Source: Balneola sp. (lineage in GTDB: Bacteria; Bacteroidota; Rhodothermia; Balneolales; Balneolaceae). From it: 64,000 nt of DNA. Of the stretch, positions 1 through 64,000 are shown one piece after another (position 1 is the first letter of the stretch; each line of letters begins with the position of its first letter). Where the stretch lies: contig RHLJ01000002.1 of the NCBI GenBank assembly GCA_003712055.1, positions 434,001-498,000 on the forward strand. The letters run 5' to 3'. Under the pieces are notes generated by a model, which did no database searches, was not told where the DNA came from, and saw nothing but the letters and a program-made list of their open reading frames with translations. The position numbers and the translations under genes are program-made.

Positions 1-312
1 TCCAGGGTTACCGATATTCGTTCAGCGACCATTATTGATTTTATTTATGCAATCCTGCTTACTTATAAACTTACAGTAAGTACGGTTCCTATGAGTACAA
101 CCTGGGTATTTCTGGGGCTTCTGGCAGGTCGTGAAATCGGGATGAGTATAACGGGTGATAAAAAGATAACTGGTCAGCCAATAGGAAAGGTGCTAAAAAT
201 GATATTCAAAGATTTATCCTATGCCTTATTTGGACTGTTGGTATCCATCTTGTTGGCCGTATCGATAAACGCTGATGTTAGGGAAGAGTTATTAAACTAC
301 CTCGGCTATTGA
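1..312 (+). CDS. C-terminal end of an integral membrane protein (5' truncated by window edge)
   Basis: The reading frame is open from the first base and stops at 310-312, so the start lies outside the window. About 103 residues are visible, with two hydrophobic stretches. The segment PMSTTWVFLGLLAGREIG loosely resembles the P-x-STT repeat found in PiT-type inorganic phosphate permeases, which is suggestive but not enough to name it. A clear intrinsic terminator follows 28 bases after the stop. An internal ATG at 91 would give a 73-residue protein, but the upstream in-frame hydrophobic sequence argues that this is not the true start. Confidence 0.6.
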   Translation, partial: SRVTDIRSATIIDFIYAILLTYKLTVSTVPMSTTWVFLGLLAGREIGMSITGDKKITGQPIGKVLKMIFKDLSYALFGLLVSILLAVSINADVREELLNYLGY

Positions 313-339
313 AATTGAGATCAAAAAGCTTCATACTAA

Positions 340-373
340 GGCGTGCTCGTTTATTACGAGCACGCCTTTTTTA
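340..373 (+). terminator. Rho-independent terminator
   Basis: Ten-base perfect stem GGCGTGCTCG (340-349) and CGAGCACGCC (357-366) around a seven-base loop, followed by six T. It ends the transcript of the membrane protein gene upstream and isolates the HNH gene. Confidence 0.9.
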
Positions 374-447
374 TTATTCCTGTCCTGCATTCTCTTCGAA
401 AGAAAGTCATCTACATATAACCCAACTATTCGAAAACCAGATGCACT

Positions 448-948
448 ATGAATGCTAACGTATTAGTTTTAAATCAGGACTACCAGCCATTGAGTATTTG
501 CTCGGTGCAACGGTCCATGAAACTCCTTTTTCTGGAAAAGGCTGAGCTACTTCATGACGATCCGGAAAAAGAATTGAGAACTCCGAGAGACGCGTACCAA
601 TATCCTTCTGTAATTCGCTTGAGAAGCTACATTCGTATTCCATATACCAAAGTAGTTTTATCGAGAAGGAATGTGATGAGAAGGGATAACTTTGAGTGCC
701 AATATTGCGGAAGTAGATCGAATCTGACCATCGATCATGTAATTCCTAAAAGCCGAGGTGGAGGAGACACCTGGGAAAATCTTGCTACAGCTTGTGAAAG
801 GTGTAATGTAAAGAAAGGAAACAAAACTCCCAGAGAAGCAGAAATGCCTCTCCGATCAAAACCCTATCGTCCGATTCCAATTACTTTTTTCAGGGATTAT
901 AATGGCTTTGTTCAAGAGCCCTGGAAGCCGTATTTGTATATGACCTAA
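448..948 (+). CDS. HNH endonuclease family protein
   Basis: The protein has 166 residues. The C-terminal half carries an HNH nuclease fold: C84-x2-C87, the D96-H97 catalytic pair in TIDHVIPKSRGG, N111, and C116-x2-C119. The two CxxC pairs probably hold a structural zinc. The N-terminal 70 residues (NANVLVLNQDYQPLSICSV) match the lead-in seen in a widespread family of bacterial stand-alone HNH proteins of unknown role. No restriction or phage genes flank it, so it looks like the chromosomal housekeeping type rather than a homing or toxin nuclease. The start is ATG without an obvious ribosome binding site. Confidence 0.88.
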   Translation: MNANVLVLNQDYQPLSICSVQRSMKLLFLEKAELLHDDPEKELRTPRDAYQYPSVIRLRSYIRIPYTKVVLSRRNVMRRDNFECQYCGSRSNLTIDHVIPKSRGGGDTWENLATACERCNVKKGNKTPREAEMPLRSKPYRPIPITFFRDYNGFVQEPWKPYLYMT

Positions 949-1478
949 TTGAATACTAGCGGTAGGTACCCCTCGTGCATATAGGTTGTAAATACCGTAA
1001 GCATTGAAAGACCTGTGGTTATATCTGGGTTCACACTTTGCTGAGCATACTTTCGGGCGAGTAAGGATTGCCCACATACATAAATACTTACCCCGGCTTC
1101 TTTTAATGTGCTAATCAAGTCGATGTTCGGGTTATTCAGCTCATAGCGCTGTTGATAGGTTTCATTATCCAGAACAACATCAGTTGCACCACCATGGATC
1201 ACCACTGCCACACTCAGGTTTTCTGGTGTTACCCCGCCCAATCCATGTAGGTTCATCATTCTGGCAACATTATTCAATCCAGGATTAATACTCTCTTTAT
1301 CTCTCTGGAGTGTTTTTAAATCGACCACGATGTCGTATGAAACATCCAACTTTGGGTGTACTGCTCCTTCGATTTCATAAATGCCGCCGAATCCTTTGAT
1401 GATAGGAAAGCGTGCTTCTTGTGCAAATAAGGTGCTGGTAAAAATGAGAACGAAGAGTAATGGACTGAGTAATTTCAT
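945..1478 (-). CDS. Secreted DsrE-family protein
   Basis: I chose the ATG at 1478, which gives 177 residues beginning MKLLSPLLFVLIF with a cleavable signal peptide ending near LFAQ. An upstream start at 1508 would add ten residues in front of the signal. The mature part has the DsrE/F-like pattern VAVVIHGGATDVVL, then GVSIYVCGQSLLARKY with a conserved Cys, then GLSMLTVFTTYMHEGY. DsrE-like folds bind or carry sulfur, but the periplasmic members have no defined role. It converges with the HNH gene (4 bases overlap) and is divergent from the nucleoside hydrolase. Confidence 0.8.
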   Translation of the reverse strand: MKLLSPLLFVLIFTSTLFAQEARFPIIKGFGGIYEIEGAVHPKLDVSYDIVVDLKTLQRDKESINPGLNNVARMMNLHGLGGVTPENLSVAVVIHGGATDVVLDNETYQQRYELNNPNIDLISTLKEAGVSIYVCGQSLLARKYAQQSVNPDITTGLSMLTVFTTYMHEGYLPLVFN

Positions 1479-1527
1479 AAAAAGGGTTTTTTGAGTATTG
1501 TATTTCAAAGTCGATTCAACATATACA

Positions 1528-2520
1528 ATGAAAAAGTATCTATCTCTAATTCTTATTGGAATACTATCAGTCCCAAATGTAGCAGCTCAATCAAAAATCA
1601 TTTTTGACACCGATTTCGGTGGCGATGCTGACGATCTGGGAGCATTAGCAATGATCCATAATCTACAAAGCCATGGGGAGACAGAGTTACTGGCTGTGAT
1701 GTGCTGGAGTACCGAAGAATATGCGGTTTCAGGAATTGATGCCGTTAATACTTTTTATGGCAGACCACATATTCCAATCGGAGTTAGAAAGGATGGAAAA
1801 TTTCACGAACCCTGGAATCATTCAAAACCAATCACAGAGGTACTGCCATTCAATGAAAGTTATGATTCCGCTACTGAAGCAGTCGCCCTTTATAGAAAGC
1901 TACTTTCTGACGCGGATGAAAATAGTATCACTATAATCACAGTGGGTCCACTGGCTAATATCAAAAACCTGTTGGAATCAGAGCCAGATTCAAATTCTCC
2001 GTTAAGCGGAAAAGAATTGATAAATCAAAAGGTGTCTGAGTTTGTGATTATGGGAGGACAGTATCCCGAAGGAGAGTGGGAATGGAATTTCAATGGCAAT
2101 ATGGAAGGGGTAACCAGATTTGTAATAGAAAATTTGAAAGAAGTACCCGTTACATTTTTGGGGTACGAAGTCGGTTTAGTAATAAAAACCGGAGAAGTTT
2201 TTAATGAACTTGAGACATCTCATCCCCTGTACATCGGATATAAACACTTTAGTGAGTTTGCTCCCTGGATAAAAGAGAATTATAAGGGCAGAATTCTGGA
2301 CAACTCAAGCTATGACCAAACAGCAATACTATATGCTGTTAGAAACGGACTCGGCGACTATTGGGATCGAGTTGACAATGGATTCAACAAAGCAGACGAT
2401 GAAGGAGGAAATATTTGGGTAGAAGGAGAGAAAACCAATCACTCCTACTTAACCCTTCTCAAAGACCCGGAGGAAATGGCCACTATTATTGAAAGTTTGA
2501 TGCTCGGTAATTTAGAATAA
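1528..2520 (+). CDS. Secreted inosine/uridine-preferring nucleoside hydrolase-like protein
   Basis: Starting at ATG 1528 (330 residues), the protein opens with a signal peptide (MKKYLSLILIGILSVPNVAAQ). The calcium-binding signature of nucleoside hydrolases follows at once: KIIFDTDFGGDADDLGAL, a DTDxxxDxDD variant. Later TVGPLANIKNLL and a C-terminal YDQTAILYAVR stretch also fit the family. These enzymes split ribonucleosides into base and ribose. An exported copy suggests nucleoside scavenging outside the cytoplasm. The next gene is a secreted glycosidase-like lipoprotein, 56 bases on and in the same direction, so the two may be co-transcribed. Confidence 0.85.
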   Translation: MKKYLSLILIGILSVPNVAAQSKIIFDTDFGGDADDLGALAMIHNLQSHGETELLAVMCWSTEEYAVSGIDAVNTFYGRPHIPIGVRKDGKFHEPWNHSKPITEVLPFNESYDSATEAVALYRKLLSDADENSITIITVGPLANIKNLLESEPDSNSPLSGKELINQKVSEFVIMGGQYPEGEWEWNFNGNMEGVTRFVIENLKEVPVTFLGYEVGLVIKTGEVFNELETSHPLYIGYKHFSEFAPWIKENYKGRILDNSSYDQTAILYAVRNGLGDYWDRVDNGFNKADDEGGNIWVEGEKTNHSYLTLLKDPEEMATIIESLMLGNLE

Positions 2521-2576
2521 GTTTTGTAAGAACTGCCTTTTTTGAACATCTTCCACGCTTTAATCAAAAGGCCAAT

Positions 2577-4433
2577 ATGTTCAAGTATCTCACTCCATCT
2601 CTCTTCCTATTTTTATTCACCATCTTTATCTCGGGTTGCTCTGCAAATCAACCTGTTGAGTATCAATTATGGGACAAAGTAACACTGGATTTTGAAGGCC
2701 CTGAACTATCCGAAAGCGAGGAGACATTCACAGAATATCGTCTTGATGTGCATTTCATCAATCACAGAACGGGATCTTCCTATTACGTGCCAGGCTATTT
2801 TGCAGCTGACGGAGATGCAGCAGAAACAAGCGCTACTTCAGGTAACATATGGAGAGTAAATTTCAGCCCTGATGAAACCGGGGAGTGGTTATATGTAGCG
2901 AGTTTCAGGAAAGGGGAAGGCGCTGCTATTTCCTTAGACCCCGGAGTTGGAGAAAGTGCAGGCTTTTTTGATGGGGAATCAGGTTCATTCATGGTAACTG
3001 AGCGAACATCATCTGAGATTACAAGGGATTTCAAAACCAAAGGAAGGCTGGAATATGTAGGAGAGCATTATTTACAGTTCGCGGGTTCGAAGCAGTTTTT
3101 TATAAAAGGAGGAGCTGGAAGCCCGGAAAACTTTTTAGCCTATGAGGATTTCGATGGTACCAAAGACAAAGGAGGTACGCATTTTCCGGCGCTTGGAGAG
3201 AATCAATTACATGCATTTAAGCCTCATGCAATTAACTGGGAAGAAGGAGATCCAAGCTGGCAGGATGGAAAGGGAACAGAAATTATTGGAGCCTTAAACT
3301 ATATCGCAGATCAGGGGTTAAATGCTGCCTACCTTCTTCTAATGAATGTTCATGGTGATGGGGATGATATATGGCCATGGGTAGAGCCCGAAGAAGTGTA
3401 TGTGTACGATGTTAGCAAACTGGCTCAGTGGGAAATCGTTTTTGACCACATGGATGAACTGGGGATTGTTCGGGACTTCATGTTATCCGAAACAGAGAAC
3501 GAAAGCTTTTTGGAAGTATTTGAAGGAGTGGGAAGTAATTTTGCTGATTCCAGGAAGCTCTTTTATAGAGAGATGATTGCCCGATTTGGTCATAATCTTG
3601 GTGTAAGCTGGAATATTGGAGAAGAGAATGGCTGGAGTGATGGAGAGCCGACTGAGTTATATAAGATTGGAAATACCGATGAACAGCGAATACTGTTTGC
3701 AAACTACATCAAAGAAGTAGATCCCTACGATCATCACCTGGTCGTACACACTTTTCCAGAGCACCATTTAAATCTGATATTTACTCCGTTACTTGGAACT
3801 GATGGATACGATGGGATGTCGATTCAAACACACCATACCTATGCCGATACAACATTGAGATACAGGCAAAGATCAATTGATGCCGGTAAGAAATGGGTGT
3901 TAGCCATCGATGAACCTATGGGCTGGGAATATGGGCTTCGTCCGGATATTGATGATCCTGAACACGATGAAGCGAGGATAGAAGTCTTATGGGAACCTCT
4001 GTTAGCAGGTGGAGCAGGAGTAGACTGGTATTTCGGATGGCAAAATAACGCACCAACCAGCGATCTTTCTAACGAAGACTGGCGATCGCGTGAGAATATG
4101 TGGATACAGACTAAAATCGCTCTGGATTTCTTCAATGAACATGTACCCTTCCAACAAATGGAACCAGCCAATGAACTGGTTACCGGAGAAGGTGTTTCCG
4201 CATTTGCGAAAGAAGGAGAAGTGTACCTGGTATATATGAGAAGTCCGACTACAACTTCTCTTGACCTTGAAGGCATTGATGGCGATTTCTCCGTTTTATG
4301 GTTTAATCCACAAGAAGGAGGAGGTTTGCAGCAAGGTTCTGTAAATGAAGTGAGCGGAGGAAGCAAGGTCTCTCTAGGTAACTCTCCGCAAGGCAGAGAA
4401 AAAGATTGGGCGGTGTTGGTTAAGGTCAAATAG
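2577..4433 (+). CDS. DUF5060-domain glycoside-hydrolase-like lipoprotein
   Basis: The protein has 618 residues with a lipobox (ISGC, Cys21), so it should be lipid-anchored and exported. Residues about 28-140 (EYQLWDKVTLDFEGPELSES onward) resemble the DUF5060 beta-sandwich that precedes catalytic TIM barrels. The middle of the protein contains barrel-like acidic motifs: SWNIGEENGW, IQTHHTYAD and LAIDEPMGWEYG, where Glu residues could be catalytic. The last 80 residues look like the small beta domain often annotated as a putative collagen-binding domain. The fold suggests polysaccharide hydrolysis; the substrate cannot be told from sequence. Confidence 0.75.
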   Translation: MFKYLTPSLFLFLFTIFISGCSANQPVEYQLWDKVTLDFEGPELSESEETFTEYRLDVHFINHRTGSSYYVPGYFAADGDAAETSATSGNIWRVNFSPDETGEWLYVASFRKGEGAAISLDPGVGESAGFFDGESGSFMVTERTSSEITRDFKTKGRLEYVGEHYLQFAGSKQFFIKGGAGSPENFLAYEDFDGTKDKGGTHFPALGENQLHAFKPHAINWEEGDPSWQDGKGTEIIGALNYIADQGLNAAYLLLMNVHGDGDDIWPWVEPEEVYVYDVSKLAQWEIVFDHMDELGIVRDFMLSETENESFLEVFEGVGSNFADSRKLFYREMIARFGHNLGVSWNIGEENGWSDGEPTELYKIGNTDEQRILFANYIKEVDPYDHHLVVHTFPEHHLNLIFTPLLGTDGYDGMSIQTHHTYADTTLRYRQRSIDAGKKWVLAIDEPMGWEYGLRPDIDDPEHDEARIEVLWEPLLAGGAGVDWYFGWQNNAPTSDLSNEDWRSRENMWIQTKIALDFFNEHVPFQQMEPANELVTGEGVSAFAKEGEVYLVYMRSPTTTSLDLEGIDGDFSVLWFNPQEGGGLQQGSVNEVSGGSKVSLGNSPQGREKDWAVLVKVK

Positions 4434-4482
4434 CTTTAATTAAGAACTAACATTATACTTGTCCCTGATATTATAGAGAAGT

Positions 4483-4806
4483 TTAGTTCGAAATTTCTGT
4501 ATCGGTAAAACACTTGGTTAACTCTGGTAATTCTTCAAACTCGAACCTCCCATAGGCAAAGCAGATATGAGGACAACCTCCTCCTACATTTTTCCCTTTA
4601 CCATTCAAAATACAATCTACCATACATTTATCGCCTTCTAGCCCACGTTCATAATAAGCCCTAATAGCACAAACTTCTATGTCTGATAATTCTACTGTAG
4701 CCGAGTCTAATAAACTATTGAATTCCTGCTGCTTTGATTGATCATTGCAAAAAGTGAAAGAATAAAATAGAAGAGGCACTAATACTAAGTATTTGAATAC
4801 TTCCAT
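4483..4806 (-). CDS. Hypothetical secreted cysteine-rich small protein
   Basis: The protein has 107 residues and is not recognised. It starts with a hydrophobic signal-like segment (MEVFKYLVLVPLLFYSFTFC). The mature part has six further Cys: two-spaced groups in VCAIRAYY, KCMVDCIL, GGCPHICF and a last one in KCF, which suggests disulfides or metal binding outside the cytoplasm. The lipobox-like FTFC is a poor match, so a lipid anchor is doubtful. It stands alone between two genes on the opposite strand. Confidence 0.55.
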   Translation of the reverse strand: MEVFKYLVLVPLLFYSFTFCNDQSKQQEFNSLLDSATVELSDIEVCAIRAYYERGLEGDKCMVDCILNGKGKNVGGGCPHICFAYGRFEFEELPELTKCFTDTEISN

Positions 4807-4945
4807 TTACAGAAGGTTTACGGTTTACCAGATAAATAAGGTGAATTAATAAGCTAGAAACAAGATTTGAGACGAAGGAATAAGAAACTATCCGGGAGAT
4901 TACAATTAACAATCAGCCAAGCTCTCCCTTCTTAAAAAAAAGCTG

Positions 4946-4953
4946 TATCTTTG
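4946..4953 (+). promoter_or_regulatory. Bacteroidota-type -7 promoter box of mnmA
   Basis: TATCTTTG matches the TAnnTTTG consensus of the primary sigma factor in Bacteroidota and lies 33 bases before the mnmA ATG. I could not find a convincing -33 TTG element at the usual distance. Confidence 0.5.
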
Positions 4954-4985
4954 TCTGTTTCTTTACAGGGAGATTTTAAGACCAA

Positions 4986-6116
4986 ATGAGTACTAAAGGA
5001 CGTGTATTAGTAGCAATGAGCGGCGGAGTAGATTCTTCGGTTGCCGCTGTTATGCTTAGAGAACAAGGTTACGAGGTAATTGGTATTACCATGAAGACAT
5101 GGGACTACCATCGAAGCGGTGGAAGCACAGGCAAAGAAACCGGTTGTTGTACGGTAGAGAGTATGAACGACGCCCGTCATATTGCAGTCAATCATGGCTT
5201 CAAGCATTTTATTGTGGATATCCGGGAAGAATTTGGCGATTGGGTGATTGATCGTTTTGTGGATGATTACCTGGGTGGGAGAACCCCAAATCCATGTGTG
5301 CTATGTAACACTCACATTAAATGGGCGGCTCTGCTTAAACGTGCTGATAACTTAGGTTGCGATTTTATCTCTACCGGGCATTATGCAAAGGTAAGAGAAG
5401 AAAATGGACGCCATGTGATTTCCCGTGGACTGGATCCTAAGAAAGATCAGTCCTATGCATTATGGGGAGTAGCTCAAGAACACCTGGCACGGACTATTTT
5501 TCCTCTAGGAGGATACTCTAAAACTGAAATCAGGCAAATTGCTGAAGATCATGGACTACTAAATGTAGCTAACAAGCCTGATTCTTATGAAATATGCTTT
5601 GTTCCTGATGATGACTATCGCCGTTTTCTTAAAGATCGAGTTGATGGTCTGGAGGAAAAGATGAAAGGCGGAAAGTTTGTAGATAAGGACGGAAATATAT
5701 TAGGCGAACATGAAGGCTATCCGTTCTACACCATAGGGCAACGACGCGGTTTGAATTTACCTATGGGCAAACCTGTATATGTGACCGATATCAATCCTTT
5801 AACTAACACCATCACCATCGGTGAAAAAGAGGATTTGGTAAGTACCACCTTACTAGCCAAAGAGATTAATTTGATTAAATATAATCGAATTCCGGAAGAC
5901 GAGATGGAAATCACCGGCGCTATCAGGTATAATGATGATGGTGCAATTGGAACCATTACTCAAACCGGAGAAGATGAAATTAAGGTACACTTCCCAGCTG
6001 GACGAGAAGCAATAACTCCGGGCCAGGCCGTTGTATGCTACGAAGGAGATGATGTGGTTGCTGGTGGGTGGATTAAAAAAGTGAATGTAGGATTAGATGA
6101 TCTTATAACTGCCTGA
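4986..6116 (+). CDS. mnmA: tRNA-specific 2-thiouridylase MnmA
   Basis: The protein has 376 residues, the usual length. It transfers persulfide sulfur to U34 of tRNA Lys, Glu and Gln using ATP to adenylate the base. The PP-loop SGGVDSS is at residues 12-18; the catalytic cysteines are C107 (PNPCVLCNTH) and C204 (SYEICFVPD). The IGQRRGL motif and the C-terminal beta-barrel region follow. The gene is monocistronic behind a TAnnTTTG box. The window also encodes MnmD, which finishes modification at the same wobble uridine. Confidence 0.97.
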   Translation: MSTKGRVLVAMSGGVDSSVAAVMLREQGYEVIGITMKTWDYHRSGGSTGKETGCCTVESMNDARHIAVNHGFKHFIVDIREEFGDWVIDRFVDDYLGGRTPNPCVLCNTHIKWAALLKRADNLGCDFISTGHYAKVREENGRHVISRGLDPKKDQSYALWGVAQEHLARTIFPLGGYSKTEIRQIAEDHGLLNVANKPDSYEICFVPDDDYRRFLKDRVDGLEEKMKGGKFVDKDGNILGEHEGYPFYTIGQRRGLNLPMGKPVYVTDINPLTNTITIGEKEDLVSTTLLAKEINLIKYNRIPEDEMEITGAIRYNDDGAIGTITQTGEDEIKVHFPAGREAITPGQAVVCYEGDDVVAGGWIKKVNVGLDDLITA

Positions 6117-6172
6117 TTCACGTAACAACCGTATCATTCTAACGTTTACAATGTGCGTTTTTAACTAAATCA

Positions 6173-6931
6173 ATGTCAATGAATATCAGAAAGCTACAAA
6201 CAGGGATATCTATCATCATGCTAAGTTTGATTTCAACTGCCGCATTTGCACAGTTTCAAGGTCAAATTACTATGAAAACTTATGGAGAAAATAATGGAGT
6301 ACCAGAAGTAAATGAGCTCAACTTATATGCTACCTCTGATAGAATTATTGTTCAGGGACAAGAATCGGTAAGTATGATGGATGGGCTAAATGCAAGTGGC
6401 CTCCTTATCCGAAATGATGAGAAAGATTTTATAGTGCTTATGGGAGAGAACAAAGCACTTCAATTCACAAAAGAAGAACTGGAAGGTTTTTTCCAAATGG
6501 CTGGAATGATTTCTAGGGGAGAGAGTAGTGATGCGGATATTGATTCCAATACCAATTTCCGATATACAAATCGAGAAAAGAAAATCCTTGGATATGACTG
6601 TAGTGAACTTCTAATTGAAAGTGAAGACAGCGATGGCTCTGTATCAATTTGGCTTACCAAGGGAATTGACATAAACTGGGGAATGCTAACTCAGCCCTGG
6701 AATAATGCCCCTGAAAACATGAGAAATACTTTAACAAGGCTTACCCAGGAGTTTAAGTCACAAAATTTCCCGCTTCTTATTGAAGTAACCGACAAGGGAG
6801 AAAAGAGCACAGTTTTTGAAGTAACGAATGTAAATCGTTCAAGCATCGCAAAAGCCATGGTTGAAGTACCTGCAGGAGTGAACCTAATTGGCTTACAAGA
6901 ATTGATTTTCAGTATGATGATGGGCAATTAA
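6173..6931 (+). CDS. DUF4412-domain secreted protein
   Basis: The protein has 252 residues with a signal peptide ending near AAFAQ. The mature sequence fits DUF4412: FQGQITMKTYG at the start, LLIRNDEKDFIVLMG, then KKILGYDCSELLIE and SIWLTKGIDINWG. Members are periplasmic or surface proteins of unknown function, common in Bacteroidota and relatives. It lies 56 bases behind mnmA and may be read from the same transcript. Its stop codon lies inside a 23-bp palindrome shared with the convergent neighbour. Confidence 0.75.
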   Translation: MSMNIRKLQTGISIIMLSLISTAAFAQFQGQITMKTYGENNGVPEVNELNLYATSDRIIVQGQESVSMMDGLNASGLLIRNDEKDFIVLMGENKALQFTKEELEGFFQMAGMISRGESSDADIDSNTNFRYTNREKKILGYDCSELLIESEDSDGSVSIWLTKGIDINWGMLTQPWNNAPENMRNTLTRLTQEFKSQNFPLLIEVTDKGEKSTVFEVTNVNRSSIAKAMVEVPAGVNLIGLQELIFSMMMGN

Positions 6932-6941
6932 ATTGCCCATC
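6919..6941. terminator. Bidirectional terminator-like palindrome between convergent genes
   Basis: Perfect inverted repeat with 11-base arms, GATGGGCAATT (6919-6929) and AATTGCCCATC (6931-6941), around a single central A. It spans the DUF4412 stop and ends just before the stop of the DUF255 gene. No long T run follows on either strand, so termination is inferred from position. Confidence 0.5.
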
Positions 6942-6944
6942 TAT

Positions 6945-8978
6945 TTAAGATGCTAACTGCTCTTTCAGTATTTCTAATTCTAAAGTAGGGGTATCACATG
7001 AATAGTCTTTACAGACATAGACTGTAGACGCTTTTTCTATGGACTTAAGGTGAGTTAAATAAGGGGCGCTTTCGTAGACTGAGTTATCTTCATCCAATGG
7101 CCGAAAGAGTAATACTTTTGATGGCAGAAAAAGCTCACGAAGATACTGAGCAAATAATTCCTGGTCTCCGGAACCCTCAGTAATCACAATTTCTCTGGGT
7201 TCATGATATAAAAATTGAAGTGCCATCATACTGGCTGTACTACTCGATCCTGCGCGAATCAGATCTGTAGAAAAACATTTTCCTAATTCCTGGGCTTTTT
7301 CATCCAAAGAAGTATCACCGGTAAAACGTGCCAAGCGAACCAGATTCAAAAGGGAAACGGAATTAGAAGATGGAATGGCTCCGTCATAAATCTGTTTTTG
7401 CCTTCCAAGAGGTTGATCTTTGTCATCAATACTGAAGAATAAACCTCCTGCTTTTTCATCCCAAAACTCATTGAGGAAGTGAGTATTAAGTTCAATTGCT
7501 TTGTTTAAGTAATCACTATTAAAGGTGGATTCATATAATTCAAGAGAGGCCCATATCAGAAAAGCATAGTCATCAGCAAAAGCATTTATTTCTGCTTCTC
7601 TGTCTTTGTATCGATGAAGTAAATCATTTCCTTCAAATAGGTTTCGATTTATAAACTGGTAAGCTTTTTCAGCCTTCTGAATCAACTCATCATCACCAAA
7701 AGCAGCACCGGCTTTTGCAAGAGCAATAATCATGAGGGCATTCCAGTCGGTCAGTATTTTATCATCAAGTAATGGTCGAATTCTTTTCTCCCTCTCCTTA
7801 TAAACCAATTCTCGAATAGACTTCCAGTCCTTTTGTTTTTCACTAGCAATGTCTGCTTTAAGGTGAGGAATATTCTTTCCGTTCTTCTGTTTGGTAGCTT
7901 CATCTTCAAAATTTCCTTCCTCCAGAATCTGAAATTCTTTACTGAAAAAAGAGAATTGGTCTTTGGATAGCAGGCCTTGCAATTCATTAGTATCCCATAA
8001 ATAAAACTTGCCTTCCTCTCCTTCGCTGTCAGCGTCTTCTGCAGAAAAGAAAGCACCCTCAGTATTAGTTAGATTACTTTCTACATATTCAGCGATTTCA
8101 CACACAGTTTTTTTGAACAAAGGATTTTTAGTAACCTGCCATGTCTCTGTATAGGCAATCATAAGAAGTGCCTGATCATAGAGCATTTTTTCGAAATGAG
8201 GGAGCAACCATTCCCTGTCGGTAGAATAGCGATGAAAGCCATGGCCTATATGATCCCATATCCCTCCAAAACGCATTGCAGTAAGTGTTTTTGATACCGC
8301 ATTCAAAAAACGTTCTTCTTTCGTATGGTGCCATTGCCGCAATAGGAACATCAGGTTGTGGGGGGTAAGAAATTTTGGAGCAGATCCAAATCCAGCGAAT
8401 TCCTCATCGAAATTTGTAATCAATTGTTCGGCAGCGAAGTCAATGGCTTCAGTACCGGGAAACTCACCAGCTTGAAATTCTTGCGCATTTTTAAACCCGT
8501 GTTTGATGCTTTCCACAGCTTGGCTAATTTTATCAGGTTCATGGATCCACATGCCCTGGATTCCCCGAATTAGCTGTCTCAATCCTATTCGTCCATACCT
8601 TGCTTCTTTTGGTATATAGGTTGCTGCAAAAAAGGGCTCCTTATCTGGTGTTAGGAAAAGGGAAAGTGGCCAACCACCATGTCCGTTTAGCATTTGGCAT
8701 ACCGTCATATAGGTACTGTCGATATCCGGTCTTTCCTCACGATCTACTTTTACATTTATAAATGCCTGGTTAAGTTGATCAGCTATTTCCTCATCTTCGA
8801 AGCTTTCGTGCTCCATTACATGGCACCAATGGCAGGTGGCATAACCAATGGATAGAAAAACAGGTTTATTTTCTTTTTTTGCTTTTGCAAAAGCCTCATC
8901 TCCCCAGGGGTACCAATCTACCGGGTTGTTTTGATGCTGTAATAAGTATGGGCTTTTTTCTTTGGAGAGTCGGTTCAA
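6945..8978 (-). CDS. DUF255 thioredoxin-fold / six-hairpin glycosidase-like protein
   Basis: The protein has 677 residues. Residues 1-160 form a DsbH-like thioredoxin domain with the hallmark [18 protein letters not shown] and the active-site string C49-H-W-C52-H. The rest is an alpha/alpha toroid like that of N-acylglucosamine epimerases ([35 protein letters not shown]). This is the YyaL / SPATA20 family, conserved from bacteria to man but of unsettled function. The start appears to be TTG at 8978; there is no suitable ATG upstream and the first family motif begins at residue 9. It lies 80 bases after the cyclase gene in the same direction. Confidence 0.88.
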
Positions 8979-9058
8979 GTTTACCCTAATTCTTTTTATT
9001 TAACCATGACCAGATTTGTCGGTCAAGTGAACAGAACTGAATTGTAAAGGTAGGGATA

Positions 9059-10909
9059 TTAAACCACCAAACGAAGAGGTGGGCGTTCTAACCGGAGCTG
9101 TTTTACTTTAAACTCTTTCTTGTCAAAACCTTTAAGTTCAATTTGGTTTTGTTTAATAAATAACGCCTTTCCTCTCTTTTCGAGGTATAGTTTTACATCG
9201 GGATGATTGTAGAAATCTTCAGACAAAATCACTTCTTTTTCTTTGGCAGCATCTACAAGACGGGCAGCAATATTAACTGTAGTGCCAAAGTAATCGGTTC
9301 TTCCATTTAGATTTACAGCGGTACAATCTCCAAAGTGCACTCCTGCTTTCAATTTAAACGAGTCTCCAAGTGAGGTACTACCAGAGAAGATATGTTGTAT
9401 ACGTTCTATCGCTTTAAGTGCAGATACAGGCTCACGGAAAACAGCCATTACTGAATCCCCAATAGTCTTTACGATACCACCTCGCTCCTCAGCTACAATA
9501 GACTGTATAATTTTAAAGTGGTTCATTACCCGTCCAATTGCCATTTCATCTCCGGCTTGCTGATAAAATTCAGTCGAATTCATTATGTCTGTAAAGAGCA
9601 TGGTTACGCCGGATGCTTTTACACTGGTACCCTCTTTTAATGCTTCTCTTGAAAACAGGGAGCGGAAATCGAGAGCAGAACTAACTTCGCTGGCATAGGT
9701 CGCTTCTTCTTTCCAGTCTTTCTTTTCCAGAACGCAAACTATCTTCTTTGAAGAATTATTAATTAAAGTCAGGTTAGGACTTGGGGCAATGGTAACCTCC
9801 TCATCAGTAAAATTCTTGTCAGTCATAATCAAAGAAATGGTGTCAAGCCCGTCTTCTCTAACATGAATAGTAATTGAGCCTTTATGAGTATGGCTTTTAA
9901 AAATATAGGTACCTTCCTCTAGTTCGATATTCAGATAGGCTGCTTCACCAATTTCCAAAAAATGTTGAGAAACCTTATGTGGTGTTGCTTGAGGTTCCCC
10001 AAAACTGAATCTTCGATCTGATGTTTTTCGGATTAAAGGATGAGGAGTAAATACCAGAAGTGTATTTGAGTTGAAATCCATTTCATAATCCAGATCACAC
10101 TCATCACAATGAAGCTGTGCCCTGATTTCGGCTAGTTTTTGAAAAGAATTACGGGGCGCTTTACAGTTTGGGCAGCATACATCCCAGGAAAAATCCAGCA
10201 ATCCCAGGTTAGCAGCATGAAGAAATACATTAAGCACAGAGTATTTCTTCTCTCCCCAGTATTCTGCAAGCATAAAGGGATTCATTCGTACCAGTGCTTC
10301 ATCGTCTGCTTTTTTGATGTACTCAATCAGATGATCAATGATCCTTTTTCGTCTTGTTTCTTTAATGAGCTCAGATTTTATAGCCCGTATTTTTGATTCA
10401 GCACCTCTGATTAATGGCTTTGTATTACTTCGTTCATAAGGGAGTATTTGCTCGTATGCACAAGCATCAAATTCTTTTAGAATGAGCTGGTAGCGACGTT
10501 TTAAGATTCGTTCGATCAGGAATTTGAGGATGTTGAACAATCCTTCCTTTTGCGGTGTAGCCCAAATTCTTGTTCGAACTTCAGTGCCTTGTTCGTTAGG
10601 AATAAGATCCACCAGGTATTTGAGCGATTTTATTATTCCCAGTTTGTAGTGCCTGCTTGTACCAAAACGAAAAGGTTTTTCCCAAATATAGGGTTCCTGT
10701 TCCCATTGCAGGTAAGAACTAAGCCTGGCATTAGTTACTCCAAGAAATCCTTTTGGCGCGGTACGAGAAAGTGAAATTGTTTTTAAGGAGGGGAATCTCA
10801 TCAACCTGAACACAGAATTGACATCCGATAAATAAGGCCATAGTTCTTCAGGGCTTGCTTTAAGCTGGGTACTCCACAGTAGCTGGTATGGTTGTCCTTC
10901 TTTTGTCAA
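9059..10909 (-). CDS. Class III adenylate cyclase with SRPBCC, zinc-ribbon and DUF5939-like regions
   Basis: The protein has 616 residues. The N-terminal part (WSTQLKASPEELWPYLSD) looks like an SRPBCC ligand-binding fold. A zinc ribbon follows at about 240-275 (CCPNCKAP and HCDECDLDY), inside a region like DUF5939. The last 180 residues are a class III nucleotidyl cyclase: metal-binding Asp in FTDIMNST and in KTIGDSVMAVF, and transition-state Asn and Arg in TVNIAARL. The Lys in KTIGD favours ATP over GTP. It is cytoplasmic, with no membrane segment. The start is TTG at 10909, with no ATG in reach. Product cAMP is inferred. Confidence 0.85.
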   Translation of the reverse strand: MTKEGQPYQLLWSTQLKASPEELWPYLSDVNSVFRLMRFPSLKTISLSRTAPKGFLGVTNARLSSYLQWEQEPYIWEKPFRFGTSRHYKLGIIKSLKYLVDLIPNEQGTEVRTRIWATPQKEGLFNILKFLIERILKRRYQLILKEFDACAYEQILPYERSNTKPLIRGAESKIRAIKSELIKETRRKRIIDHLIEYIKKADDEALVRMNPFMLAEYWGEKKYSVLNVFLHAANLGLLDFSWDVCCPNCKAPRNSFQKLAEIRAQLHCDECDLDYEMDFNSNTLLVFTPHPLIRKTSDRRFSFGEPQATPHKVSQHFLEIGEAAYLNIELEEGTYIFKSHTHKGSITIHVREDGLDTISLIMTDKNFTDEEVTIAPSPNLTLINNSSKKIVCVLEKKDWKEEATYASEVSSALDFRSLFSREALKEGTSVKASGVTMLFTDIMNSTEFYQQAGDEMAIGRVMNHFKIIQSIVAEERGGIVKTIGDSVMAVFREPVSALKAIERIQHIFSGSTSLGDSFKLKAGVHFGDCTAVNLNGRTDYFGTTVNIAARLVDAAKEKEVILSEDFYNHPDVKLYLEKRGKALFIKQNQIELKGFDKKEFKVKQLRLERPPLRLVV

Positions 10910-11023
10910 ATGTTCAAGAACGCACTAGGCTCGGTTTTTTTGTTTATCCAATCCCGTATCTTTCGGTGCTTTTTAAGAGTTATGCTCTAAAAGCTTGTTA
11001 CAAAATTTTAATAAAACAACAAA

Positions 11024-11455
11024 ATGGCAATAGAAAGAACATTAACTATTCTTAAACCCGATTGTGTTCGCAAAGGGCTTATAGGAGAGGTAACAAAAAG
11101 AATCCAGGATGCTGGTTTCACCATTTTAGCAATGAAGATGACCCGACTTACCATGGATACTGCGGGTGGTTTTTATGCTGTTCACAAAGAAAGACCTTTT
11201 TACGGCGAGTTGTGCGAATTTATGAGTAGCGGCGCGTGCGTACCAATGATTCTTGAGAAAGAAAATGCAGTAGCTGATTTCAGGACATTGATCGGTGCTA
11301 CTAACCCGGCAGAAGCTGATCAAGGAACCATCAGAGCTGATTTCGCTGATAGCGTTGGAGAAAATATTATACACGGTTCAGACTCGGTAGAAAATGGGAA
11401 AATAGAAGGAGTCTATTTTTTTGCTGAATCTGACGTAGTTGCAAATATCAGCTGA
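11024..11455 (+). CDS. ndk: Nucleoside diphosphate kinase
   Basis: The protein has 143 residues, the normal length. It equalises NDP/NTP pools by transferring a phosphate through a phospho-histidine. The signature IIHGSDS places the catalytic His at 117, and the N-terminal [10 protein letters not shown] is typical. It is divergent from the cyclase gene, with 114 bases between, and is followed by a strong terminator, so it is probably a single-gene transcript. Confidence 0.97.
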
Positions 11456-11474
11456 TCCATTCGGTATCAACCTT

Positions 11475-11507
11475 TAAAAAACCCTGACAAAAGCTGTTAG
11501 GGTTTTT
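11475..11507 (+). terminator. Rho-independent terminator of ndk
   Basis: Stem of AAAAACCCT and AGGGTTTTT with inner loop GACAAAAGCTGTT, running into seven T (11503-11509). Confidence 0.85.
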
Positions 11508-11538
11508 TTGTTTGATTCAGGATTGAATATAATCCACT

Positions 11539-12747
11539 ATGAAATACATCACCGTCTTAATAACTCTTCTTCTTTTTGCAGATTGTGAAGCTCAAACTCA
11601 GAGTACGGAAAAAAAGGTAAAAATTGGAGCAGAGGTGCTAATTGAAAAGCACCTTGATAAGCTTGATGGAAAAAGGGTAGGGCTGGTGATGAATCCTACA
11701 GCCAGGATTGAAGAGACTCACATGTTGGATACATTGATCTCGTTGGGGATAAATGTAACAGCTCTATTCGCTCCGGAACATGGATTTAGAGGAGAAGCTG
11801 GAGCAGGGGAGCGCATCGAAGATGGAGTTGATGCTGCTACGGGACTTCCCGTTCATTCTTTATATGGCAATACAAAAAAGCCGTCTGCAGAGATGTTACA
11901 AAATGTAGATCTCCTGATTTTTGATATGCAGGATGTTGGAGCAAGATTCTACACCTATAACAGTACTATGAAACATATACTAGAAGCTGGTGCAGAGTTT
12001 GATAAAGAAGTTTGGATCTTAGATCGGCCAAATCCAGCTGGAGGTGATTATGTTTCAGGTTGGGTATTAGAAGAAGAGCATAAGTCCTTCGTGGGATCCT
12101 ATCCTATTCCCGTAGCTCATGGACTCACCTTAGGCGAGTTGGCACTAATGGCTAAAGGTGAAGGGTGGTTAGAAATAAATGGCTACTCTCCTAATGTAAA
12201 AGTCATAGAAATGGAAGGATGGAACAGGGTAATGAAATGGAGCGAAACAGGATTGAACTGGTTTCCTCCATCTCCAAATTTACCTTCTTTTGAACACGCT
12301 TATTTATATCTCGGTACTTGTTTGTTCGAAGGAACAACTCTCTCAGAGGGCAGAGGTACCCCTAATCCCTTTTTGACTATCGGATCCCCAAAGACATTCA
12401 TAAATCTGTCCGAGCTAAGAGCCGTTTCAGAAAAATATTCAGTAATAATTGATACAGTTTCCATTGTACCCAGATCTATTCCTGGTAAGGCACGTTACCC
12501 TAAATATGAAGACGAGAAAATATTTGGGGTGAAGATTAATGCTACTCCCGACACTCAAGACCCAGTAAGATTTGGCGTAGAACTTGTCAATCTTCTTATG
12601 GAAAAAACAGAAGACGCTGAGTATTCTGACTTTATATACTTACTTGCCGGTACAAAAAAGATTATTGACGAAAATGGAGAAATAAATTGGGGGGAGGAGT
12701 TCGAGGAATTTCTCATAAAAAGAAAGCAATACTTAATCTATCGCTAA
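11539..12747 (+). CDS. DUF1343 exo-beta-N-acetylmuramidase (NamZ family), secreted
   Basis: The protein has 402 residues with a signal peptide near residue 20. Family motifs are plain: KRVGLVMNPTARI, LFAPEHGFRGEAGAGE, LIFDMQDVGARFYTY and WILDRPNPAGG. NamZ of Bacillus and relatives releases N-acetylmuramic acid from the ends of peptidoglycan glycans, acting with a glucosaminidase. Here the exported form suggests cell-wall recycling or scavenging in the periplasm. The partner enzymes are not in this window. Its 3' end overlaps the convergent rlmB gene by 15 bases. Confidence 0.88.
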   Translation: MKYITVLITLLLFADCEAQTQSTEKKVKIGAEVLIEKHLDKLDGKRVGLVMNPTARIEETHMLDTLISLGINVTALFAPEHGFRGEAGAGERIEDGVDAATGLPVHSLYGNTKKPSAEMLQNVDLLIFDMQDVGARFYTYNSTMKHILEAGAEFDKEVWILDRPNPAGGDYVSGWVLEEEHKSFVGSYPIPVAHGLTLGELALMAKGEGWLEINGYSPNVKVIEMEGWNRVMKWSETGLNWFPPSPNLPSFEHAYLYLGTCLFEGTTLSEGRGTPNPFLTIGSPKTFINLSELRAVSEKYSVIIDTVSIVPRSIPGKARYPKYEDEKIFGVKINATPDTQDPVRFGVELVNLLMEKTEDAEYSDFIYLLAGTKKIIDENGEINWGEEFEEFLIKRKQYLIYR

Positions 12748-13485
12748 CTTTTTTCTTTTCCATTCATAGCTGATTAAAGCAGCAGTAACGGAAGCATTAA
12801 GAGATTCAACGCTTCGTTCCATAGGTAACATGGCTAGCTGGTCGCATTTGGCGATTAGTTCTCTATCAATACCCTTTCCCTCATTGCCAATTAAAAATGC
12901 AATTGGCTTTTCGAAATCAGATTCCCATATCGTTTCTTTCGCAGACATATCCAAACCAAGAATCGAAAACCCAGCCAATTTTAGATCCTTGAATCCTTGT
13001 TTGGTGTCATGTACTCTAATGATTGAAATCTTTGTTGCTGTACCGGCAGATGTTTTAAAAACAGTTGCGTTTACAGGTGCCTGGTTTTGAGTTGGAACCA
13101 GAACAGCCGAGATGCCAGCAGCTACAGCCGATCGCAATATAGCGCCTAGGTTATGAGGGTCTTCAATTCCGTCAAGCAAAATAACAGCTGGATTTGAGGC
13201 TAAATCGAGGGTTTCAATCCATTCAAAAAAGTTTAAGTATTTAATTAAACTTACCTGTGCAACAAAGCCCTGATGATTAACTCTTCCAACTAGGCTGTGA
13301 ATTTTTTGATCAGGAACTTTTACAATAGGTACCCGGTTGATTAAAGCAGCTTCGTTTAAATTTTTGTAGGAACTCGCGTTAATTGAGTTCTTTATGAAAA
13401 TTTTATCGATCTCCTGTGCCTTGTCAAGCAGTGCTTCTTCTACTGGCTTTCGCCCATAGATGAAAAAGTTATCTTGATTTCGCAT
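12733..13485 (-). CDS. rlmB: TrmH-family 23S rRNA 2'-O-ribose methyltransferase (RlmB type)
   Basis: The protein has 250 residues. The N-terminal RNA-binding part begins FIYGRKPVEEAL, as in RlmB. The SPOUT domain shows the three motifs LDGIEDPHNLGAILRSA, FLIGNEGKGI and MERSVESLNASVTAALISYEW. It methylates a 23S rRNA ribose (G2251 in E. coli for RlmB) using SAM and a knotted dimer. Closely related TrmH-family methylases have the same motifs, so RlmB is the likely, not certain, assignment. Confidence 0.85.
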   Translation of the reverse strand: MRNQDNFFIYGRKPVEEALLDKAQEIDKIFIKNSINASSYKNLNEAALINRVPIVKVPDQKIHSLVGRVNHQGFVAQVSLIKYLNFFEWIETLDLASNPAVILLDGIEDPHNLGAILRSAVAAGISAVLVPTQNQAPVNATVFKTSAGTATKISIIRVHDTKQGFKDLKLAGFSILGLDMSAKETIWESDFEKPIAFLIGNEGKGIDRELIAKCDQLAMLPMERSVESLNASVTAALISYEWKRKKLAID

Positions 13486-13506
13486 TAATATTTTTTAATG
13501 AAAAGG

Positions 13507-13526
13507 GCTTTTATTATTATAAAAGC
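13507..13526. repeat. Inverted repeat in the rlmB upstream region
   Basis: GCTTTTAT (13507-13514) and ATAAAAGC (13519-13526) separated by TATT, in the divergent space between rlmB and the next gene. It could be an operator for either gene or only a weak hairpin. Confidence 0.4.
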
Positions 13527-13552
13527 TGTTGTGGTTAGTAAAAAGTAAGGAC

Positions 13553-13903
13553 ATGTACGAGGAACCAAAAGAAAAAAATTCTTTAGTTCAAGAGAATTCG
13601 ATCAGAGTAGATAAACCTACCCGGAACCCTGGTAGTTTTTCTGTTTTTTTGGATAGAGTCCATTCGGTTAATGGTCTTCATATGTTATCTGCAGTATTAC
13701 AGATTTTTTTAGGTTTGGGCGTGGTAGCGCTTTCATTTCTCGGTAGTATTCAACCTAACTGGATTGCTTCAATAATGACAGTGGTAGGAAGCATAACAAC
13801 AATAGTAGGATTCTATTTTGTTTACTATGTGCTCACTAATACAGATTCATTTGATTCATTGCTGAATAAAGCAATAAAGCGGGTCATCAGTTCACAGAAC
13901 TAA
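13553..13903 (+). CDS. Hypothetical two-helix membrane protein
   Basis: I chose the ATG at 13553 (116 residues; MYEEPKEKNSL) over a TTG 24 bases upstream. A charged 45-residue N-terminal region is followed by two transmembrane segments (about 50-72 and 80-102). The C-terminal tail is basic. I do not recognise the family. It is divergent from rlmB and lies 120 bases before the GDPD gene on the same strand. Confidence 0.6.
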   Translation: MYEEPKEKNSLVQENSIRVDKPTRNPGSFSVFLDRVHSVNGLHMLSAVLQIFLGLGVVALSFLGSIQPNWIASIMTVVGSITTIVGFYFVYYVLTNTDSFDSLLNKAIKRVISSQN

Positions 13904-13990
13904 AGGGTTATTAGAATATTTACGGAACATTAGATAGTGCTGTAGTTTTATAGCATTACAATCAACTATGTTAATGGTGTGGTAATAGGA

Positions 13991-14018
13991 AAATTATTTT
14001 CTTTAAAGAAAATAATTT
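13991..14018. promoter_or_regulatory. 28-bp perfect palindrome before the GDPD start codon
   Basis: The two 14-base arms, AAATTATTTTCTTT (13991-14004) and AAAGAAAATAATTT (14005-14018), are exact reverse complements and end five bases before the ATG at 14024. It may be a regulator binding site or, in RNA, a hairpin over the ribosome binding region. Confidence 0.55.
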
Positions 14019-14023
14019 CGAGT

Positions 14024-14863
14024 ATGATCAAAGTCGTTTTAATAATACTTCTAGTTGTATTCTCCAGTCAATTAATGGCACAAGACGCAAATTTGCCGAT
14101 TATTCCTACTTCAAATGGAGATAATTTCGTTGTAATCGCACATCGGGGCGCAAGCTCTTATGCTCCTGAGAATACCCACTCAGCCTTTAAATTGGCTATT
14201 GAGATGGAAGCTGAGATGATTGAGCTTGATGTTTCGATAAGTAGGGATGGCATTCCTGTAGTAGTACATGACAAAACGGTTGATCGTACAACCAGTGAAT
14301 CTGGAGAAGTAGGTTCCTTTACACTTGATGAGCTAAAAAAGATGGAAGTAGGCTCCTGGTTCGATAAGAAATTTGGTGGAGAACCATTTCCCACTCTTGA
14401 AGAAGTATTGGCATACACGAAAGGTAGAATTGCAGTCAACATAGAAATAAAAACAGAGGCAGTATCTGATCAGGCAGAAGGAGGCGTTGTTGATAAAAGT
14501 ATTCGGTTGGTAAGAGAGGCAGGTATTGAAAACGAGGTAATATTTTCAAGTTTTGATTACAGAGTTATGGAGCATCTTGAAGCATTAGCTCCTGAAATTC
14601 CGAAAGCAATTCTCTATGAGAAGAGTCAATCCGGAGATTTGACTCCATCTGAATTAGTTGAAAAATATAACGTAGATGCATTTAATTGTAGTCACAGGCA
14701 ACTAAGTGAAGAATGGGTTCAGGATCTGCAATCCAATAAAATTCCGTTTTTCATATATACAGTAAATGATGAAGAATTAATGCGTACGGTTATTAAGAAA
14801 GGTGCCGCGGGCATTTTTTCTGATAAACCTGATGTGCTCAAACAAGTTGTGGAAAACTTGTGA
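14024..14863 (+). CDS. Glycerophosphodiester phosphodiesterase family protein, exported
   Basis: The start at ATG 14024 gives 279 residues with a signal peptide (MIKVVLIILLVVFSSQLMAQ). A GTG at 13979 would run through the palindrome, so I reject it. The GDPD signature is complete: AHRGASSYAPENT with the catalytic His and Arg, ELDVSISRDGIPVVVHD, and VNIEIKTE with metal-binding Glu. The enzyme splits glycerophosphodiesters, from turned-over phospholipids, into an alcohol and glycerol-3-phosphate. The periplasm is the likely site. No glpT or similar transporter is next to it. Confidence 0.9.
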   Translation: MIKVVLIILLVVFSSQLMAQDANLPIIPTSNGDNFVVIAHRGASSYAPENTHSAFKLAIEMEAEMIELDVSISRDGIPVVVHDKTVDRTTSESGEVGSFTLDELKKMEVGSWFDKKFGGEPFPTLEEVLAYTKGRIAVNIEIKTEAVSDQAEGGVVDKSIRLVREAGIENEVIFSSFDYRVMEHLEALAPEIPKAILYEKSQSGDLTPSELVEKYNVDAFNCSHRQLSEEWVQDLQSNKIPFFIYTVNDEELMRTVIKKGAAGIFSDKPDVLKQVVENL

Positions 14864-14941
14864 GTAAATAACTAGTTCTTTGATTGAACAAAGAGGGGGA
14901 GTGTGCTATATTTTCCATCCATCAACTTCACTCTCTTCTAA

Positions 14942-17073
<2,132 letters not shown>

Positions 17074-17133
17074 AATCGTTTGAAAAAAAATTATCTATAT
17101 TCTTCGACTCAAAAGCTACCCTAATACATTAAC

Positions 17134-18774
17134 ATGAAGCGACTACCCATTCTTTTCTTATCTATAGTTCTAATCTCTTGCTCTTCTCAATCTCCAAAAA
17201 CAATTATTACAAATGTAAATGGATATACACTTGAAGGTGATTCACTTGTCACATTCCAAACATTGGTAATAGCTGATGGTAAAGTGGTTGCCAAAGGAGA
17301 GCGCTCACTTGCTGATCAATATCAGGGTACTATAATTGATGGGAACGGGAAGACCTTGCTTCCTGGATTAGTAGATGCACATGGTCATGTAATGGGATTA
17401 GGATTCCAGGAACTGCAAGTAAATTTATCAGGAATTACTTCTTTAGATCAGACTTTAGAGACTATCAAAGATTATGCTGATTCGAATCCTGAACTTGAAT
17501 GGATACAGGGAAGGGGGTGGAATCAAACTCTTTGGCCTGAGAATAGATTTCCTACTGCTGAAGATTTAGATCAGGTAGTTTCTGATCGACCTGTTTGGCT
17601 AAGTAGAGTAGATGGGCATGCCGGATGGGGTAATACAATGGCTATGAGGTTAGCCGGAATTAGTAAAGATACTCCTGATCCGCAAGGGGGAAAGATCATA
17701 AGAGACTCTCAGGGTAATGCAACAGGTGTGTTTATTGACGCTGCTGAGGGTTACATCAACTCAATTATACCACCTACAACTGATAAAGAACGTGAACTGG
17801 CCTTAGAAAAAGCGTTAGATCAAATGGCTAGCGTAGGTATTACCTCAGTGCATGAGGCGGGAACCAATGTAACTTCATGGAATCTGTATAAGCAGTTTGC
17901 TGATGATGGACGGTTAAAGACCAGAATCTATGGGATGATCTCGGGAGCAGGGCCAATATTTGATACCCTTTCAGTGAATGGTCCAATTAACTCATATGCT
18001 GATGATATGTTAGCACTAAGAAGTGTGAAACTATATTCCGATGGGGCGCTGGGTAGTAGAGGGGCTGCTTTAATCGAACCCTATTCTGATGACCCTGGTA
18101 ACAAAGGACTGCTATTTGTAAGTCAGGACGAAATGAATCAAATGGTATCCAAAGTAATAGGAAAGGGTTTTCAGGCAGGAATTCATGCTATTGGTGATAT
18201 GGGGAACAGGCAGGTTCTTGATGCTATAGAGTACGCACTGGGTGAACATGGCGATCAGGGTTTAAGAAATAGGATAGAACATGCGCAAATTGTAGCCATT
18301 GATGATATTCCCAGATTCAAAGAGCTGAATGTTATTGCTTCTATGCAACCTACTCACGCTACCAGTGATAAAAATATGGCAGAAGATCGTGTTGGTCCTG
18401 ATCGCATCAAAGGGGGATATGCATGGCAATCTTTTCTTCAACAGGGAACCATAGTAGCAGCTGGTTCAGATTTTCCTGTTGAGCATTCCAATCCGTTTTA
18501 TGGATTATACTCAGCGGTAACCAGGATGGATCATGAAGGAACCCCCGATGGAGGATGGTATCCCGGAGAATCTCTATCAAGGGAGGAAGCACTTCGCGCG
18601 TTTACAATCGATGCAGCTTATGCAGGGCACCAAGAAAATGAGTTAGGTACTCTTGAAAATGGGAAATGGGCTGATTTCATTATTATTGATCAGGATTACT
18701 TTACCGTTCCGGAAAGTGAAATTTGGAAAATAGAAGTACTTGAAACCTGGGTGGCCGGTAAAAAAGTATTTTAG
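17134..18774 (+). CDS. Amidohydrolase-family lipoprotein (YtcJ-like)
   Basis: The protein has 546 residues with a lipobox (LISC, Cys16), so it is exported and lipid-anchored. The metallo-amidohydrolase barrel begins with LPGLVDAHGHVMGLG, the first metal-binding HxH. GIHAIGDMGNRQVLDAIE, IEHAQIVAIDDI and AAGSDFPVEHSNPF carry later His and Asp ligands. This is the amidohydrolase 3 group that contains YtcJ and AepA. Substrates are mostly unknown. It lies 60 bases after the NUDIX gene and is followed by a terminator-like hairpin. Confidence 0.88.
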   Translation: MKRLPILFLSIVLISCSSQSPKTIITNVNGYTLEGDSLVTFQTLVIADGKVVAKGERSLADQYQGTIIDGNGKTLLPGLVDAHGHVMGLGFQELQVNLSGITSLDQTLETIKDYADSNPELEWIQGRGWNQTLWPENRFPTAEDLDQVVSDRPVWLSRVDGHAGWGNTMAMRLAGISKDTPDPQGGKIIRDSQGNATGVFIDAAEGYINSIIPPTTDKERELALEKALDQMASVGITSVHEAGTNVTSWNLYKQFADDGRLKTRIYGMISGAGPIFDTLSVNGPINSYADDMLALRSVKLYSDGALGSRGAALIEPYSDDPGNKGLLFVSQDEMNQMVSKVIGKGFQAGIHAIGDMGNRQVLDAIEYALGEHGDQGLRNRIEHAQIVAIDDIPRFKELNVIASMQPTHATSDKNMAEDRVGPDRIKGGYAWQSFLQQGTIVAAGSDFPVEHSNPFYGLYSAVTRMDHEGTPDGGWYPGESLSREEALRAFTIDAAYAGHQENELGTLENGKWADFIIIDQDYFTVPESEIWKIEVLETWVAGKKVF

Positions 18775-18803
18775 AGCACAGATTTTTCTGCAACACATTA
18801 AGC

Positions 18804-18834
18804 CTTGGATAAAAAAATTATTCAAGACTTTTTA
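18804..18834 (+). terminator. Probable Rho-independent terminator
   Basis: CTTGGATAA (18804-18812) pairs with TTATTCAAG (18818-18826) with one G-T wobble, followed by a T-rich tail. Confidence 0.5.
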
Positions 18835-18896
18835 GTTTGAAGTTGGGGAACACATTAGGTACATTTTATATGTATAATATATGTGTAAATTAATTC

Positions 18897-19955
18897 ATGA
18901 GTAAACTCCAAAAACCAAAGAGAGGGAGAGGTGCTTCAGATAATCCTATAAACAGATTTGAAGGGCATTACGTCGATTATGAACTGGATGAAGAAACAGG
19001 AGAGAAGCCTTCTCAAAAAACACAACTCTTTAAAGATGATACTAAAAACATAATCTCATTTAATAAAAGTCCGGATATCCCATTCGATGCAGGACTGAAT
19101 CCCTACAGGGGGTGCGAACATGGGTGCATTTATTGCTATGCTCGCCCTTATCATGAATATCTGGGATTTTCGGTAGGCTTGGATTTCGAGACAAAGATTA
19201 TTGTGAAGTATGATGCGCCTGAATTGCTGGAGAAAACACTTAGATCTCCGAAGTGGGATCCACAAGTTATTGCAATGAGTGGAATCACAGATGTTTACCA
19301 GCCCATTGAGCGCAAGCTGGAAATCACCAGGGGGTGTCTGAAAGTGTTAGCAAAGTATCGAAACCCAGTTGGTATCATTACTAAAAATTTTTTAGTCACA
19401 AGAGATATTGATCACCTGAAAGAACTGGCAGAGTACAACTGTGTTCGAGTTACAATTTCCGTCACCTCTCTTAATAAAAAACTGACCGAAATTATGGAAC
19501 CCAGAACATCCCGCCCTACCAGAAGGTTGAAAGCTATTGAGATATTGGCAGAAGCAGGTATTCCTGTAGGAGTGAACGTAGCGCCGATTATTCCGGGTCT
19601 TACTGATCATGAGTGTGCAGATATACTCAAAGCCGCTTCAGATGCCGGTGCAAAACACGCAGGTTATACCATCGTACGGTTGCCTTATAAGGTAAAGGAT
19701 ATCTTTGTAGATTGGTTGGAACAACATTTTCCTGATCGAAAAGAAAAAATCAAAAATCGATTATATGATATGAGAGGAGGGAAGTTATACAAAGCCGAAT
19801 GGGGCAAACGTATGAGAGGAGATGGTAACTATTCGACTCAAATCAAAAAGCTATTTGCCATACAAACCAGGAAATTGGGTTTGAATAATGAGAGATTACC
19901 AATGACAACAGAGCATTTTGTCAAAAGTCATGGTGATCAACTTGGTTTATTTTAG
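18897..19955 (+). CDS. PA0069-family radical SAM protein (SPL-like)
   Basis: The protein has 352 residues. It opens with KRGRGASDNPINRFE, a family mark, then SPDIPFDAGLNPYRGCEHGC with the radical SAM cysteine triad C-x3-C-x2-C (GCEHGCIYCYARP). The barrel follows, with AGIPVGVNVAPIIPGL and YTIVRLPY. The family is distantly related to spore photoproduct lyase but is found in non-sporulating bacteria, and its reaction is unknown. It is probably a single-gene unit. Confidence 0.9.
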   Translation: MSKLQKPKRGRGASDNPINRFEGHYVDYELDEETGEKPSQKTQLFKDDTKNIISFNKSPDIPFDAGLNPYRGCEHGCIYCYARPYHEYLGFSVGLDFETKIIVKYDAPELLEKTLRSPKWDPQVIAMSGITDVYQPIERKLEITRGCLKVLAKYRNPVGIITKNFLVTRDIDHLKELAEYNCVRVTISVTSLNKKLTEIMEPRTSRPTRRLKAIEILAEAGIPVGVNVAPIIPGLTDHECADILKAASDAGAKHAGYTIVRLPYKVKDIFVDWLEQHFPDRKEKIKNRLYDMRGGKLYKAEWGKRMRGDGNYSTQIKKLFAIQTRKLGLNNERLPMTTEHFVKSHGDQLGLF

Positions 19956-20029
19956 TTTTCTGTATTTACAAATATTTAACAAACCCGAAGAAACAAATTG
20001 AGATTAGCGTCGTCTTATGGGTGTAGCTT

Positions 20030-20110
20030 CCCGATACCCCTGTTTGAGAGTAGCTTTTTTAACATAGATGACCACTATATTTATTTTCTTTCAGGGTATC
20101 GGGTTTTTTT
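20030..20110 (+). ncRNA. Long-loop terminator hairpin or possible small RNA
   Basis: CCCGATACCC (20030-20039) pairs perfectly with GGGTATCGGG (20094-20103), which is followed by seven T. The 54-base insert between the arms is too long for an ordinary terminator loop. Either a structured small RNA ends here, or this is an unusual terminator for the radical SAM gene. I found no clear promoter of its own and no known RNA family signature. It sits in the 272-base gap before the OsmC gene, which otherwise shows nothing. Confidence 0.4.
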
Positions 20111-20227
20111 ATGCCCATCATTAAAGCTCTAAAAGCTAAGCAATATTTAATTACTACTTTATTTTTACACTTTCGGAATGACGTAATTTTAATTGTTCAA
20201 TATCATAAATAATAAAAGACCAAAGTT

Positions 20228-20653
20228 ATGCCAGATAAAAAAGCCTCAGCCGTTTGGAACGGCGATCTCAAAGCAGGATCCGGAACCATCTCATCAGAAA
20301 GTGGAGTACTTAATAATGATGCCTATTCATTTGTTTCCAGATTTGAAAGTGGAGAAGGAACCAATCCTGAAGAGCTAATCGGAGCAGCTCACGCAGGATG
20401 TTATTCTATGGCCCTTTCAAACGAATTACACAAAGCTGGTCATGAATCAAATAGTGTTGATACCAAAGCAACAGTTACTCTGGAGTTTGTTGATGGTGCC
20501 CCAACAATAACTACTGTAAAGTTAGTATGCGTAGCGGATGTACCAAGATTAACAGAAGAGGAATTTCAGCCAATTGCAGCAGCAACTAAAGACGCTTGCC
20601 CTGTTTCAAGAGTATTGAATGCAACCATTGAGTTGGAAGCCAGTTTGGCTTAA
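20228..20653 (+). CDS. OsmC/Ohr-family peroxiredoxin-like protein
   Basis: The protein has 141 residues. Both redox cysteines are visible: C58 in GAAHAGCYSMAL and C124 in KDACPVSRVL. The order and spacing fit the OsmC/SACOL1771 group of thiol peroxidases, which reduce organic hydroperoxides with dithiol donors. It acts in the cytoplasm and is usually induced by osmotic or oxidative stress. A bidirectional terminator follows at once. Confidence 0.92.
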   Translation: MPDKKASAVWNGDLKAGSGTISSESGVLNNDAYSFVSRFESGEGTNPEELIGAAHAGCYSMALSNELHKAGHESNSVDTKATVTLEFVDGAPTITTVKLVCVADVPRLTEEEFQPIAAATKDACPVSRVLNATIELEASLA

Positions 20654-20671
20654 GCGAAATTGTAACTTCTG

Positions 20672-20697
20672 AAAAAGCTCCTTTTGGAGCTTTTTTT
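20672..20697. terminator. Bidirectional Rho-independent terminator
   Basis: AAAAAGCTCC (20672-20681), loop TTTT, then GGAGCTTTTTTT. The A run on one side and T run on the other let it work on both strands, ending the OsmC gene and the convergent membrane protein gene. Confidence 0.85.
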
Positions 20698-21874
20698 ATG
20701 CATTTTGAAGCTTAAGATCTTTAGCCAATTCTTTATCCTTACTGGTACGCCAAATAAACTGGTCAAGAAAGTAATGATGGAAAGCTAATCCCATAAATAT
20801 CCCTTGAAGCAGCTTGTCTGTTCCAAAGTCTGCAAAAAGCATAACATTACTGGTAACAGCGATAGGAATACAGCCAGGATGAACTTCAAAAGTACAGCCT
20901 AGTATTCGGAATATTACTCCAACCAAAATGGCAAACAACGCATAGCGTGGGAGTGATTTGGATAACCAGGCTGACACCCCAAACTTACTTTTGTCAACGG
21001 CGTTCTTATACCTGTTTTTGTGGTGAAACCAAACTATTGCATGATATTGCAGGTCATGAAAAATGGTAACGAAAGCCCCGAATGCGAAAATTCCAGCCTC
21101 AACAACAGCATCAGAAAAACAGATGAAAAGATGAAGGGGTACAACGGCTAGCAAGAATAAGGCTTTAGGCAAGTTTACCTGAAATCCATTTCGAGCCAAA
21201 TAGAATTGACGAGCAATATAGGTGAGAGCTAATACACTAATTATTCCCAGGGTAAGCCAGGAAATAAATTGCTCTCCGGAAATTCCAATAGCTGATTCGA
21301 CTATCGATACTATAGGAGCTACCAGACCACTTGCTTCGGGGTAGCGTACTACGAATACAAAGAATGGTAGCATAAGCCCGCCGTAAAGGAGACTTGAATC
21401 GATGTAGTAATCTAATTTTTGAGTTTCCTGGTGCTTCTTCTTGTATAAAGCCAAGAATCCATAATGTTGCCTTACCACATGCCAATAAGCCCATAATCCA
21501 AAAAAGGAAGTTAGTAACAGCCAGGGAACTGAATAGCTTTCGGAACCGCTTGAGTACATCAAAAAGCAAAAGAGGAGAATAACCGGACCTACAATAAACC
21601 AGGTCAGGCTTCCAAGCAGTAGTTTCTTCCGCTGCTTAAATTCTTGTTTATCGAGGTAGGTGCGGCTGTAGGTTCCAAAAAAGTGAGGGGTATCAATAAA
21701 GGCTACCCAGAAGAACCATATAGTGATCATGTCCCATCCAAGCCCGGAGTACATGAACATGAGTAAGTAACCCCCTAGTGCTCCACCTATAAACCAAATA
21801 AGGTCTGTTCTCTTGTTGATAATCCAATTTGCCTGAAAAACGGATTGATTGGGGTTTAATGCTATGCTAGACAT
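20696..21874 (-). CDS. Polytopic membrane protein with conserved-looking histidine clusters
   Basis: The ATG at 21874 gives 392 residues; a TTG two codons earlier is possible. About nine transmembrane segments are visible. Histidines cluster at likely helix ends: D61-x2-H64, H132-x4-H137, H273-x4-H278-x5-H284-H285, and H366-H367-x3-D371 in the string GLAFHHYFLDQFIWR. Such spacing resembles membrane di-iron enzymes (desaturases, hydroxylases, Brp/Blh carotene oxygenases), but I cannot assign a family. It stands alone, transcribed toward the OsmC gene. Confidence 0.6.
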   Translation of the reverse strand: MSSIALNPNQSVFQANWIINKRTDLIWFIGGALGGYLLMFMYSGLGWDMITIWFFWVAFIDTPHFFGTYSRTYLDKQEFKQRKKLLLGSLTWFIVGPVILLFCFLMYSSGSESYSVPWLLLTSFFGLWAYWHVVRQHYGFLALYKKKHQETQKLDYYIDSSLLYGGLMLPFFVFVVRYPEASGLVAPIVSIVESAIGISGEQFISWLTLGIISVLALTYIARQFYLARNGFQVNLPKALFLLAVVPLHLFICFSDAVVEAGIFAFGAFVTIFHDLQYHAIVWFHHKNRYKNAVDKSKFGVSAWLSKSLPRYALFAILVGVIFRILGCTFEVHPGCIPIAVTSNVMLFADFGTDKLLQGIFMGLAFHHYFLDQFIWRTSKDKELAKDLKLQNA

Positions 21875-21986
21875 CCTCAATGATAGTTTTATTATTCCCT
21901 AAGGTATCACAAAAACGAAAGTTGCCCAACACCAATAATTGATCATGTTTCAAATACTTCTAATTCTCGTTTCCATATGCTTTTTG

Positions 21987-21994
21987 TATCTTTA
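21987..21994 (+). promoter_or_regulatory. Probable -7 promoter box of purF
   Basis: TATCTTTA differs at one position from TAnnTTTG and lies 36 bases before the purF ATG, with TTTTTG immediately upstream. Confidence 0.35.
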
Positions 21995-22030
21995 AATTTC
22001 TGTTAACATCACAAAACGTAGACAGACTCA

Positions 22031-23533
22031 ATGAGCGACAAACCACGCGAGTATTGTGGAATATTTGGGGTATTCGATCACCCCGACGCAGCCTTGCTAA
22101 CCTATTACGGTCTGCACTCTCTTCAGCACAGAGGCCAGGAATCAGCAGGTATAGTAACCTCCCACTACGACAAAGATAAACAACGTCCTATCATGCCTAT
22201 GTACAAGGATTTTGGCCTTGTGCTTAGCGTTTTTGATAAGCCAAAGATTATTAACAAGATTTTGAAAGGGCGCTCGGCGATTGGACATAACAGGTATTCC
22301 ACCTCGGGTTCTTCAAAGAACCCTGCAAACATTCAGCCGTTTAGAGTGCATTACCGGAGTGGCAACATTGCCATAGGGCACAATGGAAATCTCTCCAATG
22401 CAAAACAGATTCGTAGCCGCTTCAGAGATGAGGGAATCATTTTTCAGAGTACTTCTGATACAGAATTGATACTACACTTGATTGCTCAAAGTGAGTATGA
22501 GGATCAAATGGATCAAATAATGGACGCTCTTCAGCAAATTGAAGGCGCATACTGTTTAGTAATGCTTACCGACGATAAGTTGATTGCCGTTCGCGACCCT
22601 AATGGATTCAGGCCGCTCGCGCTTGGAAAAATTGACGGTAAATTCTGTGTAGCAAGTGAGACCTGTGCATTTGATATTAATAAAGCAGAATACATTCGAG
22701 ATGTACAGCCTGGAGAGGTTATAGTAATAGACCGGGAAGCTACAGAAACAGGAGAGCCAAAATCCTATTTCATCGAGCCGGAGATAGGTACAACTACAAG
22801 TCAATGTATTTTCGAGTACGTGTATTTTTCAAGACCAGACAGTATGGTTTTTGGGGAAATGGTAGATAAAATCAGAAGAAACCTTGGTAAGGTATTAGCG
22901 CAGGAACACCCCATTAACGAAGTGGTAAAGAACAGCCCTTCGGGAAAGAAGCCGATTGTCATCTCCGTTCCTGATTCCAGTAATACTGCGGCACTTGGCT
23001 ATGCCAGTGAAAATCAAAAGCTAGGGTTTGATTGTAAATATGATATTGGCTTAATCCGGAATCATTATGTGGGTAGAACTTTTATTTCTCCTGGGCAGAA
23101 ATCCAGAGAGCAAAAAGTGCGCACAAAGTTTAACCCTGTTCGAGGTGTAATTGAAGGCAGAAGCGTTATTATCGTAGATGATTCTATTGTAAGGGGTACT
23201 ACTTCGCAATTACTCGTAGATATGATAAGGTCTTGTAATCCGGCAGAGATACATTTTATTGTGAGTTCTCCGCCCATAATAAGCCCATGTTATTACGGAA
23301 TGGATTTTCCTAATCCCGAAGAGCTTATCGCCAACCGTTTTGATCGTGATATTGAGAAAATGGCTAAGGAAATAGGGGTAGATAGTTTAAGATACTTATC
23401 AGCAAAAGGGCTGGTTAATGCTGTGAAGTCGGCAAATCCTCTGAGCCATGATTACTGTACGGCTTGCTTCACATCAAAATACCCTGTGCCTGTTAACTTT
23501 GGAGTTGAAAAGGAAGAGAACGAGCTGGTTTAA
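22031..23533 (+). CDS. purF: Amidophosphoribosyltransferase
   Basis: The protein has 500 residues. It makes 5-phosphoribosylamine from PRPP and glutamine, the first committed step of purine synthesis. Cys9 (REYCGIFGVF) is the amidotransferase nucleophile, freed by removal of an eight-residue propeptide. The PRPP loop is IIVDDSIVRGTTS. Cysteines in TTSQCIFEYVYFS, IISPCYYGMDF and HDYCTACFTS are placed like the 4Fe-4S ligands of the Bacillus enzyme. It is followed, with a one-base overlap, by engB. Confidence 0.97.
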   Translation: MSDKPREYCGIFGVFDHPDAALLTYYGLHSLQHRGQESAGIVTSHYDKDKQRPIMPMYKDFGLVLSVFDKPKIINKILKGRSAIGHNRYSTSGSSKNPANIQPFRVHYRSGNIAIGHNGNLSNAKQIRSRFRDEGIIFQSTSDTELILHLIAQSEYEDQMDQIMDALQQIEGAYCLVMLTDDKLIAVRDPNGFRPLALGKIDGKFCVASETCAFDINKAEYIRDVQPGEVIVIDREATETGEPKSYFIEPEIGTTTSQCIFEYVYFSRPDSMVFGEMVDKIRRNLGKVLAQEHPINEVVKNSPSGKKPIVISVPDSSNTAALGYASENQKLGFDCKYDIGLIRNHYVGRTFISPGQKSREQKVRTKFNPVRGVIEGRSVIIVDDSIVRGTTSQLLVDMIRSCNPAEIHFIVSSPPIISPCYYGMDFPNPEELIANRFDRDIEKMAKEIGVDSLRYLSAKGLVNAVKSANPLSHDYCTACFTSKYPVPVNFGVEKEENELV

Positions 23534-24126
23534 TGTTTAATGGCCCCGCCACTTTTGTTACCAGTGCCCCCAGGCTGAAAGATTGTCCTCCTGAATCTCT
23601 TCCAGAGATATGCTTTGCAGGCAGATCTAATGTGGGAAAATCTTCGCTCATTAATGCACTTGTTAATCGAAAGAACCTGGCAAGAACCTCTAATGTGCCC
23701 GGGAAGACCCAGCAAATGAATTATTATAATCTTTCCGGGACTTGCTTCTTTGTAGATTTGCCTGGTTATGGGTATGCGAAAGTACCTAAAAAAGAACGTG
23801 AACGCTGGGGAAGCAATATCAGAGAATACCTGCTTAACCGGAAAACCCTTGATCTTATACTGCATGTAATTGATAGCAGACACTCTCCAAGTAAACTCGA
23901 CGAAGATTTTTTTTATTGGATGGGATCTAATGAAATGCCCTTTTGTGTATTACTTTCCAAATCGGATAAGATTTCGAATAACAAAGTTGGAAAGTCAAAA
24001 GCAGAGGTTAGAAAGATTTTGTCTGAAATGAATATTGAAGTTCCAATTATCGCCTACTCTTCTGATAGCAAAAAAGGAATTGAAGAGATACAGGAGTTAA
24101 TTATGGAATTTGTAGAACCGAATTGA
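23533..24126 (+). CDS. engB: Ribosome biogenesis GTP-binding protein YihA/YsxC
   Basis: The protein has 197 residues. G motifs are in order: G1 GRSNVGKSSL, G3 DLPGYG and G4 LSKSDK (the family usually has TKxDK). EngB binds the large ribosomal subunit late in assembly. The ATG overlaps the last base of the purF stop (TAATG), which implies translational coupling and joint growth-rate control. Confidence 0.95.
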   Translation: MFNGPATFVTSAPRLKDCPPESLPEICFAGRSNVGKSSLINALVNRKNLARTSNVPGKTQQMNYYNLSGTCFFVDLPGYGYAKVPKKERERWGSNIREYLLNRKTLDLILHVIDSRHSPSKLDEDFFYWMGSNEMPFCVLLSKSDKISNNKVGKSKAEVRKILSEMNIEVPIIAYSSDSKKGIEEIQELIMEFVEPN

Positions 24127-24159
24127 ACACATCACTCACACTCATCATCAAAAACACTC

Positions 24160-25749
24160 ATGTCATTTAAAGTTTTATTACTCGATAATGTTGACCCGAT
24201 TTGTAAGGAAGTATTCAGTCAACGAGGAATCCAGGCCGATCAACCAGGTAAGCTTAGCCAGGAAGAACTTTTCTCTACCATTACAAATTATGACGGGCTG
24301 GTAGTACGAAGTGCTACAACAGTTACCCCTGATTTATTAGAGAAAGCTCCAAATCTGAAAGTGATTGGCCGAGCAGGAGTAGGTGTAGACAACATCGATA
24401 TACCAGCTTCAACTTCAAAAGGGGTATTGGTAATGAATACTCCTGATGGAAATACAATTTCTACAGCAGAGCATACTTGTGGAATGTTGATTGCTCTATC
24501 CAGAAACATCCCCAAAGCCGTTGCAACAGTAAAAGGCGGCGGATGGGATCGAAAAGCTTATATGGGAACAGAAGTTCATGGTAAGATTCTGGGAATAGTA
24601 GGGCTGGGAAAAATTGGATCTGAGGTAGCAAAGCGGATGAAGGCTTTTGGTATGGATGTTCAGGCTTTTGATCCCTTTTCCACGGAAGAACATGCGCAGT
24701 CGATAGGTGTTAGTCTGGTAGAATTAGATCAATTACTAGCTACTTCAGACTATTTGTCAGTTCATACTCCACTTACTGAGAAAACAAAAGGAATGATTTC
24801 TCTAAAGAATGCGGATAAGCTCAAAAAAGGGATTCGTCTTGTCAATTGTGCTCGCGGAGGTATTTATGAAGAAGCTGACCTACCTCAATTACTTGATGAA
24901 GGAGTTGTTGGTGGTGCTGCACTGGATGTATACAGTAGTGAACCTCCAATAGAAGATTTATACAGAGTCCTTGAACATCCAAACATTATTTGTACTCCAC
25001 ATCTCGGAGCTTCGACAGAAGAGGCACAGGAAAAAGTAGCAGAGCAAATTGCGTCTCAAATGGCAGATGCTCTTGAGAATAAAAACTATAAAGGTAGCCT
25101 TAACGGAAAGTCAATTTCTCTGCTTACAAACAAAGAAGTTCAACCATATCTCAAACTTGCAGAAAAGCTAGGAAGGATGATTGTTCAGCTTTCTCCGGAT
25201 CATGCCAATAACTTTGAATTTGAGTACGCTGGCGAATCTTCTAAATATGCAGAAGTACTTACCGATGGTATTCTAACAGGCATGCTATCCGAGTACGTAA
25301 GTGAAGCGGTTAATCTAATTAACGCTCGTGTTTATGCTGATGAAAGAGGGTTTAATATAAAAGAAGTGATCAGCAACAGGGCTAAAACCTATAGCGATAT
25401 AGTTACTATTCGATTGCCAGAAGGAGCGGCATATACCAGCATTTCAGCGGCGGTATTTGGCGACTCTGATTATAGAATTGTAGAGATTGATAACTATGGT
25501 ATTGAGCTTAGGCTGGAAGGTGATATCATTTTGTACCAAAATGAAGATAAGCCAGGGATGCTTGCTTCTGTGAGCGGCACTTTAGCAGGTCAGAACATCA
25601 ACATTGCAGCATTAAGTCTTGGACGATCCGGAAAAGGATCTAATGCTATTACCGCAGTATCAGTTGATAAAAAGCTTGATGATTCAGAACAGGCAGTGAT
25701 TTCGCAACTGGATGGAATCAAGAACATCCGCTATATCTCATTGACCTAA
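24160..25749 (+). CDS. serA: D-3-phosphoglycerate dehydrogenase (long form with ACT domain)
   Basis: The protein has 529 residues. It oxidises 3-phosphoglycerate for serine synthesis. NAD-binding GIVGLGKIGSEVAKRM and the catalytic Arg, Glu and His context (VNCARGGIYEEADL, CTPHLGASTEEAQ) are clear. The C-terminal 210 residues contain the intervening ASB domain and an ACT domain (YQNEDKPGMLASVSG) that usually mediates serine feedback. It lies 33 bases after engB and likely ends that operon; the convergent mnmD stop is two bases away. Confidence 0.95.
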   Translation: MSFKVLLLDNVDPICKEVFSQRGIQADQPGKLSQEELFSTITNYDGLVVRSATTVTPDLLEKAPNLKVIGRAGVGVDNIDIPASTSKGVLVMNTPDGNTISTAEHTCGMLIALSRNIPKAVATVKGGGWDRKAYMGTEVHGKILGIVGLGKIGSEVAKRMKAFGMDVQAFDPFSTEEHAQSIGVSLVELDQLLATSDYLSVHTPLTEKTKGMISLKNADKLKKGIRLVNCARGGIYEEADLPQLLDEGVVGGAALDVYSSEPPIEDLYRVLEHPNIICTPHLGASTEEAQEKVAEQIASQMADALENKNYKGSLNGKSISLLTNKEVQPYLKLAEKLGRMIVQLSPDHANNFEFEYAGESSKYAEVLTDGILTGMLSEYVSEAVNLINARVYADERGFNIKEVISNRAKTYSDIVTIRLPEGAAYTSISAAVFGDSDYRIVEIDNYGIELRLEGDIILYQNEDKPGMLASVSGTLAGQNINIAALSLGRSGKGSNAITAVSVDKKLDDSEQAVISQLDGIKNIRYISLT

Positions 25750-25751
25750 GT

Positions 25752-26537
25752 TCAATTTCCAAAATCTCCTTTATCAAATCTGTTAATAAGCCTTTCTTCG
25801 TTTAATCGAGTAAAGCCTTTCAGATTTGATGAAGTGAGGGAAGCAATCGTCATTTCCCTTTTTCCCAAGGCTCCGGGAGCTTTAGCAATATACCATCCGG
25901 CTTTAGCCAGAGCTGCTCTGGCTTTTGAAGCAGCTCCATAAGTACTGAGGATACAATCCTTTTTACAGAATAAAGCAATTTTTTCAAAAGTGGGTATACT
26001 CCATAGTTCAGGATTTACCTCCGGAGAGAAAGCATCATGAAATACAAAATCTGCAGCCTCGGATACCTCTTCCAGTGATTCGAATAAGCCATAAAAGACA
26101 TCTAACCGTACATTAGTACCCAGAACGTTTTTAAAGGTGTTAGTCCCATTTTCAAGAGAATGGAAAACGTGGGTCAAAAAGGGAAGTAATTGATCATTAT
26201 TCAGAAACTCCTGAAAGTTTAACTTTTTAGCGAATTCACCTGAAATTGGAAAAGCTTCTACTGTAGAAAAATGAATGGTTCGAGTACTATTTGCTGACAG
26301 GTATTTATCTAGTAAAAGAAGAAAATTTAGCCCCGTTCCAAATCCAATCTCAAGAATTGAAAGAGGAGTGTCGTTTTTTGCTAATATCCTATCAGTTAAA
26401 CCGGGTATATCAAAAAAGATATGCTGGCTTTCCGAGACAGCACCATTGGGATTATGGTAATACTGTTGAAAGTTTTCTGAATAAAGTGTGGAAGAACCGT
26501 CTTTAGAAAAGTGGTGCTTTATTGCATTAGTTGTCAT
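25752..26537 (-). CDS. mnmD: tRNA 5-methylaminomethyl-2-thiouridine methyltransferase MnmD
   Basis: The protein has 261 residues. The SAM-binding motif is ILEIGFGTGLNFLLLLD and the catalytic region is FVFHDAFSPEVNPELWS. This is the stand-alone methyltransferase half of MnmC, which turns nm5s2U34 into mnm5s2U34; no fused FAD domain is present. Its start overlaps the end of the upstream DUF4097 gene by 11 bases, so it is translated from the same message. Confidence 0.9.
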   Translation of the reverse strand: MTTNAIKHHFSKDGSSTLYSENFQQYYHNPNGAVSESQHIFFDIPGLTDRILAKNDTPLSILEIGFGTGLNFLLLLDKYLSANSTRTIHFSTVEAFPISGEFAKKLNFQEFLNNDQLLPFLTHVFHSLENGTNTFKNVLGTNVRLDVFYGLFESLEEVSEAADFVFHDAFSPEVNPELWSIPTFEKIALFCKKDCILSTYGAASKARAALAKAGWYIAKAPGALGKREMTIASLTSSNLKGFTRLNEERLINRFDKGDFGN

Positions 26538-27795
26538 TACCAGCTAAGGTAACTTTACCATACTTAGAAAAGCCAATAATTTCAGCTCCACCATCATTTA
26601 TGGTGCCTTTTGCTTTGGTCTTAGAAACTTCTCCATTAACAATGAAGCCTTTTAATTCTACTGCGCTACTTGCTTCGAGCATTACAGAAGCCTGCGAACT
26701 TTTGGGCATCCAAACTAGGACATTACCTGCTGAGGTTTCCAAAGTGGCATCATTAGTGATAGGCCGATTATAGATAAGCTGGACATTACCTCCATTAGTT
26801 GAAGCCATTATTTCTCCGGCTACTTCTTTTACATCTATATTACCACCGTCCGTTTTCAGTGTAGCATCTCCTGAGCAGTTCTTTAATACAAGGTGTCCAC
26901 CTGAAGTTTTTAAAGTCACATCGCCATCTGCTTCAATTACTGAAATATGTCCTCCACCTGAAACAGCAATCACCTCGCCTTTAAGCTTATTCAGCTTGAT
27001 GTGACCTCCGCCTGTTTCATACGTTTGGTCTGCATGAATATTAGTAGCTTCAATATGACCACCACCCGAGTTTACTACCAGAGGGATTGTTTCGGGAATA
27101 TAAAGAGTAGCCTGAATCTGGATATTTTCAATAGGTTCTCCATCAAGATATTCCATCGAAAAAATGGCTTCTCTGTCATTTACTTTGGCAATACCCTGAA
27201 TATGTGAATTTAGCTCTTCAATGGATTTAATTTTTCCTGATGCCTGAATAGTAAATTTTGCAGTCTCTTCACTTGATCCAACAATTTTAACAGAACCTTG
27301 TGGTAGAGAAATAGCTGTGGAAGTGATATTAGAAACGTCAAGTTCATTTACATAGGTATAAATGCCTGGAGAAGTATTACTCCATACACCTTTAGAAGCT
27401 TCATCATATGAGGTATTTATAACAATTATTTTATCATCCTGATCAAAGCTTATCTCGATTTTTGAATCAGATAATTCTTTGAGAGCAACGTCAACTTCAG
27501 TTAAAAACTCATCCCTTACTTCGTTAGGAATTAGGTGCGCCAATGTTTTTAGCTTTTCAAGGTCCTCAAGCTCTGATATTTTTTCTAGCTCAGCCAAAGC
27601 AGAGAGTTCGGAAAGGTTCTCTAAATCAATTACATGTACCGGACTTGGTTTATCAGGAGGGGTAGGTGCAGTTGGAGCGGGGGCCGCGTCAGTATGATCA
27701 TCGTAATCGTTGCCTGAAGGTTTGCCTGACAAATAAATAGCAATCGCTATAAATAAGAAGCCGGCTAGAACTATTTCCCAAGATAATTTCTTCAT
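26527..27795 (-). CDS. DUF4097-type beta-solenoid protein with N-terminal anchor
   Basis: The protein has 422 residues. Residues 5-22 form a membrane anchor, followed by a Pro/Ala/Asp-rich linker (30-52) and a leucine-rich helical patch (57-90; ENLSELSALAELEKIS). From about 243 to 370 runs a series of 18-residue repeats that begin GGGH/GGN and alternate hydrophobic residues, the pattern of a right-handed beta-solenoid typical of DUF4097. Such proteins are envelope-located and often sit next to sigma/anti-sigma genes, but none is here. It heads an operon with mnmD. Confidence 0.78.
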   Translation of the reverse strand: MKKLSWEIVLAGFLFIAIAIYLSGKPSGNDYDDHTDAAPAPTAPTPPDKPSPVHVIDLENLSELSALAELEKISELEDLEKLKTLAHLIPNEVRDEFLTEVDVALKELSDSKIEISFDQDDKIIVINTSYDEASKGVWSNTSPGIYTYVNELDVSNITSTAISLPQGSVKIVGSSEETAKFTIQASGKIKSIEELNSHIQGIAKVNDREAIFSMEYLDGEPIENIQIQATLYIPETIPLVVNSGGGHIEATNIHADQTYETGGGHIKLNKLKGEVIAVSGGGHISVIEADGDVTLKTSGGHLVLKNCSGDATLKTDGGNIDVKEVAGEIMASTNGGNVQLIYNRPITNDATLETSAGNVLVWMPKSSQASVMLEASSAVELKGFIVNGEVSKTKAKGTINDGGAEIIGFSKYGKVTLAGNDN

Positions 27796-27809
27796 TCTCT
27801 AATTAATTT

Positions 27810-27825
27810 CGTGCACTGGTGCACG
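27810..27825. promoter_or_regulatory. Operator-like inverted repeat upstream of the DUF4097-mnmD operon
   Basis: CGTGCAC (27810-27816), TG, GTGCACG (27819-27825): a perfect seven-base inverted repeat 15 bases upstream of the DUF4097 ATG. It lies in the 107-base divergent space with the M20 gene and could control either side. Confidence 0.4.
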
Positions 27826-27902
27826 TACGCACCTATACATACTAAGTTACACAATAGTATATTAAGCCGTATTATCTCAAAAAAAATCTAACAACCCTTT
27901 CA

Positions 27903-29093
27903 ATGTCTCTTAGAAATCGAATAATTGAGCTTTCAAGAACATATAAAGATGAAATGATAGCCACCAGAAGGCATCTGCATCAATATCCTGAAGTAAGCTT
28001 TAAAGAATTTGAAACAACAAAATATATCAAGCAAAAGCTTGGAGACCTGGGAATACCTTTTGAAAGCCCACTTGAAACGGGGTGTGTGGGAATACTTGAG
28101 GGAGGAAAAAAATCAAATCGAGTGATAGCTCTTCGAGCTGATATCGACGCCCTACCAATGGAAGAAGAGGGGAAGTACAAAAGTGAATTCTTCTCAAAAA
28201 AACCTGGTGCTGCGCATTGTTGCGGACATGATGCACATACAGCAAATCTATTGGGAGCGGCAAAGATTTTGTCGGAGCTTAAGGATGAAATTGAAGGGAC
28301 AGTATTACTCGTATTTCAACCTGGAGAAGAGAAGTTACCTGGTGGGGGAAAGCTATTATGCGATACAGGCTTTCTTCAGGACAAAAAAGTATCCGCCATT
28401 TTTGGGCTTCACACTTCTCCTTCACATAAACCTGGTACCATTGCAGTTAAATCCGGCCCACTTATGGGGAGCCCAGATGAATTTGAAGCAGAAATTTTTG
28501 GAAAGGGAGGGCATGCTGCCAGACCTCATGAGGCTGTTGACCCGATTGTTATTACTTCACAATTCATAACTACAGCTCAAACTATTGTAAGTCGGAGTGT
28601 TGATCCAACCGAACCTGCAGTTGTTACCATTGGTCGAATTGAAGGAGGAACAGCCCATAATGTGATTCCAGAAAGCGTAAAGATATGGGGCACTGTCCGA
28701 ACACTAAATAAAGAAACCGCTGATTTGATAGCGAATCGGCTGGAGACTTTATTAAAAGGGATTACAGAGGGAGCCGGAGGAAGTTATGAGTTTAGTTTTA
28801 ACCGCGGTTATCCGGCTGTAATAAATACTGAACCGGAAACGGAACAGGTGGTTTCAACTATGGCGTCTCTTTTTGGGGATGAATCTGTAATACATATGGA
28901 ACGTCCCATCATGGCAGGTGAGGATTTTTCTTTTTATCAGCAACATTTCCCAGGAGCCTTCTTTTTTGTTGGAAGCGGAAGTGAGGAATCTGAATCGACC
29001 TATGTATGGCACCATCCAAAATATAATGTAGACGATAGATTTTTTGATACAGCCTGCCCGTTGATGGTATCACTGGCATTAGCCACTTCTTAA
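27903..29093 (+). CDS. M20-family amidohydrolase (hippurate hydrolase / N-acyl-amino-acid type)
   Basis: The protein has 396 residues. Metal-site motifs: ALRADIDALPM, CCGHDAHTANLL, FQPGEEKLPGGG and GLHTSP, ending with MAGEDFSFY. These fit the M20D group that removes acyl or aromatic caps from amino acids. It has no signal peptide, so it is cytoplasmic. Seven bases separate it from the following FAD oxidoreductase, an arrangement that suggests joint amino-acid catabolism. Confidence 0.9.
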   Translation: MSLRNRIIELSRTYKDEMIATRRHLHQYPEVSFKEFETTKYIKQKLGDLGIPFESPLETGCVGILEGGKKSNRVIALRADIDALPMEEEGKYKSEFFSKKPGAAHCCGHDAHTANLLGAAKILSELKDEIEGTVLLVFQPGEEKLPGGGKLLCDTGFLQDKKVSAIFGLHTSPSHKPGTIAVKSGPLMGSPDEFEAEIFGKGGHAARPHEAVDPIVITSQFITTAQTIVSRSVDPTEPAVVTIGRIEGGTAHNVIPESVKIWGTVRTLNKETADLIANRLETLLKGITEGAGGSYEFSFNRGYPAVINTEPETEQVVSTMASLFGDESVIHMERPIMAGEDFSFYQQHFPGAFFFVGSGSEESESTYVWHHPKYNVDDRFFDTACPLMVSLALATS

Positions 29094-29099
29094 TCCAAG

Positions 29100-30212
29100 A
29101 TGAGACAATCTGCTAGACAGTCGCTTTGGGAAGATGCACTTTATGATCAAAAGTACGATTTAGCTGTTATCGGAGGTGGCTTAACAGGATTATCTACTGC
29201 TTATTTCTTCAAAAAAAAGCACCCAAGAGCAAAAGTTTTAGTTATTGATCGGGGCTTCTTCCCAATTGGAGCAAGTACCAGGAATGCAGGATTCGCTTGT
29301 ATTGGAACTATAGGTGAGTTTATATCTGACCTGGAAATAGATACAGAAGATCAGCTCAAGAGGCGGATCAGTGATAGATATTCTGGGTTAAAACTGCTAA
29401 GAGAAGTAATAGGTGATGAGCACCTTGAATATCAGCACACAGGAGGGTATGAGCTTTTCACCGATTCTGATGATTTTGCTACTGTTTGTTCAAAAATTGA
29501 ATTATTTAATAATTGGATGAAGGAACTGGTAGGCAGCGAAGCTCTTTTCAAGAAAACGGAATACCGAGGATACCCAGCCATCTTCAACCCAATCGAAGGG
29601 ATGTTACATCCTGGCAAAATGATCCAGGCACTTATTGAAATGAATTCACAGTTGGGGGTGCAATTCAGGTGGAATACCGATGTGGAAGAATTGGATCATG
29701 CCAATGGCTTAATTCATGCTGAACAGGGAGTTTCTATACATTCTGAGTTATTGATTCTCACTTCAAATGCATTTACCCAAAAAATATTACCGGATACCTC
29801 GATTAAGCCGGGAAGAGGTTTTGTATTTGTTACTTCAAAAATCGAGGACTTGAAGTGGAAGGGTACGTTTCATTACGATAAAGGCTATGTGTATTTCAGA
29901 AACCTTGGGAATGATCGGCTATTAATTGGTGGTGGTAGAAATGCAGACTATCAAACAGAAGAAACCGATGAGTTTGGAGTTAATGAATCTATCAAAGAGT
30001 ATATGACTGATTTTACCAATAATATAATTAAGCCTCCTAAGGGGTGGCAGATTGAGAGAGAGTGGTCGGGGATAATGGGATTTACTGAAACCAAATCTCC
30101 GATATTGGAATTCGTATCTGATAACTGTGTAATAGCAGCTGGCTTAAGCGGCATGGGAGTAGCAATGGGCATGAAGCTGGGAGAGTCTGCCGCTAATATA
30201 TTCGACTACTGA
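29100..30212 (+). CDS. FAD-dependent DAO-family amino-acid/amine oxidoreductase
   Basis: The protein has 370 residues. The FAD dinucleotide motif is LAVIGGGLTGLSTAYFF, followed by GASTRNAGFACIG, which resembles the GASGRNGG segment of gamma-glutamylputrescine oxidase-like enzymes. The C-terminal GLSGMGVAMGMKLGE closes the FAD site. It probably oxidises a secondary or primary amine or an N-substituted amino acid. It is coupled to the M20 hydrolase and overlaps the convergent NUDIX gene by seven bases. Confidence 0.87.
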   Translation: MRQSARQSLWEDALYDQKYDLAVIGGGLTGLSTAYFFKKKHPRAKVLVIDRGFFPIGASTRNAGFACIGTIGEFISDLEIDTEDQLKRRISDRYSGLKLLREVIGDEHLEYQHTGGYELFTDSDDFATVCSKIELFNNWMKELVGSEALFKKTEYRGYPAIFNPIEGMLHPGKMIQALIEMNSQLGVQFRWNTDVEELDHANGLIHAEQGVSIHSELLILTSNAFTQKILPDTSIKPGRGFVFVTSKIEDLKWKGTFHYDKGYVYFRNLGNDRLLIGGGRNADYQTEETDEFGVNESIKEYMTDFTNNIIKPPKGWQIEREWSGIMGFTETKSPILEFVSDNCVIAAGLSGMGVAMGMKLGESAANIFDY

Positions 30213-30844
30213 TCGGTATACTCCCGGTATAATTCGAGAAGTTCACTAATCATCATAGCCGTAGCACCCCAAAGCGGTACCCGGTGAATATCCCAAAAAG
30301 GAACGATATAAGGGGTATCTCTAAGTTGCCATTCTTCTCTTTTTCTGTTTTTTGTGGATGCTAATTCCGAAAGCGAAACAGTAAATACCTCATCTACCTC
30401 ATTGGGATTCAAACGAAAATCTTGAGCCTGGTCAATAAAACCCACCACAGGTGTTACCATATTATTCGAATGGTTTACATATAAGGGAGTCAGATTTCCT
30501 ACAACCGATACCTCATTTTCTGAAATCCCGATTTCTTCTCTGGATTCCCTTAAAGCTGTTTGTTCAAAGGTTTCATTTCCTTCTTTACCACCTCCAGGAA
30601 AGCTTAATTGGCCTCCATGCTTAATTCCGGATGTTCGTAAGGTAAGAATCAATTCAAGTTCGCCAGTCCATGATGTAATGGGTACCAACACACTGCTATT
30701 GCGATAATTTCCATTTTCTACATTATTGGATTTAAAAGAGGGGTTTTTGAGATGAGCTGGGTACGGTCTCATTAAATTCTGTGCTGTTTCACCTGGTAGA
30801 ATTTGTTCAAATCTTTTTTTGAGAAATACCTCGAAATCTGTCAT
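30206..30844 (-). CDS. NUDIX hydrolase, CoA pyrophosphatase type
   Basis: The protein has 212 residues. The Nudix box GGGKEGNETFEQTALRESRE then EIG is intact. The segment ILTLRTSGIKHGGQLSFPGG matches the motif that marks coenzyme A diphosphatases (NudL/PCD1 group), which cut CoA or oxidised CoA to 4'-phosphopantetheine and 3',5'-ADP. It is a single gene, divergent from the kinase operon. Confidence 0.87.
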   Translation of the reverse strand: MTDFEVFLKKRFEQILPGETAQNLMRPYPAHLKNPSFKSNNVENGNYRNSSVLVPITSWTGELELILTLRTSGIKHGGQLSFPGGGKEGNETFEQTALRESREEIGISENEVSVVGNLTPLYVNHSNNMVTPVVGFIDQAQDFRLNPNEVDEVFTVSLSELASTKNRKREEWQLRDTPYIVPFWDIHRVPLWGATAMMISELLELYREYTDQ

Positions 30845-30877
30845 TAAATGTATCTAGGGGTTGGTTCAAAAGAAGCT

Positions 30878-30885
30878 TAACTTTG
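30878..30885 (+). promoter_or_regulatory. -7 promoter box of the kinase-SemiSWEET-rdgB-symporter operon
   Basis: TAACTTTG is a full match to TAnnTTTG, 48 bases before the kinase ATG in the divergent space with the NUDIX gene. Confidence 0.45.
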
Positions 30886-30933
30886 CGCTTCTATAATTAA
30901 TATAAGTTTCAAAAAATTCGTTCTTAAAGCTTA

Positions 30934-31926
30934 ATGAAAACTTACAATGTATATGGCATTGGAAATGCCCTGGTTGATCTGGAATTTAAAATCTCGGATG
31001 AGTTCATCAAAAAACATGGTATCGAAAAAGGAATGATGACCCTGGTTGATGAAGAGAAACAGAATCAGCTTATCAATGCAATTAACATGGAAGGTGTGGG
31101 GAGGATGTCTGGAGGATCAGCAGCTAACACAGTTTATGCTATTAGCCAATTTGGAGGAAAATCTTTCTACTCATGTAAAGTGGCTAATGATAAGTTTGGA
31201 GATTTCTTTTTGGACGAAATGGGAGAAGCAGGGATAAAAACAAATTTAGATCAAAAAGAGAGGGAAGAGGGTACCACAGGTAAATGCCTTGTAATGATTA
31301 GCGAAGATGCTGAACGAACAATGAACACCTTTCTTGGAATAACAACAAACCTCTCTGTTTCAGACGTTGATGAGTTGTCACTTAAAGATTCCGAGTATTT
31401 ATATATGGAAGGGTATCTTGTGGCATCTCCTACTGCTTTTGAAGCAATGAAATTAACCAAAAGAATTGCAGAAGAGAATGGAGTTAAAACTTCTATAACC
31501 CTCTCTGACCCAACCATTGTAGAGTTTTTTAAGGATAAATTTTATGAAGTAATTGGTGCTTCAGTTGATCTTCTTTTTTGTAATGAGGAAGAAGCCATTA
31601 TGTTTACTGAAACGCAGGATGTAATGGAAGCTCGTGAGGAGTTAAAAAAATCCGCAAAGCGTTTTGTGATTACCCAGGGTAAGAATGGAGCTATGATTTT
31701 TGATGGAGACACTTTCATAGATATTGAACCCTATGAAGTAAACGCAATCAATGCGAATGGAGCCGGAGATATGTTTGCAGGAGCTTTTTTGTACGGTATT
31801 ACTAATGGATTGGGTTATGCCGATTCGGGTAAACTGGCAAGTCTTGCATCTTCAAAAGTAGTATCTCAATTTGGCCCAAGGTTAAAATGGCATGAAGTTC
31901 AGGAAATTTTGAAGGCTTCGAGATGA
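30934..31926 (+). CDS. PfkB-family carbohydrate/adenosine kinase
   Basis: The protein has 330 residues. Both PfkB signatures are present: GGSAANTVYAISQFGG near residue 60 and NANGAGDMFAGAFLYGI, with the catalytic Asp of GAGD. The start YGIGNALVDLEFKI and TGKCLVMISEDAERTMNTFLG resemble bacterial adenosine-kinase-like members. Ribokinase or another sugar kinase remains possible. The next gene starts inside its stop codon (ATGA), so translation is coupled. Confidence 0.87.
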   Translation: MKTYNVYGIGNALVDLEFKISDEFIKKHGIEKGMMTLVDEEKQNQLINAINMEGVGRMSGGSAANTVYAISQFGGKSFYSCKVANDKFGDFFLDEMGEAGIKTNLDQKEREEGTTGKCLVMISEDAERTMNTFLGITTNLSVSDVDELSLKDSEYLYMEGYLVASPTAFEAMKLTKRIAEENGVKTSITLSDPTIVEFFKDKFYEVIGASVDLLFCNEEEAIMFTETQDVMEAREELKKSAKRFVITQGKNGAMIFDGDTFIDIEPYEVNAINANGAGDMFAGAFLYGITNGLGYADSGKLASLASSKVVSQFGPRLKWHEVQEILKASR

Positions 31927-32186
31927 GTGGGATTGAAATACTTGGCTGGACGGGGTTTGGTATCCTGATTATGGCTTGGATACCCCAAACAATAGATACA
32001 ATCAAGGCAGGGAAAACAGATTTAAATATTGCTTTTATCTTGATGTATGTAGTTTCAAGTTTACTCCTAACAATCTATTCCATTCTCGAAAATGATCACG
32101 TATTTATTGCTCTTAATGGTCTTTTAACAATTGGGAGTGGTATTAATCTGTACTACAAACTCTTTCCACGGCAAAAAAATGAATAA
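31923..32186 (+). CDS. SemiSWEET-family sugar transporter
   Basis: The protein has 87 residues with three transmembrane helices and the PQ-loop dipeptide in MAWIPQTIDTIKAGKTD, as in bacterial SemiSWEETs, which dimerise to make one sugar pore. Its stop lies inside the following rdgB gene (8 bases overlap). A link with the upstream PfkB kinase, which could phosphorylate an imported sugar or nucleoside, is a reasonable inference. Confidence 0.87.
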   Translation: MSGIEILGWTGFGILIMAWIPQTIDTIKAGKTDLNIAFILMYVVSSLLLTIYSILENDHVFIALNGLLTIGSGINLYYKLFPRQKNE

Positions 32187-32766
32187 ACTTGTACTGGCAT
32201 CGAGGAATAAAGATAAAATAGAGGAAATGAAAAGCCTGCTTTCAAAATTAGGCATAGAAGTACTCTCAGCTTTAGATTTTCCACATCTTCAGGATGTAGA
32301 TGAAGACCAGCCAAGTTTGGAAGGAAATGCCTTAAAAAAAGCACGCTATGTTTTTCAGGAAACAGGATTTCCAGCACTTTCTGATGATACAGGACTTGAA
32401 GTGAATGCATTAGATGGAGCACCGGGAGTATACTCTGCCCGATATTCAGGTGAAGACGCAAGTTATCAGGATAATGTAGATAAACTGCTTAGAGAAATGT
32501 CGCCGATGGAAAATCGAACAGCTCAATTTCGTACCGTAGTAGCACTGGTTGATGGAGAAAAAGAATACACTTTTGAAGGGGTTTGTAAAGGTAAAATCCT
32601 TACTCAGGAGAAAGGGAACAAAGGTTTTGGATATGATCCTGTTTTTAAGCCTGATGGGTTTGAGAACAGCTTTGCTGAAATGGAAGCTGTTTTGAAGAAC
32701 GAAATTAGTCACCGTTGGCGCGCCATCCAGAAATTTATAAACTACTTATCCGAATTTGACAACTGA
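32179..32766 (+). CDS. rdgB: XTP/dITP diphosphatase (RdgB/HAM1)
   Basis: The ATG at 32179 gives 195 residues and starts with the family motif KLVLASRNKDKIEEMKSLL; an upstream start would add 16 unrelated residues. Other marks: ALSDDTGLEVNALDGAPGVY, SARYSG, GFGYDPVFKPDG and ISHRWRAI. The enzyme removes ITP, XTP and their deoxy forms so that they are not built into DNA or RNA. It overlaps genes on both sides. Confidence 0.95.
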   Translation: MNKLVLASRNKDKIEEMKSLLSKLGIEVLSALDFPHLQDVDEDQPSLEGNALKKARYVFQETGFPALSDDTGLEVNALDGAPGVYSARYSGEDASYQDNVDKLLREMSPMENRTAQFRTVVALVDGEKEYTFEGVCKGKILTQEKGNKGFGYDPVFKPDGFENSFAEMEAVLKNEISHRWRAIQKFINYLSEFDN

Positions 32767-34307
32767 TGCAGTTTGGACTGATAGATTATATTGTTCTTGT
32801 TTTATATCTGGTTGGAGTAGCCTTTTTTGGATTCAAAGCATCAGGAAAACAAAAATCTGCTAAAGACTATTTTCTAGCGGGGGACGGTGTTCCCTGGTGG
32901 GCAGCACTTTTTTCTGTTGTTGCTACTGAAACAAGCACCCTTACTTTTATAAGCATTCCTGCTGTAGCCTATGGAGGAAATCTCACCTTTTTGCAAATTA
33001 CGCTGGGTTATTTAATAGGTCGGATTATAGTAGCGTTCTACTTCTTGCCTAAATACTATGAAGGAGAACTATATACCGCGTATCAGTTTCTGGAAAGACG
33101 TTTCGGTGCTAAAATGCGCAATGCTACGAGTGCCACTTTTATGTTTACCCGATTACTTGCCGATGGAGTAAGGTTGTTTGCAACAGCTATTCCACTTGCA
33201 ATAATATTGAGGTTTGGAGGAGCTTTTACCCAAATGGGTGATTTAGAACTTTATGTCTTGTCCATTCTGATAATTTCTGTTATTACTCTGTTTTATACTT
33301 TTTTTGGAGGAATTAAAGCGGTGGTTTGGATGGACGTGGTACAGATGATAGTGTATTTAGGTGGTGCAGGGCTGGCACTCTTTTTACTATTAAATCAGCT
33401 TCCTGATGGGTGGAAAACAGTAACCGATATGGCCAGACCTGATCATAAGCTTCAAATATTCAGATCAGGTTTCGATCTATCATTTAAGGAGTTCATTGCT
33501 CAACCCTATACCTTTTTTACTGCACTAGTTGGTGGAGCTGTCTTTTCACTAGCTTCCCATGGTACAGATCAACTATTAGTACAACGATTACTTGCTACCG
33601 GAGATCTGAAATCGGGTCAAAAAGCTCTGGTGTGGAGTGGAGTAGTTGTAATGCTACAGTTTGCCCTATTTCTCGTGATCGGCTTACTGCTATTTGCTTT
33701 CTATAATGGAGTAAATCCTGATGTACTAGGTTTGGCTACCAATGACGAAATTTTTGCGAAATTCATTGTTGAACATTTACCACCAGGTATTTCAGGATTA
33801 ATTGTAGCGGCACTTTTTGCTGCCGCTATGAGTAGTCTTAGTTCCTCACTTAATTCTCTAGCCTCAGCTACTACCTTTGATTTCTACAAACCATATTTCA
33901 GCAAGGAGAACAATGCTGAAAAAGATTTGATGATCTCAAGGAGGATTACACTTGTTTGGGGAGTCATACTTACAGTTTCGGCGCTTATCTTTGCTTATCT
34001 GCAATTGCAAGAAGGTGAACGACCTACAGTAGTTGAACTTGGCTTGGGGATAGCTTCCTATACATATGGTGGGCTTTTGGGTGCTTTCTTGTTGGGTATG
34101 TTTTTTACCAAGCCTACTACTAAAGATGCATTAATTGGCTTTTTTGCAGGATTAATTTCTCTGCTCTTTTTAGTTAATGGCCCGGTTCAACAGATACTAC
34201 CGGGTGAAGGTCTGATAATTGCCTGGCCACTTTACACACTAGTAGGAAGCTTGATTGTAATAGGAGTGGCGTTAGTTAGCGAAAAAATAAGAAGCGGGTT
34301 GTCTTAG
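32766..34307 (+). CDS. Sodium:solute symporter (SSS family)
   Basis: The protein has 513 residues with about 13 transmembrane helices. It begins with the typical IDYIVLVLYLVGVAFFG and has SAKDYFLAGDGVPWW and AALFAAAMSSLSSSLNSLAS, the conserved sodium-site helix of SSS carriers. It most resembles the SGLT/putative sugar group. The start codon shares a base with the rdgB stop, so it is the fourth gene of a compact operon with a kinase and SemiSWEET. Confidence 0.9.
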   Translation: MQFGLIDYIVLVLYLVGVAFFGFKASGKQKSAKDYFLAGDGVPWWAALFSVVATETSTLTFISIPAVAYGGNLTFLQITLGYLIGRIIVAFYFLPKYYEGELYTAYQFLERRFGAKMRNATSATFMFTRLLADGVRLFATAIPLAIILRFGGAFTQMGDLELYVLSILIISVITLFYTFFGGIKAVVWMDVVQMIVYLGGAGLALFLLLNQLPDGWKTVTDMARPDHKLQIFRSGFDLSFKEFIAQPYTFFTALVGGAVFSLASHGTDQLLVQRLLATGDLKSGQKALVWSGVVVMLQFALFLVIGLLLFAFYNGVNPDVLGLATNDEIFAKFIVEHLPPGISGLIVAALFAAAMSSLSSSLNSLASATTFDFYKPYFSKENNAEKDLMISRRITLVWGVILTVSALIFAYLQLQEGERPTVVELGLGIASYTYGGLLGAFLLGMFFTKPTTKDALIGFFAGLISLLFLVNGPVQQILPGEGLIIAWPLYTLVGSLIVIGVALVSEKIRSGLS

Positions 34308-34690
34308 TCGAGGATAGTTCCTTGGCCGTCTTCCTTGTTTATAGTCCTGATAAACTCTTTTAAACCTTCCAGGCTTTTCATATCAACATGGTAGGCTATA
34401 AAGTTATAGAGTTCTTCTAATGGTTCCTGAAGCTCTTTGTCAGTAGTTGCAGTATCCAGATTGATCATAACTTCACTAGACTCAAAATCTTTTCTGATCA
34501 AACTGAACATGTAATGATTATCCGAAGAGCCATCAATTCTCTTTAGCGTAAGAATCAGGTCTTCCAGATCCTTATTTACCGTTTTATATACAAATGAGTT
34601 TAGACTGTTTCTCTTCCAAATGATATTCTCTGTGATCGTAGCCTCTTGAATTTCGAATAGAGCAGCGGTGTAGTCGTTTATTGCCTTCAT
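34304..34690 (-). CDS. Hypothetical small cytoplasmic protein
   Basis: The protein has 128 residues and is not recognised. It is rich in acidic and helical segments with an alternating beta pattern in the middle (LEDLILTLKRIDGSSDNHYMFSLI). It has no signal, membrane segment or cysteines. It overlaps the end of the symporter gene by four bases on the opposite strand. Confidence 0.5.
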   Translation of the reverse strand: MKAINDYTAALFEIQEATITENIIWKRNSLNSFVYKTVNKDLEDLILTLKRIDGSSDNHYMFSLIRKDFESSEVMINLDTATTDKELQEPLEELYNFIAYHVDMKSLEGLKEFIRTINKEDGQGTILD

Positions 34691-34799
34691 AGGAATATGG
34701 TTGATTTCAATTGTCCTTTACCTGACGGATTGTTGCTTATGTCTTTTCTATCACTTAACTACCAGACCGACCGATTAATGTTAGGAATAATTGTTAAAA

Positions 34800-35279
34800 A
34801 TGTCTAACAAAGATTTAATAGTAAGTTTTTACAACTCTTTTGCTCGGAAAGACTTTGAGAATATGGGAATTGTCTATGATGATAGAGCCACATTCGATGA
34901 CCCTGCGTTCAGTCTTAAAGGAAGAGAAATCGCAGCCATGTGGCATATGCTTTGTGAGAGAGGCAGAGACCTCGAAATAACTTTTGAAGCAGTTAAAGAA
35001 GAAGGAGGATATGTATATGCTCATTGGGAAGCTATTTATTCTTTTTCACTTACAAAGCGAAAAGTTCATAATAAAATTGATGCCAGGTTTCGATTTGAAG
35101 ACCAAAAAGTGATCGAACATATAGATACATTCAACTTCTGGCGTTGGTCTTCGCAAGCGTTAGGTACACCTGGAATAGTATTAGGCTGGTCTCCATTTTT
35201 GAAGAACAGAGTTAGGAAACAGGCAGCGGATTCCTTAACTACTTTTATTTCAAAGAATCCCAAATACCAGGCCGATTAA
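34800..35279 (+). CDS. NTF2-like / SnoaL-fold protein
   Basis: Using the ATG at 34800, the protein has 159 residues. The pattern IVSFYNSFARKDFENMGIVYDDRATFDDPAFS and the C-terminal beta strands, ending KVIEHIDTFNFWRWSSQAL, fit the nuclear transport factor 2 (SnoaL-like) cone fold. Such small proteins are isomerases, hydrolases or binding modules, and the function here is unknown. It lies 20 bases before the aminotransferase gene, so co-transcription is likely. Confidence 0.75.
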   Translation: MSNKDLIVSFYNSFARKDFENMGIVYDDRATFDDPAFSLKGREIAAMWHMLCERGRDLEITFEAVKEEGGYVYAHWEAIYSFSLTKRKVHNKIDARFRFEDQKVIEHIDTFNFWRWSSQALGTPGIVLGWSPFLKNRVRKQAADSLTTFISKNPKYQAD

Positions 35280-35299
35280 AAAGCTTTCACTCACTTTTT

Positions 35300-36598
35300 A
35301 TGCGTCAAAAATTACTCAGTGACGGAGCAAAAGAGCTCAGTTATGAAATCCGGGAAATTGTAAAGAAAGCAAAGCTCTTACAGGAAAAGGGGCAAGAGAT
35401 TTTTTGGGAGAATATTGGTGATCCGATACAAAAAAACGCACAAATTCCTCATTGGATCAAAGAAATTGTGACAGAGTTATCCCGTGATGACAAAACCTAT
35501 GGATATTGTGATTCTAAGGGAGAACTTGAAACCCGTGAATTTTTGGCTCAGCGTACCAATGCATTAGATGGTGTTCAAATAACATCTGAGGATATTTTAT
35601 TCTTCAATGGGCTTGGTGATGCTATAGCAACATTATATCATTACCTGGAACCCACTACGCGGGTAATTGGGCCTTCTCCGGCGTATTCGACTCATTCATC
35701 TGCTGAGGCTGCTCACGCCAATAACCAGCCATTAACCTATAGGCTGGATCCTGAGAACCATTGGTATCCGGATATGGATGATCTGCGAAATAAGGTGAAA
35801 TATAATCCCAATATCGTAGCCATTTTGATTATCAATCCGGACAACCCAACCGGAATGGTTTATCCAAAGGAGATCCTGGACGAAATTGTGTTACTGGCAA
35901 AAGAATACAACCTATTTCTTATATCGGATGAGATCTATAATCAGATCACTTATAACGGAGCACGAGCTTATGCACTTTCTGAGGTGATTAAAGATGTTCC
36001 GGGAATAGCTATGAAAGGCATTTCTAAAGAATTACCATGGCCCGGTGCTCGCTGTGGTTGGATTGAGTGTTATAATAGAAATTCAGATCCGGAATTCGAT
36101 CGGCTTTGTAAAACGCTGGATGACGCCAAAATGATAGAAGTTTGTTCCACAACTCTTCCTCAACTCGCCATTCCCAGGATTTTAGGAGATCCCAGATATC
36201 AGGAATACAGGGAGGAATTGAATACAAAAATTGGGAATAGAAGCAGCTTTATCTCCGAAACACTTCAGGAAGTACCAGAGCTTACATTCAACCCAACTTA
36301 TGGAGCTTTTTACAATACTATCGTTTTTAAGGAGGGTGCATTAAATGAGAAACAATCTCTACCGATTGAGCACCCCGCCATCAAAGAGCTGGTAGAGGAT
36401 TGGGTGGATGGAGTTTCTCTGGATACACGATTTGTGTACTATTTGCTTGGAGCTACGGGGATATGTGTAGTTCCCATTTCTTCCTTTTGTTCAGATTTGC
36501 TTGGTTTCCGTATCACGCTGCTTGAAGAGGACGAAGAGTTACTGAAGGAGATATTTACAACATTGAAAGATTCGATAAGATTGTATCTTGACTCATAG
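35300..36598 (+). CDS. Class I/II pyridoxal-phosphate aminotransferase
   Basis: The protein has 432 residues. PLP-site motifs: NPDNPTGMVYP, ISDEIYNQITYNG, the Schiff-base Lys in MKGISKELPWPGARCGW, and the terminal Arg region (GFRITLLEED). It probably uses an alanine, aspartate or aromatic amino donor, but the specificity cannot be set. It is followed after a palindromic repeat by a class IV aminotransferase and a sulfotransferase-like gene on the same strand. Confidence 0.9.
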   Translation: MRQKLLSDGAKELSYEIREIVKKAKLLQEKGQEIFWENIGDPIQKNAQIPHWIKEIVTELSRDDKTYGYCDSKGELETREFLAQRTNALDGVQITSEDILFFNGLGDAIATLYHYLEPTTRVIGPSPAYSTHSSAEAAHANNQPLTYRLDPENHWYPDMDDLRNKVKYNPNIVAILIINPDNPTGMVYPKEILDEIVLLAKEYNLFLISDEIYNQITYNGARAYALSEVIKDVPGIAMKGISKELPWPGARCGWIECYNRNSDPEFDRLCKTLDDAKMIEVCSTTLPQLAIPRILGDPRYQEYREELNTKIGNRSSFISETLQEVPELTFNPTYGAFYNTIVFKEGALNEKQSLPIEHPAIKELVEDWVDGVSLDTRFVYYLLGATGICVVPISSFCSDLLGFRITLLEEDEELLKEIFTTLKDSIRLYLDS

Positions 36599-36607
36599 TT
36601 TATTAAA

Positions 36608-36679
36608 GTCGTCCTGAGGGTACTACCGAAGGATCTTGCCGTATACCCGCCAGGATTCTTCGCTTTCGCTCAGAATGAC
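36608..36679. repeat. 72-bp palindromic intergenic repeat
   Basis: The ends GTCGTCCTGAGGGTA and TTTCGCTCAGAATGAC are imperfect inverted repeats and the centre is GTATAC at 36641-36646. It belongs to a common class of dispersed bacterial palindromes beginning GTCATYCTGAG. It reaches past a possible ATG at 36675, which argues against that start for the next gene. Confidence 0.6.
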
Positions 36680-36698
36680 ATATTATTTTAATTTTCAT

Positions 36699-37613
36699 AT
36701 GCCTAATGGAACCCACAACGCCATACATGACCCTCGGAATGAACAAGTTCTCATTTCCATCAATGGGGAGTTATTTCCTAGACAGGAAGCGAAGATCTCA
36801 GTTTTTGACAGTGGCTATTTAGTAGGGGATGGGGTCTGGGAAGGTTTGAGATTGCATCATGGAAGCCTAGTCTTCTGGGACGAACATATGGATCGTCTCT
36901 GGCAGGGAGCCAAAGCAATTGGCATGGATTTGGGGATAAGCCGGAAAGAGCTCAAAACAATGGTTCAAAACGTACTGGATGCTAACCAAATGGATGATGG
37001 TGTCCACGTTCGGATCATGGTAACACGTGGTATTAAAAAGACCCCAAGTCAGGATCCAAGGCTAACTATATCAGGGCCTAATGTGGTAATAATAGCAGAG
37101 CATAAACAAGCTGACCCTGAAACCAGAAATAAAGGAATTACCCTCTTCACAAGTACCATCCGGCGCGGTTCTCCGGATTATTTAGATCCAAGACTGAACT
37201 GTCATAGTAAGCTTCATGAGGTGCAGGCATTAATTCAGGCATTGGAAGCGGGAGCTGATGAGGCCTTGATGTTGGATATCCATGGATTTGTAAGCACCTG
37301 CAATGCTACCAACTTTTTCATGGTGAAAGATGGGGAGGTATGGACATCCACCGGGCAGTATTGCATGAATGGTATTACGCGTGGAAAGGTAATAGAGGTT
37401 TGCGAAGAAAATAACATTCCATGCCTCCAGAAGAATTTCTCGTTATATGATGTGTATGGAGCTGATGAAGCCTTTGTAACAGGTAGTTTTGGCGGACTTA
37501 CACCAGTAACTAAGATTGATGGACGTGTTATTTTGGATTCAGTTCCCGGAACTATTACAGGGCTACTTCAGAAATTGTACCAGGGCAAGATTGAATCCGC
37601 TACAAAAAATTAA
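36699..37613 (+). CDS. Class IV (fold-type IV) aminotransferase, BCAT/DAAT-like
   Basis: The start at ATG 36699 gives 304 residues; an ATG at 36675 lies inside a repeat element. Fold-type IV marks: KISVFDSGYLVGDGVWEGLR, the PLP Lys in LNCHSKLHEVQAL, and EALMLDIHGFVSTCNATNFF. The family holds branched-chain and D-amino-acid aminotransferases and aminodeoxychorismate lyase. No branched-chain or folate genes are nearby; the next gene is a sulfotransferase-like protein. Substrate is unknown. Confidence 0.88.
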   Translation: MPNGTHNAIHDPRNEQVLISINGELFPRQEAKISVFDSGYLVGDGVWEGLRLHHGSLVFWDEHMDRLWQGAKAIGMDLGISRKELKTMVQNVLDANQMDDGVHVRIMVTRGIKKTPSQDPRLTISGPNVVIIAEHKQADPETRNKGITLFTSTIRRGSPDYLDPRLNCHSKLHEVQALIQALEAGADEALMLDIHGFVSTCNATNFFMVKDGEVWTSTGQYCMNGITRGKVIEVCEENNIPCLQKNFSLYDVYGADEAFVTGSFGGLTPVTKIDGRVILDSVPGTITGLLQKLYQGKIESATKN

Positions 37614-37621
37614 AAATGTAG

Positions 37622-37675
37622 AATTAAAGATTAAAAATTGGGAACTAGCTAGTAACCAATTTTTAATCTTTAATT
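37622..37675. repeat. Long inverted repeat between the aminotransferase and sulfotransferase genes
   Basis: A 20-base perfect stem (37622-37641 with 37656-37675) of AT-rich sequence surrounds a 14-base loop that itself contains the palindrome ACTAGCTAGT. TTTTTAATTC follows. It may terminate transcription, or be one of the AT-rich mobile repeats seen in these genomes. Confidence 0.6.
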
Positions 37676-37696
37676 TTTAATTCTTAATCCCACGAA

Positions 37697-38410
37697 GTGG
37701 CAAAACGAATCTGCATCTGGAGCGGGCCACGTAATATATCCACAGCGTTGATGTACTCCTTCGCACAACGAAGCGATACAACAGTTGTTGATGAACCCTT
37801 ATATGCCCACTATCTCACCTCAACAAATGCCCATGAATACCATCCGGGAGCAGAAGAGGTGATAGCTAACCAGGAAAATGACGGGCAAAAAGTGATCGAG
37901 GAAATCATTTTTGGAGACTATGACACTCCAGTTGTCTTTTTTAAGCACATGACCCACCATCTTGTTGATCTGGATTGGGGCTTTATGAAGGATACGATCA
38001 ACATCATTCTTACCCGCGATCCTAATGATATGCTTCGGTCCATTGTGCACCAAATTCCGAATCCAACGATGAGAGACGTAGGCTATGCGGCTCATTTGGA
38101 ACTCATGGAATACTTGAAAGGAATTGGCCAACAGCCTATAGTGATCGATTCCAAAGAAGTGTTGATGAACCCTCGCCAAAAACTCACAGAGATTTGTAAT
38201 CACCTCGATATTCCTTTTGAAGAGACTATGCTAAACTGGGAAGCCGGTGCCCGACCCGAAGATGGCATTTGGGCGAAGCACTGGTATCACAATGTGCATA
38301 AATCTACCAGTTTTCAGCTTTATAAAGCTAAAACGGGGCCTTTTCCGGAGGAATTGAGGGGTTTGCTGAATGAGAGTGAGGGGTGTTATTCTAAATTGTT
38401 AAGCCTGTAA
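37697..38410 (+). CDS. Sulfotransferase-like P-loop protein
   Basis: The protein has 237 residues. The start is GTG at 37697; an in-frame stop lies four codons upstream and no ATG is available. The N-terminal ICIWSGPRNISTALMYSF is a 5'-PSB loop of the PAPS-dependent sulfotransferase fold, and ILTRDPNDMLRSIVHQIP is the 3'-phosphate binding strand and helix. In several eukaryotes this type of protein is, as I recall, joined to a class IV aminotransferase; here the two are neighbours. The acceptor is unknown. Confidence 0.8.
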   Translation: MAKRICIWSGPRNISTALMYSFAQRSDTTVVDEPLYAHYLTSTNAHEYHPGAEEVIANQENDGQKVIEEIIFGDYDTPVVFFKHMTHHLVDLDWGFMKDTINIILTRDPNDMLRSIVHQIPNPTMRDVGYAAHLELMEYLKGIGQQPIVIDSKEVLMNPRQKLTEICNHLDIPFEETMLNWEAGARPEDGIWAKHWYHNVHKSTSFQLYKAKTGPFPEELRGLLNESEGCYSKLLSL

Positions 38411-38421
38411 TCAACATCTAA

Positions 38422-38529
38422 GTCATGCTGAACTTGATTCAGCATCTGTGGGGGATGGAAGCTTTGTTAGGTAAATAAATTTTTCTGAAAGCTCGGGCTC
38501 CACAGATCCCGGATCAAGTCCGGGGTGAC
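38422..38529. repeat. REPIN-like palindromic element (copy 1)
   Basis: It is 108 bp long. The 30-base ends (38422-38451 and 38500-38529) are inverted relative to each other with 23 of 30 positions identical. Each end is also a small hairpin (GCTGAACTTGATTCAGC; CCCGGATCAAGTCCGGG) next to a GTCA head. It occupies most of the space between the sulfotransferase and purA stops. Confidence 0.7.
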
Positions 38530-38584
38530 TTCAAAATAAACTGGGACGATAAAAACGTCGGTCAACCGTCGTTAGTCGTCAATC

Positions 38585-39859
38585 CTACCGAATAATCGTC
38601 TCGGATCTTTTCGGGCCAGTAGAGATAATGGTGAACTTCACCCCTAAATACTCTTCCACAAAATTGATGTAGGATTTGGCGGTATCAGGGAGTTCTTCCC
38701 ATTTAGTCATTCCAGAGATGTCTTTATCCCAGCCCAGAAGGGTGGTGTACACTGGCTCCACATTTTCTACTTCATCTAAACAAAGAGGGAAAACAGTGGT
38801 TTCTTCTCCATCAACTTTGTAACTAGTACAGACTTTAATTTCCTCAAAACCATCCATCACATCCATCTTGGTCAGGGTAAGCTCATTCATCCCGTTAATA
38901 CGGACAGCATATTTTAGCGCCACCAAATCCAGCCAGCCGCAACGACGTGGACGACCTGTGGTAGCACCAAATTCATGGCCTTTTTTGCGGAGTTCTTCCC
39001 CGGTTTCATCTTCTAGTTCAGTAGGGAAGGGGCCATTACCTACACGAGTGCAGTAAGCTTTGGTGATACCCATCACATGTGTAATGGCGGTTGGTGGAAC
39101 TCCGGTTCCTGTACAGGCTCCCCCGGAAGTAGGAGAAGAAGAGGTAACAAATGGGTAAGTCCCGTGATCTACATCTAACAAACATCCTTGTGCACCTTCT
39201 AATAAAATCTGTTCACCCGATTCAATAGCTTCATGAAGCATATTGGAGGTATTGCAAATAAAGGGGGTAAGGGTGTTAATGGCTGGCTCAAGTTCCGACA
39301 TCAAATTATCGGCGTTGAGTACAGGCTCTTTATAGAGGTTTTCAAGAGCATAATTAATATCCAGGATATTCTGCTCAATCTTTTTCCGGAGTACCGTTTT
39401 ATCTAGTAGATCAATCATTCTGATACCAATGCGAGCAACTTTGCTCACATAGGCTGGGCCAATTCCGCGTCCGGTAGTTCCAATGGCATCTTTAGCCCGG
39501 CGTTTTTCTTTGAGCTGATCCAGGATTTTGTGGTAGGGAAGGATCACGTGTGCAGTCTGGCTAATAAAGAATCGATTGTCTAAGGAAAAGCCCATGGCTT
39601 TTACTCCTTCGATTTCTTTGACCAGGGCGATAGGATCGATAACAACTCCATTCCCGATGATGCAGTTGGCATCCCCATTAAAAATACCGGATGGTACCAA
39701 GTGGAGGACTACTTCCTTGTCATCAAACTTAAGGGTGTGACCAGCATTTGCACCACCTTGAAAACGAGCAACATAATCTGCTTTATCACTTAACAGGTCA
39801 ACAATCTTTCCTTTTCCTTCATCGCCCCATTGGGCGCCAATTACAACACGAGTGGCCAT
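38585..39859 (-). CDS. purA: Adenylosuccinate synthetase
   Basis: The protein has 424 residues. It joins IMP and aspartate with GTP to give adenylosuccinate, the first step from IMP to AMP. Motifs: GAQWGDEGKGKIVDLL (GTP/IMP site), GGANAGHT, GTTGRGIGPAY and TTGRPRRCGWLDLVAL. Only about 20 bases separate its ATG from the terminator of the STAS gene, so the promoter must overlap that terminator or transcription must read through. Confidence 0.98.
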   Translation of the reverse strand: MATRVVIGAQWGDEGKGKIVDLLSDKADYVARFQGGANAGHTLKFDDKEVVLHLVPSGIFNGDANCIIGNGVVIDPIALVKEIEGVKAMGFSLDNRFFISQTAHVILPYHKILDQLKEKRRAKDAIGTTGRGIGPAYVSKVARIGIRMIDLLDKTVLRKKIEQNILDINYALENLYKEPVLNADNLMSELEPAINTLTPFICNTSNMLHEAIESGEQILLEGAQGCLLDVDHGTYPFVTSSSPTSGGACTGTGVPPTAITHVMGITKAYCTRVGNGPFPTELEDETGEELRKKGHEFGATTGRPRRCGWLDLVALKYAVRINGMNELTLTKMDVMDGFEEIKVCTSYKVDGEETTVFPLCLDEVENVEPVYTTLLGWDKDISGMTKWEELPDTAKSYINFVEEYLGVKFTIISTGPKRSETIIR

Positions 39860-39878
39860 TTAGTCAAAAATTATACAA

Positions 39879-39908
39879 TAAAAAAGGGGTGTAGTTCTCT
39901 ACACCCCT
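39879..39908 (-). terminator. Rho-independent terminator after the STAS gene
   Basis: On the minus strand AGGGGTGTAG pairs with CTACACCCCT around an AGAA loop and runs into six T, ending the secD-secF-STAS unit. Confidence 0.88.
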
Positions 39909-39931
39909 GTAAAGTTTATGTGTTTGATCGG

Positions 39932-40276
39932 TTAGTCTTCATTGAACGAGTTTACAGCCTCTTCTACAGAGTTGTAGTGTTTGAAGACAGTGATCAACTT
40001 AGTAACTACGAGCAAGCTTTGGATTTTATCGGTCGCATTTGCGATACGCAGATCACCACCTGATTTTCTCATAGTGGTTAATGCTCCGATTAACATTCCA
40101 AGGCCAGAAGAATTCATGAATTTAACCTTGCTCAGATCAACCACAATGTTGGTTTTACCAGCGTCGATAAGCTCATGAAGTTTTTCGTTGAGGCTAACCG
40201 CGTCGGGTCCACCCATTACGTTACCTTTAAATTCGATAACAACACTGCCGTAGCGTTCTGATGTTTTAAAGCTCAT
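39932..40276 (-). CDS. STAS-domain anti-sigma-factor antagonist-like protein
   Basis: The protein has 114 residues, all one STAS domain of the SpoIIAA/RsbV type: TNIVVDLSKVKFMNSSGLGM with the phosphorylatable Ser at 56 or 57, then LIGALTTMRKSGGDLRIANAT. Such proteins release sigma factors or control phosphatase/kinase modules when dephosphorylated. No anti-sigma kinase or phosphatase is nearby. It is 18 bases downstream of secF and shares its direction, an unusual linkage. Confidence 0.88.
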   Translation of the reverse strand: MSFKTSERYGSVVIEFKGNVMGGPDAVSLNEKLHELIDAGKTNIVVDLSKVKFMNSSGLGMLIGALTTMRKSGGDLRIANATDKIQSLLVVTKLITVFKHYNSVEEAVNSFNED

Positions 40277-40294
40277 AAGTTCCTCTTTAAATTC

Positions 40295-41209
40295 TTATTT
40301 AGTTTTACGGGTACGTTTATCGAGTTCCAGTACCAACGGACTCGCTACAAATAAAGAGCTGTACGTACCAAGAACTACACCTATGATAAGGGCAAAAGAT
40401 AATCCTTTCAACACCTCACCGCCGAAAATAAACAGCACGAGCACCACAAACAAGGTGGTTACCGAAGTAATAACAGTTCGGCTGAGCGTGTCGTTAAGAC
40501 TCTTATTGATCATCGGAAGGTATTCCATTCCTTTATGCACAATGCTGTTTTCCCTGATTCGGTCAAATACTACCACGGTATCATTGAGCGAATAACCTAC
40601 AATAGTCAGGAATGCAGCAATAATATTCTGATCGATAAGCAGACTAAATGAAACGAACTCATTAAGTACGGTAAAAATACCCAGAGTAATCGTTACATCA
40701 TGCACCAGAGCAGCTACTGCTCCAGCTGAGAATGTCCAGTTCCGGAAACGGAACAAGATGTATATAAAGATGATTGCTATCGCATAAATCACCGATTGCA
40801 ACGCACCGGATCTTAAGTCGTCGCCAAACCGGGGACTGATATAATTCCCAGATTCAGATTCATAAGTGATTCCAGGCAGTTCCGCCTCAAAGACATCCTC
40901 AATAAGCACCTTAACTTCTTCTTTAGTATTTGCATTATCAGTACGAATAAGTACTTCCACATCGCTACCAAAGAGTTTGATTTCAGGAGCTGAACCTAGA
41001 GGTTCAGTAAGTAGACTTCTAAGTTCTACTGTGTTTACTGGTTCGGAGAATTTGTATACAAATTCACTTCCGCCTTTGAAGTCGATACCATATTGCAGGC
41101 CTTTACTTACTATGGCTGTGATAGAAGCTATCATTAAAATTCCCGAAACTATGTAGGCCGTTTTACGATTGCCCACAAAATTAAAGGTTGGTGTTTCAAA
41201 CCATCTCAT
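40295..41209 (-). CDS. secF: Protein translocase subunit SecF
   Basis: The protein has 304 residues with six transmembrane helices. The RND-like motif GYSLNDTVVVFDRIREN is clear, and the periplasmic P1-like region lies between helix 1 and 2 (ELRSLLTEPLGSAPEIKLFG). With SecD it uses the proton or sodium gradient to pull exported proteins across the membrane. It follows secD by 41 bases. Confidence 0.96.
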   Translation of the reverse strand: MRWFETPTFNFVGNRKTAYIVSGILMIASITAIVSKGLQYGIDFKGGSEFVYKFSEPVNTVELRSLLTEPLGSAPEIKLFGSDVEVLIRTDNANTKEEVKVLIEDVFEAELPGITYESESGNYISPRFGDDLRSGALQSVIYAIAIIFIYILFRFRNWTFSAGAVAALVHDVTITLGIFTVLNEFVSFSLLIDQNIIAAFLTIVGYSLNDTVVVFDRIRENSIVHKGMEYLPMINKSLNDTLSRTVITSVTTLFVVLVLFIFGGEVLKGLSFALIIGVVLGTYSSLFVASPLVLELDKRTRKTK

Positions 41210-41250
41210 AATGTATTCCTATTAAATAAATCGTTTTAATTTCTTTTGGA

Positions 41251-43068
41251 TTAACCAAAGCTCACAGCTTCAGCTTTATTTCTGGATAAATAGTCGATGA
41301 CTACTCGTGTGATTACAATGGCACTGAACAGGGAACAACAAATACCTGCGAGCAGTGTTACTGCGAAACCTTTAATCGGGCCAACACCAAAGCTGTATAG
41401 AATTATTGCAACAAAACCTGTTGTAACATTCGCGTCTATAATGGCGCTCATTGCGTTTGAATAACCAGAAGAGATTGCCGCTTTGATGGTTTTACCTGAG
41501 CGTTGTTCTTCCCGAATCCGGTCAAAAATCAGTACGTTGGCATCTACGGCCATACCAATGGTTAGTACGATACCAGCCATGCCTGGCAAGGTTAATACCG
41601 CTCCAAAGCTTGCGAGTACACCTAAAATGAATACAATATTAAGTGTAAGCGCTATATCAGCTACTGCGCCGCCTTTTCTGTAATAAACAATCATGAAAAT
41701 GGCTACGATACTTAACCCGATGATAATAGAACTCAATCCGGCTTCGATTGAAGCTTCACCTAATGTTGCTCCTACAGTACGGCTACCAATAATTTCAAGT
41801 GGGGCTGGTAATGCACCCGACATTAAAATATTTACTAAATCTTCCGCTTCTTCTACACTTTCAAGTCCTGTAATTGATGAACGACCACCAGTAATTTTAC
41901 CAATTACATTTGGGTACGAAACCACGTAGTTATCAAGTACGATAGCTACCGGTTTTCCGATATTAGCTCCGGTAACACGACCCCAAACACGCGCTCCTTC
42001 TGAGTTCATGCCCATTGCTACTTCCGGGATATTGGTAGTAGGATCGAACTGGATACTAGCTTCTTCAATTACTTCACCAGTAAGTTCAGCAGTGGTATTT
42101 ACTCCAAAAAGAGCGTATTGCTCAAGCCCATCTGTAAATGAAACCGGATTTGATCCCCAAAGAACAGTGGTGTTTCTTGGCATCATTTGCTGCACTTCCG
42201 GATCTTTTAACAGAGCCATTACCGCGGCTGTATCTTCTGCGGAAGCATACCCGAAGATATAAGGGCTTTGCTGTTGTAGGAACCCTAAAAGATCAACTAA
42301 CTGGTTGGTAGCAATCGGTTGGGAAAGACTGTCAGATGAACTATCGGGTACAACATCATAATATTGAATTGCTCTTGTTCTGAAATTTGAGAAGTCCTGT
42401 GCATCTGCTCCGGTTCTGAATTCAAGTCGTGCGGTTCCTTTTAAAAGGTCAAATACACGCTGTTCATCAGATACACCTGGAAGCTCGGCAATGATTCTAG
42501 TGGTACCTTGCTTAACAATTGAAGGTTCGCTTACACCGAATCTGTCTACACGAGTACGTACAATTTCGATTGCTCTGTCTAAAGCAGCATCACGCTGATT
42601 TTTCAGATAAACAACTACCTCTTCGTTTGTTGATCGACGGGTGATATTGTCAACATCGCTTCGATAGTATCGGCTTAGGCGTGCATTTTCGTCTCTAGAC
42701 TCAAACTCAACGACCATTTCGTCAATGAAATCAGTGTCGTTTGCTTCGGCATTTTGCCGGGCCGTATTTATTACGTCGACTAGAAGTGCATCCCTATCTT
42801 CACCTGCTAATTCAGAGATAAGCTGAGGAGTACCTACCTCAAGGGTTACGTGCATACCGCCTTGTAAATCAAGACCAAGAGACAGTATTTGATCGCGAAT
42901 ATTAGAAAGCCTTTCAGCATTTTCTCGTTCATATGTTTCTGCTTCGGGAGCAGGCATTTCTGCAATTTGCTTTTGCTCAAGGTTCCATATAACTGTAGGA
43001 GAAAGTTCATACAGGAAATAAGCGAGGAACCCAACAATCAATAAGATTTTAAATCCGTTACCTTGCAT
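41251..43068 (-). CDS. secD: Protein translocase subunit SecD
   Basis: The protein has 605 residues: an N-terminal helix, a large periplasmic domain opening with LGLDLQGGMHVTLEV, the GVSEPSIVKQGTTRIIAELPG segment, and a six-helix C-terminal block with GMAVDANVLIFDRIREEQ. Conserved Asp residues in the last motif take part in ion coupling. It is the first gene of secD-secF-STAS. Confidence 0.96.
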   Translation of the reverse strand: MQGNGFKILLIVGFLAYFLYELSPTVIWNLEQKQIAEMPAPEAETYERENAERLSNIRDQILSLGLDLQGGMHVTLEVGTPQLISELAGEDRDALLVDVINTARQNAEANDTDFIDEMVVEFESRDENARLSRYYRSDVDNITRRSTNEEVVVYLKNQRDAALDRAIEIVRTRVDRFGVSEPSIVKQGTTRIIAELPGVSDEQRVFDLLKGTARLEFRTGADAQDFSNFRTRAIQYYDVVPDSSSDSLSQPIATNQLVDLLGFLQQQSPYIFGYASAEDTAAVMALLKDPEVQQMMPRNTTVLWGSNPVSFTDGLEQYALFGVNTTAELTGEVIEEASIQFDPTTNIPEVAMGMNSEGARVWGRVTGANIGKPVAIVLDNYVVSYPNVIGKITGGRSSITGLESVEEAEDLVNILMSGALPAPLEIIGSRTVGATLGEASIEAGLSSIIIGLSIVAIFMIVYYRKGGAVADIALTLNIVFILGVLASFGAVLTLPGMAGIVLTIGMAVDANVLIFDRIREEQRSGKTIKAAISSGYSNAMSAIIDANVTTGFVAIILYSFGVGPIKGFAVTLLAGICCSLFSAIVITRVVIDYLSRNKAEAVSFG

Positions 43069-43171
43069 AATTTTTTCAATTAGATAATTAAGAATGTTTC
43101 AATTAAGAATGGGTTAGAGGCGGTTGCCTTAACCTGAATAGTTTAAAAAGTAGGGGTGGTTAGCTTGGCTT

Positions 43172-43213
43172 ATTGAACATTGAACATTGAACATTGAACA
43201 TTGAACATTGAAC
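43172..43213. repeat. Tandem array of six ATTGAAC heptamers
   Basis: Six exact copies of ATTGAAC run head to tail from 43172 to 43213, followed by a broken copy and one more at 43223-43229. It lies just past the stop of the 184-residue hypothetical gene. Slippage could change the copy number. Confidence 0.9.
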
Positions 43214-43234
43214 AATTGAGCCATTGAACATTTT

Positions 43235-43789
43235 CTAAGGAGCGCCTATAGCTGTTCCGCTTTTAAGAGGGGTGAGGATATGTGATTTCGAGATTGATAA
43301 TTCTGAGTATTCAAAATCAACAGGTCGGTCGAAATCAACGTGAGTAAGATTCTTTTGGACAGCTTTTGAAAAAAAGTTGCCATCTGTTGGTAATACAGAA
43401 TGTGGCTTAATGTTTTGAACAAAAACTGCTTTACCCATTTCATTACCAGAAGTTTGGTAATGCTCCCATGCAGTAATGATTAGGTGATAAGCGTCTTCTG
43501 AAGAACTTTCACCATCCTTAGAAATCGGGAGTTTAAACTCATCATAGTTAGAAGCAACTAATTCAGACGCTTCTTTTATAACATCTTCAAGTTCGGCTTT
43601 TTTACTGGATAGTTTTTCAATCTCATCAGCAAGAGAACCATTGTCCTGTTTGAGGTGAGAGCCGAGCCAGTTTGCAAAAGCACTGTGGTCGGTTTCGCTA
43701 TCAGCTGGCTTTATATAGTGCAGGGTAATACCCAGTACCATTAAGGCAAAGCCAAAAAGATGAGTTTTATATGATCTAAAGAATTTCAT
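43235..43789 (-). CDS. Hypothetical membrane-anchored protein with coiled coil
   Basis: The protein has 184 residues. An N-terminal membrane helix (residues 9-26) is followed by a coiled-coil-prone stretch (about 53-80; SLADEIEKLSSKKAELEDVIKEA cut in register) and a C-terminal globular part with no recognised motif. The topology suggests an envelope protein facing the periplasm. It lies between uvrA and secD on the same strand. Confidence 0.55.
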   Translation of the reverse strand: MKFFRSYKTHLFGFALMVLGITLHYIKPADSETDHSAFANWLGSHLKQDNGSLADEIEKLSSKKAELEDVIKEASELVASNYDEFKLPISKDGESSSEDAYHLIITAWEHYQTSGNEMGKAVFVQNIKPHSVLPTDGNFFSKAVQKNLTHVDFDRPVDFEYSELSISKSHILTPLKSGTAIGAP

Positions 43790-43859
43790 CAGACTTTAAA
43801 GATAGCTAAGTAGCGTCCCAATTATCAACGACTACGGTAAAAATGATTTTTGTTCCAAA

Positions 43860-46706
43860 TCACAGAGCTTTTTCGTGTTTATTAAGCCTGTCGAATTCCT
43901 GTTTGAGGAATTTTCCGGTTTCGGATGTTTTATGGTCTGCCAGTTTCTTTGGGGTACCCTGTGCAATGATTTTTCCTCCTCCACGGCCACCTTCCGGCCC
44001 CAGATCTATAATCCAGTCAGCCGCTTTAATTAAATCCAGGTTATGCTCAATTACCATTACAGTATTCCCCTTATCAACCAGTTGCTGTATCACATCTATC
44101 AGCATGCGAACATCCTGGAAATGAAGGCCTGTTGTTGGCTCATCCATTACATAAAGAGTATCTCCGGTTCCAATCTTGGAGAGCTCTCGGGCAAGTTTTA
44201 TACGTTGCGCTTCTCCTCCTGAAAGAGTGGTACTTGACTGCCCCAGGGTTAAATAGCCAAGCCCTACCGAATTTAGTGTAGAAAGGATCCTGGAGATGGC
44301 AGGCTGTGCATCAAAAAACTCAGCAGCCTCACCAATAGGCATATTCAATACATCAGAGATATTTTTCTTTTTATAATAAATCTCCAGTGTTTCCCGGTTG
44401 TATCGCTTTCCGTTACAGGTTTCGCAAGTCACATAAACATCCGGTAGAAAATTCATTTCAATCTTGCGAACACCATCTCCCTGACAAGTCTCACAACGTC
44501 CTCCTTTTACGTTAAAGGAGAATCGCCCTTGATCATAACCTCTGATCTTAGCCTCAGGAAGTTCAGAAAACAGTCTTCTTATATGGTCAAATACTTTGGT
44601 ATAAGTTCCAGGATTTGATCGTGGAGTCCTTCCGATAGGGCTTTGATCAATAGAAATAATTTTATCGATGTTATCTAGGCCTTCTACCGTGTCATAAGGA
44701 AGAGGAACACTTTTCGATTTATAGAAGTGATTAGAAAGAATAGGAACAAGTGTTTGATTGATCAAAGAACTCTTACCACTTCCACTCACTCCAGTAACCG
44801 AAATAAATTTGCCTAGCGGGAAAGAGATATCAACGTTATTAAGGTTGTGCCCCCTGGCATTCTTTATAGTAATCTTCTTTCCATTACCCTTTCGATATTG
44901 CTCCGGCAGTTCAATAATTTCTTCATCCCTTAGAAAACGAGCGGTCATGGAATCATGCTCTAGTTTATCCGGTGTTCCTGATGAAACGATACTTCCCCCA
45001 TGTACTCCGGCTCCTGGTCCAAGATCGACTACAAAATCAGCATGCTCAATGGTCTCACGATCGTGCTCCACTACAATAACACTATTACCTAAATCCCTTA
45101 GTGTTTCCAGTGACTTTATAAGCTTGATATTATCTCTTTGATGTAGCCCGATACTAGGTTCATCAAGTATATAGAGCACACCAACCAATTGAGTACCTAT
45201 CTGTGTAGCAAGACGAATACGCTGGGCTTCACCACCACTAAGCGTTTGAGCTTCGCGGTCGAGGTTCAGGTAGTTTAGTCCGACATTTAAAAGAAAATCG
45301 AGACGGTCTCGAATTTCTTTTAAAACCTGGTTTCCGATTAATTGTTGACGTTCAGTTAAATTGATGGAGTAGAGTACATTACGTAATCCCTGGATATCCA
45401 GCTTTACCAGATCATGGATATTATGTCCATCTATTTTATAAGATAACGCCTCCTGATTAAGTCTGCCTCCGTTGCATTTAGGGCAAACCACCTTGCTCAT
45501 AAATGCTTTCGCTTTTTCTCTTTGTTTAGGAGACTTACTATTCTCGTATTGCTCTATGATAATACGTCGAAGTCCTTCGAACTTGTGCTGGTAAGTAACC
45601 GAGCTGTCTTTGAAATCATAGCTCACCCCGAATTTCTTATCCCCGCTTCCTTTCATGAGCATCTTCCGAGCTTCATCTGAATACTTTTTGAGAGGGGTAT
45701 CAAAATCAAGGCCAAAGCTTTCTAATACAGCTTTGAGTTGTTTGAATGCAAAAATATCTCGTGGAGGCCCCAGGTAACGGATCCCGCCTTGCGTTACTGT
45801 TTGCGACTCATTAGGAACTAAAAGGTCCCAGCTTACATCGTAGGTATAGCCAAGTCCATCACATTCATTGCAGGCTCCATAGGGAGAGTTGAACGAGAAC
45901 AAGTTTGGAGCCGGATCTTCATAAGCTAAGCCACTTTGTAAATCGAAGAGTTTTTGAGAAAAGAGACGGTCTTTGTAAGAGCTATCCTCTTGCTGTACTG
46001 AAAGAACCACATTTCCGTCAGCCATTTCTAAAGCTAACCGAATGCTATCAGCGATTCGCTTTTCACTTTTGGGAGAGATCACAAAGCGATCTATTACAAC
46101 CTCAATATTGTGGGTTTTATATCGGTCAACCTGAAGCCCTTTTGTAAGTTCTGTAAACTCACCATCAATCCGGGCACTTACAAAACCTTGTTTTATAGTC
46201 TGTTCAAAAAGCTCCCGATAATGTCCTTTTCTTCCTCTTACTACAGGGGCGAGGCAATATGCTTTGGTTCCTTTAGGCATGGCCATAACCGCAGCTACAA
46301 CCTGATCAGCTGTTTGCTTCTCCATCTTATTACCACTTATGTAGGAATAGGGAGTTCCAACGCGCGCATATAAGAGTCGAAGAAAATCATAAATCTCGGT
46401 AACCGTACCTACTGTAGAGCGGGGATTTCTATTCGTAGTTTTTTGATCAATAGAAATTACCGGAGAAAGACCATCGATAAAATCTACGGCCGGGCGTTCC
46501 ATCATTCCCAAAAACTGTCGGGCATAAGCTGAAAGAGACTCAAGGAATCGGCGTTGCCCTTCCGCATAGATGGTATCGAAGGCGAGGGAAGACTTTCCGG
46601 AACCAGACAGTCCGGTGATTACAACCAGTTGGTCTCTTGGAATATTAATGTCAAAATTCTTGAGGTTATGCTCGCGCGCGCCTTTTACTACAATGTATTC
46701 CTGCAA
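43860..46706 (-). CDS. uvrA: Excinuclease ABC subunit A
   Basis: The protein has 948 residues, the full UvrA length. Two ABC ATPase modules: Walker [20 protein letters not shown] near residue 32 and [15 protein letters not shown] near residue 640, each with LSGGEAQRI signatures. Zinc-finger cysteines occur in CPKCNGG and in CETCQGDG / CETCNGKRY. UvrA scans DNA for bulky lesions and loads UvrB. The start is TTG at 46706; the first family residues ([18 protein letters not shown]) follow directly and no ATG fits. Confidence 0.97.
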
Positions 46707-46784
46707 TGTGAATTCCCTAGGAGATTAAACCAATCAATTTAATGAACAGTGCACAAAAAACCTGCATTCCTTTGTTCAAAAAAA

Positions 46785-48077
46785 TTAGGCCGGAGTACCT
46801 TTGGAAAGGAAATTATAATCTCTGATAAACAACCTATTTGGGATAAGTCCTTCGCTATCTTCTGATAGCTCAGGTTTAATACGGTTTAGGAAATACATAG
46901 GTACCTTACCAATATTCTTTGCTTCAATCTCTCCTCTAGGTTCACACTCAAAAAAGTCTTTAATCCTTTCATAAGTATCTTGAGAAATATTGATACTCTC
47001 ATTTTCAGAGTTTTGCTCCATTCTGGAAGCGAGGTTTACCGCGGCTCCCCAAACATCATATGCAAATCTTCTTTTCCCAATTACCCCGACCACTGACTGT
47101 CCGGTATTAATTCCAATCCGAAGAGGGAAATAGGGGATGGAATCGGGTAATGAGTTTCTAAGATTTGATACAAAAAATCTCATTTTTAAAGCAGCAAGTG
47201 CTGTATCAATGGGGTGAGTATTATTTCTCTCAGGGATTCCCCCGGCTGCCATATAACTGTCGCCAATAGTTTTAATCTTGATCAGATTATGTTGTGATAT
47301 GAAGTCGTCAAACTTATCGAAGTAAAAGCTCAGGCTTTCAATCAGCTTTTCAGGAGAAAGATCGGGTACAATACGGCTGAAATCCTCAAAGTCAGTAAAC
47401 ATAAATGTAGCATCTTCATACCTTTCAGGAGCTACTGTTCCATATGCAAGTAAGCTATCCGCAATTTTCTTGGGAAATATGTTTTGAAGAAGATCTTCAT
47501 GCTCCTTTTTAGTGAGCTCAAGTTCCTGGTTGGCGGCATTTAAACCCGATTGCATTTTTTCGAGTCTGTTGTTTTGACCCAATGTGTTTTTATAAGTGGA
47601 TACAAGCAGGCTCACAAGATGAGAGAAATCAGCTTTAACGTGATATTGATTCCCTTCAATAGTCACCGGTACTGTTTCTTTAGTTTGAGAAACAGCGATA
47701 GGGTTGCTTAAGAGTTCACTTATTTTCGAGAATAAAGTGTCATCATCATAGGGCTTTGTGAGATAGTTATCTGCGCCGGCTTCAATGCCCTTCATTAAGC
47801 TTGTGGCTTCAATTCTGGATGTTACCAGGATTACCGGGATACTCTGCAATTTTGGATTCGTTTTGATGGAACTGCAAAGCTCATATCCATCCATCAGAGG
47901 CATTTCTACATCCGAAATAACAATGTCAGGATACTCGGTTTCTACGATTTCTAAGGCGTCCTTACCATTCTGAGCGGTAATTACATCGTATCCCTTTTGT
48001 ATTAGTTTGTGTCGAATAATGGTTACCAAAGCTGGGTAATCATCAACAACTAGTATCCTGGGTTTTGTTTGTAACAT
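46785..48077 (-). CDS. Response regulator with class III adenylate cyclase output
   Basis: The protein has 430 residues. Residues 1-125 are a receiver domain with the phospho-acceptor Asp in DIVISDVEMPLMDGYEL and the switch Lys in NYLTKPYDD. A coiled linker (about 165-200) leads to a cyclase domain: FMFTDFEDFSR, KTIGDSYMAAGG, and YDVWGAAVNLASRM with catalytic Asn and Arg. The metal Asp and substrate Lys are all present, so it should be active and controlled by an unlinked histidine kinase. Confidence 0.93.
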   Translation of the reverse strand: MLQTKPRILVVDDYPALVTIIRHKLIQKGYDVITAQNGKDALEIVETEYPDIVISDVEMPLMDGYELCSSIKTNPKLQSIPVILVTSRIEATSLMKGIEAGADNYLTKPYDDDTLFSKISELLSNPIAVSQTKETVPVTIEGNQYHVKADFSHLVSLLVSTYKNTLGQNNRLEKMQSGLNAANQELELTKKEHEDLLQNIFPKKIADSLLAYGTVAPERYEDATFMFTDFEDFSRIVPDLSPEKLIESLSFYFDKFDDFISQHNLIKIKTIGDSYMAAGGIPERNNTHPIDTALAALKMRFFVSNLRNSLPDSIPYFPLRIGINTGQSVVGVIGKRRFAYDVWGAAVNLASRMEQNSENESINISQDTYERIKDFFECEPRGEIEAKNIGKVPMYFLNRIKPELSEDSEGLIPNRLFIRDYNFLSKGTPA

Positions 48078-48163
48078 TTACATCTCAATTAAGACAAAGA
48101 ATATAGAAGATTCATAGAAATTTAAGCACTTAGTTTTTTTTAATGGCTTTCCCAAAAAAAGCG

Positions 48164-48171
48164 TAGCTTTG
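48164..48171 (+). promoter_or_regulatory. -7 promoter box of the DAHP synthase gene
   Basis: TAGCTTTG matches TAnnTTTG exactly and ends 22 bases before the ATG at 48194. Confidence 0.5.
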
Positions 48172-48193
48172 CAGGTTCAAAATCACTCACAGT

Positions 48194-49552
48194 ATGGCAG
48201 AAACGTTAGAGAAAAACTGGACACCCGTAAGCTGGCTTGATAAGCCAATAAAACAACTTCCTGAATATCCGGATGGGAATTCATTAAAAGAAAACTTTGA
48301 TACGCTTAAGAGCTTACCACCATTGGTAACTTCGTGGGAAATTGATGCATTGAAAAATAAACTGGCCCAAGTTTCTGCGGGGAAATCTTTTTTACTTCAT
48401 GCCGGAGATTGCGCAGAAAGTTTCAATCATACTACTTCGCCTAAGATTGTAAATACGGTGAAGGTTTTACTACAGACCAGCTTTATTTTGATTCATGAAA
48501 TGGGAGTTCCTGTAGTAAGGCTGGGGAGAATAGCAGGTCAATACGCAAAACCTCGTTCGCAAAGCTTCGAAGAGGTAAATGGTAAAACAATCCATAATTA
48601 CAGAGGAGATTTAATTAACGGTTATGAACCCAATGTAGAAGCAAGGGTTCCAAACCCAGCTCGTTTAGTAGAGGGATACCATAAAGCTGCATTAACACTG
48701 AATTTTGTACGGGCTCTTGCTGACGAGGGCTTTGCTGATCTTCACCATCCTGAACAGTGGGAACTGGATTTCATGAAGAATAATGAGTACTACAAAGAAT
48801 ATGAGGCGATGGTGGAGTCGATCACCAAGGCAGTGAAGTTTGTTGACGCAATTGCACCGGATCGCTTCTCTTCGTTCCAGAAAGTAGATATCTACACTTC
48901 TCATGAAGCACTGAATTTATATTATGACTCTGCTCAGACTCGTAAAGTGCCTCGTAAGACTGACTTTTATAATTTGAGCTCACATTTAGTATGGCTGGGT
49001 AATCGAACCAGAGATTTAGATGGTGCTCATGTAGAGTATTTAAAAGGAATATCTAATCCGATTGGAATAAAAGTAGGTCCTCCTTATACCATTGATGACA
49101 CCCTTAAGTTGATCGAGACGCTTAATCCAACTCATGAGGCTGGTAAGATTGTTCTAATCACCCGGTTTGGAAAATCATTAATTGAGGAAGAATTACCTAA
49201 GCTTATCCAGGCAGTTCGCAGAGAGGGATTCCCTGTGGTATGGAGTTCAGACCCAATGCATGGAAATACTTTTTCATCTTCCAATAACTACAAAACCCGA
49301 AATTTTGATCATATCCTTGATGAGATAAAGTCAGCCTTTGCTATTCACAGATCAGAAGGTAGTTATTTAGGTAGTGTTCATCTTGAACTTACTGGTGATA
49401 ATGTAACTGAATGTGTAGGCGGCGCTAAAGGATTAGATGAAGCCGAGCTTGATAATAACTATGAAACCTTCTGTGACCCAAGGTTGAATTACGAGCAATC
49501 TTTGGAGATGGCATTTCTGGTTGCCAAAGAGTGGAAGCAGAGTTATTTGTAA
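48194..49552 (+). CDS. 3-deoxy-7-phosphoheptulonate synthase, class II
   Basis: The protein has 452 residues, typical of class II (plant/mycobacterial type) DAHP synthases. Motifs: LLHAGDCAESF, VRLGRIAGQYAKPRS, HLVWLGNRTRDLDGAHVEY, GNPIGIK-like SNPIGIKVGP, and VVWSSDPMHGN. It condenses PEP and erythrose-4-phosphate, the entry to the shikimate pathway. It is alone here. A hairpin with arms GAGGC and GCCTC around AAA (near 49595-49607) lies downstream. Confidence 0.95.
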   Translation: MAETLEKNWTPVSWLDKPIKQLPEYPDGNSLKENFDTLKSLPPLVTSWEIDALKNKLAQVSAGKSFLLHAGDCAESFNHTTSPKIVNTVKVLLQTSFILIHEMGVPVVRLGRIAGQYAKPRSQSFEEVNGKTIHNYRGDLINGYEPNVEARVPNPARLVEGYHKAALTLNFVRALADEGFADLHHPEQWELDFMKNNEYYKEYEAMVESITKAVKFVDAIAPDRFSSFQKVDIYTSHEALNLYYDSAQTRKVPRKTDFYNLSSHLVWLGNRTRDLDGAHVEYLKGISNPIGIKVGPPYTIDDTLKLIETLNPTHEAGKIVLITRFGKSLIEEELPKLIQAVRREGFPVVWSSDPMHGNTFSSSNNYKTRNFDHILDEIKSAFAIHRSEGSYLGSVHLELTGDNVTECVGGAKGLDEAELDNNYETFCDPRLNYEQSLEMAFLVAKEWKQSYL

Positions 49553-49638
49553 TTCCTAAGCATTTATCTGTCATAATTTCCAGCCCCTGACGATGAGGCA
49601 AAGCCTCGCTGTCAACATTTCTACCACCAAAAAATAGT

Positions 49639-49660
49639 ACTGAAATTTCTTCATTTCAGT
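49639..49660. promoter_or_regulatory. Candidate enhancer-protein binding site upstream of hsp20
   Basis: ACTGAAAT (49639-49646), six-base spacer, ATTTCAGT (49653-49660): a perfect inverted repeat centred about 74 bases before the predicted sigma-54 start. The position suits an activator site, but it could also be a weak terminator for the DAHP synthase gene, since four T follow. Confidence 0.45.
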
Positions 49661-49696
49661 TTTGCCGTCGTGTCATACGAACCTGTTTAAGAGCCA

Positions 49697-49713
49697 TTGG
49701 CATATCCATTGCA
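49697..49713 (+). promoter_or_regulatory. Sigma-54 (-24/-12) promoter of hsp20
   Basis: TTGGCAT-ATCCA-TTGCA matches TTGGCAC-N5-TTGCA, with GG at 49699-49700 and GC at 49711-49712, exactly 12 bases apart. Transcription would start near 49724, leaving a leader of about 41 bases. Confidence 0.6.
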
Positions 49714-49764
49714 AAATTCTCTGCGAATTCGAACTTAAAATTAAACATTCAAAAGAGGTTAATT

Positions 49765-50196
49765 ATGGCACTTATTAAATATACCAGACCAACTTCAGAT
49801 TTATTTTCAAGAAACTTCAACGATATCGTTGATGAGTTCTTCAATCAAAAAACTTCTAATTACAGAAGAGATAATTTTATGCCTAGCGTAGATGTTTCCG
49901 AAACGGAAACTCTTTTCGAGGTTTCAGTTGTATTACCTGGACTCAAAAAAGAAGACATCTCCGTAGACCTTGAAAAAGGCAAGCTAACAATCAGTGGAGA
50001 GCGCAAATTTGAGAATAAAGATGAAGGTAAAAACTTCCATAGAGTAGAAACACAATACGGAAAGTTTAGTCGTTCTTTCTACCTCCCCGATTCTATTGAT
50101 GAGAGTAGTATTTCTGCAAAATATGACGCAGGAATTCTTTCAATTACTATTAACAAGAGCGAAGAAGAAGCGAAGAAGCAAATCGAGATTGGATAA
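49765..50196 (+). CDS. Small heat-shock protein, Hsp20 family
   Basis: The protein has 143 residues. The alpha-crystallin domain spans about 38-130 (MPSVDVSETETLFEVSVVLP to the strand YDAGILSITIN). The C-terminal I-x-I type motif is represented by IEI at the end. It is an ATP-independent holdase that keeps unfolded proteins soluble until ClpB and other chaperones act. AGAGG, eight bases before the ATG, is one of the clearer ribosome sites in this window. The promoter looks sigma-54 dependent, and a strong terminator follows. Confidence 0.95.
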   Translation: MALIKYTRPTSDLFSRNFNDIVDEFFNQKTSNYRRDNFMPSVDVSETETLFEVSVVLPGLKKEDISVDLEKGKLTISGERKFENKDEGKNFHRVETQYGKFSRSFYLPDSIDESSISAKYDAGILSITINKSEEEAKKQIEIG

Positions 50197-50218
50197 CAAT
50201 CCGATTTTAGGTTAAAAA

Positions 50219-50251
50219 AACCGAAGCCCGTGGAAAGGCTTCGGTTATTTT
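50219..50251 (+). terminator. Rho-independent terminator of hsp20
   Basis: AACCGAAGCC (50219-50228) pairs with GGCTTCGGTT (50237-50246), followed by ATTTTT. Confidence 0.88.
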
Positions 50252-50336
50252 TATGGTTACAAATTGTAAAGCGGTACAATTTTTAACCGGGAAGGCGTTG
50301 TAGCTCAAAATTAGAACTATCATCAAAGTTGACATT

Positions 50337-51809
50337 ATGAACACAGGTGTAAGAAATATTTTCGGAGTAGCAGCAGCTATAATTGTTTTATTAGGGTTGA
50401 ATGCATTTACAGGTAACAATCGGGTTAGTCTACCTGATTACGATACCGAAGTAACCAAATCAGAGAACAGGCCAGTTGCAACCCTTATGGATTTGAACGA
50501 AGCTATTGTTGACATAGCAGAAAAAACGAATCCTGCAGTAGTAACTATCACTACAGAGAAAACCCAACAAGTACGCTATAGCGATCCATTTTCCATGTTT
50601 TTTAGAAACCCAAACAGTCAGGATGGGCAAACACGGGAATACGTTCGAAGAGGATTAGGTTCAGGAGTTATTGTTTCTGAGGAAGGCTATATACTGACCA
50701 ACAATCATGTAATTGCTGATACCGATGAAATCAAAATTCAGCTTTTTAACGGTGACGAGGTTTCAGCAGAACTGATCGGAGCAGATCCTGCAACAGACAT
50801 TGCTGTACTAAGAATAGATGTTGATAATCTTCCGGTAGTAACATTGGGAGATAGTGATGATGCAAGAGTAGGTTCTTTCGTTCTTGCAATTGGGAGTCCA
50901 TTGAGCGAGGATTTGGCGCATACCGTATCGTTTGGAATTGTAAGCGCGAGAGGTAGATCATTAAATAATCTCACGGTATATGGAGACTATATTCAAACCG
51001 ATGCTGCGATAAATCCTGGTAATTCAGGGGGTGCCCTTATCGATATGAATGGGGAACTGGTAGGAATTAATACGGCTATTGCTTCAAGGTCAGGTGGAAA
51101 TGATGGAATTGGATTCGCAATTCCGGTAAACCTTGCCAAAAGAATTATGGACGATCTTATTGATGATGGATCGGTTTCCCGAGGCTATCTGGGAATTTTA
51201 CCTGCTGACGTTGACCAGGTTATGGCAGAGGCTCTTGGGCTTGAAAATGTAAGAGGTATCCTCGTAGCTAGTGTTGAGGAGGATACTCCTGCAGACATTG
51301 CTGGACTTCAGGAAGAAGACATCATAATTGCTGTAAATGGTGATTTATTGAACTCAGGAGATGCAAATGCATTCCGAACCTTGATCGCAAGTTTTAAACC
51401 TGGTAAAAAAGTTGATCTTACTGTAATTAGAGATGGAAGCGAGAAGAAAATTACTGTAACTTTAGGCACGCGACCAGGAGAAGAGACAACTTCTAATACG
51501 TCAGGTAGCGAGGACATTGATGAAAAACTGGGTTTCAAAGTATCAGGGATTTCTCCTGAGATAAGAAGACAACTAAATTTATCGAATGATAAGGAAGGAG
51601 TTGTTGTTACAGAGATCAGAGAATCTAGTAATGCGTTTGAACGAGGACTGGAAAGAGGAGATGTAATCTCAGCAGTAAAGAGAAAAAAGGTTAGTACCGC
51701 TGAGCAGTTCTACAAAGAGATTGAGAAAAGCGTTAACAAAGGTGATGAAGCAGTTTTACTTACTGTTGAACGCAACAATCAGAAACAATTTATCGCATTT
51801 AGACTCTAA
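50337..51809 (+). CDS. HtrA/DegQ-type periplasmic serine protease
   Basis: The protein has 490 residues with an N-terminal signal or anchor (residues 7-25). The chymotrypsin-like triad is H124 (TNNHVI), D154 (TDIAVLRI) and S230 (GNSGGAL). Two PDZ domains follow (about 285-385 and 400-490; RGYLGILPADV, GVVVTEIRESSNAF). It degrades or refolds damaged envelope proteins. It lies between hsp20 and clpB, fitting a stress theme. A terminator hairpin lies downstream. Confidence 0.94.
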   Translation: MNTGVRNIFGVAAAIIVLLGLNAFTGNNRVSLPDYDTEVTKSENRPVATLMDLNEAIVDIAEKTNPAVVTITTEKTQQVRYSDPFSMFFRNPNSQDGQTREYVRRGLGSGVIVSEEGYILTNNHVIADTDEIKIQLFNGDEVSAELIGADPATDIAVLRIDVDNLPVVTLGDSDDARVGSFVLAIGSPLSEDLAHTVSFGIVSARGRSLNNLTVYGDYIQTDAAINPGNSGGALIDMNGELVGINTAIASRSGGNDGIGFAIPVNLAKRIMDDLIDDGSVSRGYLGILPADVDQVMAEALGLENVRGILVASVEEDTPADIAGLQEEDIIIAVNGDLLNSGDANAFRTLIASFKPGKKVDLTVIRDGSEKKITVTLGTRPGEETTSNTSGSEDIDEKLGFKVSGISPEIRRQLNLSNDKEGVVVTEIRESSNAFERGLERGDVISAVKRKKVSTAEQFYKEIEKSVNKGDEAVLLTVERNNQKQFIAFRL

Positions 51810-51846
51810 GTAATCAAAGATTTTATTGTACCCCGAAAAAGCCAAG

Positions 51847-51877
51847 GCCCAGGTCATGATATGATCTGGGCTTTTTT
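51847..51877 (+). terminator. Rho-independent terminator of the DegQ gene
   Basis: GCCCAGGTCAT (51847-51857) pairs with ATGATCTGGGC (51861-51871), one G-T wobble, then six T. Confidence 0.88.
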
Positions 51878-51919
51878 GATTTTCTATATTCGTCCTAGGC
51901 TAAATCTCCACTTTTTATC

Positions 51920-52025
51920 GTCATCCCGCATCCCGATGCTGGATCTGTAAGGGGTTACTCTAATAATAAATATCTCATGATCAACGATTTTACCTTTTCA
52001 GATCCCGGATCAAGTCCGGGATGAC
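51920..52025. repeat. REPIN-like palindromic element (copy 2)
   Basis: It is 106 bp with GTCATCCCG at one end and CGGGATGAC at the other. Inner hairpins are GCATCCCGATGC and CCCGGATCAAGTCCGGG, and both arms carry GGATCTG. Length, ends and architecture match the copy at 38422-38529; the right arms are almost identical. Confidence 0.7.
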
Positions 52026-52044
52026 CAGTAGAAGGAGCTAGAAA

Positions 52045-52617
52045 TCAAATCAGAACAAAATCTTTGTCCCGGAACAAGGGGCTCAAATCTTCAGGAGGAG
52101 GAAAGTGTTTATCTCGGAAATCATTGAAGAACCCGAGCGTTTCATTACTCATTAATTGGATGATGTCGTCCATAGCTTTTCCTGAGATCATCATTGGAGT
52201 ACGATCAAATACCATCATAGTACCAACGCATTGTGTGCTAATCTGATATTGAGCACATTCTTCAATGGAAGTACCTTTAATTACACACCGGGAAAGCCAC
52301 TTATCAACATCAAATTCCTGGTTCTTTTTTAATTCTTCATGAGCAGAAAAATCCAGGTTCGATTGAAAATAATCCATCATTTTTTGTTCTGATTCTTCGG
52401 AGTATTCTTTCATTTGAGTCTGCATGCATTCCATACAGATAGCAAATTCCCACACCAGATCTCTTGTATTTAATCCAGGATAATTTGTAAACGCTTTCTC
52501 GATAATATATTCCTCATTATCCAACAGGTATTTCTCGCAAACCAGGCAATGCTCAATGGGTTTACCTGTTTCAGAGGAGTAAAAAAGTTCCGGGAGTTCA
52601 GAAAGTGTTGGAGCCAT
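52045..52617 (-). CDS. Hypothetical protein with CxxC zinc-binding pairs
   Basis: The protein has 190 residues and is not recognised. The N-terminal part holds a likely zinc site: HCLVCEKYLLD (residues 23-27) and ICMECMQTQM, together four Cys in CxxC pairs. The rest is mainly acidic and helical. No signal peptide or membrane helix. It lies 25 bases after the upstream barrel-protein gene on the same strand. Confidence 0.55.
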   Translation of the reverse strand: MAPTLSELPELFYSSETGKPIEHCLVCEKYLLDNEEYIIEKAFTNYPGLNTRDLVWEFAICMECMQTQMKEYSEESEQKMMDYFQSNLDFSAHEELKKNQEFDVDKWLSRCVIKGTSIEECAQYQISTQCVGTMMVFDRTPMMISGKAMDDIIQLMSNETLGFFNDFRDKHFPPPEDLSPLFRDKDFVLI

Positions 52618-52642
52618 CTTTACAATTTATAGCTTTCTAAAA

Positions 52643-54073
52643 CTAGTACAAGTTTCTATCAAAATAATATCGAACTGATACGTTGAACCCAAAAAAATGG
52701 TTTTGAGTAGTTGATTCCAGCAAATCAGGAGATCGTGTTATTACAAATCTTCTGTTGTAATTAAATGATATTCCAGCCGAAATAGAGACTCTGTTCTCGA
52801 TAAAAAAAGAAAGGCTACTCTGAGTAGTATTTGCGAAGTAAGTTTCCTCTAATTCTGGATCATCTTTTATATCTGAAGTTTGATAATACGTATTGTTAAA
52901 TGTATTAATGATCATTTGATCGGCTATATTCCAAAGCCAACCAATCGAACTAGTTCCATTAAAATTCCAATTAACCGGGTCGGTTCTTTCGAGTGGAAGT
53001 GAAATAAATGTTGTTATAACTGCACTAATTTGATGCTCCAGACTCAAATTTTTGTACGCCCTTGCATTAACTCGAAAGCCGGCTTCTCTATCAACTATTA
53101 TATCTCTTAATTGGAGAACTCTATTTTCATCCTCGGTTCTTCTCAACAGGTTTTCATATCTATAAAACCCTGCTAGTTCTATTTCAGCTCCTTCGAAACG
53201 CTGCCCTAGATTTTCATTAAAAACATCGTTTAAAAAGAATAATTCATAAGCATTAAGCTGGTCGAGCTTATTATTTGAAGCTTCATTAATGTCTTGCCAG
53301 AAATATTTTAAAGGGCGGTCATATCGTTGTAGGTAGCCATTGTATTTGGTGAATAATTCAGCAACTTCTATTATTTCATCGCTTGAAAAAGAGTTATTGC
53401 CCAGGTCTTTATAACGCTCGTTTAATCTAAGTGAGCGTAGTATCGGAGAAATATTTCGTACTCTGCCAAAACCTATTCCAAAAGAAGGATATGCATTAAT
53501 TCTTCGGTTTATAGTTACATCCTTTTCTTCAAAAGAATCCTGTTGTTCATCTCTTTTACTTCTTATGATCCGAAAGTCTGTATTTAAGGAAGTAGAAATA
53601 AAAAAATTCTCACCTATATACTCCTTTAGGTCAAAATATACTGATGGTTGAATACCTAAATTTCTGAGTTTTATTTTCTCATGATCTTCACCGAAGAAGA
53701 AATCTTGTTTATCCTCAGTGTTTGTTACTTGTGTGAATACAGAAAAAGAGGTGTTTAATTGGTAAACTCGTTGTTCGCTTTCTCTAAAAAGAGTTAAATG
53801 GGGAGTAAGATTAATATTAAAATTAGAAACACTATTTGCGAATTCACTATCAGATCCAGAGGAAAAGGGATCAGGAATCTCATTAGTTGTATTTGTATTT
53901 CTCCAATCATACCTCAAATGCCCCGTGGAAAGATAGAAGTTTTTGTATCCCCATTCAGGTAATCGGTAATAAATAAGTTTTTGAAAGTCTGCTTTATTTT
54001 GGAAGCCTACACTTTCTTGGGATAAACCTATTGTGGGTACCAGGAAGCAAATCATTAAGAAAGAAGTTTTCAT
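52643..54073 (-). CDS. Putative outer-membrane beta-barrel protein
   Basis: The protein has 476 residues with a signal peptide (MKTSFLMICFLVPTIGLSQ). The mature sequence is rich in alternating polar and hydrophobic strands with many aromatic residues (LEHQISAVITTFISLPL, SLSFFIENRVSISAGISFNY). It ends in FGFNVSVRYYFDRNLY, where a C-terminal strand with aromatic residues fits barrel insertion. The function is unknown; a structural or porin-like role is inferred. Same strand as the CxxC protein. Confidence 0.65.
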   Translation of the reverse strand: MKTSFLMICFLVPTIGLSQESVGFQNKADFQKLIYYRLPEWGYKNFYLSTGHLRYDWRNTNTTNEIPDPFSSGSDSEFANSVSNFNINLTPHLTLFRESEQRVYQLNTSFSVFTQVTNTEDKQDFFFGEDHEKIKLRNLGIQPSVYFDLKEYIGENFFISTSLNTDFRIIRSKRDEQQDSFEEKDVTINRRINAYPSFGIGFGRVRNISPILRSLRLNERYKDLGNNSFSSDEIIEVAELFTKYNGYLQRYDRPLKYFWQDINEASNNKLDQLNAYELFFLNDVFNENLGQRFEGAEIELAGFYRYENLLRRTEDENRVLQLRDIIVDREAGFRVNARAYKNLSLEHQISAVITTFISLPLERTDPVNWNFNGTSSIGWLWNIADQMIINTFNNTYYQTSDIKDDPELEETYFANTTQSSLSFFIENRVSISAGISFNYNRRFVITRSPDLLESTTQNHFFGFNVSVRYYFDRNLY

Positions 54074-54218
54074 TGATGAAGAAGATTTTTAGAAAAGGTT
54101 TGAAGAAAATCTAAGTACCAGCTAAGAATGAGTAGTAATCCTGCAATTCCGTCAGAAGCTCAATCCGGGCATGATTTTAGACATTAATAGTGGAAAAAAG
54201 AAGTAAAGATCGAACACT

Positions 54219-56855
54219 ATGAATTTAAATAAATTCACTCTCAAAGCTCAGGAGACCATCCAAAAGGCGTTGGAACTAGCCCAGTCTTCAAACAACCAGG
54301 CATTGGAACCAGCTCACGTTTTAAAAGCATTTCTGATAGATGCAGATAATATCGTAATCACATTGATTAACAAGCTAGGAGCCAGCTTAAAAGTAGTAGA
54401 AGTAAGTACAGATGCTTCCCTTCAAAAGCTTCCAAAAGTACAGGGTGCTTCTGTATCTGGTCAATATCTTTCTCCATTAGCCAAAGAAGCATTTGATTTA
54501 GCACAAAAAGAGTCGACGGCACTAGGCGATGAGTATATCAGTTCTGAACATGTGTTATTAGGTTTGGTCCAGACCAAAGGAGAGATCGCCGATGTCTTAA
54601 ATGACCAAGGTGTTACTAAAGATAATATTCTTAAGGTGCTCAATGATGTTCGAGGAGGCCAAACAGTGGACGACCCCAATGCGGAAAGCCGCTATGGAGC
54701 GCTTAAAAGATATGCCAGGGATTTAAACGAATTAGCGGAGAAAAATAAACTGGACCCCGTAATTGGTCGGGATCAGGAAATTCGAAGGGTAATGCAAATC
54801 CTTACCCGCCGCACCAAGAACAATCCTGTACTTATTGGTGAGCCAGGAGTGGGTAAAACTGCTATTGCCGAAGGTATGGCACTTCGGATTGTAAGAGGAG
54901 ATGTTCCCGAAGGGCTTAAGTCAAAACGCATTGTGGCTCTAGATATGGGAGCTTTGGTTGCCGGGACTAAATTCAGAGGTGAGTTTGAAGAACGATTAAA
55001 GGCAGTAGTGAAAGAGGTAACAGAATCTGACGGAGAATTAATTCTCTTTATTGATGAAATCCATACACTGGTTGGAGCAGGTTCAGCAGAAGGTTCCATG
55101 GATGCAGCCAATATTTTGAAGCCAGCACTTGCAAGAGGAGAGATGCATGCAATTGGTGCCACAACCCTTGATGAATACCGGAAATACATCGAAAAAGACA
55201 AAGCACTTGAGCGAAGATTACAGACGGTATTAGTTGGTGAGCCTTCGGTTGAGGATACGGTATCTATCCTTCGTGGATTACAAGAACGATATGAGGTACA
55301 CCATGGGGTAAGAATTACCGATGCAGCCATTATAGCTGCTGCCGAGCTTTCTCACCGTTATATCTCAGATCGCTTCCTTCCAGATAAAGCCATCGACCTA
55401 ATTGATGAGGCGGCTTCGAGGTTACGATTGCAAATAGATTCTCTTCCAGAGGAGTTAGACGGCATTGAACGCCAAATCCGCCAATTAGAAATTGAAAGAG
55501 AGGCACTTAAGCGAGAAAAAGATCAATCCAAGATTAAAGGGATTGAGAAAGAACTGGCTAATCTTGAAGAAGAGCGCAACAGTATGCGTGTGCAATGGGA
55601 GCAGGAACGTGATCTCATTCAAAAAGCGCGTGAACTTAAACAAGCCATAGAAACCACAAGAAATGAAGCTGATAAAGCGGAGCGTTCGGGGGACTATGAA
55701 AAAGTAGCAGAACTTCGTTATGGTACCATCACCCGATTAGAAAAAGATCTGGAAGCAGCAAAGGTTCAGTTGGATGAAATGCAGGAGCGAAAAGCATTGC
55801 TCAAAGAAGAAGTGGACGGGGAAGATATTGCTGATATTGTAGCTCGTTGGACAGGTATCCCAGTGAAGCGTATGCTTGAAAGCGAACGCCAGAAGTTATT
55901 GCTACTTGAGGAAGAGCTTCACAAAAGAGTAATTGGTCAGGATAAAGGAATTGAAGCGGTAGCTAATGCAGTTCGTCGATCAAGGGCAGGATTACAAGAC
56001 GAAGGCCGGCCTATTGGCTCTTTCTTTTTCCTTGGTTCAACAGGGGTAGGAAAAACCGAATTGGCGCGATCACTTGCTGAGTTTTTATTCAATGATGCAA
56101 ATGCAATGATTCGAATTGATATGAGCGAGTACATGGAAAAACATAGTGTAAGCCGATTAATTGGACCTCCTCCGGGATATGTGGGCTATGATGAAGGCGG
56201 GCAGCTTACCGAAGCGGCTCGCAGACATCCTTACTCAGTGATTTTGTTAGACGAAATCGAAAAAGCACATCCTGATGTATTTAATATCCTGCTTCAGGTT
56301 TTGGATGAAGGAAGGCTGACCGATAACAAAGGGGTAACTGTCGATTTCAAGAATACCATCATCATTATGACTTCCAACATCGGCTCTCATTTAATTGTGA
56401 ATGAAATGGAGAAGAGCAAAGGTGAGCTTAGTGACGAACAATACGAGAAGCTTCAGCAGCAATTAATTGACCAGTTAAAGTTGACCATTCGACCGGAATT
56501 CCTGAACAGGGTAGATGACATTATTGTATTCCATCCATTAGGAAAGGAACATATTCGTCAGATTGTAGATATCCAGTTGAAACGAGTTCATCAGTTACTG
56601 GAGAAGAATAAGGTCAAACTCACAATCCCAGACTCAGTGAAGGATTGGCTAGCTACCCGGGGATATGATCCGGTATATGGAGCACGTCCTTTGAAAAGAG
56701 TAATTCAACAGCATATCACCAATACCCTTGCTACTCAGCTGATTATGAAAGACTCTGATGCTCCTATCAAGTATGAAGCAGCTCTAAACAAATCCGGAGA
56801 AGAGATCGCTTTTGCTGAAGTTGTAAGTGATGTAGAAGAGTGGGTGGAGGAATAA
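54219..56855 (+). CDS. clpB: ATP-dependent disaggregase ClpB
   Basis: The protein has 878 residues, the ClpB length. The N-domain has two Clp repeats. NBD1 has Walker [10 protein letters not shown], then a long coiled M-domain (about 400-530) that marks ClpB rather than ClpA or ClpC. NBD2 has [19 protein letters not shown] and the sensor region [11 protein letters not shown]. With DnaK and small Hsps it dissolves protein aggregates. I see no sigma-54 motif or CIRCE element in the 145 bases upstream. Confidence 0.96.
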
Positions 56856-56892
56856 TTTAAGGTATTAATATTCTAATGTCTTAAGTTAGGGT

Positions 56893-57597
56893 ATGGATAA
56901 GCAAAAGTTAATTGATGAGATAGTTCAATATTTTGATGAAAATATTGCTCAAGTGCATCAAGAGAATTTGATTAATAAACACGCAAAATTATCTAGTTAT
57001 CAGATCAATCCAATACTGGTTAAGTACCTTTCGCAACTTATAGAGAGTGGGATTACTGAAGAGGGAATTGCTAAAGCTCTTTTTTACCCAAGGGCTTTGG
57101 GTACTTCAATAACTGGCTCATTTGGAAGTAAATTTCAAAAAATGCTTGTTGATTTAGGGCTTGTTAAAGGATCACTAATCCCAGGGATGGACATAGAATA
57201 TCAGGATAAGCTAGATGGTAGAGATAAATATTGTCAGTTAAAATCTGGACCAAATACTATCAATTCCAAAGATGTTGATCCAATGCTGAGCGAATTTGAT
57301 AAGGTCGCAAATTTGGCTAGAGCAAATAGTTCGAAAGATTTTAGCAATAATGATCTTGTTGTTGGAATAATGTACGGTGACAAAGATCAATTAAGTGCTC
57401 ATTATTTGCGTATAGATGAAAGATACCCAGTCATTATTGGACAGGAGTTTTGGGAAAGAATTACAGGATATCCATCTTTTTATGGTGAGCTTATTTCATC
57501 AATTGATGATTTAATTGACAGTATGCCTTTCAGTGATTCATTTCAAAGCGCCTATCATAAGCTTGTATCCGAAATTCGAGCAGCAAACCTAATTTAA
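56893..57597 (+). CDS. Type II restriction endonuclease (PD-(D/E)XK fold)
   Basis: The protein has 234 residues. A nuclease core is seen at G98-M-D100 followed by CQLKSGP (Q115-x-K117), a D...(E/Q)xK arrangement in which Gln replaces the usual acidic residue. SITGSFGSKFQKML upstream is helical. I do not know the specificity; the linked C5 methyltransferase and the layout suggest a type II system. Three sampled 60-base lines contain 59 G+C of 180, lower than in clpB. Its 3' end overlaps the convergent methyltransferase by four bases. Confidence 0.75.
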   Translation: MDKQKLIDEIVQYFDENIAQVHQENLINKHAKLSSYQINPILVKYLSQLIESGITEEGIAKALFYPRALGTSITGSFGSKFQKMLVDLGLVKGSLIPGMDIEYQDKLDGRDKYCQLKSGPNTINSKDVDPMLSEFDKVANLARANSSKDFSNNDLVVGIMYGDKDQLSAHYLRIDERYPVIIGQEFWERITGYPSFYGELISSIDDLIDSMPFSDSFQSAYHKLVSEIRAANLI

Positions 57598-58874
57598 AGT
57601 GAAAGAGTTGCTTGTCTAGAGTTAAAAACCTGTTCGCTAAAACGATACGTTTCGTATGTTCTATTAAGAAACTCAATGATTGAATACCCAAGTTCCCTTC
57701 CTAGATTTACAGGGACAGCATTCCCAATCTGCTTATACTGATTTGTTACTGATCCAGCAAATTTCCAGTTGTCAGGAAATGTTTGGATCCTTGCATATTC
57801 TCTAACAGTAAAAGGGCGGGTTTCTTCAGGATGACAGCGTTCTGTTTGTTTTTGAGCAGGGCTACAAGTAAGAGTCAAACTTGGTTCGCTCCAGCTAATT
57901 CTTCTTGCCATTCCTGTTTTCCCTCCTCCAAGATAAAAGCTCTTTTGCATGTATTCCTTCTGTAAATCAATTGGAAGGTCTCGCCAATATCCCCCGGGAG
58001 GGACAAGATCTAATATTTCTTTTTTCCTTTGAGGGTATGAAGAGCCTTCTGAACTTGGGACATCAGTATCAAAAAGTTCTCCCTTTTTTAATGCATCTCT
58101 TAGTGTATATATTTTTTTATAGGGTTTTGGGTAATTAAAATCTATTTCAATGTCTTTTCTAATACCTACCAATATTAACCGTTCTCTTTTCTGAGGAACG
58201 TTATAAAATATGGCTTTTAATATTCTAGGATTTAATGGCTTATACCCAATCTCATCAAGTACAGATTTCATTCCTTCTAATGTATTTCCTCCATCGTGAT
58301 TCAAAAGGCCGCGGACATTTTCTGCAACACAAAGAATTGGTTGCGTTTCGTCAACAACTCTAGCAAACTCATAGAATAAGGTGCCTCTAGCGTCCTCGAA
58401 CCCTAATTTTTTTCCAGCATAACTGAATGCCTGACAAGGAAATCCACCAGTTACAACATCAACTTTTCCTCTGTAAGACTTGAAAGATACATTTTTAATA
58501 TCGTCTTCAATTACATGCCAGTTTGGTCTATTGATTCGTAATGTCTCTGCTGCCCAATGATCAACTTCATTTAGTGCAGCACAATTCAGTCCAGCTTTTT
58601 CTAAACCCAAAGCTAAACCGCCTGCTCCAGCAAATAACTCTAAAACTGAGTATTGATTATCAGGTTCTTTTTTATTCCCATTTTCATGGTTATTAAATAG
58701 GAAGTCTAGTTCATCAAATATTTTTAACTGTTCTTTTTTGTAGACTCTATAGTTGCTCATTGGCTCTCTTACAGCAACTAATTTTCCATTATTATCCCAT
58801 CTTCTAAGAGTTTCTTTGCTTTTACCAAGCAAGTCTGCAACTTCCGAAATAGTATAGTAATCTTTCATAACCAT
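57594..58874 (-). CDS. C5-cytosine DNA methyltransferase with N-terminal MerR/excisionase-like HTH
   Basis: The protein has 426 residues. Residues 5-50 (YYTISEVADLLGKSKETLRR) form a MerR-type winged helix. The methylase follows: motif I VLELFAGAGGLALGLEKAG, motif IV GGFPCQAFSYAG with catalytic Cys147, motif VI ENVRG, motif VIII QKRERLILVG, the variable region, and motif X GNAVPVNLG. It protects the host from the convergent endonuclease by making 5-methylcytosine in the target. The HTH probably autorepresses expression. ATG at 58874 or 58868 are both possible starts. Confidence 0.92.
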   Translation of the reverse strand: MVMKDYYTISEVADLLGKSKETLRRWDNNGKLVAVREPMSNYRVYKKEQLKIFDELDFLFNNHENGNKKEPDNQYSVLELFAGAGGLALGLEKAGLNCAALNEVDHWAAETLRINRPNWHVIEDDIKNVSFKSYRGKVDVVTGGFPCQAFSYAGKKLGFEDARGTLFYEFARVVDETQPILCVAENVRGLLNHDGGNTLEGMKSVLDEIGYKPLNPRILKAIFYNVPQKRERLILVGIRKDIEIDFNYPKPYKKIYTLRDALKKGELFDTDVPSSEGSSYPQRKKEILDLVPPGGYWRDLPIDLQKEYMQKSFYLGGGKTGMARRISWSEPSLTLTCSPAQKQTERCHPEETRPFTVREYARIQTFPDNWKFAGSVTNQYKQIGNAVPVNLGRELGYSIIEFLNRTYETYRFSEQVFNSRQATLSL

Positions 58875-58899
58875 GTGTAATGTTTAATAACGTGGTTAT
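58866..58899. promoter_or_regulatory. Candidate operator between methyltransferase and vsr-like gene
   Basis: ATAACCA (58867-58873) and TGGTTAT (58893-58899) are inverted repeats. The left arm covers the methyltransferase start codons and the right arm overlaps a TATAAT-like box that could serve the vsr-like gene. It is a plausible binding site for the HTH of the methyltransferase. Confidence 0.4.
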
Positions 58900-58934
58900 A
58901 ATATGTATTAAATATGTAAAGCTCAATACAGGAA

Positions 58935-59402
58935 ATGTCAATTAAGTATCAAGAAGAACCTATTAAAGTTCCTAGATTTGAAGAATCAAGTGGGTTTTAT
59001 ACAACTGAAGATAGAAGCAGGCTTATGTCAAAAATAAAACGAAAGAACACTAAGCCTGAAATTATTCTCCGGAAGTCTCTTTATGAGCTTGGGTTTAGGT
59101 ATCGTATTGATTTCAAAGGCTTACCTGGGAGACCAGATATCTCTAACAAATCCAAAAAAATTGCAATTTTTATCGATGGCGAGTTCTGGCATGGATATAA
59201 TTGGGAAGAAAAGAAAAAGTCAATCAAGTCAAATAGAGAATTTTGGATTCCAAAGATTGAAAGAAATATGCAGAGAGATAGGGAAAACAATAGACAACTA
59301 AAAGAAATGGATTATCATGTTCTTCGTTTTTGGGAACATGAAATAAAGAAACACTTAGACATTTGTGTAGAGGAAGTTTTTCAGTATTTGAGATCAGGTT
59401 AA
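58935..59402 (+). CDS. Vsr-like very-short-patch mismatch endonuclease
   Basis: The protein has 155 residues. The family core is present: RSRLMSKIKRKNTKPEIILR, LPGRPDIS with catalytic Asp68, IFIDGEFWHGYNW with His86, and FWIPKIERNMQRDRENNRQL. Vsr nicks T-G mismatches left by deamination of 5-methylcytosine, so pairing with a C5 methylase makes sense. The Cys and His residues that bind zinc in E. coli Vsr are replaced. It is divergent from the methyltransferase with 60 bases between. Confidence 0.88.
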   Translation: MSIKYQEEPIKVPRFEESSGFYTTEDRSRLMSKIKRKNTKPEIILRKSLYELGFRYRIDFKGLPGRPDISNKSKKIAIFIDGEFWHGYNWEEKKKSIKSNREFWIPKIERNMQRDRENNRQLKEMDYHVLRFWEHEIKKHLDICVEEVFQYLRSG

Positions 59403-59404
59403 AT

Positions 59405-59899
59405 CTAGTTTTTTCTTTCCAACCTCATCACCATACACTCATCCTCACCAAAAGTGCGGTATTCCACAAACTTGAAGCCAAGGCGTTTATAGAACCTTAT
59501 TGCATCTGTATTGGTAATTAAAGGATCGATGATAATTGCGGTTACCTTAGGGTTAGAGAAGCAATGATCGAATGCAAGGTTCATCATTTGAGCGCCATAA
59601 CCTTTTCCCAAATCATCGGCTTCGCCTATCCAGATATCTATAGCACGAAGGTCCTGCTCTACTTCTCCCCAGTAATGAGTTTCTTCATTTGCAGGATCAA
59701 TGATTTGAACCATTCCAATAGGGTGATCTCCCAACATGGCTATGAATAATTCTACATAGGGAGAATCTTTGGCTATTTCTTCTTCCCACTCCCATTCATC
59801 ATCCTCTCCGGAAGCAGCAATTACATGAGGTTGTTCATCCCAATGTTGCAATATGGGAATGTCTTCAAGAGTAGCCGGGCGTAAAGTGATATCAGTCAT
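59405..59899 (-). CDS. GNAT acetyltransferase related to AAC(6')
   Basis: The start at ATG 59899 gives 164 residues (a TTG one codon before is possible). The acetyl-CoA loop is DLGKGYGAQMMN, and NTDAIRFYKRLGF is the typical GNAT C-terminal motif. From LRPATLEDIPIL through FIAMLGDHPIGMVQ to the end, the order and several segments resemble aminoglycoside 6'-N-acetyltransferases of the AAC(6')-Ib group. Whether it modifies drugs or another amine, such as a siderophore precursor, is not known. It overlaps the upstream peptidase gene by eight bases. Confidence 0.82.
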   Translation of the reverse strand: MTDITLRPATLEDIPILQHWDEQPHVIAASGEDDEWEWEEEIAKDSPYVELFIAMLGDHPIGMVQIIDPANEETHYWGEVEQDLRAIDIWIGEADDLGKGYGAQMMNLAFDHCFSNPKVTAIIIDPLITNTDAIRFYKRLGFKFVEYRTFGEDECMVMRLERKN

Positions 59900-60743
59900 C
59901 AATTACAGTGCGGTTTTCCATGTCATATTTATCACCTGATCGGAGGAAGTAGAAAAGCTCACTGCTAGGAGGAAGAGTCTTCTGAGAGCTTCCTTCTCTT
60001 GACCAGAAAGTCCCATCAAAAATGATGACGTAGCTATCACCAATTACTTCGAATTGGTTACCCTGAACTACTGCAGCTGTTCCTTCATCTACACTAATTC
60101 CCAATAACTCAGGGCGGTTTTTAAGAATATCAAACATATCGAAATGACGGTTTCGGGCAATTACATGTTGGTCAATAGCGATATTCTTTACAAAGCCAAA
60201 TCCTTCTTCATGATCTCCCATCATAATCTGGTTGGTTCTGGTATCTCCTCTTGCTAAATAAGAGCCCTGAATAGTAGCACCTGCAGAAGACCCTCCGATT
60301 ACTCCACCTCGTTCAAGAACTTCCCAAAAAGCTGCTTCCGTTTTAGTACCAGCGTAGGCATCAACAAGCCTCCATTGGCGGCCACCTCCAAAAAATACAC
60401 CTGCCGCTGTTTTAAGAGGCTCAATGAAAGCGTCTGTATCAGCTTCTTTCGGGTCACGAGTATGTAATACGATAACATTAGTTGCTCCAAAATTTCTTAA
60501 GGCCTGTGCTCCTCCCGAGTTTTGAGTGATGTTATCTGAACCTGATGCAGTTGGGATTACTACGATGGGAGCATCCAGTCCACCTGCTAATTCCATAAAT
60601 TTTTCTATAACACTATCCGGCATACGCCCTCCACCAACTATAACCAGAGAACCGTTTTCCGGACCAGTTGTCACAGCTTTTTGTGCATCAACTGGAATAG
60701 ATAGAAGAAGAAAAAGAATACAGAAGAGATAGAAAGATTTCAT
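59892..60743 (-). CDS. Secreted cyanophycinase-like serine peptidase (S51 family)
   Basis: I chose ATG 60743 (283 residues; MKSFYLFCILFLLLSIPVDAQ); ATGs at 60752 and 60755 are alternatives. A signal peptide is clear. The S51 fold marks are GSLVIVGGGRMPD, GVFFGGGRQWRLV and the nucleophile Ser in VIGGSSAGATIQG, followed by DQHVIARNRHFDMF. Cyanophycinase splits the storage polymer cyanophycin into beta-Asp-Arg dipeptides; exported homologues let bacteria feed on it. Other isoaspartyl peptide substrates are possible. Confidence 0.85.
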   Translation of the reverse strand: MKSFYLFCILFLLLSIPVDAQKAVTTGPENGSLVIVGGGRMPDSVIEKFMELAGGLDAPIVVIPTASGSDNITQNSGGAQALRNFGATNVIVLHTRDPKEADTDAFIEPLKTAAGVFFGGGRQWRLVDAYAGTKTEAAFWEVLERGGVIGGSSAGATIQGSYLARGDTRTNQIMMGDHEEGFGFVKNIAIDQHVIARNRHFDMFDILKNRPELLGISVDEGTAAVVQGNQFEVIGDSYVIIFDGTFWSREGSSQKTLPPSSELFYFLRSGDKYDMENRTVIDD

Positions 60744-60815
60744 AAAGTGCATCATTTAATTTGAGCACTAATGAAAAGGTTTATTTCGAGATTATAAAAT
60801 CTTTCTTCGATTTAT

Positions 60816-61139
60816 TTATCTATTGCAGCTGGAGAAATGGTAATGGTTCTTCCCTTTTACAAAATCGAAGGTGTGATGATGGTGATCAAATAAAAGGTGT
60901 GAAGCATAAGGCTCTGCAAAAGCAGCTCCCGTTGCAAGAAGTAATACCACGATTAACCCGGTAGTTCGCCTGCCTTTCTTTTTTGAGTTTTTTAGAATCC
61001 ATGCCACCCAGGTAAGGATACCCACTATGACAATTTTAAACAGGCGTTGTTCCCAGCTTATCCATGGATTAAATCCACCAATGATCCATAGAAATAGAAT
61101 AGCAGCGCCAACAAGGAAGATAGCTTTAGAGTTTTTCAT
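60816..61139 (-). CDS. Hypothetical membrane protein with histidine-rich tail
   Basis: The protein has 107 residues with three hydrophobic segments (5-23, 33-49, 63-80). The C-terminal tail FDHHHHTFDFVKGKNHYHFSSC has six His and a Cys, which may bind metal. The first 50 residues (FLWIIGGFNPWISWEQRLFK) align by eye with the next small protein at 61238-61423, so the two look like paralogues. Function unknown. Confidence 0.55.
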   Translation of the reverse strand: MKNSKAIFLVGAAILFLWIIGGFNPWISWEQRLFKIVIVGILTWVAWILKNSKKKGRRTTGLIVVLLLATGAAFAEPYASHLLFDHHHHTFDFVKGKNHYHFSSCNR

Positions 61140-61181
61140 GACTAGAAAATTTGTTGCAACACTCTAAGCACGAATGGAAAT

Positions 61182-61213
61182 AAAAAAGGTTTCGCTCGGT
61201 CAGGAACGAAACC
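61182..61213 (-). terminator. Rho-independent terminator (minus strand)
   Basis: On the minus strand GGTTTCG pairs with CGAAACC around a 12-base loop and is followed by six T. It ends the 61-residue membrane protein gene. Confidence 0.75.
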
Positions 61214-61237
61214 ATTAATTTACGATAGGTTTTCTAA

Positions 61238-61423
61238 CTAACTAATCTTGTTAAAGAGTGCTGTCTTTGCCTCTTTTAACACTAACAAGGCCGCAAAAAT
61301 AAGTCCGGTAAGTACAGCTCTAATGGTCATTTCTGCCATAGAGATTCCGGATTCAAATCCTCCGAGTATTCCAAATAGAGTTATAGCAAGAACGATGGTG
61401 ATGATGTATTTTGAAAATTCCAT
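61238..61423 (-). CDS. Hypothetical 61-residue membrane protein
   Basis: The ATG at 61423 is preceded by AGAGG at a good distance, so this start is better than the longer frame from 61531. The protein has two hydrophobic stretches and the motif ILGGFESGISMAEMTIRAVLTG, similar to its neighbour at 60816-61139. It is probably an inner-membrane protein; the function is unknown. Confidence 0.6.
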   Translation of the reverse strand: MEFSKYIITIVLAITLFGILGGFESGISMAEMTIRAVLTGLIFAALLVLKEAKTALFNKIS

Positions 61424-61551
61424 GATAATGATCCTCTTGTGATTTCTGATGACCGACTGTATGACGAGAGGAATCCAAAAAAAGTGACAAACAAAATCGC
61501 TTTTTTGAACGATTTTACAAGTTCTTAACAAATATCCGCCAGGCTTAACAA

Positions 61552-62499
61552 TTACTTTTCCTTTCTCCAGAAGGCTGCAAGAATGGAACCAGTAATATTT
61601 TGGATAATGCTGAATAAGGCAGGAGCCAATCCCATTGTTGCGATCTTCCCCATTTCAACTGCGATTCCTGAAGCCAGTCCCGAGTTTTGGAGACCAACTT
61701 CAAATGCAATGGTTCTGGCTGATTTTTTATCCATTCCAAGTAGTGTACTTAATCCATACCCCAATACATAACCAATTGAGTTATGAAGAAGAACAATACC
61801 AATTAATAGGAACCCAATAGAGAGTATCGAATCTCGTCCTGACGCTGTGATAATTGCAATGATGAACGTGATGCCCGCCATTGAAAAAATGGGCATAATC
61901 TTTTCGAAGATTTTAAAACGCTCATATAAGAAATGATTGAAGATTAAGCCTCCTATGATGGGTAAGAGTACAATTTTAGTAATGCTCCAAAGCATGGCTA
62001 ATGCATCAATGGGAACATAGCTACTGGCTAACAATTTCATGAGCAAAGGCGTGGAAAAAGGAGCTATAACCGTGGCACAGGCGGTAAGAGTAATGGAAAG
62101 GGCCAGGTTAGACTTGGAAATAAAGCTCATTACATTTGAAGCAAGTCCACTAGGTGATGAACCTACTAATATTACTCCTGCAGCTATTTCAGCTGGAAGG
62201 TCGGCTACCAGTACTAAAAAGAAGCCAATAACAGGCATTATTGAGAATTGACAAAGTAAACCAACCAAAATAGCCCGAGGCATTTTAATTACTCCTGCAA
62301 AATCTTTGATACTCATGGTAGTACCCATACCAAACATGATTGCCATCAATAGGGGAATAATAAGAGCGCTTAATTTGAAATCTCCCCAACTTGTAAAATG
62401 AGTGGGGAATATAAGCGCCCAAGCCACAGCGATGATTACCGAAGCGGTAAACGCGATATTTTTTACCTGGATTTTTTGGGTGTCTGCAGGATTCGACAT
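61552..62499 (-). CDS. BASS-family (bile acid:sodium symporter-like) transporter
   Basis: The ATG at 62499 gives 315 residues (a TTG seven codons earlier also fits). About nine or ten transmembrane helices. Family marks: GMGTTMSIKDFAGVIKMP, GVILVGSSPSGLASNVMSF and the sodium-site EVGLQNSGLASGIA. Bacterial members move organic anions such as pantoate or pyruvate with sodium. A short stem AAAATCG/CGATTTT at 61493-61516 follows on the minus strand. Confidence 0.9.
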   Translation of the reverse strand: MSNPADTQKIQVKNIAFTASVIIAVAWALIFPTHFTSWGDFKLSALIIPLLMAIMFGMGTTMSIKDFAGVIKMPRAILVGLLCQFSIMPVIGFFLVLVADLPAEIAAGVILVGSSPSGLASNVMSFISKSNLALSITLTACATVIAPFSTPLLMKLLASSYVPIDALAMLWSITKIVLLPIIGGLIFNHFLYERFKIFEKIMPIFSMAGITFIIAIITASGRDSILSIGFLLIGIVLLHNSIGYVLGYGLSTLLGMDKKSARTIAFEVGLQNSGLASGIAVEMGKIATMGLAPALFSIIQNITGSILAAFWRKEK

Positions 62500-62568
62500 G
62501 GCTAAATTATTGATCGCCAAGTATAAGAATCCTAACTATATAAAGAAGGTGAAAGTTAGTTTATAAGA

Positions 62569-62997
62569 CTACCCCATAAGATTCAACGCATCATCAGTTC
62601 CCATCTTTTCATACTCTTCATCATTGGGTTCCCAGAGTTCTATCTTGTATCCATTCGGATCCATGATCCATCCAAATTTTCCGTATTCGAAGGACTCCAT
62701 TTCTCCAACTACTTCTACGCCTTCTTCTCTAAGAGTAGCCAGAAGCTCTTCAAGGTTTTCAACGCGGTAATTGATCATTGCATCTTTTGTGCTTGGATTG
62801 GTATAAGTAGTATCGCTTTTAAAAATACTCCAGGCAGTGAACCCCTTTTTTGATTCATCACCTCCGTGGCGCCATTCAAAGGTTCCTCCCCATTGTCCTG
62901 TTTTTATTCCAAGGTGTTTTAAATACCATTCATTTGTGGCCTTTGGGTCATCTGCTTTCAGGAAGACTCCTCCGATTCCGGTTACTCTTCGTTTCAT
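62569..62997 (-). CDS. VOC/glyoxalase-fold protein 1
   Basis: The protein has 142 residues of the vicinal oxygen chelate fold: GIGGVFLKADDPKATNEWYL at the first beta-alpha unit and GKFGWIMDPNGYKIELWEP at the last, with Glu in the usual metal position. These may be dioxygenases, isomerases or resistance proteins. The start overlaps the stop of the upstream VOC gene by four bases (ATGA). Confidence 0.82.
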   Translation of the reverse strand: MKRRVTGIGGVFLKADDPKATNEWYLKHLGIKTGQWGGTFEWRHGGDESKKGFTAWSIFKSDTTYTNPSTKDAMINYRVENLEELLATLREEGVEVVGEMESFEYGKFGWIMDPNGYKIELWEPNDEEYEKMGTDDALNLMG

Positions 62998-63371
62998 TGT
63001 GGTGTTGGTTTAGTGATTATTCCTAGTGTGTTGCCGGCAATGTCGTTAAACCAGGCAAAGCGTTGCCCATTGGGTAGCGCAATAGGTGGGACTTTAGTCG
63101 TTCCCCCAGCATTTTCAATGCGTTCAAGAGCTTTTTCAATATCATCAACCTGGATGTAGAACAACACATAGTGGTCAATTTCGGTAACTAATGAGGTGAT
63201 GAATCCATTAATACTATCCTCATTCTTGGTATCAATGCTATCCATATTGTCTGCTTTTGCAATATTCCAGTCAAAACAAGCTTCATAAAAAGCAGAAGTT
63301 TCACTTTGGTTACTACAGCCAATCTCAAAAAAGGATATCGGATTAGTTCCAGTATTCATTTTCTTACTCAC
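62994..63371 (-). CDS. VOC/glyoxalase-fold protein 2
   Basis: The protein has 125 residues from a GTG at 63371, which overlaps the upstream stop by four bases; ATG at 63359 is an alternative. ISFFEIGCSNQSETSAFYEA and VPPIALPNGQRFAWFNDIAG fit the VOC fold of the PhnB/lactoylglutathione lyase-like group. The last metal ligand is replaced by Gly (NTLGII), so it may not be an active metalloenzyme. Coupled to genes on both sides. Confidence 0.78.
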   Translation of the reverse strand: MSKKMNTGTNPISFFEIGCSNQSETSAFYEACFDWNIAKADNMDSIDTKNEDSINGFITSLVTEIDHYVLFYIQVDDIEKALERIENAGGTTKVPPIALPNGQRFAWFNDIAGNTLGIITKPTPQ

Positions 63372-63727
63372 TCGTTATGTTGATCAATGAGGATTTGATT
63401 ACCGTCTGGATCGGTGATGCAAAAATGACAAGGACCTTTTTCATCTTTAACCGATTCCGACTCCATAATAAAATTAATGGAGTCGTCGGCTTTTAACTCT
63501 TTATAGATACCCCTCGCATTGGTTGGATTGAAGGTGATAATGTTTTCTTCGAACATATCCTGGAATAGGCCAATCTTAACATCTTGTCTCTTCATAATTA
63601 ACCATTTTTCCTCTACTGAACCATATTCGGTTAGAGCTTCAAATCCTAGTTTCTCATAAAATGCTTTTGAGCTAGCAATATCTTTTACCGCAAGCGATGT
63701 GGAGTGGGTACCTAATTCAGGGATCAT
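63368..63727 (-). CDS. VOC/glyoxalase-fold protein 3
   Basis: The ATG at 63727 gives 119 residues (MIPELGTHSTSLAVKDIASS). An apparent N-terminal extension up to 63829 is an out-of-frame reading of the upstream DUF6265 gene. The C-terminal CHFCITDPDGNQILIDQH carries the final VOC strand. It follows the DUF6265 stop by four bases and overlaps the next gene, so four genes form one transcript. Confidence 0.82.
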   Translation of the reverse strand: MIPELGTHSTSLAVKDIASSKAFYEKLGFEALTEYGSVEEKWLIMKRQDVKIGLFQDMFEENIITFNPTNARGIYKELKADDSINFIMESESVKDEKGPCHFCITDPDGNQILIDQHNE

Positions 63728-63731
63728 AATG

Positions 63732-64000
63732 TTATTCGTTTTGATTAAAAGTTGTCTTATTCCAAGTCCATTGCATTCCTTTTTCACCTGATTCATCTTC
63801 GATTCGAGCTGTGAGGGAATTTTCTTCAAGTGAGTAAATAATGCGTTGAGGAAAGTCGTGCTCTAGGTTTTCAAAAACAGCTTTATTTGCAGAAACCTCT
63901 TTAAGCTTAAAAGAAGTAGAAGGTCCTCCTCCGAGACTAGCTACATAATGAATTTCGTTGTTGATTTGTACAATTCTAAGGTACTCGAAAGAACCTCTGC
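63732..64000 (-). CDS. DUF6265-like protein, 5' part beyond the window
   Basis: An open frame enters from the window edge on the minus strand and stops at 63732. The 88 visible residues include RGSFEYLRIVQINNEIHYVA, then FKLKEVSANKAVFENLEHDF and PQRIIYSLEENSLTARIEDE, the pattern of DUF6265 proteins, which are small beta-rich proteins of unknown function. No start codon is inside the window. Confidence 0.75.
   Translation of the reverse strand, partial: RGSFEYLRIVQINNEIHYVASLGGGPSTSFKLKEVSANKAVFENLEHDFPQRIIYSLEENSLTARIEDESGEKGMQWTWNKTTFNQNE

Follow-up and report, generated by a model that had tools for sequence, protein, structure and literature searches.

We propose, with a confidence of roughly 80%, that hsp20A of this Balneola genome is transcribed from a sigma-54 promoter, that a 431-aa AAA+ protein activates this promoter through palindromes of the form TGNC-N5-GNCA, and that the same control extends to a second unit, hsp20B-dnaK. 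The gene lies in the window, by which we mean the whole 64-kb stretch of DNA that was analysed (C2:434001-498000 of a 3.63-Mb assembly in nine contigs). In the proposed mechanism, sigma-54 RNA polymerase would transcribe hsp20A from a -24/-12 box, the 431-aa protein would bind the palindromes on one face of the helix upstream of that box, and the bound protein would contact the sigma-54 polymerase and open it with ATP. The hsp20B-dnaK operon would be driven by the same box plus palindrome, and because both carry this element, the two promoters would constitute a single small regulon for chaperones in the species.

The geometry of the promoter agrees with that described in a first-pass annotation of this DNA: in the box TTGGCATATCCATTGCA upstream of hsp20A, GG (49699-49700) and GC (49711-49712) are spaced by 12 bases, and the predicted +1, at about 49724, is 41 bases upstream of the ATG at 49765 (Table 1). 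This box is the sole exact match to TGGCAYNNNNNTTGCW (TGGCAY-N5-TTGCW) within the window. Matches with at most one mismatch occur there at the chance level (5 found versus 4.3 expected), so the hsp20A box alone would be unconvincing; it is conservation that makes it convincing. The gene product is a general HSP20-family protein, scoring below the NCBIfam IbpA/IbpB equivalog level (for IbpB, 28 bits against a cut-off of 207). Its transcript is probably monocistronic, judging from the terminator downstream. In the upstream stretches examined of the window's clpB and degP genes, neither box nor palindrome was found. At 46785-48077 of the window, between uvrA and a DAHP-synthase-like gene, a receiver domain is fused to an adenylate/guanylate cyclase-like domain.

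Table 1. Features in and around the hsp20A promoter (positions in the window)
Feature	Position	Strand	Basis or remark
TGTCA half-site	49569..49573		sequence; TGNC recurrent at that register
distal palindrome TGACGATGAGGCA	49588..49600		at -109 to -111 in 17/50 hsp20A promoters
TGTCA half-site	49610..49614		sequence; TGNC recurrent at that register
inverted repeat of the first-pass annotation, ACTGAAAT-TTCTTC-ATTTCAGT	49639..49660		exact; absent from the 49 other homologous promoters compared
degenerate palindrome copy TGAAATTTCTTCA, left part of the inverted repeat	49641..49653		sequence
proximal palindrome TGCCGTCGTGTCA	49663..49675		starts 35 bases before TGG
sigma-54 -24/-12 box TTGGCATATCCATTGCA	49697..49713	+	exact consensus; 9-10/10 in 49/50 family homologues
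predicted transcription start (+1)	49724	+	inferred from box, 12 bases past the -12 C
hsp20A, small heat-shock protein, 143 aa	49765..50196	+	ORF; Pfam HSP20 88.5 bits
predicted intrinsic terminator CCGAAGCC...GGCTTCGG-TTATTTTT	50221..50252	+	read in sequence

The upstream sequences of orthologous hsp20A genes were compared in 50 genomes of the family Balneolaceae. The best box has all 10 consensus bases in 33 of them, 9 in 16 and 8 in one, counts that are not independent, as these are related genomes within one family. At the hsp20A and hsp20B-dnaK promoters, each box column carries about 1.7-1.8 bits, versus 0.1-0.2 just upstream, although the figure for the box is inflated by an anchor that picks the best match in each promoter; when the dnaK promoters were shuffled as a control, no more than about one in 50 had at least 9 box bases. 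On the strength of this conservation, a chance match was rejected as the origin of the hsp20A box. Across 92 family genomes, an hsp20 match is present in 90 and rpoN scores above its cut-off in 83, and by the same test a scan of named genomes found no box at the hsp20 loci of other phyla.

Four further exact boxes are present in the genome, one of which precedes a second hsp20 gene (hsp20B) with dnaK directly after it. At this promoter the box is 10/10 in 44 of 50 family genomes and 9/10 in 5. The single exception, G069, carries the exact element at its hsp20B gene, so the gene start there is probably misplaced. The remaining three exact boxes do not resemble one another and were set aside: one extends into the beginning of an ABC-transporter-like gene, one lies inside an ORF, and one, found about 60 bases before a gene for a YccA/Bax-inhibitor-1-like membrane protein (L042 1501-1516), lacks the palindrome and may belong to another activator.

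Upstream of the box, the first-pass annotation had proposed an inverted repeat as the binding site for an activator. That repeat (ACTGAAAT/ATTTCAGT) is exact and centred about 74 bases before +1, as described, but it is found in one of 50 homologous promoters and was rejected as the enhancer for this lack of conservation. The idea of an enhancer was nevertheless right in kind. The conserved element is the 13-bp palindrome TGNC-N5-GNCA, which, out of 512 palindromes sharing its layout, ranks first in the hsp20A, hsp20B-dnaK and Bacteroidia dnaK promoter sets alike; second in the hsp20A set is TGNA-N5-TNCA. It is present in 36/50 hsp20A and 31/50 hsp20B-dnaK promoters, where about 1.2 would be expected anywhere in each set, and its start falls 35-37 bases upstream of TGG in 33 and 31 of them, respectively; an exact palindrome is absent from about 20-40% of promoters. 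TGNC half-sites recur between the proximal and distal palindromes of the hsp20A promoters. The whole window contains four TGNC-N5-GNCA sequences, two of them within 212 bases upstream of hsp20A.

The combination of the two elements is specific within these genomes. When 92 family genomes were searched for a compound pattern, the box with the palindrome at 12-32 bases, it was found in 74 of them and never in a reversed control, and nearly every match was an hsp20A or hsp20B-dnaK promoter. This genome has exactly two such compound elements, both at hsp20 promoters, bearing in mind that pattern searches of this kind find only those members of a regulon that are close to consensus.

The first-pass annotation had asked for an rpoN gene and an enhancer-binding protein, and the genome has both: one full rpoN (181.5 bits) and three strong PF00158 proteins. 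Our candidate activator is one of these three, a protein of 431 aa encoded outside the window (C2:377017-378309), which begins directly with the Sigma54_activat AAA+ domain, contains GAFTGA, and ends in a Fis-type HTH. It has no N-terminal sensor domain, and each of the other two (C1:452885 and C8:51091) carries a receiver domain. The sensor-less protein has one match each in 66 of 66 good family genomes and in 134 of 137 good genomes from the class of G112, which on general grounds we take to be the Bacteroidia. In a tree, the forms of this protein from the Balneolaceae and the Bacteroidia cluster (99/97) to the exclusion of five other enhancer-binding proteins, albeit ones with long branches, and the recognition helix SERT[LM]YRK is kept in all rows printed of the alignment. 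Its gene precedes lptE in this genome (gene names by resemblance), a miaB motif lies near it in 20 of 30 Bacteroidia loci, and in two Bacteroidia genomes the order over longer stretches is miaB-bEBP-lptE-(one ORF)-secG-groES-groEL.

The presence of three enhancer-binding proteins raises the possibility that one of the two response regulators, whose receiver domains could relay a stress signal, binds the palindrome instead. We consider this unlikely. In G079 (96% complete, rpoN present) and in G462 (0.5 Mb), the sensor-less protein is the sole enhancer-binding protein, yet the box and palindrome at dnaK are kept, and the C8 protein is encoded next to a histidine kinase and efflux-type genes. 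Distribution, context and elimination thus make the sensor-less protein the likely activator of the hsp20A and dnaK sites. We infer that it binds the palindrome and activates in response to protein misfolding or heat. As it lacks an N-terminal sensor domain, a partner probably governs its activity; speculatively, this could be a free chaperone, as DnaK is for sigma-32. The G462 case implies that sigma-54 chaperone control may survive extreme genome reduction. One genome counts against the proposal: in G082 (98% complete; L149), near-consensus chaperone-promoter boxes and the enhancer-binding protein are kept and no rpoN match was found, the gene being either on a missing contig or lost.

Beyond the family, 394 Bacteroidota genomes were scanned with the compound pattern; over large parts of the phylum its frequency is close to background. 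Selected matches precede hsp20-dnaK in order-level relatives and one distant genome, groESL in class-level relatives (with CIRCE-like elements), hsp20 in three class-level relatives and htpG in three distant genomes, but as these were hand-picked for a closer look, the share of chaperone genes among them is not a statistic. In one distant Bacteroidota genome, TGGCATACGATTTGC occurs roughly 90 bases upstream of a ClpC-type gene beside htpG (L273 14223). For an unbiased test, we took dnaK of 50 Bacteroidia genomes and allowed either TTGA or TTGC at -12: a box of at least 9/10 was found in 47 of 50 and the palindrome within 140 bases in 40 of 50, with 0.95 expected in each case. Most Bacteroidia dnaK promoters (L275-L324) carry TTGA at -12, versus TTGC in the Balneolaceae; the lineages differ in the sigma-54 promoter they prefer, a point against our proposal.

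The distances in this set also bear on what kind of protein uses the palindrome. The proximal copy before hsp20A is centred at about -55, closer than most enhancers, which could be taken to mean that a separate regulator, not an enhancer-binding protein, occupies it while sigma-54 is activated from elsewhere. This seems less probable still than a response regulator at the site: in the Bacteroidia, the palindrome starts at about 25, 35, 47, 57, 67, 78, 88 or 99 bases from the box, and the period of 10.5 bp in these spacings (R = 0.86) was equalled in none of 5000 random draws, though kinship among the genomes makes the real odds less than 5000 to 1, many families being represented nonetheless. 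Positions spread between 25 and 100 bases upstream of TGG, in steps of 10.5 bp, are what is expected of an activator that reaches the polymerase by DNA bending, unlike a fixed operator. The conserved, helically phased palindrome thereby resembles an upstream activator site and is probably one, and it is common to the Balneolaceae hsp20 and the Bacteroidia chaperone (dnaK) promoters.

Two other arrangements would give sigma-54 a smaller role. HrcA/CIRCE or another heat-shock repressor could be the main control of hsp20A, with sigma-54 secondary, given that the groESL operon of relatives in the same class pairs a sigma-54 element with a CIRCE-like one; we regard this as improbable, since a search for CIRCE (TTAGCACTC-N9-GAGTGCTAA) found no half-site upstream of hsp20A. 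The groESL arrangement itself was seen in one class-level family (L274 ~11050-11250; L251-L254, L264), where a sigma-54 box and palindrome are followed by the CIRCE-like element between them and groES, so that by its sequence this is one promoter region with two heat-shock controls. It is very improbable that an ordinary housekeeping promoter serves hsp20A and the sigma-54 match is due to chance, which the chance frequency of near-consensus boxes in the window might suggest: the box is conserved family-wide and its flanks are not, and a pattern search of the intergenic region before hsp20A found neither TTG-N17-21-TAnnT nor the TAnnTTTG box that the first-pass annotation had named as the sign of a different start. 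The conserved box, rpoN, the enhancer-binding proteins and the lack of TAnnTTTG or CIRCE in that region thus strongly support sigma-54 control of hsp20A at the level of sequence.

Chaperone control in the Bacteroidota, one of the major phyla among gut and marine bacteria, is poorly worked out. We give somewhat better than even odds to a broader version of our proposal, in which the main regulation of the heat-shock response throughout the Bacteroidota falls to sigma-54 and one ancient sensor-less protein, acting through TGNC-N5-GNCA at dnaK, hsp20, groESL and htpG. If so, the pair would fill the role that sigma-32 has in E. coli, even in a 0.5-Mb genome, which suggests sigma-54 as a possible core heat-shock sigma factor.

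Sigma-54 control of Bacteroidota chaperones has already been published. In Flavobacterium psychrophilum, 5'-end sequencing placed -24/-12 promoters (motif SM4) at groES-groEL, lon and dnaK, as well as at grpE-dnaJ, htpG, skp and clpB (2021; PMC9723704). The genome of that species encodes three PF00158 proteins; in the part of the paper drawn on here, the choice of activator is left open, the enhancer is likewise unidentified, and no hsp20 gene is among the promoters shown (PMC9723704). A 2025 prediction of sigma-54 regulons in the Bacteroidota and Planctomycetota found chaperone COGs to be enriched, including IbpA/Hsp20, DnaK, GroEL, GroES, GrpE and HSP90 (PMC12316311). It uses promoter matrices only, and its text contains neither "Balneol-", "Rhodotherm-", "UAS" nor "upstream activ-". 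Thus the first-pass annotation, which had called sigma-54 control of hsp20 notable, was well founded as to the control, but the surprise had been anticipated (PMC9723704, PMC12316311). Our case conforms to the published regulon in that -24/-12 elements precede chaperone genes (hsp20A and hsp20B-dnaK); compared with what was drawn on for F. psychrophilum, it differs in that the -12 element of the Balneolaceae reads TTGC and in that the members detected comprise two hsp20 units, of which one includes dnaK. A search of open-access full text found no paper that names the palindrome as an enhancer or assigns the sensor-less protein, and these two assignments appear to be new.

A specific enhancer and a single-copy candidate activator together reduce the proposal to a one-gene, one-site experiment. 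Among known systems, the nearest parallel to the candidate is PspF of the phage-shock response, a sigma-54 activator that has no N-terminal sensor domain and governs a stress operon. The 431-aa protein is like PspF in lacking that domain, but unlike it in scoring 292.4 bits against the NCBIfam equivalog cut-off of 443.55 and in having cytoplasmic chaperones as its inferred targets. Control by sigma-32, CIRCE/HrcA or HspR acts on the same target genes but employs a different sigma class or a repressor. A small heat-shock gene with a sigma-54 promoter has also been reported in a sigma-32 organism, namely E. coli ibpB, where that promoter is secondary.
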